Below, piece by piece: positions 1 to 40,982 of a stretch of 40,982 nt of DNA. Every line of letters begins with the position of its first letter. The first letter of the stretch is position 1. Below the pieces are notes generated by a model. It searched no databases. It worked only from the letters and a program-made list of their open reading frames with translations, and was not told the origin of the DNA. Source of the DNA: Acidobacteriota bacterium (GTDB taxonomy: Bacteria; Acidobacteriota; Vicinamibacteria; Vicinamibacterales; UBA2999). The position numbers and the translations under genes were made by a program. Location: positions 1 through 40,982 of the forward strand of contig JAUSDY010000003.1 of NCBI GenBank assembly GCA_030650395.1, in the 5' to 3' direction.

Positions 1-197
1 GCGGGAATCTGATACTCCCAGACCCGGCTGCTGCCAGTATTCGCGTGCAGGAACACCACGGCCTCGCCCGTGCCGCCGGTATCCGTGTACCACAGCCGTA
101 CTCCAGGCAACTCCGCATGCGTCTCGCGCTGCGACGGCTGCGCGTTTGCCGTCAGCGAGAGCGCCAACAGCCAAGCCGCGATCAATGTTGTTTTCAA
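1..197 (-). CDS. alpha/beta hydrolase, N-terminal fragment (runs off window start)
   Basis: Reading the minus strand from a TTG at 197 gives 65 residues with no stop before the window edge. A hydrophobic signal peptide (residues 1-19, ending around TANAQ) is followed by a segment LPGVRLWYTDTGG and VVFLHANTGSS. The second matches strand beta-3 and the oxyanion-loop 'HG' region that opens an alpha/beta-hydrolase fold, with Asn in place of the usual Gly after His. The TTG start is supported by AGGAG nine bases upstream; no ATG or GTG lies in frame between them. The nucleophile elbow and catalytic triad lie outside the window, so the substrate cannot be inferred. The protein is probably secreted or periplasmic. 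It is 44 bases downstream of the lipocalin-like gene on the same strand and may belong to that operon. Confidence 0.75.
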   Translation of the reverse strand, partial: MKTTLIAAWLLALSLTANAQPSQRETHAELPGVRLWYTDTGGTGEAVVFLHANTGSSRVWEYQIP

Positions 198-241
198 AAT
201 AGTGATCTCCTGGCCTCCTGTTGTAGTCTTTGGTCTTCTGT

Positions 242-727
242 TTAGGGCACCCGTTCGAGGGTCAGGCGGCGGGTCAGCGTGTCAGTACCCGCGCGCATCG
301 AGCCCGGCGCCGGTCCGAAGAACATCTTGCCGTTCTCGAAGCGGAAGAATCGAATCTGCTCCGTGCTCACGTAGTTGGGCCGCCACGCCGCCTCAACCTT
401 CAACGTCACTTTGCCGGCGGCTTCATCGATGGCGCACGGCCCTGAGTACGCGATGTAACTGCTGAGGAGCGCGGCGCTCATCTGCTCGCTGACGCCCGGT
501 GTGGCGGCCGTAAACGACGGCACGTCGCTCGACATGATCTGCACATAGCAGTGCCCGCCCTGCACAACGATGGTGCCGACGGGATTCTTGCCCCAGGGCA
601 GCCGCGCGACCGAGCCATCGGCGCGGATGTCTTCGGCGGCGAGCAGTTTCCAGCGGCCCTGGATCGTCTGCGCGTCAGCAACCGTCGAGAGTCCGAGAAG
701 CACGAGCGCGATGATGGTTGTTGTCAT
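242..727 (-). CDS. secreted lipocalin-like domain protein
   Basis: 161 residues. A short signal peptide (about 1-19, ending VADAQ) precedes a lipocalin-like barrel pattern: QGRWKLLAAEDIRADG at 22-37, GTIVVQGGHCYVQIM at 51-65 and a C-terminal ENGKMFFG stretch. This layout (W near the N terminus, repeated beta strands, about 140 residues) is typical of the lipocalin-like/DUF family often found beside amidohydrolases and hydrolases in Acidobacteriota. The ATG at 727 overlaps the amidohydrolase stop by four bases (ATGA), so translation is probably coupled; this decides the start against a longer frame running to 1189. The ligand is unknown. The family assignment rests on pattern recognition, not an alignment. 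Confidence 0.8.
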   Translation of the reverse strand: MTTTIIALVLLGLSTVADAQTIQGRWKLLAAEDIRADGSVARLPWGKNPVGTIVVQGGHCYVQIMSSDVPSFTAATPGVSEQMSAALLSSYIAYSGPCAIDEAAGKVTLKVEAAWRPNYVSTEQIRFFRFENGKMFFGPAPGSMRAGTDTLTRRLTLERVP

Positions 728-1734
728 GGCAGTTTCAGCAGTCGAACCGCATTCCCCCAGTAGATCCGATCGCGCTCCTCGGCGCTGATCGGCAGCCGGT
801 CGATGATCGCGATCGTCTCGCGGATGTACATCGATCCCTTTTCTGGATCGAACGGCGCGTCCGACGCAAACAGCACGTGGCCGGCGCCGAAGAACTTGAG
901 CCCGCACACGGTGGCATCGTAGGCGCCGAACACCGCCGTGTCGCCGTAGAACATCTTGAAGTAATCGAGCGGCCGCTTTGTGAGACGCTTCAGCACCTGC
1001 GAATAGTCCTGATCCGAGGTGCGGGCGCCGAGCTGATCCATGCCCGGTCCCAGGCGCCCCTCGAAATACGGCGCCATCGCGCCCATGTGGTGCGTGATGA
1101 TCTTGATGTCGGGAAGGCGATCGAACAGCCCGGAGAAGACCAGCCGGGCCATCGCGGCGCTGGTGTCGTACGGCCAGCCGAACGTCCACCAGATCTCATA
1201 TTGCGAACGGTCTTCGGTCGCGTAATCCGAGAACTCCGCGCTTCGGTAGGGATGGAGCCAGATCGGCAGATCGTGCCGGGCCATGGCGTCGAATAGCGGC
1301 AGGAATTCCGGCGCGTCGAGGGGCTTGCCGGCGATGTTCGAAAAAATCTGGACGCCGCGCGCGCTGAGATCGCCAATCGCCCGATCGATCTCTTTTAACG
1401 TGGCATCGGGGTTGTTGAGCGGCAGCGACGCGATGAATCCCGGGAAGCGATCCGGATAGCGGCGCACCAGCTCCGCCATGCCGTCGTTGGCGCGGCGCGC
1501 GAGATCGATCGCATCAACCGGGTTGGCGTACGCCTCAATCGGCGGTGTGGAGATCGACAGGATCTGCTGATAGCCCTCGAAGGTGTCCATCACCTTGAAC
1601 CGCACGTCGAGGTCGACCAGCATCGGCACCCCGCGCATGCGCTTGCCGGTGTCCTTGAAGCCGGGCGCGACCTCGTTCATCCGGGTCACGTACGGTTCGG
1701 GCAGGATGTGCGTGAAAATATCTATCTTGCGCAT
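724..1734 (-). CDS. amidohydrolase family protein (ACMSD-like metal-dependent TIM barrel)
   Basis: 336 residues, the usual size for the ACMSD/gamma-resorcylate decarboxylase branch of amidohydrolases. Visible motifs: the N-terminal strand IDIFTHILPEPY (H9), WLHPYR near residue 180, ITHHMGAMAPYFEGRL near 240, and LFASDAPFDPEKG near 300 carrying the conserved Asp. In canonical ACMSD the first motif is HxH; here the first His is Phe7, a subfamily trait that changes the expected metal site. The likely reaction is hydrolysis or non-oxidative decarboxylation of a small cyclic or aromatic acid, but no substrate can be read from the sequence. It lies four bases after the DUF1028 gene and overlaps the lipocalin-like gene downstream, so the three form one transcription unit. 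Confidence 0.88.
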   Translation of the reverse strand: MRKIDIFTHILPEPYVTRMNEVAPGFKDTGKRMRGVPMLVDLDVRFKVMDTFEGYQQILSISTPPIEAYANPVDAIDLARRANDGMAELVRRYPDRFPGFIASLPLNNPDATLKEIDRAIGDLSARGVQIFSNIAGKPLDAPEFLPLFDAMARHDLPIWLHPYRSAEFSDYATEDRSQYEIWWTFGWPYDTSAAMARLVFSGLFDRLPDIKIITHHMGAMAPYFEGRLGPGMDQLGARTSDQDYSQVLKRLTKRPLDYFKMFYGDTAVFGAYDATVCGLKFFGAGHVLFASDAPFDPEKGSMYIRETIAIIDRLPISAEERDRIYWGNAVRLLKLP

Positions 1735-1738
1735 GGCG

Positions 1739-2860
1739 TCATCGCGTTTTTTTCTTCGCCAGGTATGCCGCTTTCAATGCGTCCACCAGCCTCGCATCGA
1801 CCAGCCCGGGCGCGTTGCCCTGGAAGTTGAGCTTGCGATCGGTCCTGAACTTATCCACCGCCGCGATCGCCTCGTCGTCAAACGTCGCGAAATCGCGCGT
1901 GTAGCTGGCCGTCGCCTGACGGGCCTCGGCGATCGCCTTGTCGTAGGCCGCCGGATTCGTCTTGCGCAACTCCTGCAGCGCCGGCGTGTTGGTCCCCCGC
2001 GGCGCGTCAGGGAAGGCCGCGAGCGTGGGCCGCCAATAGCCCAGCGCGTGCAGCATCCGTTTCAACTCGACCACGTCGGCGCCCTCGACGCGAGAGAAGG
2101 TGCGATAGCCGAGCCGCCGGCCGGTCGTGTAGTAGATGCGCTTCATCTCGGCCACCGGATCGGCGTGCTCGCCGACTTCGATCGCCAGCGTGATGTGGTC
2201 GTTGCCGCGTCCGGAGTCGTTCGGGTCGGCGACCTTGATCGCCGCCGACTGCAGGTTGCCCCAACGGCGATCGCCGCCCTTGGCGTAGCCGGCTTCCATC
2301 GCGAGAATCATGCGCTCGGCCAGCGGCAGGCCCGCGCCTTCGGTCGACTCGAACGTCGCCGCCACCGCCTCGACCACCTCGGGGCCGACCATGATGTTCG
2401 CCTGCACCGTGTAGTTCAAGCCCTGCCGGCTGCCCGCCCAATCGCCATTGCCCTTGCCGGTGTGTGCCGCCGATCGCCCCTTCATGTCGATCATCCCGAG
2501 CTGCCGGGATTCGCGTTGTTGATCGTCAGACAGCAACTGCGCGATGGCCGCCGCGGGCTCGACACCTTTCGCCATCAAGTCCAATCCGCGCGCGCCGTAC
2601 TCGACCATCGTGGAGGCCTGCGTGCAGACGGCGCCGATGCCCGCGCGCACGTGCGGCACGGCGCGGCCCACGAACGGCACGCGCGTGGTGACGGTGGCGC
2701 CCGACTGGCCGGTCGCCGGATCGATCGCGCACAGTGAAAATGTCGAGTACTGCGGCAGCCCTTCGTCGTTGATAGTCACGCCGTCTGCCGCGCGCTGTTG
2801 GGCAAGAGCCGTGAACGACAGAACGGACGTCATCACGATCGCGATGAAGAGACGGGTCAT
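1739..2860 (-). CDS. secreted DUF1028 family protein
   Basis: 373 residues from an ATG at 2860. A good AGGAG sits five bases upstream, and the start gives a clean signal peptide (MTRLFIAIVMTSVLSFTALAQ). Residues about 35-250 match DUF1028, an Ntn-hydrolase-like family: TFSLCAIDPATGQSG, RAGIGAVCTQA, RQLGMIDMKGRSAAHTG, NYTVQANIMVG, and PLAERMILAMEAGYAKGGDRRWG. Residues 280-373 form a helical C-terminal extension with PGLVDARLVDALKAAYL near the end. The enzymatic activity of DUF1028 is not established. The longer reading that starts at 2920 lacks a ribosome site and puts a charged stretch before the signal peptide, so I rejected it. First gene of the minus-strand DUF1028-amidohydrolase-lipocalin unit. 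Confidence 0.87.
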   Translation of the reverse strand: MTRLFIAIVMTSVLSFTALAQQRAADGVTINDEGLPQYSTFSLCAIDPATGQSGATVTTRVPFVGRAVPHVRAGIGAVCTQASTMVEYGARGLDLMAKGVEPAAAIAQLLSDDQQRESRQLGMIDMKGRSAAHTGKGNGDWAGSRQGLNYTVQANIMVGPEVVEAVAATFESTEGAGLPLAERMILAMEAGYAKGGDRRWGNLQSAAIKVADPNDSGRGNDHITLAIEVGEHADPVAEMKRIYYTTGRRLGYRTFSRVEGADVVELKRMLHALGYWRPTLAAFPDAPRGTNTPALQELRKTNPAAYDKAIAEARQATASYTRDFATFDDEAIAAVDKFRTDRKLNFQGNAPGLVDARLVDALKAAYLAKKKTR

Positions 2861-2916
2861 GAATGCTCCTGTAACAGCGACGGCTAAAGCCATCGCTCTC
2901 CGGACGCGCCACGATA

Positions 2917-3144
2917 TCACGGCGCTCCGAGGCGAACGCGCGCCCCTTGCATGGCGAAGGCCAGCTCACGCGGATCGCCGGGGCCGGGTGAGTGCGCCGT
3001 GCCAAGCACACGGCCGACAAATTGAAACTTCGGGGAATCTTCAGGCCCGCCCACGCCGGAGCGGAGGGTGACGACGAACAGCGCAAGCGTCAGCAGTCCG
3101 ATGCCGGCCGCCCACGCCCTGTCGCGCCGGCTCAGCTCACCCAC
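2917..3144 (-). CDS. small single-helix membrane protein downstream of radical SAM gene
   Basis: 75 residues. A GTG at 3144 lies inside the end of the radical SAM gene (13-base overlap), in another frame. The protein has a basic N terminus (ELSRRDRAW), one hydrophobic helix (AAGIGLLTLALFVVTL, about 12-27), and then a short extracytoplasmic tail with GPEDSPKFQFVG and RELAFAMQGARVRLG. This is the topology of a small N-in membrane anchor. I recognise no family. Its overlap makes it the probable last gene of the sigma-STAS-coiled coil-radical SAM operon. It could be a spurious open frame in GC-rich DNA, but the positive-inside hydrophobic helix right after the overlap argues for a real gene. Confidence 0.5.
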   Translation of the reverse strand: MGELSRRDRAWAAGIGLLTLALFVVTLRSGVGGPEDSPKFQFVGRVLGTAHSPGPGDPRELAFAMQGARVRLGAP

Positions 3145-4493
3145 AGCGTGCGCATCGTCGTCGGCGAGCCGCAGGCTTCGAACCAGTCGATGCCCTCGCT
3201 CACCAGATCGAACTTGAGCCCGTAACGTCCTGGTGTCTCGGGTGCAGGCACTTCGATGCGGACGGTGGTCTGCGCCCCTGGCGCGAGGTCCGAGGGCAAC
3301 CAGGCGCGGGCGTGATCGCGATTGAGCAGCGTGCCGTCGGGAGCGACCAGCTGCGCGCCGAGGCGAACGAGGCGGCGCCCGTAGCTGGCTTGCGCGCGAA
3401 ACGGCCGGCTCGAGAGGTTCTTGACGTGCGCGGTCAGCGTCAGCGGCGTTGCGGCCCTGGCGAGGAACGGCAGATCCGGCAGCACCGTGCGCACGTCGAT
3501 CTCGGCGCGCGGCGTCGCGCCCGCGATGGCATTGCCCAGACCGCTGACATCCCACACCTCGTACTTGATCCGCTCATGGTCGGGCGAGCCGGGCGCGAAG
3601 CGGCGCGAGAAGCTGTCTTCGGGGTGGTCGGTGAGCTCCCAGCAGAGGCGATCGACGCCGATGTCGGCGGCCATCTGCCGCGCACGCGCCATCTCTTCGT
3701 CGGAGTCGTTCCAGTTGAACAGGATGTAGCGCCAGTTCACGAACGGGACGTCGCGGCCGATTTGTCCCTTCTCATCGATCAGGGCGCGCAGGTTGGCGAT
3801 CGCCTTGTCGAAGTTGCCGCGCTGCCGATAGCGCACGTAGGCTTCCTGCGACGAGCCGTCGAGCGAGAACGTCACTTCGTCGATGCCCGAGCGCGCCAGC
3901 TGTCGGACCTTTTCCTCGGTGAACGCCAGGCCGTTGGTGCTGGTGTAGAGGTAGATATGCGGGAACTTCGTCTTGATGTACTCGCACATCTCGACGGCGC
4001 GCTTGTGAAGAAACGCTTCGCCGTAATTGAAGAAGTCGATCCGCCCGAGCGTGGGCCCGGCTTCGTCGATGATTCGCGTGAACAGGTCGAAGTCGAGCAT
4101 TCCCGCCTGCCGCGTGCGGGTGATGCCGGTTTCGGGCGCGCAGCACGCCTGGAAGCACGAGATGTTGCAGGCCGCCGTGCACTCGATATACAGACGCCCC
4201 GGGATCGCGCTGACGTTGAGGTCGCGCTGCGGCGGAGCCTGATCCGGTTCGAGCGGCAGCTTGAGCGGGCAGTCGCCGCAGAATGTCGAGCCACCGGCGT
4301 TGATGTCGGTGCGAAGCTGCGTAGCAACAGGGCCGCGCCAGATATCAGCGATCGACGAGGTCCGTGTATCGCCGAGCACGCGCTGCGCATACGGATCGGC
4401 GCAGCCGCACACCATGCGGCCGTCGCAGAGCAGGACGCCGATCGACCAGGGCCACGAACAGGTAAAACGAGTTGCCAGGTAGTTGAGCGACAT
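3132..4493 (-). CDS. radical SAM protein with N-terminal SPASM-like cluster and C-terminal beta-sandwich
   Basis: 453 residues in three parts. Residues 12-75 resemble a SPASM domain that binds auxiliary Fe-S (Cys 12, 23, 29, 31, 72, 75, with VLGDTRTSSIADIW between). Residues about 100-300 are the radical SAM barrel: ECTAACNISCFQACC at 104-118, FFNYGEAFLHKRA as the GGE-like strand, then STNG and FSLDGSS. Residues about 340-453 are a beta-sandwich (LTAHVKNLSSRPF, LPSDLAPGAQTTV, GRYGLKFDLVSEGIDWF) like those appended to glycan and methyltransferase proteins. SPASM is usually C-terminal, so the order is permuted. The cluster cysteines are spaced Cx3Cx3C, not the canonical Cx3Cx2C. Substrate unknown. 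It is the fourth gene of a sigma-factor operon and the gene before it ends in a heptamer repeat. Confidence 0.88.
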   Translation of the reverse strand: MSLNYLATRFTCSWPWSIGVLLCDGRMVCGCADPYAQRVLGDTRTSSIADIWRGPVATQLRTDINAGGSTFCGDCPLKLPLEPDQAPPQRDLNVSAIPGRLYIECTAACNISCFQACCAPETGITRTRQAGMLDFDLFTRIIDEAGPTLGRIDFFNYGEAFLHKRAVEMCEYIKTKFPHIYLYTSTNGLAFTEEKVRQLARSGIDEVTFSLDGSSQEAYVRYRQRGNFDKAIANLRALIDEKGQIGRDVPFVNWRYILFNWNDSDEEMARARQMAADIGVDRLCWELTDHPEDSFSRRFAPGSPDHERIKYEVWDVSGLGNAIAGATPRAEIDVRTVLPDLPFLARAATPLTLTAHVKNLSSRPFRAQASYGRRLVRLGAQLVAPDGTLLNRDHARAWLPSDLAPGAQTTVRIEVPAPETPGRYGLKFDLVSEGIDWFEACGSPTTMRTLWVS

Positions 4494-4494
4494 T

Positions 4495-4515
4495 TCTGAA
4501 CTCTGAACTCTTAAC
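4495..4515. repeat. heptamer array, three TCTKAAC units
   Basis: Three tandem 7-mers (TCTGAAC, TCTGAAC, TCTTAAC) fill the junction between the radical SAM start codon and the upstream coiled-coil gene. The last unit contains the TAA stop of the coiled-coil gene on the minus strand. Same unit family as the arrays at 22574, 24217 and 39354. Confidence 0.85.
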
Positions 4516-4777
4516 TTTTCCCGAGTTTCCGCAAATACGCCTCGAGCTTGTCGTTCTCGTACGACACCTGGTTGAGAAACAGGCTCTCCGCCAGATAGGC
4601 GCGCCGCTCGTCATCGGTCAGCTGACCGATCAGGTGATTGATCTCGCGGTTGAGGTCCTCGAACGACCGCTCCAGCTCTTTCTTGGCGGTGACCTCCTGG
4701 AACAACGCCTCGAGCACGGCGAGCAAGTCGCCGTCGAGCGCGACCTCGGTTCCGGATGTGGTCTTGATGCTGCGCAT
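4511..4777 (-). CDS. small acidic coiled-coil protein of unknown function, between STAS and radical SAM genes
   Basis: 88 residues, strongly helical: LLAVLEALFQEVTAKKELERSF (19-40) and EDLNREINHLIGQL (41-54) show heptad-like hydrophobic spacing, followed by a second helix YLAESLFLNQVSYENDKLEAYLRKLGKS. The N-terminal MRSIKTTSGTEVALDGD looks like a short beta hairpin. No family recognised and no catalytic residues visible. It starts two bases after the STAS stop, so it is co-translated with it, and its stop codon lies in a heptamer repeat. Position suggests a partner or adaptor of the STAS protein or of the radical SAM protein; that is inference only. Confidence 0.8.
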   Translation of the reverse strand: MRSIKTTSGTEVALDGDLLAVLEALFQEVTAKKELERSFEDLNREINHLIGQLTDDERRAYLAESLFLNQVSYENDKLEAYLRKLGKS

Positions 4778-4779
4778 GA

Positions 4780-5121
4780 CTAGCTCCCGAAGCTCTGAAG
4801 GGCGCCCGCCTCATCCGGGAACATCTTCAGGAAATTGTGCGCCCCCGTCATGGTGAGCATCGTCTCGACCCGCTTATTGACGCCCGCCAGCCGCAGCTCG
4901 CCGCCGGCCGCCGAGCTCTGGCGATAGAGGTCCATCAGGCACCCGATGGTGGCCGAGTCGACGTAGGTGACCTTCGACAGATCGATCACCACTTTCTTGT
5001 CGCCGGCCGACAGCAGCGACATCACCGCGCCGGAAAAATCCGCGAGCAGCGGATACATCAGCCGCGTTTCGCCGATGCGAACGATGGCGATGCCTTGAGA
5101 GCGGTCGGTGGTGAGATTCAT
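4780..5121 (-). CDS. STAS-domain anti-sigma factor antagonist (SpoIIAA/RsbV-like)
   Basis: 113 residues, the standard length for a stand-alone STAS domain. It begins with beta strands (GIAIVRIGETRLMYPLL) and carries the diagnostic VVIDLSKVTYVDSATIGCLMDL, where Ser56 in the DSA motif is the residue phosphorylated by a partner anti-sigma kinase in known anti-anti-sigma factors. GELRLAGVNKRVETMLTMTGAHNFLKMFPDEAGAL is the usual C-terminal helix-strand-helix. Known relatives bind a switch kinase to release a sigma factor. No HATPase anti-sigma kinase is encoded next to it here. It overlaps the ECF sigma gene by four bases, so the pair is translationally coupled. Confidence 0.92.
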   Translation of the reverse strand: MNLTTDRSQGIAIVRIGETRLMYPLLADFSGAVMSLLSAGDKKVVIDLSKVTYVDSATIGCLMDLYRQSSAAGGELRLAGVNKRVETMLTMTGAHNFLKMFPDEAGALQSFGS

Positions 5122-5717
5122 TCCGTAACCCTTTCGTCTTCGTCACGCAGCCGCTGGACCTGGCGGGCGAGCTCGGTGCGGCCGCGATTGATCCGAGATT
5201 TCACAGTGCCCTCGGGCAGCTGCAAGTGGTCCGCAATTTCCTGATACGAGAGTTCCTGGATGTCGCGCAGCATCACGGCGGTGCGCAGCGACGGCGCCAG
5301 CTCCGACATGGCCTTGCGCAGCAGCTCGACACGATCGCGCTGTTCGAGCGCCTGGTAGGCGTTCTGGCCGGGCGCGGAGGGCGTGAGCTCGCCGGCATCG
5401 ACGTCGCGATCGATGGTCTCGCGCTCCTTGCGCACGCTGCGATAGTGATCGATGCACAGGTTACGGCTCACGCTCACCAGCCAGGTCTGGAAATTGGCGC
5501 GCCGGTCGAAGGTGTGCAGCGACTTGAAGATCTTGAGAAACACGTCCTGCGTCAGGTCTTCGGCTTCGTCGTGGCGGCCCGTGAACTTGTAGGCAATGTT
5601 GAAGACCTTACGGCGGTGCTGGCGAACGATGTCTTCCCACGCGGTCTGGTCGCCGCCCAGGCAGCGCTGGATCAGGGCATCAATCGCATCAGTGGAAACC
5701 GACGAAGGATCGGGCAT
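5118..5717 (-). CDS. ECF (RpoE-like) RNA polymerase sigma factor
   Basis: 199 residues, ECF size. Region 2 is at about 25-95: DIVRQHRRKVFNIAYKFTG, then DEAEDLTQDVFLKIFKSL and FQTWLVSVSRNLCIDHYRS. Region 4 is at about 135-190: LRTAVMLRDIQELSYQEIADHL and LPEGTVKSRINRGRTELARQ, the helix-turn-helix for the -35 element. Regions 1.1 and 3 are absent, as in ECF factors. It heads an overlapping operon with a STAS protein rather than the usual zinc-finger anti-sigma factor, which suggests control by a partner-switch route. Start ATG at 5717 lies 37 bases downstream of an extended -10 (TGG-TATGAT). Confidence 0.93.
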   Translation of the reverse strand: MPDPSSVSTDAIDALIQRCLGGDQTAWEDIVRQHRRKVFNIAYKFTGRHDEAEDLTQDVFLKIFKSLHTFDRRANFQTWLVSVSRNLCIDHYRSVRKERETIDRDVDAGELTPSAPGQNAYQALEQRDRVELLRKAMSELAPSLRTAVMLRDIQELSYQEIADHLQLPEGTVKSRINRGRTELARQVQRLRDEDERVTE

Positions 5718-5753
5718 GTTTCAGCGGGCCGGACGGTCGGTCCCAGACTCGGA

Positions 5754-5759
5754 ATCATA
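5754..5759 (-). promoter_or_regulatory. extended -10 element upstream of the sigma-STAS-radical SAM operon
   Basis: On the minus strand TATGAT is preceded by TGG, an extended -10 pattern, about 36 bases from the sigma start codon. No good -35 lies 16-18 bases further up, which extended -10 promoters tolerate. Confidence 0.4.
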
Positions 5760-5893
5760 CCATCCCGTCCCATCATCGAATTCGACGACCATCTCCGTCC
5801 ATCTCAGTGAAGGAGCTGTTGCCCCCGCAATGCTCCGCAAACTCGCCGCCAATTCCGTGTCCGTTCTTCCAGGTAAGCAATCTGGAGGAGCAC

Positions 5894-6733
5894 ATGAGCC
5901 TTATCAAACGGCAACGCACACTGTGGCGGGCGGTCGTGTCAACCGGCGTCGTCATTCTCGCCCTCGGACTGGTTTTTCCGCAGCTGGCTGCTGCGCAGAC
6001 CGACCTGAAGAGTCCGAAGCCTGCGTTGGATCGCAACGGCGGGCAGATTCCGGGCCACTTCACGGTCACGATTTGCCGGGGAACGCCCTTTGACATGACC
6101 CCGATCAACCGGGGGCGCGATCGCTACACCACGCCGCATGACGTCCGGGTGACCAACACGACCGGCACGAGCGCGCGCGGCGGCTCGCAGGGCACCAACG
6201 GCACCATTCGTTTCACGTCCGGCGGGCCGGGTCTTCCGGGCCCGCTCGGCGAGACGACGATCGAGTACGACATCATCGATGGCTCGACCGGTGCGGCGCC
6301 GATCGCACCTGCCGTGAATACGCCGCCGCAGGCGGCGCCGAGCAATCCACCGCCAGCGGCTCCGCCCCCGCTGGCAACCGCCAACGGCACGTGGGCGCCG
6401 TCGTCGTGCCGCGTCGCCTCCGATCCGGGATTCCACGATGCGGTACTCGCACTCTGCCGCGTCCTGAGTATCTTCATCTTCACCGAAGGGTCTATCACCA
6501 TTGCGCACCCGGCGCCGTTTGTCACCATCACCGGCGACTACAACACGACCAGTGGCGTGTTCACCGCGACCGGTCGAGGCACCGTCGCTGGATTCCCTAA
6601 CGTCGGCGTTCGTGGCGAGGGCACCATCACGGCGAGCACGGGCCAGGCGCGGTTCAATTACACGCTGGGCACGGGCGGGGAATTGCCAATGGGGCAGCCA
6701 ATCACGTACGAAATCGTTTTGCAGAAGCGGTAG
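5894..6733 (+). CDS. secreted protein with proline-rich linker, unknown function
   Basis: 279 residues from ATG 5894, chosen because GGAGGAG ends three bases upstream and the start gives a signal peptide (basic MSLIKRQRTLWR, hydrophobic VVILALGLVFPQLAAAQ). The mature protein has an N-terminal domain (about 40-135, TVTICRGTPFDMTPINRG, with DVRVTNTTGT), a Pro/Ala-rich linker (about 138-162, PPQAAPSNPPPAAPPP), and a C-terminal beta-rich domain (about 165-279) with repeated Gly-Thr strands such as ITGDYNTTSGVFTATGRG and GVRGEGTITAS. The two Cys in the C-terminal part could form a disulfide. I recognise no family. It is divergent from the ECF sigma gene, so the 176-base gap may hold both promoters. 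Confidence 0.78.
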   Translation: MSLIKRQRTLWRAVVSTGVVILALGLVFPQLAAAQTDLKSPKPALDRNGGQIPGHFTVTICRGTPFDMTPINRGRDRYTTPHDVRVTNTTGTSARGGSQGTNGTIRFTSGGPGLPGPLGETTIEYDIIDGSTGAAPIAPAVNTPPQAAPSNPPPAAPPPLATANGTWAPSSCRVASDPGFHDAVLALCRVLSIFIFTEGSITIAHPAPFVTITGDYNTTSGVFTATGRGTVAGFPNVGVRGEGTITASTGQARFNYTLGTGGELPMGQPITYEIVLQKR

Positions 6734-6749
6734 GGCAGCCGGACTGCGC

Positions 6750-6755
6750 TAATAT
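6750..6755 (+). promoter_or_regulatory. -10-like TAATAT just upstream of lysA
   Basis: TAATAT ends seven bases before the GTG start of lysA. Transcription starting at the usual distance would begin at or next to the start codon, giving a leaderless or near-leaderless mRNA. No clear -35 is visible. Confidence 0.3.
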
Positions 6756-6762
6756 CGAGGGA

Positions 6763-8004
6763 GTGGTCCCACCCACTCCCTCGGTCTCTTCCGACGCAAT
6801 CACTGGCCGGCTCTCAGAAATCTCAGCCGCCGTCGGCACGCCCTGCTACGTCTACGACGCCGACCTCATTCGCGCCGCGTACGCGACGCTGGACGATGCG
6901 TTTGACGGCTATCCGCATGCCATCCACTACGCGCTGAAGGCCAATTCGTCGCTCGCGGTGGTGCGGCTGCTGCACTCGCTCGGCAGTCACGGTGATGCCA
7001 ACTCGCTTGGCGAAGTGGACGTCGCCATGCGGTGCGGCTTCCGTCCCGATCAAATCGTGTTCACCGGCGTCGGCAAGAGCGCCGCGGAGATCGATCGCGC
7101 GGTGGCGCTCGGCCTGCTGGCGATCAACGTCGAATCGCCCGGCGAGCTCGATCGCATCGACCAGCGCGCCATCGCGCAAGGCACGCTGGCCCGCGTGGCG
7201 CTGCGCGTCAATCCCGACATCGACGCCAGGAGCCATCCGCACATTTCGACCGGACTCAAGTCCAACAAGTTCGGCGTGCCGATCGACGAAGCGCCCGCCC
7301 TGTTTCGAGAGATGGCGGCGCGCCGCGGGCTGCAGCCGGTTGGGGCGCACGTCCACATCGGCTCGCAGATCACGACGCTCGATCCCCTGACCCGCGCGGC
7401 GGAAGCCGTTGTCGCGCTCGCGCTCGCGCTTCGTGCCGAGGGCATCGAGTTTCAACACCTCGACATGGGCGGCGGCCTCGGCATTTCCTACGATGGCGGT
7501 CCGGTGATCGATCCGGCGGAATATGTCCGCGCGCTGGTGCAGGCCACACGCGTCAGTGGCCTGAAAGTGGCGATCGAGCCCGGCCGCGTGCTGGTCGGCC
7601 CGGCCGGCGTGCTGCTGACGCGCGTGGTCGACGTGAAGCAGTTCCCGGGCGCAAAACGTTTTGTCGTAGTCGATGCCGGCATGACCGAGCTGATGCGGCC
7701 GGCGCTCTACAACGCTTATCACCGCATCGATCCGCTCGTGCCACGCGGCGGTGAAGCCGTCGCCGTGGACGTCGTCGGGCCGATCTGCGAAAGCACCGAC
7801 GCCTACGCGCGCGATCGCCTGCTTGCGCCCGTCGAGGTCGGCGATTTGATCGTGGTGCGCGATGTCGGCGCCTACGGCGCGGCGATGGGGCACACCTATT
7901 TGAGGCGCCCGCTGCCACCCGAAGTCATGACGGATCAGGGACAGTGGCGCGTGATTCGGCGGCGGCAGACGCTCGACGAGCTGCTCTCACTGGAATCTGA
8001 ATGA
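6763..8004 (+). CDS. lysA: diaminopimelate decarboxylase
   Basis: 413 residues, family-typical. This PLP enzyme decarboxylates meso-diaminopimelate to L-lysine in the cytoplasm. Motifs: HYALKANSS (PLP lysine K59), GDANSLGEVDVAMRCG, HVHIGSQI near 205, MGGGLGISYDGG near 235 for phosphate binding, EPGRVLVGPAG, GPICESTD with C342 (the substrate-binding Cys given by the neighbouring subunit), and YGAAMGHTYLRRPLP near the C terminus. These fit DAP decarboxylase rather than ornithine or arginine decarboxylases. The GTG start has a GAGGGA directly against it, too close to act as a normal ribosome site, in keeping with a leaderless start. Its stop overlaps the ATG of tmk by four bases (ATGA). Confidence 0.95.
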   Translation: MVPPTPSVSSDAITGRLSEISAAVGTPCYVYDADLIRAAYATLDDAFDGYPHAIHYALKANSSLAVVRLLHSLGSHGDANSLGEVDVAMRCGFRPDQIVFTGVGKSAAEIDRAVALGLLAINVESPGELDRIDQRAIAQGTLARVALRVNPDIDARSHPHISTGLKSNKFGVPIDEAPALFREMAARRGLQPVGAHVHIGSQITTLDPLTRAAEAVVALALALRAEGIEFQHLDMGGGLGISYDGGPVIDPAEYVRALVQATRVSGLKVAIEPGRVLVGPAGVLLTRVVDVKQFPGAKRFVVVDAGMTELMRPALYNAYHRIDPLVPRGGEAVAVDVVGPICESTDAYARDRLLAPVEVGDLIVVRDVGAYGAAMGHTYLRRPLPPEVMTDQGQWRVIRRRQTLDELLSLESE

Positions 8005-8720
8005 CAGTCAAGCCCTCAACCGGGCCCCCAGCGCGGCAGCCGCGCTGGGGTGGAAGCCCTCAAGCCCCCTTCGACTCAGCCGACTCCCCAAGCGGACTCG
8101 GCTTCGCTCAGGGCAGGCTCAAGCCCACCGGTCACTTGATCGCATTTGAAGGCCTCGATCAAAGCGGAAAGCAGACCCAGGCGGAGCGATTGCTCGCCGC
8201 GTTTCGCGCCGGCGGGCATCGCGCCGAGTTCCTGACCTTCCCCGAATACAAGACCGCCATCGGCACCGAGATCGGCCATGCGCTGCAAGGGGAGCGCGAC
8301 TACGCACCCGATACGCTGCAGCTGCTCTACATCGCGAACCGGTTCGAGTTTCGGCCGCGGATCTCATCGTGGCTGGACGAGGGCACGATGGTGGTCTGCG
8401 ATCGTTACCTGGCCTCCAGCATCGCGTATGGCGAAGCGCAGGGCGTGGATCCGCACTGGCTCAGCGCGATCCAGCGGCATCTGCCGCAACCCTCGCTGAC
8501 GTTGTTGCTCGATATTCCGCCGGACGCGTCACTGCATCGCAAGAAGGTCGCGCGCGACAAGTTCGAGCGCGACTTGTCGTTGCTGGGCCGGGTGCGCGAA
8601 AGCTACGTGCGTCAAGCGAAGGAAGGGGTGCGATGGGTGCACCTCGATGGGCAGCAAGACAAGGACGCCGTGTCGGCTGCCGTACTCAGCGCCGTGCGCT
8701 CGCAACTCGGGCTGCTGTAA
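8001..8720 (+). CDS. tmk: thymidylate (dTMP) kinase with repeat-encoded N-terminal extension
   Basis: 239 residues. The core begins at about residue 44: HLIAFEGLDQSGKQTQ holds the P-loop (51-59), CDRYLASSIAYGEAQG the DR motif, and a C-terminal lid region KKVARDKFERDL follows. The enzyme phosphorylates dTMP to dTDP. Normal family members start two to five residues before the 'FEG' strand. Here about 43 extra residues, rich in Pro, Gly and Ser, separate the ATG (overlapping lysA by ATGA) from the core. These residues are encoded by two dispersed repeats (8007-8064 and 8069-8119). An internal TTG at 8134 could restore a normal N terminus but has no ribosome site. The 3' end overlaps convergent comF by 35 bases. 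Confidence 0.9.
   Translation: MTVKPSTGPPARQPRWGGSPQAPFDSADSPSGLGFAQGRLKPTGHLIAFEGLDQSGKQTQAERLLAAFRAGGHRAEFLTFPEYKTAIGTEIGHALQGERDYAPDTLQLLYIANRFEFRPRISSWLDEGTMVVCDRYLASSIAYGEAQGVDPHWLSAIQRHLPQPSLTLLLDIPPDASLHRKKVARDKFERDLSLLGRVRESYVRQAKEGVRWVHLDGQQDKDAVSAAVLSAVRSQLGLL
8007..8064. repeat. palindromic dispersed repeat inside 5' end of tmk (copy 1)
   Basis: A 12-bp perfect inverted repeat, arms CCCCAGCGCGGC and complement around one base, is flanked by CCCTCAAC/CCCTCAAG octamers. The same element lies in inverted orientation at 33708-33772, in the tail of a histidine kinase gene. In tmk it encodes residues 3-22. Confidence 0.85.
8069..8119. repeat. second dispersed-type imperfect palindrome in 5' end of tmk
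   Basis: A CTTCGACTC...TCGCTCAGGGCAGGC stretch with an imperfect hairpin (AGCCGACTC against GGACTCGGCT). It abuts the palindrome at 8007-8064 and encodes residues about 24-40 of the Tmk extension. Only this copy was seen in the window; I recall similar CTTCGACTC/GCTCAGGGCAGGC repeats from environmental genomes, which is memory rather than evidence. Confidence 0.45.
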
Positions 8721-9408
8721 GCGCGCGCACCTCTTTCGCACCCGCCGCCTTCAAGACTGATGCGCACGCGTCCAGCGTCGCGCCCGTCGTCGACACGTCG
8801 TCGACCAGCACCACCACATGTGGGGACAAACCTTTCTTGTCCGCCGAAGCGCCAAGCGCGAAGGCGGAAGGTTTGTCCGCGAGCGCGAACGCATCATGAA
8901 CATTGCGATGCCGCTCGTCCTTCGGCAGCTCGATCTGCGATGTGGTGTAGCGATTGCGGCGGAGCAACGGACGAACGGGCACTCCGAGAGCTCGAGCCAG
9001 ATCATCCGCCTGGTTGAACCCGCGCGATCGCTCCCGCCGAGGATGCAGCGGCACCGGCACGACGACATCCGCGCCGCGCAGCAGATCGGCGCCCGCCGAC
9101 CGCATCAACGCGCCGAGCGGCGGCGCGATCGATCGCCGGCCTTCATATTTGAGCGCGTGAATGATCTCGCGAAGAGAGCCTTCGTACTCGCCGATCGCAG
9201 CCGCCCAATCGACGGCGCGCTCATCGCCGAAGCGCTCGTTGTACGCTCCTGACGTGAGCCTGGCCGCCGTAGCCATGGCGGAGGCGGCGGCCCAACACGT
9301 CTCGCACACCGCGCCGTCGAGCGGGTGTGACAACACCGTCTTGCACGCAGCGCAGGGCGGTTCGAACAGGGAAGAGAGGAGGCGGTTGGTAAGAGCGCGC
9401 CAGGTCAT
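8686..9408 (-). CDS. comF: ComF family phosphoribosyltransferase-like protein with in-frame repeat insertion
   Basis: 240 residues from ATG 9408. An upstream extension to 9483 translates only a repeat, so I exclude it. Residues 13-40 carry the four-Cys zinc ribbon (CAACKTVLSH...CETCW). GEYEGSLREIIHALKYEGRR and VVVPVPLHPRRERSRGFNQADDLA are the ComF signatures, and VVLVDDVSTTGATLDACASVLKAAGA is the PRPP-binding loop. ComFC proteins act in competence/DNA uptake or related DNA processing; dprA lies 5 kb away. Residues about 177-195 (DKPSAFALGASADKKGL) are translated from the 55-bp palindromic element at 8824-8878, at the loop just before the PRPP strand where homologues have a variable turn. The gene overlaps tmk tail to tail. 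Confidence 0.92.
   Translation of the reverse strand: MTWRALTNRLLSSLFEPPCAACKTVLSHPLDGAVCETCWAAASAMATAARLTSGAYNERFGDERAVDWAAAIGEYEGSLREIIHALKYEGRRSIAPPLGALMRSAGADLLRGADVVVPVPLHPRRERSRGFNQADDLARALGVPVRPLLRRNRYTTSQIELPKDERHRNVHDAFALADKPSAFALGASADKKGLSPHVVVLVDDVSTTGATLDACASVLKAAGAKEVRALTAARVASARR
8824..8878. repeat. 55-bp palindromic element, copy inside comF
   Basis: Ends GGACAAACCTT and AAGGTTTGTCC form an 11-bp terminal stem. The core has a second stem with a symmetrical GAA/GAA internal loop (GTCCGCC-GAA-GCGC against GCGC-GAA-GGCGG). By eye it is identical at 54 of 55 positions to the reverse complement of 9423-9477. Confidence 0.95.
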
Positions 9409-9422
9409 GGCTGTCGCCTCGA

Positions 9423-9477
9423 GGACAAACCTTCCGCCTTCGCGCTTAGCGCTTCGGCGGACAAGAAAGGTTTGTCC
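9423..9477. repeat. 55-bp palindromic element, inverted copy upstream of comF
   Basis: Inverted copy of the element at 8824-8878, one mismatch in the loop. It sits between the rsfS stop and the comF start (15 bases before the comF ATG), so it forms part of the comF leader. Confidence 0.95.
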
Positions 9478-9506
9478 CCACAATCACGGCACCCACAATC
9501 ACGGCA
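9477..9506. repeat. perfect 15-bp tandem duplication at the rsfS stop codon
   Basis: CCCACAATCACGGCA occurs twice in direct succession (9477-9491 and 9492-9506), touching the 55-bp element on one side and spanning the rsfS stop (TGA, 9499-9501) on the other. Each copy carries the TGA. Confidence 0.9.
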
Positions 9507-9906
9507 CGTCGGGGATTTCGATGCGGGTGGCGTTGCCCCATAGCCGATCGAGGCCGTAAAAATCGCGCGCGTGCTTCGAAAACACGTGCACCACGAAGTC
9601 GAAGTAGTCGACCAGCACCCACTCGGCGCGGGCGTAGCCCTCCACCAGCGACGGACGCTGCTTCTGCGCCTTGAGCGAGTCTTCCACCGAATCGGCAATG
9701 GCCTGCACCTGCCGCGGATTGGCCCCCGTGCAGATCACGAAAAAATCCGTGAACGCTCCGGCCTTACGCAGGTCGAGGACAATCAGCCCGGTGGCTTTCT
9801 TGTCTTGCACCGCGTCGATCACGGCCTGGATCGGCTTCGGCAGTCGCGGACTTGCCGCTCTCGTCGCTGTCGCTCGGGGTTTCCGTGGGCTTGTCGTCTT
9901 TGCCAT
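9499..9906 (-). CDS. rsfS: ribosome silencing factor RsfS
   Basis: 135 residues, the DUF143/RsfS family. It binds ribosomal protein L14 and blocks subunit joining when nutrients are short. Signature: GLIVLDLRKAGAFTDFFVICTGANPRQVQAIADSV (about 39-73), EGYARAEWVLVDYFDFVVHVFSKHARDFYGLDRLWGNA (about 88-125). The first 20 residues are a basic Thr/Arg-rich extension (MAKTTSPRKPRATATRAASP), longer than usual. It follows nadD with a 30-base gap holding a 22-bp mini-palindrome. The order obg-nadD-rsfS is widely conserved and supports the calls. The stop codon lies in a 15-bp tandem duplication. Confidence 0.95.
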   Translation of the reverse strand: MAKTTSPRKPRATATRAASPRLPKPIQAVIDAVQDKKATGLIVLDLRKAGAFTDFFVICTGANPRQVQAIADSVEDSLKAQKQRPSLVEGYARAEWVLVDYFDFVVHVFSKHARDFYGLDRLWGNATRIEIPDVP

Positions 9907-9928
9907 GCAAGGTGTTTTTCAGTTGGGC

Positions 9929-9950
9929 GGACAAACCTAAAGGTTTGTCC
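9929..9950. repeat. 22-bp mini-palindrome supplying the nadD stop codon
   Basis: Arms GGACAAACCT and AGGTTTGTCC with two central bases. It is the reverse complement of the mini-form at 25644-25665 and equals the ends of the 55-bp element joined together. The minus-strand reading GTG GGG ACA AAC CTT TAG ends nadD (VGTNL-stop). Confidence 0.93.
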
Positions 9951-10602
9951 CCACGTACAAACGGTGATGCGCAATGTAAGTGGCGACGAAATCAGGCACG
10001 AGTCCGGCGATGCTCTCGCCGGCACCGAGGCGCCGCCGAATCTCGGTTGACGAAATGTCGGGAGTCGCGGCTTCGATCAAGATGACGCGCGTCTTGTCAC
10101 TGGGCGAGGAGCTCTTGACTTGGGGCTTGAAAGACTCAGGCGTCGTCATGCGGTCGGCAAGGTCGGGTACACGTTTCTTCAATGAGTCTAACGTGATTCC
10201 CGGTCGCGCGACGATGGCGAAATGCGCAAGGTCGAGGACCGCGGGGTAGCGCGACCATGTGGCAATTTCTGCAAACGCATCGGCCCCGGTGATGAAAAAA
10301 ATCTGCGACGCGTGGTGGCCTTGTCCGATGAGCTCGGTGAGCGTGTCGAACGTGTACGAGGGACCATCCCGCTTCAACTCGATGTCAGACACCGACCAGC
10401 TGGGATGATCCGCTGCCGCCAGCGTCGTCATCGCCAGTCGATGCATGGGGCTGACCCGCGCCTGCTCGGGGCGATGAGGAGGCAGGCGCGAGGGGATGAG
10501 CATCACGGAGCGGAGCTTGAGCGCGCGCTCAGCGGCCACTGCGGCGGCCACATGACCACAATGAATCGGATCGAACGTGCCGCCGAGCACACCCAGGGTC
10601 AT
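9937..10602 (-). CDS. nadD: nicotinate-nucleotide adenylyltransferase
   Basis: 221 residues. The enzyme transfers AMP from ATP to nicotinate mononucleotide in NAD synthesis. Motifs: [18 protein letters not shown] (4-21, the GxFxPxHxGH nucleotidyl-transfer motif), [12 protein letters not shown] for substrate binding, [15 protein letters not shown], and [17 protein letters not shown] near the C terminus (the SSTxIR motif). It overlaps the obg stop by four bases, so the genes are translationally coupled. The last residues VGTNL and the stop come from the mini-palindrome at 9929-9950, so the native C-terminal end has been replaced or extended by a repeat. A stretch [11 protein letters not shown] at about 165 also looks like a low-complexity insertion before the SSTEIR segment. 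Confidence 0.95.
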
Positions 10603-11756
10603 CGTCGTTTGGCGTTCTTCGCAGCTCCACCGCGCAGCGGCGGAACCAGTGCCGGATTGTAGTTTTCAGGAACGTCCGCCTTCGCCAAGGCTTCGGCGGA
10701 CAAGTCCTGATCATCCTCGAAGGTGACGGCGGCCGCTTCAGCCGCGCGCGCCTCGGCGATGATCGGCCAGGACGCTTCGACCAGCTCTTTCACGCCTTCG
10801 CCCGTCACGGCGGAGATCTTGAAGAAGGGCAGCTTCAGCTTCTTGGCGCGCTTCTCGAGCGCGGTCACGCGCTTGGGCTCGTCGACCGCATCGATCTTGT
10901 TGGCGGCCACCAGCTGGGGCTTCTTCAACAGATCCGCATTATAGAGGTCGAGCTCGCGGCGGATGGTGTCGAAATCCTCGACCGGATCGCGGCCCGACGC
11001 GCCCGACACATCCACCAGATGCACGAGGACCTTGGTGCGTTCGATGTGGCGCAGGAACTGGTGGCCGAGCCCGTGACCCTCGTGCGCGCCTTCGATCAAG
11101 CCCGGCACGTCGGCGACGACGAAGCTGCGGTCGTCGCTGAGCGCAACCACGCCAAGGTTCGGCGTCAGCGTGGTGAACGGGTAGTCGGCGATCTTCGGCT
11201 TCGCCGCCGAGATCACCGAGATCAGCGTGGACTTGCCGGCATTGGGGTATCCCACGAGTCCGACGTCGGCCAGCAGCTTCAACTTCAGATGGAGATCGAA
11301 CTCTTCGCCCGGCTCGCCCGACTGCACCTTGCGCGGGGCGCGGTTGGTGGAGGTGGCGAAGTGCGCGTTGCCGAGCCCGCCGCGTCCGCCCTTGGCGAGC
11401 AGCACCCGCTGACCGAGCACGGTCAGATCCGCAACCTGATTCAGCTCGCCGGTTTCGGCGTTCTTCATGTAGACCAGCGTGCCGACCGGCACGGGAATAT
11501 CCAGATCGCGCCCGCCGCGGCCGGTGCGAAGCGCGCCAGCGCCGTTGCCGCCGCGCTGCGCTTTGTAATCGGGATTGAAGCGGAAGTGAACGAGCGTGTT
11601 GCGATGCGGATCGGCGACCATGAAGACCGAGCCGCCCGCTCCGCCGTTGCCGCCATCAGGGCCGCCCTTGGGGACGAACTTCTCGCGACGGAAGCTGAGT
11701 GAGCCTCGTCCTCCGTCGCCTGCCTTGATGTGGATGTCGACTTCGTCGACGAACAT
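10599..11756 (-). CDS. obg: Obg family GTPase
   Basis: 385 residues. The Obg fold covers 1-158 ([20 protein letters not shown] and glycine-rich turns). The G domain follows: P-loop [10 protein letters not shown] near 168, [10 protein letters not shown] as switch [21 protein letters not shown] as switch II, and ANKIDAVD as the NKxD motif. Obg assists late 50S assembly and stress control. The C terminal tail (about 340-385) is species-variable; residues about 350-361 ([12 protein letters not shown]) come from a core copy of the palindromic element (10674-10707). Downstream of rplU-rpmA on the same strand, as in most bacteria, separated by a long heptamer hairpin. Confidence 0.97.
10674..10707. 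repeat. core-only copy of the palindromic element inside obg
   Basis: GTCCGCC-TTC-GCC against GGC-TTC-GGCGGAC, followed by AAGTCC, matches the inner hairpin of the 55-bp element but lacks the GGACAAACC ends. It is read in frame in the variable C-terminal tail of Obg. Confidence 0.8.
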
Positions 11757-11761
11757 GGGAA

Positions 11762-11847
11762 AAATAACAAATAACGAATTACAAATAACAAAAGGACGGA
11801 ATGTCCCTTTTGGTTATTTGTAATTGGTTATTCGTTATTCCTTATTG
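11762..11847. repeat. inverted pair of AT-rich heptamer arrays between rpmA and obg
   Basis: Left arm: AAATAAC, AAATAAC, GAATTAC, AAATAAC. Right arm: GTTATTT, GTAATTG, GTTATTC, GTTATTC, CTTATTG. A GGAC/GTCC stem closes a small loop between them, so the whole 86 bp can fold into one long hairpin. It fills the gap before obg and includes the TAA stop of rpmA. In RNA it could attenuate transcription between the ribosomal protein genes and obg. Confidence 0.9.
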
Positions 11848-12105
11848 GTTTTCGACCGGGTGGACCGAGATGAATCTGCCGCGCTGGCCGTGGTCTTCGA
11901 ACTTCACCTTGCCGGTGACTTTCGCAAAGAGCGTGTCGTCCTTGCCGAGGCCGACGTTCAGCCCGGGCTGGTACTTGCGGCCGCGCTGCCGGACGAGAAT
12001 CGATCCGCCGCTCACGAGGTTGCCTTCGAAACGCTTGACGCCCAGCCGCTGCGAGTTGCTGTCGCGGCCGTTACGAGACGAGCCCTGCCCTTTTTTTGTT
12101 GCCAT
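11842..12105 (-). CDS. rpmA: 50S ribosomal protein L27
   Basis: 87 residues, standard length. It begins [28 protein letters not shown], the highly conserved L27 N terminus that reaches the peptidyl-transferase centre, and continues [37 protein letters not shown]. There is no Firmicutes-type cleavable N-terminal leader. It follows rplU by three bases on the same strand. The final Asn-Gln-stop is encoded within the heptamer hairpin at 11762-11847. Confidence 0.98.
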
Positions 12106-12108
12106 CGC

Positions 12109-12426
12109 TTACACCTGAATGTCGGTGATGCGGACGCGCGTCAAGAGGCTCCGATGGCCCTTCGTCCGACGGTACTGCTTGCGCCGCTTCTTCTTGAAAA
12201 TGCGGACCTTCTTGCCCTTGTCGAGCTCGCCGATCACGCCGACCACCTTCGCGCCCGCGACGAACGGGGTGCCGGCGGTGACGTCGCCCGCGGCGTTGCT
12301 GACGAGAAGGACCTGGTCGAACGACACTTCACCACCGGCTTCGCCGGCGTTGTGGCCGTCGATGGCGATGATGGCGCCGGGTTCGACACGGAACTGGCGG
12401 CCCGAGGCCTGGATGATTGCAAACAC
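12109..12426 (-). CDS. rplU: 50S ribosomal protein L21
   Basis: 105 residues, standard length. The N terminus FAIIQASGRQFRVEPG and the C-terminal basic motif KVRIFKKKRRKQYRRTKGHRS with TRVRITDI are classical L21. L21 binds 23S rRNA. The start is GTG at 12426 with GGAG eight bases upstream. It is the first gene of the rplU-rpmA-obg-nadD-rsfS cluster, and a TTGACA element lies just upstream. Confidence 0.98.
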   Translation of the reverse strand: MFAIIQASGRQFRVEPGAIIAIDGHNAGEAGGEVSFDQVLLVSNAAGDVTAGTPFVAGAKVVGVIGELDKGKKVRIFKKKRRKQYRRTKGHRSLLTRVRITDIQV

Positions 12427-12451
12427 TGTGGATTCTCCGAAGTAAGTGAAC

Positions 12452-12457
12452 TGTCAA
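12452..12457 (-). promoter_or_regulatory. consensus -35 (TTGACA) upstream of rplU
   Basis: A perfect TTGACA on the minus strand about 26 bases before the rplU GTG. No convincing -10 lies 16-18 bases downstream, so this is a candidate only. Confidence 0.3.
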
Positions 12458-12474
12458 CGATACCACAGGGCCAT

Positions 12475-12494
12475 CGCGGAACTGAAGTTCCGCG
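12475..12494. repeat. 20-bp palindrome CGCGGAACT/AGTTCCGCG, copy 1
   Basis: Nine-base arms CGCGGAACT and AGTTCCGCG around two bases, in the gap between rplU and the lipoprotein gene. Its reverse complement recurs exactly at 28294-28313, with the neighbouring GTAG also shared. Confidence 0.9.
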
Positions 12495-12517
12495 CTACCC
12501 GAGGCCCTACGGCAGCG

Positions 12518-13324
12518 CTATTTCAGGAGGGTGCGGGTTCCCTTTATCTTCTGTGCGCTCAACGTGTTAAGGAAGGCCGGCAGCAGCCGGTCCATCAGCT
12601 CGAAGTACGAGGAGAGGGCCGGGGTCTGCTGGCTGGCGTTGTAGAGGATCTCTTCCCGGAACGTCTCGGTGTGGAGCGTCTCGCCGGTGCGCCCGTCGAT
12701 GAAGATAAACGTGGGCCGCAGCACGAATCCCTTGCGCTCCATGTAAGTGCGCACGGGCACCACCGAGCGCCGGCCGAACGGGTCGTAGACTTCCTGCTCG
12801 CGCTGCACGAAGCCCGAACGCTGTTGCGGCGCGAACAGCACGGCGCCCGTGACGATCAGCGGCTGCTGAAACTCTTCGCCGATGCGCTTCCAGTACGCCA
12901 CGTTCGCGAAGATGTGGTTGTAGGGCTCGAGGGCTTTCTCGTCGTTGAAGACCGGCGCCTTGTTCGGGTCTTGCGGCTCTTGCGGAGTGACCGCCTGTTG
13001 ATCGGGCACCGGCGCGGTATTGGCCTCGCCGCTACTTTGCCTGGCGACTTCGAGCAGCGGCAGCGTATCGGCGTCGATCACGCGCATGATGCCCTTGTTG
13101 CGAAGCTGGCTCCGCAGCAGGCGCACCGTTTCCATGTTGGCGTCGACATCTTCATTGGCGCCGGCAATGAAACCCGCGATGAAGATGCGCTGAAATGCCG
13201 ACACGTCCAGCTTGGGCTGGATCGGCGTTTCGATCGGAATCTCGGTATAGCTGGTACACGCCGCGAACGCGGCCACTAGCGCCAGGCTAAGGCTGCCGAC
13301 CGTCTTTCTGAAGAACGCGGTCAT
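12518..13324 (-). CDS. predicted lipoprotein, unknown function
   Basis: 268 residues from ATG 13324. The signal peptide ends in a lipobox-like AAFAAC (Cys at about 22), so the protein is probably lipid-anchored. Then ETPIQPKLDVSAFQRIFIAGFIAGANEDVDANMETVRLLRSQLRNKG resembles the strand-helix start of proteins that scan for named lipoproteins, followed by a low-complexity EANTAPVPDQQAVTPQEPQDPN linker and a C-terminal domain containing FIDGRTGETLHTETFREEILYN. I recognise no named family. The gene begins inside the 3' end of the TPR gene (38-base overlap), so the two are co-expressed. A longer reading from 13366 adds non-signal residues and is less likely. Confidence 0.8.
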   Translation of the reverse strand: MTAFFRKTVGSLSLALVAAFAACTSYTEIPIETPIQPKLDVSAFQRIFIAGFIAGANEDVDANMETVRLLRSQLRNKGIMRVIDADTLPLLEVARQSSGEANTAPVPDQQAVTPQEPQDPNKAPVFNDEKALEPYNHIFANVAYWKRIGEEFQQPLIVTGAVLFAPQQRSGFVQREQEVYDPFGRRSVVPVRTYMERKGFVLRPTFIFIDGRTGETLHTETFREEILYNASQQTPALSSYFELMDRLLPAFLNTLSAQKIKGTRTLLK

Positions 13325-13649
13325 TGATTTCCTTGAACAGGTCGTAGTTCTGCCTGACGAGCGCATTGGTTGGTTCTAACGCGAGCGCCTTGTCGTATGC
13401 GTCTCGTGCCTTCGCCAACTGACCCTCGTGCTCGTAAGCCACCGCGAGGTTGTTGAACGCTGCGGCGTAAGTCGGATCGATCTGGGTGGCGCGTTCCCAA
13501 CGGTAGATCGCCTCACGCCAGAGCCCGCGCTGCGCCACCTGGATGCCGAACTCAACCTGTTTCTTGGCATCGCCTCGCTGGTCGGCCCACACGGCGGGAG
13601 CCGACACCAAGGCCAAGAGCAGGCCGATCACCAACTGGCGTGCAAACAT
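13287..13649 (-). CDS. periplasmic TPR-repeat protein
   Basis: 120 residues. A signal peptide (1-22, ending APAVWAD) is followed by two to three tetratricopeptide repeats: GLWREAIYRWERATQIDPTY, then AAAFNNLAVAYEHEGQLAKARDAYDKALALEPTN and a capping helix VRQNYDLFKEINDRV. TPRs make protein-protein contacts; the partner is probably the lipoprotein encoded immediately downstream with overlapping reading frames. AGGA lies six bases before the ATG, with TATAGT further up as a possible -10. Divergent from dprA. Confidence 0.87.
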   Translation of the reverse strand: MFARQLVIGLLLALVSAPAVWADQRGDAKKQVEFGIQVAQRGLWREAIYRWERATQIDPTYAAAFNNLAVAYEHEGQLAKARDAYDKALALEPTNALVRQNYDLFKEINDRVLQKDGRQP

Positions 13650-13736
13650 GGGTTCCTACAGGCACTATAGCTACTGGCCCCTAGGGGGGCAAGTGAGTTA
13701 TCGTCGTCTGGTCAGGGGCGTTCGGCCGAGGTGGTG

Positions 13737-14558
13737 ATGGATACCATTCGGCTCGGATCGCAACGTTTTCCCGCTCTTCTCGCGCAAATCCCCAATCCAC
13801 CTGAAGAACTCTGGACGCGTGGCGACCTGTCGATCTGCGACAAACCCGCGGTAGCCGTTGTCGGTGCACGGGCCGCGTCCAGGGGCGGAATGGCGATCGC
13901 ATCGGCGATCGCGGGTGATCTGGCCCGCGCCGGGATCGTGGTGGTGAGCGGCCTTGCGCGCGGCATCGACTCGGCTGCGCATGTGGCCGCGCTCGATGCG
14001 GGTGGAAAAACGATCGCCGTACTCGGCACGGGCATCGACATCGTCTATCCGGCAGAGCATCGCGAGCTCACCGAGAGAATTGCGCGCGACGGTTTATTGA
14101 TCACCGAGTTCCTGCCTGGCTCGCCGCCGGAGGTCTTTCATTTCCCCCGTCGCAATCGCATCATCAGCGGCTTGTCACGCGGGGTCGTGGTGGTCGAGGC
14201 CGCGGAGAAAAGCGGGTCGCTGATCACGGCGCGGCTCGCCGCCGATCAGGGCCGCGAGGTGATGGTCGTGCCCGGCCCGGTGCTGGGGGGCCGTAACCGC
14301 GGCGCGCACGCCCTGATCCGCGATGGGGCAAAGCTCGTGGAGTCAGCGGTCGATATCCTGCAAGAGCTGGGGATCGCCACCGGACCTCCTGTTTTGGCCG
14401 GGGGGCCGGAAAGTGTTGAATTTACGGTAGATGACATCGCCCAACAGCTCGAATTGCCGGCGGGTGAAGCGCTGGCGCGGCTGCTCGAATGGGAGCTGAC
14501 CGGCGAAATCCAGCGGATTGGATCGGGGCGGTTCGTTCGTTCCCAGAGTAAGGTGTAG
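13737..14558 (+). CDS. dprA: DNA-processing protein DprA (short form)
   Basis: 273 residues. DprA protects incoming single-stranded DNA and loads RecA during natural transformation. The Rossmann-like core shows AVVGARAASRGG, VVSGLARGIDSAAHVAAL, KTIAVLGTGIDIVYP, EFLPGSPPEVFHFPRRNRIISGLS and SGSLITARLAADQGREV, all characteristic. The C-terminal DML1-like winged helix is VDDIAQQLELPAGEALARLLEWELTGEI. The N-terminal SAM-like domain common in DprA is missing: the protein begins about 10 residues before FPALLAQIP. GTGGTGATG offers three in-frame starts; I chose the ATG because GAGG sits five bases before it. Together with comF this hints at transformation capacity. Confidence 0.93.
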   Translation: MDTIRLGSQRFPALLAQIPNPPEELWTRGDLSICDKPAVAVVGARAASRGGMAIASAIAGDLARAGIVVVSGLARGIDSAAHVAALDAGGKTIAVLGTGIDIVYPAEHRELTERIARDGLLITEFLPGSPPEVFHFPRRNRIISGLSRGVVVVEAAEKSGSLITARLAADQGREVMVVPGPVLGGRNRGAHALIRDGAKLVESAVDILQELGIATGPPVLAGGPESVEFTVDDIAQQLELPAGEALARLLEWELTGEIQRIGSGRFVRSQSKV

Positions 14559-14567
14559 AGAAATCGA

Positions 14568-17279
14568 ATGGCAAAACCGTTGGTTATCGTCGAGTCGCCC
14601 GCAAAAGCCCGCACCCTGTCGCGGTTCCTTGGAACCAAGTACCGGGTCGAGGCGAGCTACGGCCATATTCGCGACCTGCCCGACTCGGCGGCTGAAGTTC
14701 CGGCTGAAATCAAGGGGAAGTCCTGGGGCCGGCTGGGCGTCGATACCGACGGCGATTTCACGCCGTACTACGTCGTGCCGGCCGACAAGAGAAAGAACGT
14801 CGCGGCGCTGAAGGCGGCGATGAAGGACGCCTCGGAGCTGATTCTCGCAACCGACCCCGATCGCGAGGGCGAGTCGATCAGCTGGCACTTGAAGGAGCTG
14901 CTGAAGCCGAAGGTCAAAGTTCGGCGGATCGTGTTCCACGAAATTACGGAAGAAGCGGTGAAGGCGGCGCTCGCCGAGGCGCACGACGTGGACGAGAACC
15001 TGGTCCGCGCGCAGGAGAGCCGCCGCATTCTCGATCGCCTGTACGGCTACACGCTCTCGCCCGTGTTGTGGAAGAAGGTGCAGACGGGGCTCAGCGCGGG
15101 GCGTGTGCAGAGCGTCGCCGTGCGCGTGATCGTCGAGCGCGAAGAAGAACGCATCGCCTTCCGCACCGCGAGCTATTGGGATCTCGAAGCGAAATTACGC
15201 GGCGGCTCGAGTGAATTCTCCGCGACGCTCGCCAAGGTCGGCGGGCAGCGCGTGGCCACCGGCAAGGATTTCGACAGCAAGGGCCAGCTCGCATCCAAGT
15301 CTGTTCGGCTGCTCGATGAAAAGACCGCGCAGGAGTTCCGCCAAGGTTTGATGCGTCGCTTGCCGTGGCAAGTGACGAGCGTCGAAGAAAAGCCCTACAC
15401 GCAGCGGCCCGCACCGCCGTTCACGACCTCCACCCTGCAGCAGGAAGCCAACCGCAAGCTCGGCTTCGGATCTGAGCGGACGATGCAGATCGCGCAGCGG
15501 CTGTTCCAGGGTATGGACCTTGGCGGCGGCGATCTCGAGGGTTTGATCTCCTATCACCGCACCGACTCGACCACGCTGAGCTCCAAGGCGCTGACCGAGG
15601 CCGCGGCGGCGGTCAAGGAGTTGTACGGCGCCGACTATCACAAGGGCCCGCGCCAGTATCAGACCAAGGTTCGTAACGCGCAGGAAGCGCACGAGGCGAT
15701 TCGTCCCACGCATTTCCATCGCACGCCCGCGTCGCTCGAGAAGATTCTCGAGAGCGACGAGATGAAGATTTACGAGTTGATCTGGAAGCGCGCCGTCGCC
15801 TCGCAGATGGCCGACGCCAAGCTGCTGCGCACGTCGGTCGAGATCACGGGCGAGGCGGGCCACGGCGTGCCCGCGGTGTTCAACGCGAGCGGCAAGGCGA
15901 TCGAATTCGCCGGCTACCTGCGCGCCTACGTCGAAGGCTCCGACGATCCGTCGGCCGAGCTCCTCGAGCAAGACATCGTGCTGCCGAAGCTGTCGGTGGG
16001 CGATGAAGTGTGGTCGCCCGACAAGATGGACCAGGATCTGATCCTGCTCGCGCTCGATGCGAAGGGCCACCAGACCTCGCCGCCCGCGCGCTATACCGAA
16101 GCGTCGCTCGTCAAGCGTCTCGAAGAAGAAGGCATTGGCCGTCCCTCGACCTACGCGCCGACGGTCGCGACGATTCAGCGTCGCGGCTACGTCACACGCC
16201 AGGGTAAGGCGCTGGTGCCGAGCTTTACGGCGTTTGCCGTCACGCGGCTGCTGCGCAACCACTTCGGCGACTACGTCGACATCGCGTTCACCGCGGAGAT
16301 GGAAGAGATCCTCGACAAGATCTCCAACGGCGAGAAGGACTGGCTCGAATTCCTCGCCGAGTTCTATCGCGGCGACGGCAAGCACCCGGGCCTCGAGCAC
16401 CTGGTCGAAGACAAGGGCCAGGCGATCGAATACCCGATGATCGAGTTGGGCAAGGATCCGGACAGTGGCCTGCCCGTCCGTGTCCGCATCGGCCGATACG
16501 GACCGTTCCTGCAGCTCGGCTCCCAGGCCGACAACGGTCCGCGCGCGTCGCTGCCTGAAGATCTGGCGCCGGCCGACCTCACGCTCGAGAAGGCCGTCGC
16601 GCTGCTGCACGCGAAAGCGCAGGGGCCGAAATCACTCGGGGTCGATCCGGCTACCGGCCAGCATGTTTACGTGATGCACGGCCGCTTCGGCGCCTACGTG
16701 CAACTGGGCGAGACGCCGGAGGATCGCGACGAGAAGCCGCGCCGCGCCTCGCTCGGGCGCGACGAAACCGAAGAGACCATCACGCTCGACGTCGCATTGC
16801 GGTTGCTCTCGCTGCCGCGCGAGCTGGGCACCGGCGACGACGGCGAGCCGATTCTTGCCAACGCCGGCCGCTTCGGTCCGTATGTGAAACAGGGCACCGA
16901 GTTCCGCTCGCTCGAAGATGCCGACGACGTGTATACGGTGACGCTGGAGCGCGCCAGGGAATTGCTGACGCAGCCCAAGAAGTCGATGCGCCGCGCCCGC
17001 TCGGCGCCGAAGGAATTGAAGTCGCTCGGCAAGCATCCCGACAGCGGCGAGGTCGTGCGCATTCTCGACGGCCGCTACGGCCCGTACGTCACCGACGGCG
17101 CGACCAATGCCTCGGTGCCGAAGGGCACGCACGTCGAGTCGGTCACGATGGCCTCGGCGGTGGCGTTGCTGGCGGAGCGTGCCGGGATGTCGAAGAAGAA
17201 GCCGATGCGCGGCGGCCGGAAGGTCTCGAAGAAAGCCGCGCCTGCGAAGGCGAAGAAGGCCGCGCCGGCGAGCGCCTGA
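14568..17279 (+). CDS. topA: DNA topoisomerase I (type IA)
   Basis: 903 residues. TopA relaxes negative supercoils through a 5'-phosphotyrosine link. The TOPRIM domain opens with VIVESPAKARTLSRFLG and contains TDPDREGESISWHL. The catalytic Tyr329 lies in ISYHRTDSTTLS; DRLYGYTLSPVLWKKV and EGIGRPSTYAPTVATI are further family blocks. In place of the usual four-Cys zinc fingers, the C terminus has four topoisomerase C-terminal repeats, recognisable by GRYGPFLQLG, GRFGAYVQLG, GRFGPYVKQG and GRYGPYVTDG (about 640-850), and a Lys/Ala tail. This zinc-less tail is found in actinobacteria and acidobacteria. It follows dprA by nine bases, the common dprA-topA order. Confidence 0.97.
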   Translation: MAKPLVIVESPAKARTLSRFLGTKYRVEASYGHIRDLPDSAAEVPAEIKGKSWGRLGVDTDGDFTPYYVVPADKRKNVAALKAAMKDASELILATDPDREGESISWHLKELLKPKVKVRRIVFHEITEEAVKAALAEAHDVDENLVRAQESRRILDRLYGYTLSPVLWKKVQTGLSAGRVQSVAVRVIVEREEERIAFRTASYWDLEAKLRGGSSEFSATLAKVGGQRVATGKDFDSKGQLASKSVRLLDEKTAQEFRQGLMRRLPWQVTSVEEKPYTQRPAPPFTTSTLQQEANRKLGFGSERTMQIAQRLFQGMDLGGGDLEGLISYHRTDSTTLSSKALTEAAAAVKELYGADYHKGPRQYQTKVRNAQEAHEAIRPTHFHRTPASLEKILESDEMKIYELIWKRAVASQMADAKLLRTSVEITGEAGHGVPAVFNASGKAIEFAGYLRAYVEGSDDPSAELLEQDIVLPKLSVGDEVWSPDKMDQDLILLALDAKGHQTSPPARYTEASLVKRLEEEGIGRPSTYAPTVATIQRRGYVTRQGKALVPSFTAFAVTRLLRNHFGDYVDIAFTAEMEEILDKISNGEKDWLEFLAEFYRGDGKHPGLEHLVEDKGQAIEYPMIELGKDPDSGLPVRVRIGRYGPFLQLGSQADNGPRASLPEDLAPADLTLEKAVALLHAKAQGPKSLGVDPATGQHVYVMHGRFGAYVQLGETPEDRDEKPRRASLGRDETEETITLDVALRLLSLPRELGTGDDGEPILANAGRFGPYVKQGTEFRSLEDADDVYTVTLERARELLTQPKKSMRRARSAPKELKSLGKHPDSGEVVRILDGRYGPYVTDGATNASVPKGTHVESVTMASAVALLAERAGMSKKKPMRGGRKVSKKAAPAKAKKAAPASA

Positions 17280-17321
17280 TCAGCTTCTCCTGTCTGTCCA
17301 CAAGGGTGTGTACTTAGGCGC

Positions 17322-17570
17322 ATGCCTCGCATGCAACTCTACTTGCCTGACGACCTGTACGACCTTGTGAAAGCTCGAGGTTTGCCTGCCTCCGAACTTC
17401 TCCAAAAGGCTGTCCGGGCGGAGGTGCGTCGACTCGACCTTCTCGCCGAGACGGACCAGTACGTCGCGAGGCTGATCGCCGAAGTCGGTCCGCCTTCGGC
17501 CCAGGACCGCGAGCAGGCTCTCTCCGTCGCACGGCGGCTCGAACGACGACCGACCCGCCGGGCGGGTTGA
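17322..17570 (+). CDS. ribbon-helix-helix-like small protein (antitoxin-like)
   Basis: 82 residues. MQLYLPDDLYDLVKARGLPASELLQKAVRAEVRR has the ribbon (strand) then two helices of a CopG/Arc-type DNA-binding fold, as in type II antitoxins. The tail (40-82) is helical and basic (RRLERRPTRR). Such proteins usually precede a PIN or RelE toxin gene; here the next gene, 69 bases on, encodes a GHKL ATPase and no toxin is visible. It could be an orphan antitoxin, a transcriptional regulator of the ATPase gene, or part of an undescribed pair. Confidence 0.7.
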   Translation: MPRMQLYLPDDLYDLVKARGLPASELLQKAVRAEVRRLDLLAETDQYVARLIAEVGPPSAQDREQALSVARRLERRPTRRAG

Positions 17571-17639
17571 CCGGACACGCTCGCACAGTTTGCAGCGCGT
17601 GTGCGCGTGGAAAGGATTTGAGCGGGTGAAGAGGATAGG

Positions 17640-19274
17640 ATGGCACGTGTGGGCGAGACGCGCGTCGACCTCCAACACCTCCTCGAAGACCTTCGCGATG
17701 CTTACACCGGGTCGCTCGAAGAGACCATCGTCACCGAGATCATGGCCAACGCGCTCGATGCCGGCGCCGCGATCATCAGCATCTCGGTGAATCCCGCGAC
17801 GTCGTCTCTCACGATCGTGGACGATGGGCGCGGGATGCAGCGCCGCGACCTGGCTCGTTATCACGACATTGCCGCCAGCACGAAGCGCCGAGGCGAAGGC
17901 ATCGGGTTTGCCGGCGTGGGCATCAAGCTGGGCCTCCTGGTGTCGAGCGAAGTGCTCACCGAGACCCGCCGTGCCAGCAGCCACGTGGCATCGAGCTGGT
18001 CGCTCGCCTCACGCTATCGCGCGCCATGGAAGTGGGTGCCGCCTCCGGGCCTGACCACGGCGCGCGGGACCGCCGTGCGGCTCACGCTGGCGAACCCACT
18101 CTCGCCGCTCCTCGACGCGGGTTTTCTCGACGAAGCCATCCGCCGTCATTTCGAGCCGCTCTTCGAGCCCGTGTTCACGACTATTCTCGCGCGTCATTAT
18201 TCGCGAAGTGTCAGCGTGCACGTCGACGGTCGCCGGCTTGCGCCTGTTGGCACCACGGCGGCCGACGTCGTGCCTGTGTCCATTCGGATGGCGCGCAGGC
18301 GCACGCCCTCGGCCGCCGGCTACCTCGCACGCCACGACGCGCCGCTGCCGATGGAGCGTCGTGGGATTGCCATCAGTACGTTCGGCAAGGTCATCAAGCG
18401 CGGGTGGGATTGGTTGGGACTCACGCCCGCTCTGTCCGACCACGTCACGGGGCTCGTCGAAGTGCCAGACTTATCAGAATGCCTCACGCTCAACAAGAAC
18501 GACCTGCTGCGCACGGGTCCTCGCGGCGCGACCTACCTGGCCTACCGCAAGGCGCTGCAGGAGGTGGTGTCGCGACAGCTCACCGCCTGGAGCGACGCGC
18601 GATCGGACTTGCCGGCGCCTCCCAAGCCGGCGCGCCTCGATCGCGACCTCGAACGTGTGCTCGAGGATCTGGCCGGCGAGTTTCCGTTGCTTCAGGCACT
18701 GGTTGAACGGCGGCCTGGAGGCCAGAAGCGCCTGCCGATAGAGGACGGTCGCGAGGGCAGCGCCATGCGCCCGTTGTTCTCGCTGATCCGGAAGGCCGAG
18801 GCCGAGCGAGACGAGGTGGAGATCCCTGACGAGCTCACGTCTGTTCCACCGGCGTCCGACCCCTCGCCGGCGCCGGACAGCGCGCCGCCGGAACCGCCCC
18901 GCAAACCGTCGCCAGAGCACGAGGCCGCGGCTCTGCCTGGATCGGGCACCACGCGGCGCCGCATCCATTACGGCCTGTCGCTCCAGTTCGAGGCGCGTCC
19001 AGACGATGAGGAACTGGGCCGGCTGGTCGACAGCACGATCTGGGTGAACGGGGCGCATCCGGCGTACCGGCGGGCGCTGTCGTCGCGATCGCTCGGCTAT
19101 CACCTGGCGCTGACGGTGGCGCTCGCCCTCGCGCCGCTGGCGGTCACGCCGGCCGAGGAGCACTTGTTTGTGACGAGGTTTCTCGCGGAATGGGGGAATG
19201 TGTCCGGGCTGCGAGCGAGCCGCGGCGCGCGACGACAGCGACTCTCACGATCGCGAGGAACTGCCCCTTCGTGA
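17640..19274 (+). CDS. GHKL (Bergerat-fold) ATPase, MutL/MORC-like, unknown function
   Basis: 544 residues. The N-terminal ATPase shows all Bergerat motifs: EIMANALDAGA (E33, N37, D40), IVDDGRGM (D61-M66), GIGFAGVGIKLG (87-98) and GTAVRLTL near 142. This arrangement is closer to MutL, MORC and Hsp90 than to histidine kinases: no H-box, no receiver domain. Residues 150-310 include HVDGRRLAP and ISTFGKVIKRGWDWLGLTP, reminiscent of the transducer domain that follows GHKL in MutL and topoisomerase VI. A Pro-rich linker (about 410-440) leads to a C-terminal helical domain with IWVNGAHPAYRRA and YHLALTVALALAPL. Substrate unknown. GAGG lies 8 bases before the ATG. Preceded by an RHH protein; bordered by a Uma2 nuclease gene. 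Confidence 0.85.
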   Translation: MARVGETRVDLQHLLEDLRDAYTGSLEETIVTEIMANALDAGAAIISISVNPATSSLTIVDDGRGMQRRDLARYHDIAASTKRRGEGIGFAGVGIKLGLLVSSEVLTETRRASSHVASSWSLASRYRAPWKWVPPPGLTTARGTAVRLTLANPLSPLLDAGFLDEAIRRHFEPLFEPVFTTILARHYSRSVSVHVDGRRLAPVGTTAADVVPVSIRMARRRTPSAAGYLARHDAPLPMERRGIAISTFGKVIKRGWDWLGLTPALSDHVTGLVEVPDLSECLTLNKNDLLRTGPRGATYLAYRKALQEVVSRQLTAWSDARSDLPAPPKPARLDRDLERVLEDLAGEFPLLQALVERRPGGQKRLPIEDGREGSAMRPLFSLIRKAEAERDEVEIPDELTSVPPASDPSPAPDSAPPEPPRKPSPEHEAAALPGSGTTRRRIHYGLSLQFEARPDDEELGRLVDSTIWVNGAHPAYRRALSSRSLGYHLALTVALALAPLAVTPAEEHLFVTRFLAEWGNVSGLRASRGARRQRLSRSRGTAPS

Positions 19275-19280
19275 AGCGCT

Positions 19281-19847
19281 TCAGAGGAACAGTTTGTCGA
19301 GTGGCAGACCCCAGCCTGGCAGGAGCGGGGTCGTCAGCGTTTCGGTCGTATCGAGCGTGTTGACGAGGGGGAATGACCCGTCGGCTGCGCGCCGGCAGAC
19401 CACTACCCGATTGCGGTCGGGATCAACCATCCAATATTCACGGACGCCTTCGCGGTCGAACAGCTGCCGCTTGAGCGTCTGGTCACGCTTTCGTGTGCCA
19501 GGCGAGAGGATTTCAACCACCAAGCCAGGCGCGCCTTTGACGTTCGCCTCGGTGAGGATGTGGAGTTGATCGCCAAGTACGACAAGCAGGTCCGGTTCCA
19601 CGACGTCGTAGGGCGTTATGACCACATCGAATGGTGCCGCGTACAGTTTTCCCTGCTCAGAATGCCCCTCGAGGTGAACTCCTATGGAAATCGTGAGTCG
19701 TACGGAGAGCTCTTGATGCCGGTTGGTCGGCGAGGGCGTCACGAAGTGCTCCCCGGCGATAAGCTCGTGGCGGAGCCTGTCGCCTTCCGGGAACATCGCG
19801 ACGAGGTCGTCGTAGGTGAGCCTGGTCGCGGAACCGGCCGTGGACAT
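19281..19847 (-). CDS. Uma2 family endonuclease-like protein
   Basis: 188 residues from ATG 19847, chosen for GGAGGGA six bases upstream. Uma2 (DUF820) has a PD-(D/E)XK nuclease fold: LTYDDLVAMFPEGDRLRHELIAGEHFVTPSP, then the active-site strand VVEPDLLVVLGDQLHI (Asp) and GAPGLVVEILSPGTRKRDQTLKR (Glu, with the Lys one motif later), ending LPGWGLPLDKLF. Biological role is not established; the family is abundant and often amplified in mobile or accessory regions. Convergent with the GHKL ATPase gene, six bases apart. Confidence 0.9.
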   Translation of the reverse strand: MSTAGSATRLTYDDLVAMFPEGDRLRHELIAGEHFVTPSPTNRHQELSVRLTISIGVHLEGHSEQGKLYAAPFDVVITPYDVVEPDLLVVLGDQLHILTEANVKGAPGLVVEILSPGTRKRDQTLKRQLFDREGVREYWMVDPDRNRVVVCRRAADGSFPLVNTLDTTETLTTPLLPGWGLPLDKLFL

Positions 19848-20398
19848 CGCGTCCCTCCCTTCCATCCGGCAATCCTAGCATCGTCGCTCGACATGCACTG
19901 AAAGGTGCGAACACCGTGCCGCGAGGGTTTCGGCCAGAACCCGCGGAGGGGTGAATTCTGGTGCGCAGAATCTGCTGTGCGGCGATGGCTTGCATGGCGA
20001 AGAATCTGCCGTAGCTGATGGCTTGCGAGGCCTCAATCAACTGCCCCGAAGCAGGTGGACCCTGTCCCCGTGCTGGCGGAGGCCGGTAGGCCGCCAGACC
20101 GTGTGGCTGTATTGGGCTATCGAGATCGACCCATCTCCCGATGCGTTCAAGGCGTCGAGCAGCCGCAAACGACGAGGCCGCTAGCGAATCCGGCCACATT
20201 GAAAGCGATCATATGACCCGCTACACTGCGGGCGGCGTGCGGGTACTTGGCTATCGAGTTGAGCCGACTACTTGTTAGGCGTCCCGCTTATCCACCGTTT
20301 GCGCATCGACCGACAGCGTGCTATTGTCAGTTCAGTCACTTGGAAAACATCCGGGTGGCCATTTAACGAATCGGTTCATTAACGAAGGGACAGAAAAG
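19848..20398. other. 550-base region without a convincing gene
   Basis: No open frame here shows family signal, a ribosome site or codon bias. Two frames (19951-20184 plus and one on the minus strand) are shadows in a mixed-composition stretch. A weak extended -10 pattern, TGC-TATTGT near 20322, with TTGCGC 17 bases before it, could serve the DUF3825 gene. A lone GTTAGGC (20274-20280) was considered as an attC end and set aside. Confidence 0.5.
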
Positions 20399-21730
20399 AT
20401 GGAAACCACGCCTGTACTCCGCAAACCCGCCGACAATCTCTTCGATTTTGCCTGGATGCCCGCAAGGAGTGCGGACACTCCGAAGAGTGAGATCTACTAC
20501 TCCCGACTGCGGGACCTCGCCGAGCGCGCGCAACCCGAACGCTGGTCATTCGATCCGGCGCAGCCATTCGTCATCCTGGGCAACTACTTGCGCTACACCT
20601 TCAAGCGACTGCACCAGGAAGGCAAGATTGAGGAAGGCGTCGATGCCGGCGGCAACAAGGTTGCGGCCTTTAACACGGGTCTGTTTACACCCAACTACGA
20701 GCCGATCTACGCGTTCTTTGAAGCGAATCGAGATCCAGCTCGTCAACCTTGGGTTCTCAGGGACTTCATCGCCGAGAGCGACCGAAGGGTCGCGTTCTTC
20801 GCCCGGCGGCCTCGTCCTGCTCGTTACTTCGACAAGCCAGGCGAACTCATCTACGATCCCGATCGAGAATTGATTCCGAATCTCGACCACATTCTCGACG
20901 AAAACCTCGAGCGCTATCCTGCTGACCTGCGAGACAACTCTCACCGCCGTCGCATGATGTTGCAGGGCGCCGTGACCGAGGCGGGCAAGCGGGCGCAAAT
21001 GAATTACAAGGTCGCAGTTCCACAGTTCTACTTTGGCCATGAAGGCGCGGAACCGGGACGCATCCAGCTGTTGCTGCCTCTGTGCTTTGAAAGCCCAGCC
21101 CGCGCCGACCTGGCCCTCGTGGTAGAGCGCGAAGAGCGTACCTATCGAGCCTTCACCGTATTGGCGCTGGATCGTGCGTACAACAACGCTAGGCTCATCG
21201 CCAAACCCGAGAGCGACTGGCTTCCGCTGACGGGCTCGATCGAGCGCCACACCTCCGAAGCCACCGGGGCTTCGACAAAGGACTGGGTTTACTGCGGCTC
21301 CGAGCCGCCTGCGGGTGCCGCCAGTACGCAGAGCCTCCTTCACACACATCAGGCCATTTGGTGCAGTCCACCCGGGTTGCGCGCGTGGCCCGACACGCCG
21401 TCACCAGGAGATCGGCTCTGGCTTGTCTGGCGTGATCCCAACCAACACAGGTTCCTACTCCTGGGCGGCGGCGTGTTGCTCAAGGCTCCGCGCGACCTTT
21501 ACCAAACGAACCTGTTGTGGACCGATCCAGACGCACCCGGGCTGCGCGCGGAAGCGGAGCGCCAGGGCTACGGCGGCGGAACTGGCATGTCCTTCCTGAG
21601 ACTTTCGAAGGTAGTTGTTACTGCTGCGCCGTTTTCGGTCGTCGATGGCTTGGGCGAAGTAGCCAATGGCCTTAACGTGACCAGATCGAAGCAAAGCGCA
21701 TTGCTTGAGGACACGCTCCAGATCGCGTGA
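20399..21730 (+). CDS. DUF3825 protein with extra C-terminal domain
   Basis: 443 residues from ATG 20399, preceded by a purine-rich AAGGGACAGAAAAG. Residues 1-285 match DUF3825 as I know it: FDFAWMP, SRLRDLAERAQPERWSF, FVILGNYLRYTFKRLHQEGKI, AAFNTGLFTPNYEPIYAFFEAN, YFDKPGELIYDPDRELIPNLDHIL, and the terminal ALDRAYNNARLIAKPESDWL. This domain's activity is unknown; it has been seen linked to RNA-binding modules. Residues about 310-443 form a second domain (HQAIWCSPPGLRAW, PGDRLWLVWRDPNQHRFLLLGGGVLL, GMSFLRLSKVVV) that resembles small PUA/EVE-like barrels in rhythm only. Base composition is less GC-biased than in housekeeping neighbours, suggesting transfer. Confidence 0.82.
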   Translation: METTPVLRKPADNLFDFAWMPARSADTPKSEIYYSRLRDLAERAQPERWSFDPAQPFVILGNYLRYTFKRLHQEGKIEEGVDAGGNKVAAFNTGLFTPNYEPIYAFFEANRDPARQPWVLRDFIAESDRRVAFFARRPRPARYFDKPGELIYDPDRELIPNLDHILDENLERYPADLRDNSHRRRMMLQGAVTEAGKRAQMNYKVAVPQFYFGHEGAEPGRIQLLLPLCFESPARADLALVVEREERTYRAFTVLALDRAYNNARLIAKPESDWLPLTGSIERHTSEATGASTKDWVYCGSEPPAGAASTQSLLHTHQAIWCSPPGLRAWPDTPSPGDRLWLVWRDPNQHRFLLLGGGVLLKAPRDLYQTNLLWTDPDAPGLRAEAERQGYGGGTGMSFLRLSKVVVTAAPFSVVDGLGEVANGLNVTRSKQSALLEDTLQIA

Positions 21731-21822
21731 GCCTACCACCGCTTGCAGCCGTCGGCGCGCGATGTGATGATGACGCGCGCCGCGGCTGAAGCGGCACGTT
21801 GATATGGCAGCTTCGATCGAGA

Positions 21823-22488
21823 ATGCTCACAGAACAGCAAAAGACGGCTCTAACCGTGGTACTGCGCGCTTGTGCCGACGAGTGCATGCGCAGTCCCCTC
21901 GGGAACCTCCTGGAATCTCATCTGAAGGTAGTCGCTGCCGACGCCTTGCTTCGGTCCGGTTACTCAATTCTGGAGTCGGCCAATCGGAAGGGCAGCGGTC
22001 GGCTGGTTTCGCTGCGGTCAGGTGTGCTGACGTCTACGCTGGAGCCGCGACCATCGATCGCCCCGTTTTCAGACTCCACGAAGGCGAAGATGTCTCCTGA
22101 CTTGCGCGTGTGGGCGCCTTGTCGTTTGGTACTGGAACTTCAGGTCCGCAGCTCGTTCGGTTCTCAGAGCGCCCTCTTTTCTGAGAATCTGTTCGACGAT
22201 CTCCGACGCGTTGGCAACCAGGCAGTCGACGCGTTCGTCCTCGCGGCCGACGTAACGTTGTACGACGCACTACGCGGAATCAAGCAAGATCGGCGTGGCC
22301 GCAAAGCCAAGTATGCGGACGTCATGCCTCTGTTTCTTCCAGCGTCCGAAACATTACCGGCAACGTTCGAAGAAGCCGGCGTTCGCTCAGTTCAAACAGC
22401 GGGCGGCCACTTCGAAATCACCGGCGCTCTCTTGAAGACGGCCTTCAAGGTGGATCGCTGTGTAATAGGCGTTTGGCGAGCTGCCTAA
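21823..22488 (+). CDS. PD-(D/E)XK-like protein, putative restriction-type nuclease
   Basis: 221 residues from ATG 21823 (a TTG at 21799 gives eight more residues and is less likely). The N terminus is helical (QQKTALTVVLRACADEC, ESHLKVVAADALLRSGYSI). Around residues 95-115, KMSPDLRVWAPCRLVLELQVRSSFGS reads as PD...ExQ, the arrangement of a PD-(D/E)XK site with Gln replacing Lys, as in BglII; the following helix (LFDDLRRVGNQAVDAFVLAAD) fits the fold. This is inference from pattern; I do not recognise a named family. It follows the DUF3825 gene by 92 bases. Low GC relative to the core genes. Confidence 0.6.
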   Translation: MLTEQQKTALTVVLRACADECMRSPLGNLLESHLKVVAADALLRSGYSILESANRKGSGRLVSLRSGVLTSTLEPRPSIAPFSDSTKAKMSPDLRVWAPCRLVLELQVRSSFGSQSALFSENLFDDLRRVGNQAVDAFVLAADVTLYDALRGIKQDRRGRKAKYADVMPLFLPASETLPATFEEAGVRSVQTAGGHFEITGALLKTAFKVDRCVIGVWRAA

Positions 22489-22573
22489 CCACGAATGCGG
22501 CGCATTGTGAATGTGCCGAACCTCTGCAGGTGAAAACTGTGAGGCCCGAGATGATGTACGAGGCAGTTCGACC

Positions 22574-22601
22574 TCTCAACTCGGCACTCTTGACTCTGAA
22601 C
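22574..22601. repeat. heptamer array, four TCTNAAC-type units
   Basis: TCTCAAC, TCGGCAC, TCTTGAC, TCTGAAC in direct succession. The same unit type as at 4495, 24265 and (reverse complement) 24217 and 39354. Confidence 0.8.
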
Positions 22602-22756
22602 TCGCTGGGTTGACACCCGCAGGCGCCCTCTCGTAAGATTTTTGAACTCTCAAGAGCGATCAATGAAGCGGCACATTTTCCTCCCCTCGCCGTTCGACCT
22701 GGCACCCCGTGCCGGGATTACGATCGCGTTTCTCAACTAAAACCTGTAGCTCCCAA

Positions 22757-22820
22757 CCTTCGGCCTTCAGCCTTCATTCTGCTGATGGCTGATGGCTGAT
22801 CCCTGAAGGCTGATGGCTGT
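22757..22820. repeat. inverted heptamer arrays (CCTTCAG / GGCTGAT) abutting the MATE start codon
   Basis: CCTTCGG, CCTTCAG, CCTTCAT, then GGCTGAT, GGCTGAT, CCCTGAA, GGCTGAT, GGCTGT and immediately the ATG. CAGCCTTCA and TGAAGGCTG form a 9-bp inverted repeat, so the leader of the MATE mRNA can fold into a hairpin just before the start codon. Confidence 0.88.
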
Positions 22821-24206
22821 ATGAAACGGTTTTGGTCTCTCTTTCTTGAAGCAGTGCGCGGATCCGACCGCGACTATACGGTCGGCCCGGTTGGGCCGGC
22901 GCTGGTCATGTTGTCGGTCCCCATGGTGCTCGAAATGGCCATGGAGTCGCTGTTCGCCGTCGTCGACGTCTTCTACGTGTCGCGCGTCAGTGCCGATGCC
23001 GTGGCGACGGTCGGCGTCACCGAATCGATGCTGACCATCGTCTACACGGTGGCACTCGGGCTCGGCATCGGCGCCATGGCGGTGGTGGCGCGGCGGATCG
23101 GTGAAAAAGACGACGACGGCGCGGCGCAGGCGGCGGCACAGGCGATCGCGCTCGGCCTGATCGTCGCGACGGCCGTGGCGCTCGTCGGCTACTTCAACGC
23201 CGAGCGGTTACTGCGCGCGATGGGCGCATCGCTGTCGATGATCGAGTCATCGGTCGGCTATACGAAGGTGATGTTCGCGGGCAACGCCACCGTGACGCTG
23301 CTGTTCCTGATCAACGCCATCTTCCGCGGCGCCGGTGATCCCGCGATCGCGATGCGCATGCTGTGGCTGGGCAACGCCATCAACATCGTGGTCTGCCCGT
23401 TCTTGATCTTCGGCATCGGGCCGTTTCCGGAGCTCGGCGTGACCGGCGCGGCCATCGGCACCAACATCGGCCGCGGCACCGCCGTGGTCACACAGTTGTG
23501 GATGCTGTCGTCGGGGCGCAGCCGGATTCACATCCGGGCCCGGCATCTCCGGCTGGTGCCGGCGGTGATGTGGAACGTGTGCCGCCTGAGCGGCTCCGGT
23601 TTCCTGCAGATCCTGATCGACACCTCGAGCTACATCGGGCTGGTGCGCGTGATCTCGACGTTTGGGAGCGACGCGCTGGCCGGCTACACGATCGGCATCC
23701 GCACGGTGATCTTCGCGATCCTGCCGGCGTGGGGCCTCAGCAACGCGGCGGCGACAATGGTGGGGCAGGCGCTCGGCGCCGGCAAGCCGGAGCGCGCGGA
23801 GGAGGCGGTGTGGACGGCGGCCAAGTACAACGCGATCGTGCTGGGCCTGGTCGGCCTCCTGTTTGTGGTCTTTGCGCCGCAGATCGTGGCGATTTACACG
23901 GCCGACGCCGCGGTGGTGCCGTATGCCATCGATTGCCTCCGCATCGTCAGCACCGGCTTTGTGTTCTTCGCGTACGGACTGGTCTTCACGCAATCGTTCA
24001 ACGGCGCGGGCGACACCTGGACGCCGACCTGGATCAACCTGGGGTGTTTCTGGGCCTGGCAGACTCCGCTGGCGTGGCTGCTGGCGATCAACCTTGGCAT
24101 GGGCCCACGCGGCGTGTTCATCGCGATGACGGTGGCGTTCTCGACGCTGGCAGTGGTCAGCGGTGTGATTTTCCGGCGTGGGTGGTGGAAGACAAGGCGT
24201 GTCTAA
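22821..24206 (+). CDS. MATE family efflux transporter
   Basis: 461 residues, the usual size for MATE exporters with 12 membrane helices in two repeats. GPALVMLSVPMVLEMAMESLFAVVDVFYVSRV is the typical first helix pair; GAGDPAIAMRMLWLGNAINIVVCPFLIFGIGPFPELGVTGAAIGT is the conserved loop between helices 4 and 6; FNGAGDTWTPTWINLGCFW is the matching position in the second half. MATE proteins export cationic drugs or metabolites against Na+ or H+. A ribosome site is not visible: the ATG directly follows a heptamer array, so translation initiation may depend on the repeat structure. Confidence 0.95.
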   Translation: MKRFWSLFLEAVRGSDRDYTVGPVGPALVMLSVPMVLEMAMESLFAVVDVFYVSRVSADAVATVGVTESMLTIVYTVALGLGIGAMAVVARRIGEKDDDGAAQAAAQAIALGLIVATAVALVGYFNAERLLRAMGASLSMIESSVGYTKVMFAGNATVTLLFLINAIFRGAGDPAIAMRMLWLGNAINIVVCPFLIFGIGPFPELGVTGAAIGTNIGRGTAVVTQLWMLSSGRSRIHIRARHLRLVPAVMWNVCRLSGSGFLQILIDTSSYIGLVRVISTFGSDALAGYTIGIRTVIFAILPAWGLSNAAATMVGQALGAGKPERAEEAVWTAAKYNAIVLGLVGLLFVVFAPQIVAIYTADAAVVPYAIDCLRIVSTGFVFFAYGLVFTQSFNGAGDTWTPTWINLGCFWAWQTPLAWLLAINLGMGPRGVFIAMTVAFSTLAVVSGVIFRRGWWKTRRV

Positions 24207-24216
24207 AGCCACACCA

Positions 24217-24297
24217 GTTCAGAGTTCAGAGTTTAGAGTTAAGAGCTAAAATCTAGCGGCGTGTTCTTAACTCTAAACTCTTAACTCTGCACTCTGC
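24217..24297. repeat. inverted pair of heptamer arrays between MATE gene and trmFO
   Basis: Left: GTTCAGA, GTTCAGA, GTTTAGA, GTTAAGA, GCTAAAA (24217-24251). Right: TCTTAAC, TCTAAAC, TCTTAAC, TCTGCAC, TCTGC (24265-24297), ending exactly at the trmFO ATG. The arms pair to give a long imperfect hairpin covering the whole leader of trmFO. Confidence 0.93.
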
Positions 24298-25635
24298 ATG
24301 ATTCATGTTATTGGCGGCGGTCTGGCGGGTTGCGAGGCTGCGTGGCAGGCCGCCGAGCTCGGCGAAGACGTCACCATTCACGAGATGCGGCCGGTGCGGC
24401 CGACTGCCGTGCATCAAACGGATGGACTGGCCGAGCTGGTCTGCAGCAATTCGTTCCGCGCCGACAAGATCGATAACGCGGTCGGACTGATCAAGGAAGA
24501 AATGCGCCGGCTCGGCTCGCTCGTGATTCGGGCGGCCGATGCCACGCGCGTGCCGGCGGGCGCGGCGCTCGCCGTCGATCGCCATGCGTTTTCGAAGGCA
24601 GTCACCGACGCGGTTACCGCCCACCCGCGCATCCGCGTGTCTCGCGAAGAAGTCTGCCGCGTGCCAGGCAGCGAATGGTCGCCGGTCGTCATCGCGACCG
24701 GTCCGCTGACCTCTGACGCGCTCTCGAAAGACATCCAGGCGATGGTCGGTGAAGAACACCTGGCCTTCTACGACGCCATCAGCCCGATCGTGCTCGCGGA
24801 ATCGATCGACATGTCGAAAGTCTTCCGCGCGTCCCGATGGGATCGCAGCTTGAGTCCTGGCGAAGCTGAAGGTGACTACCTGAATTGCCCCATGACGAAG
24901 GCCGAGTACGACGCCTTCTACGCGGCGCTGACCACAGCGGAGTCGGCGACGGTGCACGACTTCGACAAGGAGAAGTTCTTCGAAGGGTGTCTGCCGATCG
25001 AGGTGATGGCGCATCGCGGCGAGGGCACGCTGCGCTTCGGCCCGATGAAGCCGGTCGGCTTGACCGACCCGAAGACGGGCCGCTTCCCGTACGCCGCCGT
25101 GCAGCTTCGGCAGGATACTCTCGCCGGCGATCACTACAGCCTCGTCGGCTTCCAGACGCAGATCAAATGGGGCGACCAGGCGCGCGTGCTGCGGATGATC
25201 CCCGGGCTCGAGCACGCCGAGTTCGTGCGCTTCGGCATGGTGCATCGCAACACCTATATCTGCGGTCCGAAGGTGCTGTTGCCGACCTGGCAGACGCGCC
25301 ATCGTGCCGATCTGTTTTTTGCGGGCCAGGTGTCGGGCGTTGAAGGTTACGTCGAGTCGGCGGCGTCAGGGCTGGTTGCCGGACGCAACGCCGCGGCGCT
25401 CGCCCGGGGCGAAGCGCCGCAGGCGCCGCCGAGATCGACGGCGATCGGATCGCTGGCGCACTACGTGTCGCACGCGGATCCGAAAAACTATCAGCCCACC
25501 AACATCACCCACGGCATCATGCCGCCGCTCGACAACCCGCCGCGCGACAAGATGAAGAAGAAGCTGATGATCGCCGAGCGCGCCCTCGCCGCCTTGGACG
25601 CCTGGCGCGGGTCGCTGGTGGGGACAAACCATTAG
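24298..25635 (+). CDS. trmFO: FADH2-oxidising tRNA (uracil-54, C5) methyltransferase TrmFO
   Basis: 445 residues. TrmFO makes m5U54 in tRNA using methylenetetrahydrofolate and FAD. Signature: MIHVIGGGLAGCEAAWQAAELG (FAD-binding), HEMRPVRPTAVHQTDGLAELVCSNSFR, ATGPLTSDAL, ISPIVLAESIDM, DYLNCPMTKAEYDAFYAAL, FEGCLPIEVMAHRGEGTLRFGPMKPVGL, GFQTQIKWGDQARVLRMIPGLEHAEFVRFGMVHRNTYI and GQVSGVEGYVESAASGL near the C-terminal FAD site. The final VGTNH and stop come from the repeat at 25615-25665, as in nadD. No ribosome site: the ATG abuts a heptamer array. Confidence 0.97.
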   Translation: MIHVIGGGLAGCEAAWQAAELGEDVTIHEMRPVRPTAVHQTDGLAELVCSNSFRADKIDNAVGLIKEEMRRLGSLVIRAADATRVPAGAALAVDRHAFSKAVTDAVTAHPRIRVSREEVCRVPGSEWSPVVIATGPLTSDALSKDIQAMVGEEHLAFYDAISPIVLAESIDMSKVFRASRWDRSLSPGEAEGDYLNCPMTKAEYDAFYAALTTAESATVHDFDKEKFFEGCLPIEVMAHRGEGTLRFGPMKPVGLTDPKTGRFPYAAVQLRQDTLAGDHYSLVGFQTQIKWGDQARVLRMIPGLEHAEFVRFGMVHRNTYICGPKVLLPTWQTRHRADLFFAGQVSGVEGYVESAASGLVAGRNAAALARGEAPQAPPRSTAIGSLAHYVSHADPKNYQPTNITHGIMPPLDNPPRDKMKKKLMIAERALAALDAWRGSLVGTNH

Positions 25636-25665
25636 ACTGGTGGGGACAAACCTTTAGGTTTGTCC
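25615..25665. repeat. half-element plus 22-bp mini-palindrome between trmFO and the Xer gene
   Basis: Two direct 21-bp copies of CTGGTGGGGACAAACC-N-TTAG (25615-25635, 25637-25657), differing at one base; the second runs on into GGTTTGTCC to complete the mini-palindrome (25644-25665). The first copy holds the trmFO stop codon. Confidence 0.93.
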
Positions 25666-25671
25666 AACTCC

Positions 25672-26646
25672 ATGCGCGACCACCTCAAAGCGTTTCTCAA
25701 TTTTCTCAAGCTCAATCGCCACGTCTCGCCGCATACCGTGCGCGCGTACGAAAGCGATATCACGCAGTACCTCGCGTGGGTCGCCAGCGACAAAGACCGC
25801 AGGATGTCGCAGCTGACGCCGGCGGATCTCGACCTGACTTCCGTGCAGTCGCACCTCGCCGATCTCGGCAAGGCCGGCAAGGCCCGCTCCTCGGTGGCGC
25901 GCAAACTGTCGGCGCTTCGCACCTTTGTCCGGTACCTGCGCCGCGAGGATTTGATCGAGCACGACCCGACGGCACGGGCCGTGGCCCCGAAGCGCGATCA
26001 CACGCTGCCGACTCATTTGTCCGAGCCTGAGATCGCCAGGTTGATCGAGATGCCGAGCACCACCGACCCGCTCGGCCGGCGCGACCGCGCCATCCTCGAG
26101 CTGTTTTACGCGTCCGGACTTCGGCTCAGCGAGCTGGTCGGCATCGACATGGAAGACCTCAACCTCAGCGGCCGAATGGTGCGGGTGATGGGGAAGGGCA
26201 GCAAGGAAAGGCTGCTGCCGTTCAACCAGAGCGCGCTGACGGCGTTGCGAGCATGGATCAACGATCGCGCTGCGATCGTGGCGACGGTCGAACAAGGCAG
26301 AAGGCAAAAGGCAAAAGGCAAAACTCCCCAAGCCCGCAAGTCCTCAAGCCCTCAAGCCGACCCGTTGTTCGTTAACTACCGCGGCACCCGCCTGACCGGC
26401 CGCAGCGTCGATCGCATGCTGCGCCGATACGTCGCCCTCTGCAGCACGCGGCTCGGCATCAGCCCTCACGCGCTGCGTCACTCGTTTGCCACGCATCTGC
26501 TGCAACGCGGCGCCGACCTGCGTGCGATCCAGGAGCTGCTCGGCCACTCGCGCTTGAGCACGACGCAGCGTTACACGCACGTCAACGCCGCGCAGTTGAT
26601 CGAGGTCTACCGCAAATCGCACCCCCGGGCCACAAAGAGCGAGTAG
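25672..26646 (+). CDS. XerC/XerD-type tyrosine recombinase with in-frame repeat insertion
   Basis: 324 residues. The N-terminal SAM-like core-binding domain (LNFLKLNRHVSPHTVRAYESDI, SVARKLSALRTFVRYL) precedes the catalytic domain with GLRLSELVG (Arg), VMGKGSKERLLPF (Lys), LGISPHALRHSFATHLL (His, Arg), LGHSRLSTTQRYTHV (His and the Tyr nucleophile). Xer recombinases resolve chromosome dimers at dif. Residues about 207-229 (EQGRRQKAKGKTPQARKSSSPQA) are translated from heptamer and octamer arrays at 26294-26358, in the loop before FVNYRGTRLTGRSV where homologues have a short turn. A TTG start inside the palindrome (25660) is possible; ATG 25672 is preferred. XerC and XerD cannot be told apart here. 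Confidence 0.93.
   Translation: MRDHLKAFLNFLKLNRHVSPHTVRAYESDITQYLAWVASDKDRRMSQLTPADLDLTSVQSHLADLGKAGKARSSVARKLSALRTFVRYLRREDLIEHDPTARAVAPKRDHTLPTHLSEPEIARLIEMPSTTDPLGRRDRAILELFYASGLRLSELVGIDMEDLNLSGRMVRVMGKGSKERLLPFNQSALTALRAWINDRAAIVATVEQGRRQKAKGKTPQARKSSSPQADPLFVNYRGTRLTGRSVDRMLRRYVALCSTRLGISPHALRHSFATHLLQRGADLRAIQELLGHSRLSTTQRYTHVNAAQLIEVYRKSHPRATKSE
26294..26358. repeat. heptamer and octamer arrays inside the Xer gene
   Basis: AAGGCAG plus three AAGGCAA units (26294-26321), then CCCGCAAG, TCCTCAAG, CCCTCAAG octamers to 26358. Translated as a basic, Ser/Pro-rich loop. Confidence 0.9.
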
Positions 26647-26649
26647 AAT
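26644..26649 (+). promoter_or_regulatory. -10-like TAGAAT before the porin gene
   Basis: TAGAAT ends eight bases before the GTG at 26658, overlapping the Xer stop codon. The spacing predicts a leaderless or nearly leaderless transcript. Confidence 0.3.
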
Positions 26650-26657
26650 CGATCCAG

Positions 26658-28049
26658 GTGCCTGTTTCGACGCGTTTCGTCCAGCCTCGCTCGCTCACCG
26701 CGATCCTCCTCTTCGGCCTCGTCACCGCATCGGCCGCCTTCGCACAAGAGCCCAAGCCCGCGCCCGCCGGCGACACCGTCGATCTGTTCGGCCTCAAGGT
26801 CACGCAGAACGAGCGCTTCAAGTTCGGCGGCGAATTCATCGCCGGCTGGTCGCACGACGGCGCGCAGGCGGCGCTCGGCCTCGAAAAGCAGGGCCGCGTC
26901 GGCATGGCCATCCTCAGCCTCGGCGGCAAGGTGTCGAACCGCGTCCGCTACTACGTGTCGGTCAACCCGGTCAGCGAAACCAACTCCAGGCCGGCGTGCG
27001 GCGAGAAGGATTTCTTCTTTCCGAACGACCCGCGGCTGTTCGCCGGCACGGGACCGATCGTGCCGTGCGATCCCGAAGACGGCCTCAAGCGCGTCGACAC
27101 CTACAACACCTTCTCGCTCGACTACATCACGCAGCAGGGCATCCTGCGCGAGGGCTACATCGATTGGGGTCTGTCGGATTCGGTGTCGCTCCGTGGCGGC
27201 CGGTTCATCCTGCCCATCGGGTTCGCGCCTCGCGACGTCGGCGCCGCGACGGCGAAGGACATGACCCGCATCACGCGCCTGAACGCCGAGGCCAACTACG
27301 GCGCCATGCTGGCGTATTCGGCGCGCCGCGGCGATCGGCCGGTCTTCGACCTCGGCGTGATGGCGGTGCTCGGCGACGGCAACCGCGAGAAAGATTACGA
27401 CTGGTTTTACTTCGTCAACACCTCGCTCGATACCAACAGCGCCGTGACCGTCGCCGCCTCGATGCGGCTCATGCCGTTCAAGGCCCTCGACCTGCGCGCG
27501 GCCTACAAGAAGGGCTACACCGGTTCGAAAGTCGAACGCCTGCCGAGCTATTGGGCGTCAAAACGGAACGACGATGCGCTGGTGGTGAGCTTGAAGCTGT
27601 CGCCGACGTCGTGGGCGTCGATCTTCGGCGAATACGCGAAGTACCGATGGGGCCCGACGCTCACCTCCGGAGAGCTCGTCGGCCTGCCCGACCTCGCCGG
27701 CATCGACAAGCCCGGTTATTACATGGGACTTCAGCTCGAAGCCCCGATCACGAGCGAGATTCGCCTTGGCGGCAGCGTGACGCGTGAAGAGCTCACTCGC
27801 GACGACAGCCTGATCCAGTACCTGACGCTCAATCACCTCTACGGCGTCTCGATGGGCAAGAAAGATCGCGAGCTCATCGTCCGCGGCTTCGTTGACGTCA
27901 ACCGCCTCGTCAACGTCAGTTTTTTCTGGATGGACGTGTCGAACCCGTTCCCGTGGGTCAGCGGCAGCTGGCCGGTGACCGGGCCGGTCGCGTTCACCGG
28001 CCGCGCGCCCGATCGCGTCGGCGTCACGGTCTCATTACGCACACCGTAA
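26658..28049 (+). CDS. porin-like outer-membrane beta-barrel protein
   Basis: 463 residues. Signal peptide (about 1-29: SLTAILLFGLVTASAAFAQ) followed by alternating amphipathic strands, e.g. FKFGGEFIAGWSHDG, NRVRYYVSVNPVSET, SLRGGRFILPIGFAPR, LDLRAAYKKGYTG, WASIFGEYAKYRW, IRLGGSVTREEL, and a terminal VGVTVSLRTP rather than the usual aromatic last residue. GRFILPIGFAPRD resembles strand ends of the phosphate-selective porin (OprO/P) and related carbohydrate-porin families. CGEKDFFFPNDP and VPCDP carry two Cys that may bridge an extracellular loop. The substrate is unknown. Single gene between Xer and a remnant. Confidence 0.8.
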   Translation: MPVSTRFVQPRSLTAILLFGLVTASAAFAQEPKPAPAGDTVDLFGLKVTQNERFKFGGEFIAGWSHDGAQAALGLEKQGRVGMAILSLGGKVSNRVRYYVSVNPVSETNSRPACGEKDFFFPNDPRLFAGTGPIVPCDPEDGLKRVDTYNTFSLDYITQQGILREGYIDWGLSDSVSLRGGRFILPIGFAPRDVGAATAKDMTRITRLNAEANYGAMLAYSARRGDRPVFDLGVMAVLGDGNREKDYDWFYFVNTSLDTNSAVTVAASMRLMPFKALDLRAAYKKGYTGSKVERLPSYWASKRNDDALVVSLKLSPTSWASIFGEYAKYRWGPTLTSGELVGLPDLAGIDKPGYYMGLQLEAPITSEIRLGGSVTREELTRDDSLIQYLTLNHLYGVSMGKKDRELIVRGFVDVNRLVNVSFFWMDVSNPFPWVSGSWPVTGPVAFTGRAPDRVGVTVSLRTP

Positions 28050-28085
28050 GAGTTTCTCCGCCGCACGGCGCAGAACGGCCATAGT

Positions 28086-28180
28086 GTGCCGTCGAGCGCC
28101 GATTTGAAGGATTCGCCATTGCTGGCGAAGCCGTTCTCGCCCGCGGCGCTGACCCGCGCGGTGCGTGCCGCGCTCGACCG
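28086..28180 (+). pseudogene. remnant of a response-regulator receiver domain C terminus
   Basis: The frame from 28086 reads ...DSPLLAKPFSPAALTRAVRAALDR, which matches the end of a REC domain: the conserved Lys-Pro after strand 5, then helix 5. No strands 1-4 or phospho-Asp are present upstream, where the frame is within 40 bases of the porin stop. This looks like the tail of a deleted hybrid kinase or regulator gene. Low certainty because the match is short. Confidence 0.4.
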
Positions 28181-28233
28181 CCCCCTCTTCCATCGCGCAC
28201 CGTCTCGACGCCATAATCAACGGGCTTCGTGCC

Positions 28234-28268
28234 GGGCTCCGGGCGCCGGGCTCCGGGCTCCGGGCGCC
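28234..28268. repeat. heptamer array, five GGGCKCC units
   Basis: GGGCTCC, GGGCGCC, GGGCTCC, GGGCTCC, GGGCGCC: a GC-rich array with the same 7-base period as the AT-rich ones elsewhere. Confidence 0.9.
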
Positions 28269-28293
28269 GGAACCGTGCTTTAGTTTGCTGTAG

Positions 28294-28313
28294 CGCGGAA
28301 CTTCAGTTCCGCG
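28294..28313. repeat. 20-bp palindrome CGCGGAACT/AGTTCCGCG, inverted copy 2
   Basis: Exact reverse complement of 12475-12494; the shared identity extends a few bases outward. Located 17 bases upstream of the cyclophilin ATG. Confidence 0.9.
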
Positions 28314-28330
28314 ACCAGTTGAGGACATTT

Positions 28331-28981
28331 ATGACTCGAGTATGGACAGCCATCGCCGTTGGCCTGGCGCTTTGGATCTCAGCCGGTGCCGTCGCGGCGC
28401 AGAAGATCTCGTTGATGAACCCCGCGGCCTTCAAGGATGAAGCGCCGCCCACCTACAACGTCCGTTTCGACACCAGCGCCGGCGTGTTCGTGGTGAAGGT
28501 CACGCGCGACTGGGCGCCCAAAGCCGCCGATCGCTTCTACAGTCTCGTGAAGAACGGCTTCTACGACGGCATCCGGTTCCACCGCGCCGTGCCGAACTTC
28601 ATGACGCAGTTCGGCGTGCACGGCAATCCAACCGTCGCGAACATCTGGAGCCGCGCGTCGTTCACTCCCGATCCGGTCAAGCACGGCAACAAGCGCATGA
28701 CGCTGACGTTTGCGATGGGCGGCAAGCCGTCCACGGCGACGACGCAGGTGTTCATCAATGCGCGGGACAACTCGAATCTCGACGGCCAGGGCTTTGCGGC
28801 GTTCGGCGAGGTCGTCGAGGGCCAGGACGTCGCAGGGAAACTGTTCAACGGATACGGCGACGCGCCGTCCCGCGGTGGCCAGGGGCCCGACAACGCGCGG
28901 ATGGCCAAGGAAGGCAACGCGTATCTCGAAAAAGAATTTCCCAAGCTCGATTACATCAAGGCCGCCACCCTCGAACCGTAG
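28331..28981 (+). CDS. secreted peptidyl-prolyl cis-trans isomerase (cyclophilin type)
   Basis: 216 residues from ATG 28331, supported by GAGG eight bases upstream and a signal peptide (about 1-23, ending GAVAAQ). The cyclophilin fold covers about 40-205: VRFDTSAGVFVVKVTRDWAPKAADRFYSLVKNGFYDGIRFHRAVPNFMTQFG holds the catalytic Arg in FHR and the FMxQ motif; TLTFAMGGKPSTATTQVFINARDNSNLDGQGFAAFGEVVEGQDV is the second half. Such enzymes speed proline isomerisation in periplasmic protein folding. A long upstream extension of the frame runs through repeats and is rejected. The stop lies seven bases before the gamma-glutamyltransferase start. Confidence 0.95.
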   Translation: MTRVWTAIAVGLALWISAGAVAAQKISLMNPAAFKDEAPPTYNVRFDTSAGVFVVKVTRDWAPKAADRFYSLVKNGFYDGIRFHRAVPNFMTQFGVHGNPTVANIWSRASFTPDPVKHGNKRMTLTFAMGGKPSTATTQVFINARDNSNLDGQGFAAFGEVVEGQDVAGKLFNGYGDAPSRGGQGPDNARMAKEGNAYLEKEFPKLDYIKAATLEP

Positions 28982-28988
28982 GTTGATC

Positions 28989-30920
28989 ATGCGAACACCG
29001 ATCCTGACGCTCGTCGCGCTCGTCTTTGCTCTCGAACTCGGCGGCGCCGGCCAGGTGCCGGTGCAAGACCGGCAGCCGGCGGGGTCGGCGTTAAGGCCTG
29101 CGGTGATGGGGCCGACCGGCGGTGTCTCGACCGGGCACCCACTGACCACGGCGGCGGCGTTCGGCATTCTGCTCAAAGGCGGAAACGCATTCGATGCCGG
29201 TGTCGCTTCGCTGATTGCAGGCGGCGTGCTCGAGCAGGATCTCTACAGCCTCGGCGGCGAAGCGCTCGTGCTCGTCTATCCGAAGAAAGACGGCAAGGTC
29301 ACCTCGATCGTGGGCCAAGGCTGGGCGCCGAAAGCGGTCGACGTCGATTGGTATCTGTCGCGCAAGAAGAGCCTGGAAGGCGAGGGGTTGGATCCGGCCG
29401 TGGTCCCGGGCGCGTTACATGCCGCGCTGACGGTGCTCGAGAAGTGGGGCACGATGAGCTTCGAAGACGTCGCGGCGGCCGGCATCGGCTACGCCGAGAA
29501 CGGCTTCCCGATGCGCAACAGCACCGCGCGCGCCATTCGCGCGCAACAGAAGTTCTTCGAGAAGTGGCCCGGCAACAGGACCTATTGGCACAAGGCCGAC
29601 GGCTCGCAGTATCAGCCGGGCCAGACGATCACGCTGCCCAGCCTGGCGCGCACGCTCAAGCGGATGGTCGAGGCGGAGCGCGGCGCGAAGTCGCGCGGCC
29701 GCGCGGCCGGGATCGTCGCGGCGCGCGATCGTTTCTACAAGGGCGACATCGCGCAGGAGATGGTCGCGTTCCTGCAGAAGAACGGCGCGCCGTTCGACGC
29801 GTCCGACTTCGCCGAATATTTCGCGCGCATCGAGGAGCCGGCGAAGACGACCTATCGCGGCTATACGGTTTACAAGCATGGCTTCGGCAGCCAGGGCCCG
29901 GTGCTGCTGCAGGCGCTCAACATCCTCGAGAACTTCGATCTCCACAAGATGGGGTACGGCAGCGCCGACTACCTGCACACGGTGATCGAGGCGATCAAGC
30001 TGGCGTATGCGGATCGCGATACCTACTACGCCGATCCCGCGTTCGTGAAGGTACCGGCCGAGGGCTTGCTGTCGAAGGCGTACGCCAGGGAGCGCGCGGC
30101 GCTGATCGATCCGAAGAAATCGTCGACATCATTCATTGCCGGCGATCCGCTGAAGCACGACTCGCAGGTCAAGCAGTGGACGTTCTGGAAGGCGAATGTG
30201 CAGAACGCCGTCACACCCCGCACCGGAGCTGTGGCCGCTGGTGGCGACAAACCTTTCTTGTCCGCCGAAGCGCTTGGCGCGAAGGTGGAAGGTTTGTCGG
30301 GCGACGATTCATCGGGCGTGGTCAAAGACACCACGCACATGGCGATCATCGACAAGGACGGCAACATCTTCGACGTCACGCCGAGCGGCGGCTGGGTGCC
30401 CGGCGCGGTGATCCTCGGCGACACCGGCATCGGCATGAGCGTGCGCGGCGAGCAGTTCTGGCTCGACAAGACGCGCGCCAACCAGATCCGCCCGCGCGCC
30501 CGGCCGCGCTACACGCTGACGCCGAGCCTGGTGTTCAAGGGCGACATGCCGATGATGGGCCTCGGCACGCCCGGCGGCGACAACCAGGACCAAACCATCC
30601 TGCAGGCCTTCCTCAGCATCGTCGACTTCTGGGATGAGTGGTACCCGAACCTGCACGCCGCGCTCGAGCGCCCGCGCGCGCAGACGATGCATTTCTACGG
30701 ATCGTTCTGGCCGCACACGGCGGGCTTCAATCAGCTGAATGTGGAAGCGACGATTCCAGACTCGGTTTACAACGAGCTAAAGGCGCGCGGCCACGACGTC
30801 AGCCGCCTGCGTCCGTTCGGGATGTCGGGCTGCGCGACCGCGGTGATGATCGATCCGGCGACGCAGAATCGCTTTGCGGGCGCGGACCCGAGAAGAGACT
30901 GCTACGCGATTGCTTATTAG
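28989..30920 (+). CDS. ggt: gamma-glutamyltransferase with a repeat inserted before the catalytic threonine
   Basis: 643 residues with a signal peptide (about 1-20). An Ntn hydrolase that cleaves glutathione and other gamma-glutamyl amides after self-cleavage into two chains. Seen: GGVSTGHPLTTAAAFGILLKGGNAFDAGVAS, SLGGEALVLVY, DPAVVPGALHAALTVLEKWG, GYGSADYLHTVIEAIKLAYADRDTYYADP; and, in the small chain, KDTTHMAIIDKDGN with the predicted nucleophile Thr448, then PRYTLTPSLVFK and GLGTPGGDNQDQTILQAF. Residues about 419-437 (DKPFLSAEALGAKVEGL) are translated from a 55-bp palindromic element (30245-30299), ten residues ahead of the cleavage site. That segment is normally a flexible, variable stretch, so activity may be kept. 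Probably co-transcribed with the cyclophilin. Confidence 0.93.
   Translation: MRTPILTLVALVFALELGGAGQVPVQDRQPAGSALRPAVMGPTGGVSTGHPLTTAAAFGILLKGGNAFDAGVASLIAGGVLEQDLYSLGGEALVLVYPKKDGKVTSIVGQGWAPKAVDVDWYLSRKKSLEGEGLDPAVVPGALHAALTVLEKWGTMSFEDVAAAGIGYAENGFPMRNSTARAIRAQQKFFEKWPGNRTYWHKADGSQYQPGQTITLPSLARTLKRMVEAERGAKSRGRAAGIVAARDRFYKGDIAQEMVAFLQKNGAPFDASDFAEYFARIEEPAKTTYRGYTVYKHGFGSQGPVLLQALNILENFDLHKMGYGSADYLHTVIEAIKLAYADRDTYYADPAFVKVPAEGLLSKAYARERAALIDPKKSSTSFIAGDPLKHDSQVKQWTFWKANVQNAVTPRTGAVAAGGDKPFLSAEALGAKVEGLSGDDSSGVVKDTTHMAIIDKDGNIFDVTPSGGWVPGAVILGDTGIGMSVRGEQFWLDKTRANQIRPRARPRYTLTPSLVFKGDMPMMGLGTPGGDNQDQTILQAFLSIVDFWDEWYPNLHAALERPRAQTMHFYGSFWPHTAGFNQLNVEATIPDSVYNELKARGHDVSRLRPFGMSGCATAVMIDPATQNRFAGADPRRDCYAIAY
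30245..30299. repeat. 55-bp palindromic element, copy inside ggt, with compensatory stem change
   Basis: Same length and layout as 8824-8878, but the outer pair has changed at both ends: CGACAAACC and GGTTTGTCG. About five further differences by eye, three of them in the loop. It is read in a different frame and on the opposite relative strand from the comF copy. Confidence 0.93.
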
Positions 30921-30933
30921 AACCGGAGGAGCG

Positions 30934-32217
30934 ATGTCGAGGTCCCGGTGGATTGCAGCTAGTTGCCTGATGGTCGTTCTTGTCCTGTTCGCGCCACAGA
31001 CTTGGTCGCGGCCGGCGGCGATGCAGGCTCCGGCGCCGCGAACGGCCGCGGATGACGGTTTCACGGACACCCCGATGCTGCCGGGCCTGCCGTGGCATGT
31101 GCATGACCCCGCGCGGCCGCATCCTCCCATCGTGACGCCCGGCGCCACGCTTGGCGCGCCGCCGTCTGATGCCGTCGTGCTGTTCGACGGTCGTGACTTG
31201 TCGAGATGGGCCCACCACGGTACGGGCGCCGACCGCAACCAGCTGCTCGACCCGAAGTGGCCCGTGCGGGTCGGGTATTTCGAGAGCGGACAAACCGGTT
31301 CGCTTTACACGCGTGAGAGTTTCGGCGACGTGCAGCTTCATGTCGAGTGGGCCTCGCCGAGTGTGATTTCGGGCAACAGCCAGGGACGAGGGAACAGCGG
31401 CATCTTCCTGATGGGGCTGTATGAGATCCAGGATCACGAGAATCCGGTGCGGTATCGCAACATCTGGGTTCGCCGCCTGGGGAGTTACGACCGGCCGGAG
31501 ACGGCAGCCGCGAACGACACCACGGTCATGACGTCGGGCGCCTTTACCGCCGCGTATCTTGAGCTCCTGCCGCAGTTCGAGCGCGCCACCAACGACAAGC
31601 TCGTGACGGCCACAACGACCATGGGAACCGGACTCGCCTTCATCCCGAGCCGGCTTCAACGTGGCGAGCCGGCAGATGTGGTGATTGTGGCGGACGACTC
31701 GCTGCGGCAAATGATCAAGGACGGCCTGGTACTAGCTGACAGCCGCGTCGAGCTTGCGCGATCGAACATCGGCATGGCCGTCCGAGCGGGCGCGCCCAAG
31801 CCGGACATCAGCTCGGTCGCCGCGTTCAGAACAACACTCCTGCAGGCGAAATCGATTGCGTACTCCGCCAGCGTCAGCGGCGTCTACCTCACAACCGAAT
31901 TGTTTCAGCGCCTCGGGATCGCCGATCAGGTCCTGGGGAAGAGCCGGCGGATCGATACCGAGCGCGTCGGCGCCGTGGTCGCGCGTGGCGAGGCCGAGAT
32001 CGGCTTCCAGCAGATCGCGGAACTACTGCCGGTACCCGGCATCGACTATGTTGGACCCTTGCCGCCGGAAATTCAGAAGACCACGGTGTTCTCGGCCGGC
32101 ATCGCAGCTCATTCAAAGAACGCGAATGCGGCTCGCGCCCTCATCAAATTCCTGGCTTCTCCGGCGGCAGCCGCTGCCATCACGAAGAGCGGAATGGAGC
32201 CCATAGGGTCGAGGTGA
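30934..32217 (+). CDS. chimeric secreted protein: truncated DUF1080 domain fused to a ModA/PstS-like solute-binding domain
   Basis: 427 residues; GGAGGAG precedes ATG 30934 and a signal peptide covers about 1-28. Residues 78-186 are DUF1080 (sugar hydrolase-like): VVLFDGRDLSRWAHHGTG, QLHVEWASP, GRGNSGIFLMGLYEIQ. That family normally continues for roughly 100 residues before LQDHGxPVRFRNIWVR; here EIQ is joined directly to DHENPVRYRNIWVRRLG, so an internal piece is missing. From about 196 the protein becomes a periplasmic binding domain: TVMTSGAFTAAYLELLPQFERAT, PADVVIVADDSL, NIGMAVRAGAPKPDISS, SVSGVYLTTELFQRLGIADQV, ARGEAEIGFQQIAELLPVPGIDYVGPLP, NANAARALIKFLASPAAAAAI. Its own signal peptide is absent. 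Family calls are from pattern; function of the fusion unknown. Confidence 0.82.
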   Translation: MSRSRWIAASCLMVVLVLFAPQTWSRPAAMQAPAPRTAADDGFTDTPMLPGLPWHVHDPARPHPPIVTPGATLGAPPSDAVVLFDGRDLSRWAHHGTGADRNQLLDPKWPVRVGYFESGQTGSLYTRESFGDVQLHVEWASPSVISGNSQGRGNSGIFLMGLYEIQDHENPVRYRNIWVRRLGSYDRPETAAANDTTVMTSGAFTAAYLELLPQFERATNDKLVTATTTMGTGLAFIPSRLQRGEPADVVIVADDSLRQMIKDGLVLADSRVELARSNIGMAVRAGAPKPDISSVAAFRTTLLQAKSIAYSASVSGVYLTTELFQRLGIADQVLGKSRRIDTERVGAVVARGEAEIGFQQIAELLPVPGIDYVGPLPPEIQKTTVFSAGIAAHSKNANAARALIKFLASPAAAAAITKSGMEPIGSR

Positions 32218-32232
32218 GCAGATCACTTAATG

Positions 32233-32279
32233 TTAGGCACCCCAGCACCGTACGCACCCTAGAGGCACCGTACGCACCT
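32233..32279. repeat. nonamer array (CACC-containing units) downstream of the fusion gene
   Basis: TTAGGCACC, CCAGCACCG, TACGCACCC, TAGAGGCACCG, TACGCACCT. It shares the GCACCGTACGCACC string with the array inside the ABC-F gene (35357-35434) and ends four bases before the NtrC-type gene's stop codon. Confidence 0.85.
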
Positions 32280-32282
32280 TAT

Positions 32283-33674
<1,392 letters not shown>

Positions 33675-33689
33675 GTGCAGTTACTCCGT

Positions 33690-34901
33690 CTAATCGTTAC
33701 GAGGGGACTTGAGCGCTTCCACCCCAGCGCGGGTGCCGCGCTGGGGGCCCGGTTGAGGACTCGAGGGCTTGACCGCGGCGTCGGGACTCGGACCGACCCG
33801 CAGCGTCACCCGGAACCGGGTGCCCCGCCCTTCGGCGGTGGACATGTCGATGCGGCCGTCGTGCGCGTCCACGATCTTGCGGACGACCGCCAGGCCGAGG
33901 CCAGAGCCTTTCGGCTTGGTGGTAAAAAACGGGTTGAAGATCTTCTCCGCCACATCCGGCGGCACGCCGGGGCCGTTGTCGGCAATGTCGACGATCACGG
34001 TGGGCACCGCCTGGTGGCCGTCGGGCAGCAGCGCGCCTTCGGCGGCGGTGGTCGCCAGCCGCGCGCTGAGATCGATCCGGCCCTGGCCGTCGAGCGCCTG
34101 GTAGGCGTTGATCAACAGGTTGGCAAAGACCTGCGTGAGCTGGTGAATGTCGCCGCCGACCGGAGGCAGATCCGTCGGCACGGCCATGTTGATCACAATC
34201 TGGCCGCGCTGCGCCTCGCCGTCCGCCAGCGTCAAGGCGCTACCGAGCGCGTCGGCCACCGACGTGGGAAATAACTGGACCTTGACCGGCCGCACGAACG
34301 ACAGCACTTCCTGCACGATCGCATTGGCGAGCTTGGCTTCGTTGATGATCTCGCCGACCAGCGCCTGTGCGTCGGCGTTGTCTTTCGTCTTGCGCCGCAG
34401 CAGCCCCGCCATGACCTCGATGCCGGCGAGCGGGTTCTTGATCTCGTGCGCCATCACCGCCGCCATCTCGCCGACCGCTGCCAGCCGGTCGCGCAGCCGC
34501 TCGCGCTCTTCTTGCTGCTCGACCAGCGTGAGGTCCTTGAAGAACAGCGCCGCGCCCACCGGCTCGCCATCTTCCTGGCGGACCAGTGACAAGGTGTAGC
34601 CGATCACCATGTCGGTCGAGCTGAGCCTGAGCTCCGCGCGGTTGGGGAGGGCCGCCATGCCGAAGGCGCCGCCGAGTACGCGCACGATATCCGGGTGATC
34701 GCCGAGAACGTCGGCGTACGGCCGGCCGATTAAGGTCAGAGGCGGGGGTAAACGGAACAGCCGGCAGGCTTCTTCGTTGACGAGCACGACGCTGCCATCG
34801 CGCGCGATGGCGAGCACGCCGTTCCTCATGTTCCCCACCATGTGGCGGAAAAACACGTCAGTGCCTGGCTTCTTTTTGGCCGCGCGCCTGGGCATAAGCA
34901 T
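33690..34901 (-). CDS. PAS-domain sensor histidine kinase, partner of the NtrC-type regulator
   Basis: 403 residues from ATG 34901 (a TTG at 34925 would add eight). No membrane helix, so a cytoplasmic sensor. A PAS domain covers about 20-130 (NMRNGVLAIARDGSVVLVNEEACRLF, GAALFFKDLTLVEQ). The H-box is AVMAHEIKNPLAGIEVMAGLLRRK near 165; N-box NLLINAYQALDG; G1 VDIADNGPGVPPDVAEKIFNPFFTTKPKGSGLGLAVVRKIVDAHDG. This is the NtrB/AtoS-like architecture. The last residues after LRVGPSPD (about 375-403) are encoded by the palindromic repeat at 33708-33772 and are not part of the kinase fold. The leader contains two perfect inverted repeats. Confidence 0.94.
   Translation of the reverse strand: MLMPRRAAKKKPGTDVFFRHMVGNMRNGVLAIARDGSVVLVNEEACRLFRLPPPLTLIGRPYADVLGDHPDIVRVLGGAFGMAALPNRAELRLSSTDMVIGYTLSLVRQEDGEPVGAALFFKDLTLVEQQEERERLRDRLAAVGEMAAVMAHEIKNPLAGIEVMAGLLRRKTKDNADAQALVGEIINEAKLANAIVQEVLSFVRPVKVQLFPTSVADALGSALTLADGEAQRGQIVINMAVPTDLPPVGGDIHQLTQVFANLLINAYQALDGQGRIDLSARLATTAAEGALLPDGHQAVPTVIVDIADNGPGVPPDVAEKIFNPFFTTKPKGSGLGLAVVRKIVDAHDGRIDMSTAEGRGTRFRVTLRVGPSPDAAVKPSSPQPGPQRGTRAGVEALKSPRND
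33708..33772. repeat. palindromic dispersed repeat in kinase gene tail (copy 2)
   Basis: Inverted copy of the tmk element (8007-8064): CCCCAGCGCGG and complement, here around three bases, flanked by GAGGAC/GAGGGCTT octamers. Translated as the last residues of the kinase. Confidence 0.85.
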
Positions 34902-34947
34902 CAGCTGTCGCGCGGGAACGAGCAAAGCTCGTGCCCCATTCTAAATA

Positions 34948-34971
34948 AACGACTTAACGCTCTAAGTCGTT
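34948..34971. promoter_or_regulatory. inverted repeat AACGACTTA/TAAGTCGTT in kinase leader
   Basis: Perfect 9-bp arms with a 6-base spacer, about 50 bases upstream of the kinase start, in an AT-rich gap of otherwise GC-rich sequence. It could be an operator or an RNA hairpin in the leader. Confidence 0.55.
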
Positions 34972-34984
34972 GTGATTACAGAAT

Positions 34985-34999
34985 TTGGATATTATCCAA
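34985..34999. promoter_or_regulatory. inverted repeat TTGGATA/TATCCAA upstream of kinase gene
   Basis: Perfect 7-bp arms around one base, 15 bp in total, about 85 bases before the kinase start. The size and symmetry suit a dimeric repressor or activator site. Confidence 0.5.
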
Positions 35000-35031
35000 T
35001 TTGCGGGTCGGCTAACAGAAATGTAAGTGCA

Positions 35032-37062
<2,031 letters not shown>

Positions 37063-37066
37063 CGCG

Positions 37067-37154
37067 GAGGGCTTGAGGGCTTACGGGCTTGAGGGCTTGA
37101 GGACTCAGGCATGAAGGCCAAGCCCTAAAGCCCCCAAGCCCTCAAGCCCTTACG
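37067..37154. repeat. inverted octamer arrays filling the gap between two minus-strand genes
   Basis: GAGGGCTT, GAGGGCTT, ACGGGCTT, GAGGGCTT, GAGGACTC, a short centre, then CCCTAAAG, CCCCCAAG, CCCTCAAG, CCCTTACG. It occupies almost the whole gap between the ABC-F start (37062) and the HTH-REC stop (37159) and can form a long hairpin. Confidence 0.93.
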
Positions 37155-37158
37155 ATCG

Positions 37159-37761
37159 TTATTCCCCGAGTGCGCGCGCCGCCGCCGCGAGCACTTGGGG
37201 CACGCGGAACGGTTTGGTGAGGTAGCCGGCCACGCCGAGGTTGACCGCCTCGATGGCGCTCGACTCGGTGGAAAAGCCCGTGATGATGATCACCGGCAGA
37301 TCCTCTTTCATGCGCTTGGCTTCGCGGATCAGCGTCAAGCCGTCCATGCCGGGCATCTTGAGGTCGGCGATCAGCAGATCGTAATTGCCGAGGCGCAGGC
37401 GCTCGAGCGCGGCGCGGCCATCGGGCGCCGTATCCACGTCGTATTCGGCCAACGCCAGCGTCTTGGCCAGCAGCTCCCGAATGCTCGACTCATCGTCGAC
37501 CACGAGCACGCGCGACCGGCCGTCGCGCTGCTGAGGCTTGTCGGCGGTGGCCGCCGACGGCGAGCGATCGCTGCGGGGGCGCTGGGTATCGAGCCAGGCG
37601 TCGATGTCGCGTTTGCGAAATCGCCATTGGCGGCCCACCCGGACCGCCGGGATCTTGCCGGCTTTGATCAGCCGGTACACCGTGCGGAGGTTGACCTGGA
37701 GGTACTCCAGGACTTCTTCCGTTGTGAGAAAAATTTCGTCGTTTGGAAAATTCACGCCCAC
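37159..37761 (-). CDS. response regulator with N-terminal excisionase-type helix-turn-helix
   Basis: 200 residues from a GTG at 37761. Residues 10-60 are a MerR/excisionase (HTH_17) winged helix: IFLTTEEVLEYLQVNLRTVYRLIKAGKIPAVRVGRQWRFRKRDIDAWL. After a Ser/Ala/Pro linker (61-83), residues 84-200 are a receiver domain with D89/D90, phospho-acceptor D133 (LLIADLKMPGMDG), Thr in VIIITGFSTES and K in YLTKPFR. DNA-binding first, receiver last is the reverse of most response regulators. No kinase gene is adjacent, so it is an orphan regulator. TAAAAT about 20 bases before the start may be its -10. Divergent from the ECF sigma gene. Confidence 0.93.
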   Translation of the reverse strand: MGVNFPNDEIFLTTEEVLEYLQVNLRTVYRLIKAGKIPAVRVGRQWRFRKRDIDAWLDTQRPRSDRSPSAATADKPQQRDGRSRVLVVDDESSIRELLAKTLALAEYDVDTAPDGRAALERLRLGNYDLLIADLKMPGMDGLTLIREAKRMKEDLPVIIITGFSTESSAIEAVNLGVAGYLTKPFRVPQVLAAAARALGE

Positions 37762-37896
37762 TGAGTGTCTCTGAACCCGGTATTTTATGCTGAAAGACGT
37801 CCCGCGCGATTGATGAACTGGGATTTCGGGCCGTTTCCGACTTTCGGAGGGGGTCCGGAGTCAAACAGAATAGCGAGCAAGTTTGACACTTTCCGG

Positions 37897-38487
37897 ATGG
37901 TAGCGACCGACGAGGAGCTCGTCGCCAAGTCCATGGCTGGCGACCTCGAGAGCTTCAACCAGCTCGTTTTGCGCTGGGAACGGCCGATCTATGCCCTGGC
38001 GTACCGGGTCCTCGGACGCGACGAGGACGCGCGAGATGTCGCCCAGGAGACCTTCCTCCGGGCGTTCCGGGCCCTGCCCGGATTCAAAGGCCAGGCGAAA
38101 TTCTCGTCCTGGCTGTACAGAATTGCTCTGAACCTCTGCCGCGACTGGATCCGCCGCAAGAAGCGGACCCCGGTGGTCGACATGCCCGAGGGGGTCGACA
38201 TCGCGGAGCTGGCGGCGGAGCAGGGACCGGTCGAGTCGATCGAAGACCTGGTGGCGCGGCAGGAAATGAGCCGCATCGTGGCCGAAGGGATGAAACTGCT
38301 CCCCGAGGAACAACGCACCGCGATCGTGCTGAAGGAATACCACGGGCTGACGTTTCAGGAGATTGCGGAGCTGCAGGGATGTCCCCTCAGCACCGTGAAG
38401 ACGCGTTTGTATCAGGGACTGAGCGTGCTTAGAAAGCACCTCGAAAGCCAGGGCATGACAAGCCTCAATAGCGGACGAGCATCATGA
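37897..38487 (+). CDS. ECF RNA polymerase sigma factor with anti-sigma partner
   Basis: 196 residues from ATG 37897; two upstream in-frame starts (37813 and 37765) exist and there is no clear ribosome site for any. Region 2: RWERPIYALAYRVLGRDEDARDVAQETFLRAFRALPGF, FSSWLYRIALNLCRDWIRRKKR. Region 4: LLPEEQRTAIVLKEYHGLTFQEIAELQGCPLSTVKTRLYQGLSVLRKHL. It overlaps the anti-sigma gene by four bases (ATGA), the classical ECF pair. A GGAACTT-N15-GTCTTA sequence 2 kb downstream (40307-40334) may be one of its targets. Distinct from the STAS-linked sigma factor at 5118. Confidence 0.93.
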   Translation: MVATDEELVAKSMAGDLESFNQLVLRWERPIYALAYRVLGRDEDARDVAQETFLRAFRALPGFKGQAKFSSWLYRIALNLCRDWIRRKKRTPVVDMPEGVDIAELAAEQGPVESIEDLVARQEMSRIVAEGMKLLPEEQRTAIVLKEYHGLTFQEIAELQGCPLSTVKTRLYQGLSVLRKHLESQGMTSLNSGRAS

Positions 38488-39353
38488 ACGACACGATTCA
38501 TATCGAGAACGAAACACTGGTCGCCTACATCTACGACGAGGTCGACGCGCCGGAGAAGGCGCGGGTCGCCCGTCACCTGCAGCAATGCGCAACGTGCGGC
38601 GCCGAGTACGCCGCGTTGACCGGCGTGCGCACCGTACTGCAGGCGTGGGCGCCGCCTCACGCCGGGCTCGGCTTCACCGTGGTGCCACGGACCGAGGCGG
38701 AACAATCCGCGCGCGTGCTGCGGCCCGCGCCGTGGTGGAACACCGTGCCGGTGTGGGCGCAAGCCGTCGCGGCGATCCTGGTGCTGGCCGTGAGCGCGGC
38801 GGTGGCGAACATTCAGGTTCGCTCGGGCGCCGACGGCTTTGCCGTGACCACGGGCTGGATGTCGCAGTCCGCCTCCGCTCGCGAACGAACGAGCGAGCTA
38901 CCGCGGGACCCCGCCGACTTGTCCGCCGGAGCTTCAGCGAAGGCGGAAGCGGCCATAGGCCGCGAAGGCGGGGCCGCCGCAACGCGTGCACCAGTGGCGA
39001 CAGCGAGTGTCACCGGCGCTGAGGACTGGAAGGCCGCGCTCGTGTCGCTCGAGCAACAGCTGCGCAACGAGATCCGAACCAGCCGAAGCGCTGACGCGGT
39101 TGTGAGGACGTCGTCTCGGCCGAGCGCAGACGAGGCGACCATCAGGCGCGTGCAGGAGCTGCTGGCGGCGAGCGAGGCGCGGCAGGAGCGCCAGCTGGCC
39201 CTGCGTCTCACGCAGTTCAACCGCGACGTCAACGTGCAGCGCCAGGCCGACCTGGTTCGTATTCAACAGCTCTTCGGTCATTCCGAAGGCGAGATTTCCA
39301 AACAGCGGCAGATGCTTAACTACGTAATGCGCGCCTCAGCTCCCCAACAGTGA
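38484..39353 (+). CDS. zinc-finger (zf-HC2) transmembrane anti-sigma factor
   Basis: 289 residues. The cytoplasmic anti-sigma domain has the HxxxCxxC zinc motif in VARHLQQCATCGAEYAAL (H31, C35, C38). One membrane helix follows (about 91-110, VWAQAVAAILVLAVSAAVANI). The outer part is long and helical with coiled-coil potential (EDWKAALVSLEQQLRNEI, RRVQELLAASEARQERQLALRL) and could sense or bind an envelope signal. Residues about 145-155 (DLSAGASAKAEA) come from a core copy of the palindromic element. Known members hold their ECF sigma until released by stress. The stop codon is directly followed by a heptamer array. Confidence 0.93.
   Translation: MNDTIHIENETLVAYIYDEVDAPEKARVARHLQQCATCGAEYAALTGVRTVLQAWAPPHAGLGFTVVPRTEAEQSARVLRPAPWWNTVPVWAQAVAAILVLAVSAAVANIQVRSGADGFAVTTGWMSQSASARERTSELPRDPADLSAGASAKAEAAIGREGGAAATRAPVATASVTGAEDWKAALVSLEQQLRNEIRTSRSADAVVRTSSRPSADEATIRRVQELLAASEARQERQLALRLTQFNRDVNVQRQADLVRIQQLFGHSEGEISKQRQMLNYVMRASAPQQ
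38917..38949. repeat. core-only copy of the palindromic element in anti-sigma gene
   Basis: ACTTGTCCGCC-GGA-GCT against AGC-GAA-GGCGGA, the inner hairpin of the 55-bp element with a more diverged loop, read in frame in the linker after the membrane helix. Confidence 0.75.
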
Positions 39354-39388
39354 GTGCAGAGTTAAGAGTTAAGAGTTAAGAGTTAAGA
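39354..39388. repeat. heptamer array, GTGCAGA plus four GTTAAGA units
   Basis: Five 7-mers starting at the base after the anti-sigma stop codon. The purine-rich end AAGAAGAG may also serve as the ribosome site of the next gene. Confidence 0.95.
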
Positions 39389-39400
39389 AGAGATAACGAC

Positions 39401-40282
39401 ATGAAGAAGCAGATGAGCACGTGGATTGTCCTGGCGGTGCTGGCGGCCGCGATTCCAGCAGCGGCGCAGGAGCCGGCCAAGCCCGCGGTCGACATGGGCG
39501 AAATGCGCCATCACATCTACGTGATGGAAGGCGCGCTGGCGCGGGCCGTGGATTACGGCGCCAAGAAACTCAACAAGGAAATCCTCGACGTGATGCCGGG
39601 CGTGTTCATGCTGGCCGGCGACGCGCAAGCGCGCGGCGTGTATCTCGAGGGCTACGGGGTGTTCTTCGACGTGCAGGTGCCGATGCTGCGCCAGAGCATG
39701 ATCTGGAGCCTGCGCATGATGCTCGATCAGGATGACGCCGCCACGCAGGCCGCCATCACCGACCTGAGGAAGCACTTGCAGGGCATCACCGATCCGGCGA
39801 CGCGCGCGTCGCTCGAGCGGGCGTTGAAGCAGCTCGAGGTCACGGCTGCGGGTTCGCAGGCGCTGCCGCGCAACGCCTCTCAGGGCGGGCGCGACCCCGG
39901 CGTTGCGACGGGTCTCATGATGCCGCCCGAGCGCGGCGTCGGCGCCGCCAACGCCGCCGCGGCGGCGGGCGCCCGTCCGGCGACGACCGCAACTGCCAAG
40001 TCGTACCTGCAGGATCCCAATCGCGCTTACACCGAAGCCGTGACGCGCGCGCTGGTCGACACCATGCTGATCTACAGCGCGCCCCTCGAGATCGGCCCTG
40101 ACCAGTGGCTCACCGTGGCGGCGCGCGACAACGAGCCGCGCGACACGCTGGCGCCGCAGGATCCGTTCGAAGAGGTCGTCACGATGATCTACCGCATCAA
40201 GGGCAGCGATCTGCTGGCCTACCGCTCCGGCAAGATCGACAAGGACGAGGCCCGCAAGCGCGTCCTGATGGGCCAGTTCTAG
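39401..40282 (+). CDS. secreted protein of unknown function, ECF-linked
   Basis: 293 residues. Signal peptide about 1-22 (MSTWIVLAVLAAAIPAAAQ). The mature part starts with KPAVDMGEMRHHIYVMEGALARAVDYGAKKLNKEILDVMPG, a helical domain with GDAQARGVYLEGYGVFFDVQVPMLRQSMIWSLRMML (Tyr/Phe-rich). An Ala-rich segment (about 180-200) divides it from a C-terminal domain: RAYTEAVTRALVDTMLIYSAPLEIGPDQWLTVAARDNEPR and TMIYRIKGSDLLAYRSGKIDKDEARKRV. I recognise no named family. Its place after the sigma/anti-sigma pair suggests a regulon member or part of the sensed process. Confidence 0.82.
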   Translation: MKKQMSTWIVLAVLAAAIPAAAQEPAKPAVDMGEMRHHIYVMEGALARAVDYGAKKLNKEILDVMPGVFMLAGDAQARGVYLEGYGVFFDVQVPMLRQSMIWSLRMMLDQDDAATQAAITDLRKHLQGITDPATRASLERALKQLEVTAAGSQALPRNASQGGRDPGVATGLMMPPERGVGAANAAAAAGARPATTATAKSYLQDPNRAYTEAVTRALVDTMLIYSAPLEIGPDQWLTVAARDNEPRDTLAPQDPFEEVVTMIYRIKGSDLLAYRSGKIDKDEARKRVLMGQF

Positions 40283-40306
40283 GCGGGGCGCACGGCAGCA
40301 GAAAAC

Positions 40307-40334
40307 GGAACTTTACGCGAGGGGCGGTGTCTTA
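40307..40334 (+). promoter_or_regulatory. candidate ECF (RpoE-type) promoter GGAACTT-N15-GTCTTA
   Basis: GGAACTT (40307-40313) matches the RpoE -35 consensus; GTCTTA (40329-40334) fits the -10 at 15-base spacing. Initiation about ten bases on would fall at or just before the ATG at 40345. An overlapping TACAAT (40333-40338) could instead be a housekeeping -10. Confidence 0.5.
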
Positions 40335-40344
40335 CAATAACCGT

Positions 40345-40848
40345 ATGGCACCGCTCCTCTCGCGTACGCCGGGTCTCGCCATCGTCTCTCTGCTGGTCCT
40401 CTTCTCCGCCAGTTGCGGAGCCTCGGTCGACGCGGTCGCCTCGCTCGAACCGATCGACGTGGTCACCGGGTGGTTCGACGACGGGATTATCGAGGGCGGC
40501 AAGAACAAGCTGGTACCGAGCGTGTCGTTGAAGCTGCGCAACAAGGGCACCGAGCCGATCAACTCGATTCAAATCAACGCCATCTTCAAGCGCGTCAACG
40601 AGAAGGAGATGTGGGGCGAGTACTTCGGCTGGGCCATTCCCCGCGAACGGCCGCTGCAGCCCACCGTCGCCACCGCACCGCTCGTGATGCGCTCGACCCT
40701 CGGCTACACCGGCGTGCAGCCGCGCATGCAGATGCTCCAGAACAAGGAGTTCGTGGATGCGAAGGTCGAGATCTTCCTCAAGCAGGGCTCGAAGGTGTGG
40801 GCCAAGCTCGCCGAGTTTCCCATCGATCGCCAGTTACTTACCCGATAG
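40345..40848 (+). CDS. predicted lipoprotein, unknown function
   Basis: 167 residues from ATG 40345. The longer in-frame reading to 40105 overlaps the previous gene and is rejected. A hydrophobic segment (LAIVSLLVLFSASC) ends in a lipobox-like SASC with Cys25. The mature domain is beta-rich: PIDVVTGWFDDGIIEGGKNKLVPSVSLKLRNKGTEPINSIQINAIFKRV, then LGYTGVQPRMQMLQNKEFVDAKVEIFLKQGSKVWAKLAEFPID. This is an immunoglobulin-like, 'conserved lipoprotein with tail of KLR-N-G strands' pattern; I cannot name the family. No ribosome site is visible, and the promoter lies directly against the start codon. Confidence 0.82.
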   Translation: MAPLLSRTPGLAIVSLLVLFSASCGASVDAVASLEPIDVVTGWFDDGIIEGGKNKLVPSVSLKLRNKGTEPINSIQINAIFKRVNEKEMWGEYFGWAIPRERPLQPTVATAPLVMRSTLGYTGVQPRMQMLQNKEFVDAKVEIFLKQGSKVWAKLAEFPIDRQLLTR

Positions 40849-40854
40849 GCACCA

Positions 40855-40860
40855 TATAAT
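40855..40860 (+). promoter_or_regulatory. consensus -10 TATAAT before the permease gene
   Basis: A perfect TATAAT eight bases before the ATG at 40869, again predicting a leaderless or near-leaderless transcript. No strong -35 is seen. Confidence 0.45.
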
Positions 40861-40868
40861 CGGCGTCG

Positions 40869-40982
40869 ATGGCGACCCCAGTTTCTGCTTCTCTAGAACG
40901 TAGGTTAGGTCCGCTCGATGCGGCGGCGATCATCGTTTCCAACGTCATTGGCGGCACCATCCTGTTCGCGCCGCCGATCATC
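40869..40982 (+). CDS. amino-acid permease (APC superfamily), N-terminal fragment running off window end
   Basis: 38 residues visible. RLGPLDAAAIIVSNVIGGTILFAPPII matches the first helix of APC-type amino-acid/polyamine permeases, including the unwound V-I-G-G-x-I segment that contacts substrate backbones. Start ATG follows a TATAAT by eight bases. The remainder, and hence the specificity, is outside the window. Confidence 0.8.
   Translation, partial: MATPVSASLERRLGPLDAAAIIVSNVIGGTILFAPPII

Follow-up and report, generated by a model that had tools for sequence, protein, structure and literature searches.

The window, a stretch of 40,982 nucleotides from an Acidobacteriota bacterium (class Vicinamibacteria, order Vicinamibacterales), carries a series of closely spaced minus-strand genes headed by an ECF sigma factor. 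The genes for the sigma factor, a STAS protein and a small protein designated CC88 are referred to here as the trio. The features of the locus are listed below.

5754..5762, minus strand: predicted extended -10 promoter TGGTATGAT, upstream of the start codon of sigma by 36 nt
5118..5717, minus strand: ECF sigma factor of 199 aa, heading the trio (PF04542, 3.5e-22; PF08281, 7.5e-16)
4780..5121, minus strand: STAS-only protein (SpoIIAA/RsbV-like), 113 aa, with Asp55-Ser56 (PF01740, 1.2e-16)
4511..4777, minus strand: CC88, 88 aa, of an unnamed family with matches in 168/193 class genomes
3132..4493, minus strand: radical SAM protein, optional fourth gene (Pfam SPASM, then Radical_SAM)
2917..3144, minus strand: one-helix ORF of 75 aa with a GTG start, probably outside the unit
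1739..2860, minus strand: DUF1028 protein, next gene downstream (PF06267, 3.6e-60)

The sigma and STAS genes overlap in ATGA (5121-5118), and gaps of 2 and 17 nt separate STAS from CC88 and CC88 from the radical SAM gene. The original prediction was of five packed minus-strand genes; four hold their place with this tight spacing, and the fifth, encoding the 75-aa protein, probably does not belong. Among the loci compared, the sole match to this ORF at E < 0.2 was in one genome (G110), in two separate pieces (L013 and L073), and it was rejected as a member of the unit because it is not conserved. The DUF1028 gene lies behind the radical SAM gene in loci L003, L004, L005, L006, L008 and L013 of genus g1, to which the window belongs; the two genes share a 4-nt overlap in L013 and in L158. 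Genes in the fetched loci were called with a codon-usage caller. The contig scan used one peptide pattern and covers the best 80 of 104 loci, a few of them in records titled as other phyla. Many of the genomes are metagenome-assembled and split into many contigs, so some gene absences are assembly gaps.

The sigma-STAS-CC88 core

CC88 is matched in 168 of the 193 genomes of the class and in 6 genomes outside it. In all 164 fetched loci that hold CC88 a STAS match adjoins it (these are loci rather than genomes, some genomes being represented twice, and both G108 loci hold gene fragments only). A sigma match adjoins the STAS-CC88 pair in 157 of the 164, including the two fragmentary G108 loci; the other seven comprise four contig-end loci from two genomes and three loci from outside the class. 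The sigma, STAS and CC88 genes are the core unit of the locus, long conserved across the class. The genomic place of the trio is also stable: lysA adjoins it in 65 of 73 loci and lpxC in 60, and the radical SAM gene in 29.

The identities proposed for the first two genes were borne out. The matches to PF04542 and PF08281 place the sigma factor in the ECF type, and none of the proteins of the cluster matches a zinc-finger anti-sigma family in Pfam; the window's second ECF sigma factor does have such a gene beside it. The STAS protein consists entirely of its domain, with PF01740 spanning residues 5-106 of 113, and scores 53.0 bits against TIGR00377 (cut-off 53.45). The predicted Ser56 is present, and Asp55-Ser56 is invariant in all 116 distinct trio STAS sequences; the motif is kept in 9/9 STAS-only loci as well.

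Nine genomes of one family have neither CC88 nor an intact sigma gene beside STAS. They keep STAS next to lysA, in the place of the trio, with 64%-71% identity and the Asp-Ser motif intact. No sigma ortholog was found elsewhere in these genomes, where the best other sigma factor is 30%-36% identical (no match at 1e-25 in G131); a sigma remnant still lies beside STAS in G131. The joint loss of sigma and CC88 took one to three events: a tree with eight of the nine genomes (G141 is omitted) needs three changes, one of which is forced by starred branches. Outside the class, three of the six CC88 loci hold STAS-CC88 without an adjoining sigma gene. The best sigma matches in these three genomes score 199-206 bits, against 280-322 for trio sigma factors, and resemble the second sigma copies of G197 and G212 (201 and 194 bits) rather than the trio sigma; CC88 is therefore not tied to this one sigma factor. 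Evolutionary rates of sigma and CC88 covary at 0.43, and the control pair sigma-LysA was equally high at 0.42.

Of 112 non-redundant loci (window included), 65 carry the motif TGnTATnnT within 200 nt upstream of their sigma match, compared with a mean of 1.1 and a maximum of 3 in 50 shuffles and with 8 on the reverse strand. Judged by this motif, the promoter of the trio is of the housekeeping, sigma-70 type. A search for dyads upstream of sigma returned frequent G+C-rich words alone, equally strong on the reverse strand.

The prediction that the 88-aa protein is helical holds in part, since the structural model of CC88 (pLDDT 82) has three helices plus a β-hairpin. Residues D17, E23, E45, E74 and N75 are near-invariant among 116 distinct sequences. 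The window protein reached no Pfam cut-off, and at E ≤ 0.001 the fold search of PDB came back empty; capsid proteins of viruses gave weak fold matches (VIA Z ≤ 3.4) that were judged to be chance. Pfam includes a NepR model, and NepR is not among the families listed (25 of 27) in a Pfam search of 17 CC88 proteins at E ≤ 1. No recognized anti-sigma factor is among the family and fold matches listed, and by these searches CC88 is a member of no named family found.

The radical SAM protein and its separability

As predicted, the radical SAM protein is permuted, with Pfam SPASM (residues 12-76) preceding Radical_SAM (104-242). Both models are matched by 11/11 aligned members of the family, and the order was seen in three. 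An N-terminal SPASM-like domain is followed by the barrel and a C-terminal Ig-like domain. The usual spacing of radical SAM cluster cysteines is C-x3-C-x2-C; here the motif is C109-x3-C113-x4-C118, kept in 65, 66 and 66 of 66 distinct sequences, respectively. The substrates of BtrN and BlsE are small molecules derived from sugars, and the SPASM domain is common in peptide maturases. The nearest solved relatives of the barrel are BtrN (4m7t) and BlsE (7vob), from which the present protein differs in its permuted domain order, its cysteine spacing and its Ig-like domain. The C-terminal auxiliary-cluster region of BtrN falls on residues 9-75 of the N-terminal domain in a weak second alignment stretch (8 bits). 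The order of the peptide maturases, SPASM behind the barrel, is not found in this protein, which scores 24.4 bits against the NCBIfam model N_Twi_rSAM (NF033640; cut-off 170). Its build, with a BlsE/BtrN-like barrel and an Ig-like C-terminal domain, suggests that the substrate is a small molecule related to sugars or the envelope rather than CC88.

An ortholog of the gene is found in 81 of the 193 class genomes (a count that omits G175, which has a 40% paralog). In 68 of the 81 it lies directly behind CC88, which upholds the predicted adjacency to the sigma-STAS-small protein unit; these cases span 12 of the order's 15 families, and in the 65 measured by coordinates the match ends are 5-208 nt apart. 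Ten of the 81 genomes carry it unlinked, elsewhere in the genome, and in G051 the ends of two contigs hold it (L217) and CC88 (L196). The original prediction named independent occurrence of the radical SAM gene and the sigma-STAS pair in most genomes as grounds against it; such independence is seen on the trio side, but not on the radical SAM side within the class. Of the 168 genomes with CC88, 87 show no match to the radical SAM ortholog, some of them being incomplete, but all 81 class genomes with the ortholog carry at least part of CC88. The ortholog is absent from all 25 genomes of the class in which CC88 has no match (probability 3e-7 by chance under independence of the genomes, an assumption that does not hold); co-occurrence was counted over genomes with no correction for phylogeny. 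Outside the class, two of the six CC88 genomes have a radical SAM relative, both on other contigs, and five genomes with a relative (35%-49%) are absent from the CC88 matches.

In G108 the trio is wrecked and the radical SAM gene beside it is intact. The copy in G144 groups with those of another family, f12, in a tree that omits G097; an integrase-like reading of a fragment beside this copy was dropped, as the fragment has no Pfam match. The neighbors of unlinked and out-of-class copies pointed to no common function. The unlinked copies, G108, G144 and the mostly separate occurrence outside the class indicate that the radical SAM gene is an ancestral, separable fourth gene. Adjacency in a single window can thus mislead, as the gene seems a member of the unit here yet is separable across genomes.

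The upstream regions of nine unlinked copies were examined in two simple motif scans, along with a tenth region (L067) belonging to the copy of G063, 2 kb from its trio. In three close relatives, G162-G164, the start is preceded at 55-58 nt by an extended -10 TGCTATGCT, which suggests that their radical SAM genes have a promoter of their own; this -10 resembles the general type of the trio. Others of the nine have a TATAAT-like box close to the start, of housekeeping type, and no ECF-type motif was recognized upstream of any of the nine. A promoter signal common to the trio and the unlinked copies was rejected, as the boxes seen are of housekeeping type.

A possible sigma switch and its alternatives

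Because the tightly packed trio is kept across the class, CC88 disappeared together with sigma while STAS remained, and Asp55-Ser56 is invariant, we tentatively read the trio as a compact switch for an ECF sigma factor, with CC88 restraining sigma, STAS releasing it and the radical SAM protein serving a separate function; this is quite possible, if somewhat short of probable. In the roles that we infer, CC88 would be a small cytoplasmic holder or controller of sigma, as NepR is for EcfG, and STAS with unphosphorylated Ser56 would relieve this hold in the manner of SpoIIAA/RsbV. An RsbW-like kinase, itself a guess, and a SpoIIE-type phosphatase, both encoded elsewhere, may set the state of Ser56. 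The radical SAM gene would have joined as fourth cistron in an ancestor of the order; where it still adjoins the trio, the two are probably co-transcribed. The three out-of-class loci with STAS-CC88 and no sigma gene limit the model.

In RsbV-RsbW partner switching the HATPase kinase binds and phosphorylates the STAS protein and holds the sigma factor. No HATPase kinase gene is encoded with STAS here, and the best matches in the same genome are on other contigs. The HATPase match on the window contig (33813-34127) is weak and below the cut-off, within a sensor-kinase-like gene (33690-34925) 28 kb away. The genome encodes three strong stand-alone RsbW-like HATPases and six SpoIIE phosphatases; for two of the three HATPases the 8.5 kb retrieved contain no match to STAS, and the third has its own STAS gene nearby. 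A suhB-linked HATPase is only suggestive as the STAS kinase: among six genomes of high quality in which the trio STAS is not intact (G108, G136, G153, G157, G161 and G173), three lack it and three keep it.

The original prediction offered the 88-aa or 75-aa protein as substrate or signal of the radical SAM enzyme, which would then act as a peptide maturase. The neighboring position of the genes, here and in 68 of 81 genomes, and the presence of a SPASM domain speak for this, and the distribution and build speak so strongly against it that we consider it very improbable. With 87 of 168 CC88 genomes lacking a radical SAM match, CC88 is not a dedicated substrate; it was rejected as a substrate on distribution, with G108 and the out-of-class genomes, where relatives occur in the absence of a CC88 match, included. 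Ten of the 81 copies are unlinked, the 75-aa ORF is not conserved, and neither protein co-occurs with the enzyme as a dedicated precursor peptide would. The SPASM domain precedes the barrel, and the closest relatives of solved structure have sugar-derived substrates. It is less improbable, though still unlikely, that the enzyme is an output of the trio, the sigma factor and switch controlling its pathway and the four genes thus being functionally linked without CC88 being modified. The same adjacency across 12 of 15 families would fit, as would the lack of an extended -10 (TGnTATnnT) in all 78 CC88-radical SAM gaps, duplicates included, the absence of the ortholog from the 25 class genomes with no CC88 match and a rate covariation with CC88 of 0.40 (44 branches, 26 loci). 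The control pair sigma-LysA, however, reached 0.42, and the unrelated neighbors lysA and lpxC are equally stable beside the trio (65/73 and 60/73, against 29 for the radical SAM gene). The 87 genomes and ten unlinked copies count against this output role too, as do the separate promoter in G162-G164, the lack of a recognized ECF-like signal in the nine upstream regions, the survival of the gene in G108 after trio loss and the grouping of the G144 copy with f12.

A further alternative denies CC88 an anti-sigma role: it would partner or co-activate sigma, or serve STAS as a scaffold, with STAS and a kinase as the only switch. It would account for the three out-of-class loci and the constant presence of STAS beside CC88 (164/164), and CC88 has no likeness to a known anti-sigma factor among the matches listed; however, nine genomes lost sigma and CC88 together, not STAS and CC88, and we regard this alternative as rather unlikely. 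Under the preferred switch model, CC88 might even found a new family of small anti-sigma factors, and the trio be a hybrid in which CC88 joins an ECF sigma factor to a STAS serine switch of Gram-positive type, fixed in most of the class, possibly a general stress switch, a wider claim that we hold as doubtful.

BtrS is the ECF sigma factor of Bordetella. The BtrU/BtrV/BtrW set of that organism likewise combines STAS, HATPase and phosphatase proteins in a bacterium with an ECF sigma factor; it includes the kinase and the phosphatase, and the portions of the source devoted to it describe no CC88-like protein (PMC8256260). The RsbV-RsbW and SpoIIAA-SpoIIAB systems, as outlined in parts of the same article, share the STAS-only protein with Asp-Ser, and HATPases and SpoIIE phosphatases are present in the genome; here, in contrast, the sigma factor is of ECF type, the cluster has no kinase gene and CC88 is added beside STAS (PMC8256260). 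The EcfG-NepR-PhyR system resembles the proposed switch in its ECF sigma factor, small holder and phosphorylation-controlled antagonist, although the antagonist here would be a STAS protein instead of a response regulator with a sigma-like domain; EcfG units are, in the relevant sections of that account, driven by their own response, whereas the trio promoter looks like a sigma-70 type (PMC8103513). Sigma and STAS functions are also coupled in sigma-SsdA/SipA of Actinoplanes missouriensis, where, according to the corresponding part of the report, the STAS domain lies within the sigma protein and is bound by an anti-sigma domain; here STAS is a separate protein (PMC10733313).

Literature searches found no class-wide sigma switch of this kind in Acidobacteriota, which are abundant and poorly tractable bacteria. 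If CC88 does control the sigma factor, it would represent a new kind of small regulator and offer a route into the stress biology of this phylum.

The gene cluster in the window and the conserved trio

The original prediction described a single operon of five minus-strand genes, and all five reading frames are present in the window:

5717-5118, minus strand, ECF sigma factor gene, with Pfam support
5121-4780, minus strand, STAS gene, with Pfam support
4777-4511, minus strand, CC88 gene (88 codons), below every family cut-off
4493-3132, minus strand, radical SAM (rSAM) gene, with Pfam SPASM and Radical_SAM support
ending at 2917, minus strand, 75-codon reading frame, below every family cut-off

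The sigma and STAS genes overlap by ATGA; the spacing is 2 nt between STAS and CC88 and 17 nt between CC88 and rSAM. Profile searches, including Pfam, gave no match reaching a family cut-off for CC88 or the 75-residue product of the window. When 17 CC88 proteins were compared with Pfam, a generic coiled-coil model scored best (9.1e-5) and was found in four. The same window also contains, at 37897-39353 (+), an ordinary ECF sigma gene with a candidate zinc-finger anti-sigma gene (zf-HC2) after it, so the contrast originally drawn, an ECF sigma factor beside a STAS protein without a zinc-finger anti-sigma factor, is real.

Other features of the window were also recorded. The CC88-rSAM gap (4494-4510) is built of GAGTTCAGAGTTCAG-like heptamers, and short repeats of the same type occur at 24216-24294 and 39352-39381. 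The gene at 5894-6733 (+), between sigma and lysA, had no Pfam match when scanned as 5807-6733 and is unlabelled in all other loci of the neighborhood listing. A dispersed element of 58-65 nt, with copies 91-97% alike (8819-8883, 9418-9482, and 30241-30298), lies inside reading frames or at their margins, for example 8686-9483 and 28989-30920, and adds a DKPFLSAEALGAK-like run to the predicted proteins.

The conserved unit is the sigma-STAS-CC88 trio. Among 193 genomes of the class, CC88 was matched in 168 and STAS in 181 (E <= 1e-10), some of the latter being paralogs. In the fetched loci, where several genomes are counted twice, once per collection, a STAS match adjoins CC88 in 164 of 164 CC88 loci and a sigma match stands beside the pair in 157, including the two fragmentary loci of genome G108. 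The seven loci without a sigma match comprise four truncated at contig ends, which belong to two genomes, and three from outside the class. At its usual site the trio has divergently oriented lysA-like decarboxylase and thymidylate kinase genes to one side, while lpxC and uvrA converge on it from the opposite side (Pfam-confirmed in representatives). Seventy-three distinct loci had sufficient flanking sequence to score these neighbors: a divergent lysA lay no more than 3 kb away in 65 of them, and a convergent lpxC no more than 4.5 kb away in 60. With unrelated neighbors as stable here as rSAM, a position next to the trio is in itself only weak evidence of a shared task.

A search of 396 sampled genomes of the phylum found CC88 in six from outside the class, three with the full trio and three with STAS-CC88 only. 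Judged by eye, loci L068, L069, and L070 (families f16 and f18) have a common small gene after CC88, with DUF1573 in L070, and a nuclease/phospholipase-like gene ahead of sigma.

The radical SAM gene and its relation to the trio

In the window protein, Pfam places SPASM at residues 12-76 and Radical_SAM at 104-242, and both domains were matched by all 11 members of a diverse alignment. The cluster cysteines C109-x3-C113-x4-C118 are present in 65, 66, and 66 of 66 sequences, respectively. The closest solved sequences are BtrN and BlsE. The predicted model has medium confidence (pLDDT 75; under 50 in the cluster loop, 105-126); its top fold match was BlsE, and the other leading matches were Ig-like domains of glycoside hydrolases and NBR1. 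We infer that the substrate may be small and sugar- or envelope-related.

An rSAM match (E <= 1e-60) was found in 82 of the 193 class genomes; that of G175, at 40% identity, is a paralog and was dropped, leaving 81 orthologs with identity of at least 63%. Sixty-five lie 5-208 nt behind CC88, measured between match ends, and span 12 of the 15 families of the order; locus reading added three (G117-G119), giving 68 linked copies. The G063 copy is 2.1 kb from the trio, and in G051 rSAM and CC88 are divided over two contig ends. All 81 genomes carry at least part of CC88, and no ortholog was found in the 25 class genomes without a CC88 match, which are confined to few lineages. The proposed compact operon survives in part: sigma-STAS-CC88 is conserved, but rSAM is separable, with 87 of the 168 CC88 genomes showing no ortholog and ten copies lying elsewhere (G038, G086, G097, G098, G101, G144, G162, G163, G164, and G185).

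In a tree of 53 copies, including nine of the ten unlinked ones, linked copies are spread throughout, the base included, and the unlinked state needs at least four changes. The G144 copy (family f1) pairs with that of G098 (family f12; SH-aLRT 95) within family f3 copies, as if rSAM had moved alone. In G174 a remnant persists between CC88 and lpxC (L200:5059-5470), with the start and C-terminal domain left and the middle deleted. G108 retains an intact rSAM (85%) beside a wrecked trio, reduced to residues 1-45 of STAS, residues 45-88 of CC88, and the latter half of sigma. Given the separate occurrence, the linked copies at the base of the tree, and these losses and moves, rSAM was ancestrally the fourth gene of the unit in this order, but its function is separable.

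Outside the class, rSAM relatives were found at 44-49% (G197, G217, G224, and G269) and 35-42% identity (G204, G218, and G242). Among the six CC88 genomes from outside the class, only G197 and G217 have such a relative, located on other contigs, and none was found in the remaining four (G198, G212, G213, and G225). G204, G218, G224, G242, and G269 are absent from the CC88 matches of the phylum search that covered them. In G224 and G269 (L212:1523-3936 and L213), rSAM starts directly after a small GTPase gene, itself behind a roadblock gene; the GTPase looks MglA-like (Pfam Gtr1_RagA/Arf). In G197 (L210:352-6425), two adjacent genes encode rSAM/SPASM proteins, one SPASM first and one SPASM last, and the neighboring HAD-phosphatase and PfkB-kinase genes look like heptose synthesis genes.

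Natural deletions and the proposed switch mechanism

Asp55-Ser56 is present in all 116 distinct trio STAS sequences. The predicted fold of CC88 is a β-hairpin and three helices (pLDDT 82), with no match in the PDB at E <= 0.001 (VIA Z at most 3.4) and a best E of only 0.13 in a sequence search against solved structures. Upstream of sigma, typically ∼45 nt ahead of the match start, an extended -10 element (TGnTATnnT) occurs in 65 of 112 non-redundant loci, compared with a mean of 1.1 and a maximum of 3 in 50 shuffles and 8 on the reverse strand. An element of this kind looks more like a housekeeping promoter than like an autoregulatory promoter of the ECF type. A scan for this promoter type found none in 78 CC88-rSAM gaps; therefore, rSAM at the linked site is probably transcribed from the trio promoter.

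The best clue to mechanism comes from natural deletions. Nine genomes (G120, G123, G124, G129, G131, G134, G139, G140, and G141) have STAS at the trio site by lysA but lack CC88 and an intact sigma. The retained STAS is 64-71% identical and keeps the D-S motif in all nine. No sigma ortholog was found in any of them (best other sigma 30%-36%), G131 still having a sigma remnant, and the class-wide search found no rSAM ortholog. In a tree of 63 loci, including eight of the nine genomes, three changes are needed, one forced by well-supported branches. The joint absence of sigma and CC88 with STAS kept points to two sub-units, sigma with CC88 in one and STAS in the other. The pattern fits an output pair, in which CC88 would act as the holder of sigma, and an input part, in which STAS would be served by a kinase and phosphatase supplied in trans. 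Against this model, three STAS-CC88 loci outside the class lack sigma, in genomes without a clear sigma ortholog. The evolutionary rates of sigma and CC88 covaried (0.43), but about as much as those of the control pair sigma and LysA (0.42).

Candidates for the trans-acting components exist. The genome of the window encodes six SpoIIE phosphatases and, as stand-alone proteins, three strong HATPases, one of them next to a STAS gene of its own. An RsbW-like HATPase of this genome (PF13581; contig C171, L171:4012-4455) next to an inositol-monophosphatase gene is matched in 163 of the 193 class genomes; no STAS match lies in the fetched 8.5 kb around it, and it may be a partner for the trio STAS. 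The suhB-linked RsbW-like HATPase is kept in six of the nine deletion genomes, the three without it being 78%-86% complete. Of six high-quality genomes in which the trio STAS is not intact, three also keep it; its link to the trio STAS is thus weak, a further point against the model.

Relation to known partner-switching systems

Nearest in logic to the trio are RsbV/RsbW and EcfG-NepR-PhyR (PMC8256260, PMC8103513, PMC3999984, and PMC10733313). The trio shares the STAS features of RsbV/RsbW (PMC8256260) but differs in having no kinase gene beside it. With EcfG-NepR-PhyR (PMC8103513) it shares an ECF sigma factor, whereas no NepR or PhyR partner is recognized. A literature search, in which subscription journals were thinly covered, listed no published account of an ECF-STAS unit in Acidobacteriota. 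Because it has no adjoining kinase gene and no recognized NepR or PhyR partner, the trio is placed outside both systems, and by its operation it is likely a variant of partner switching.
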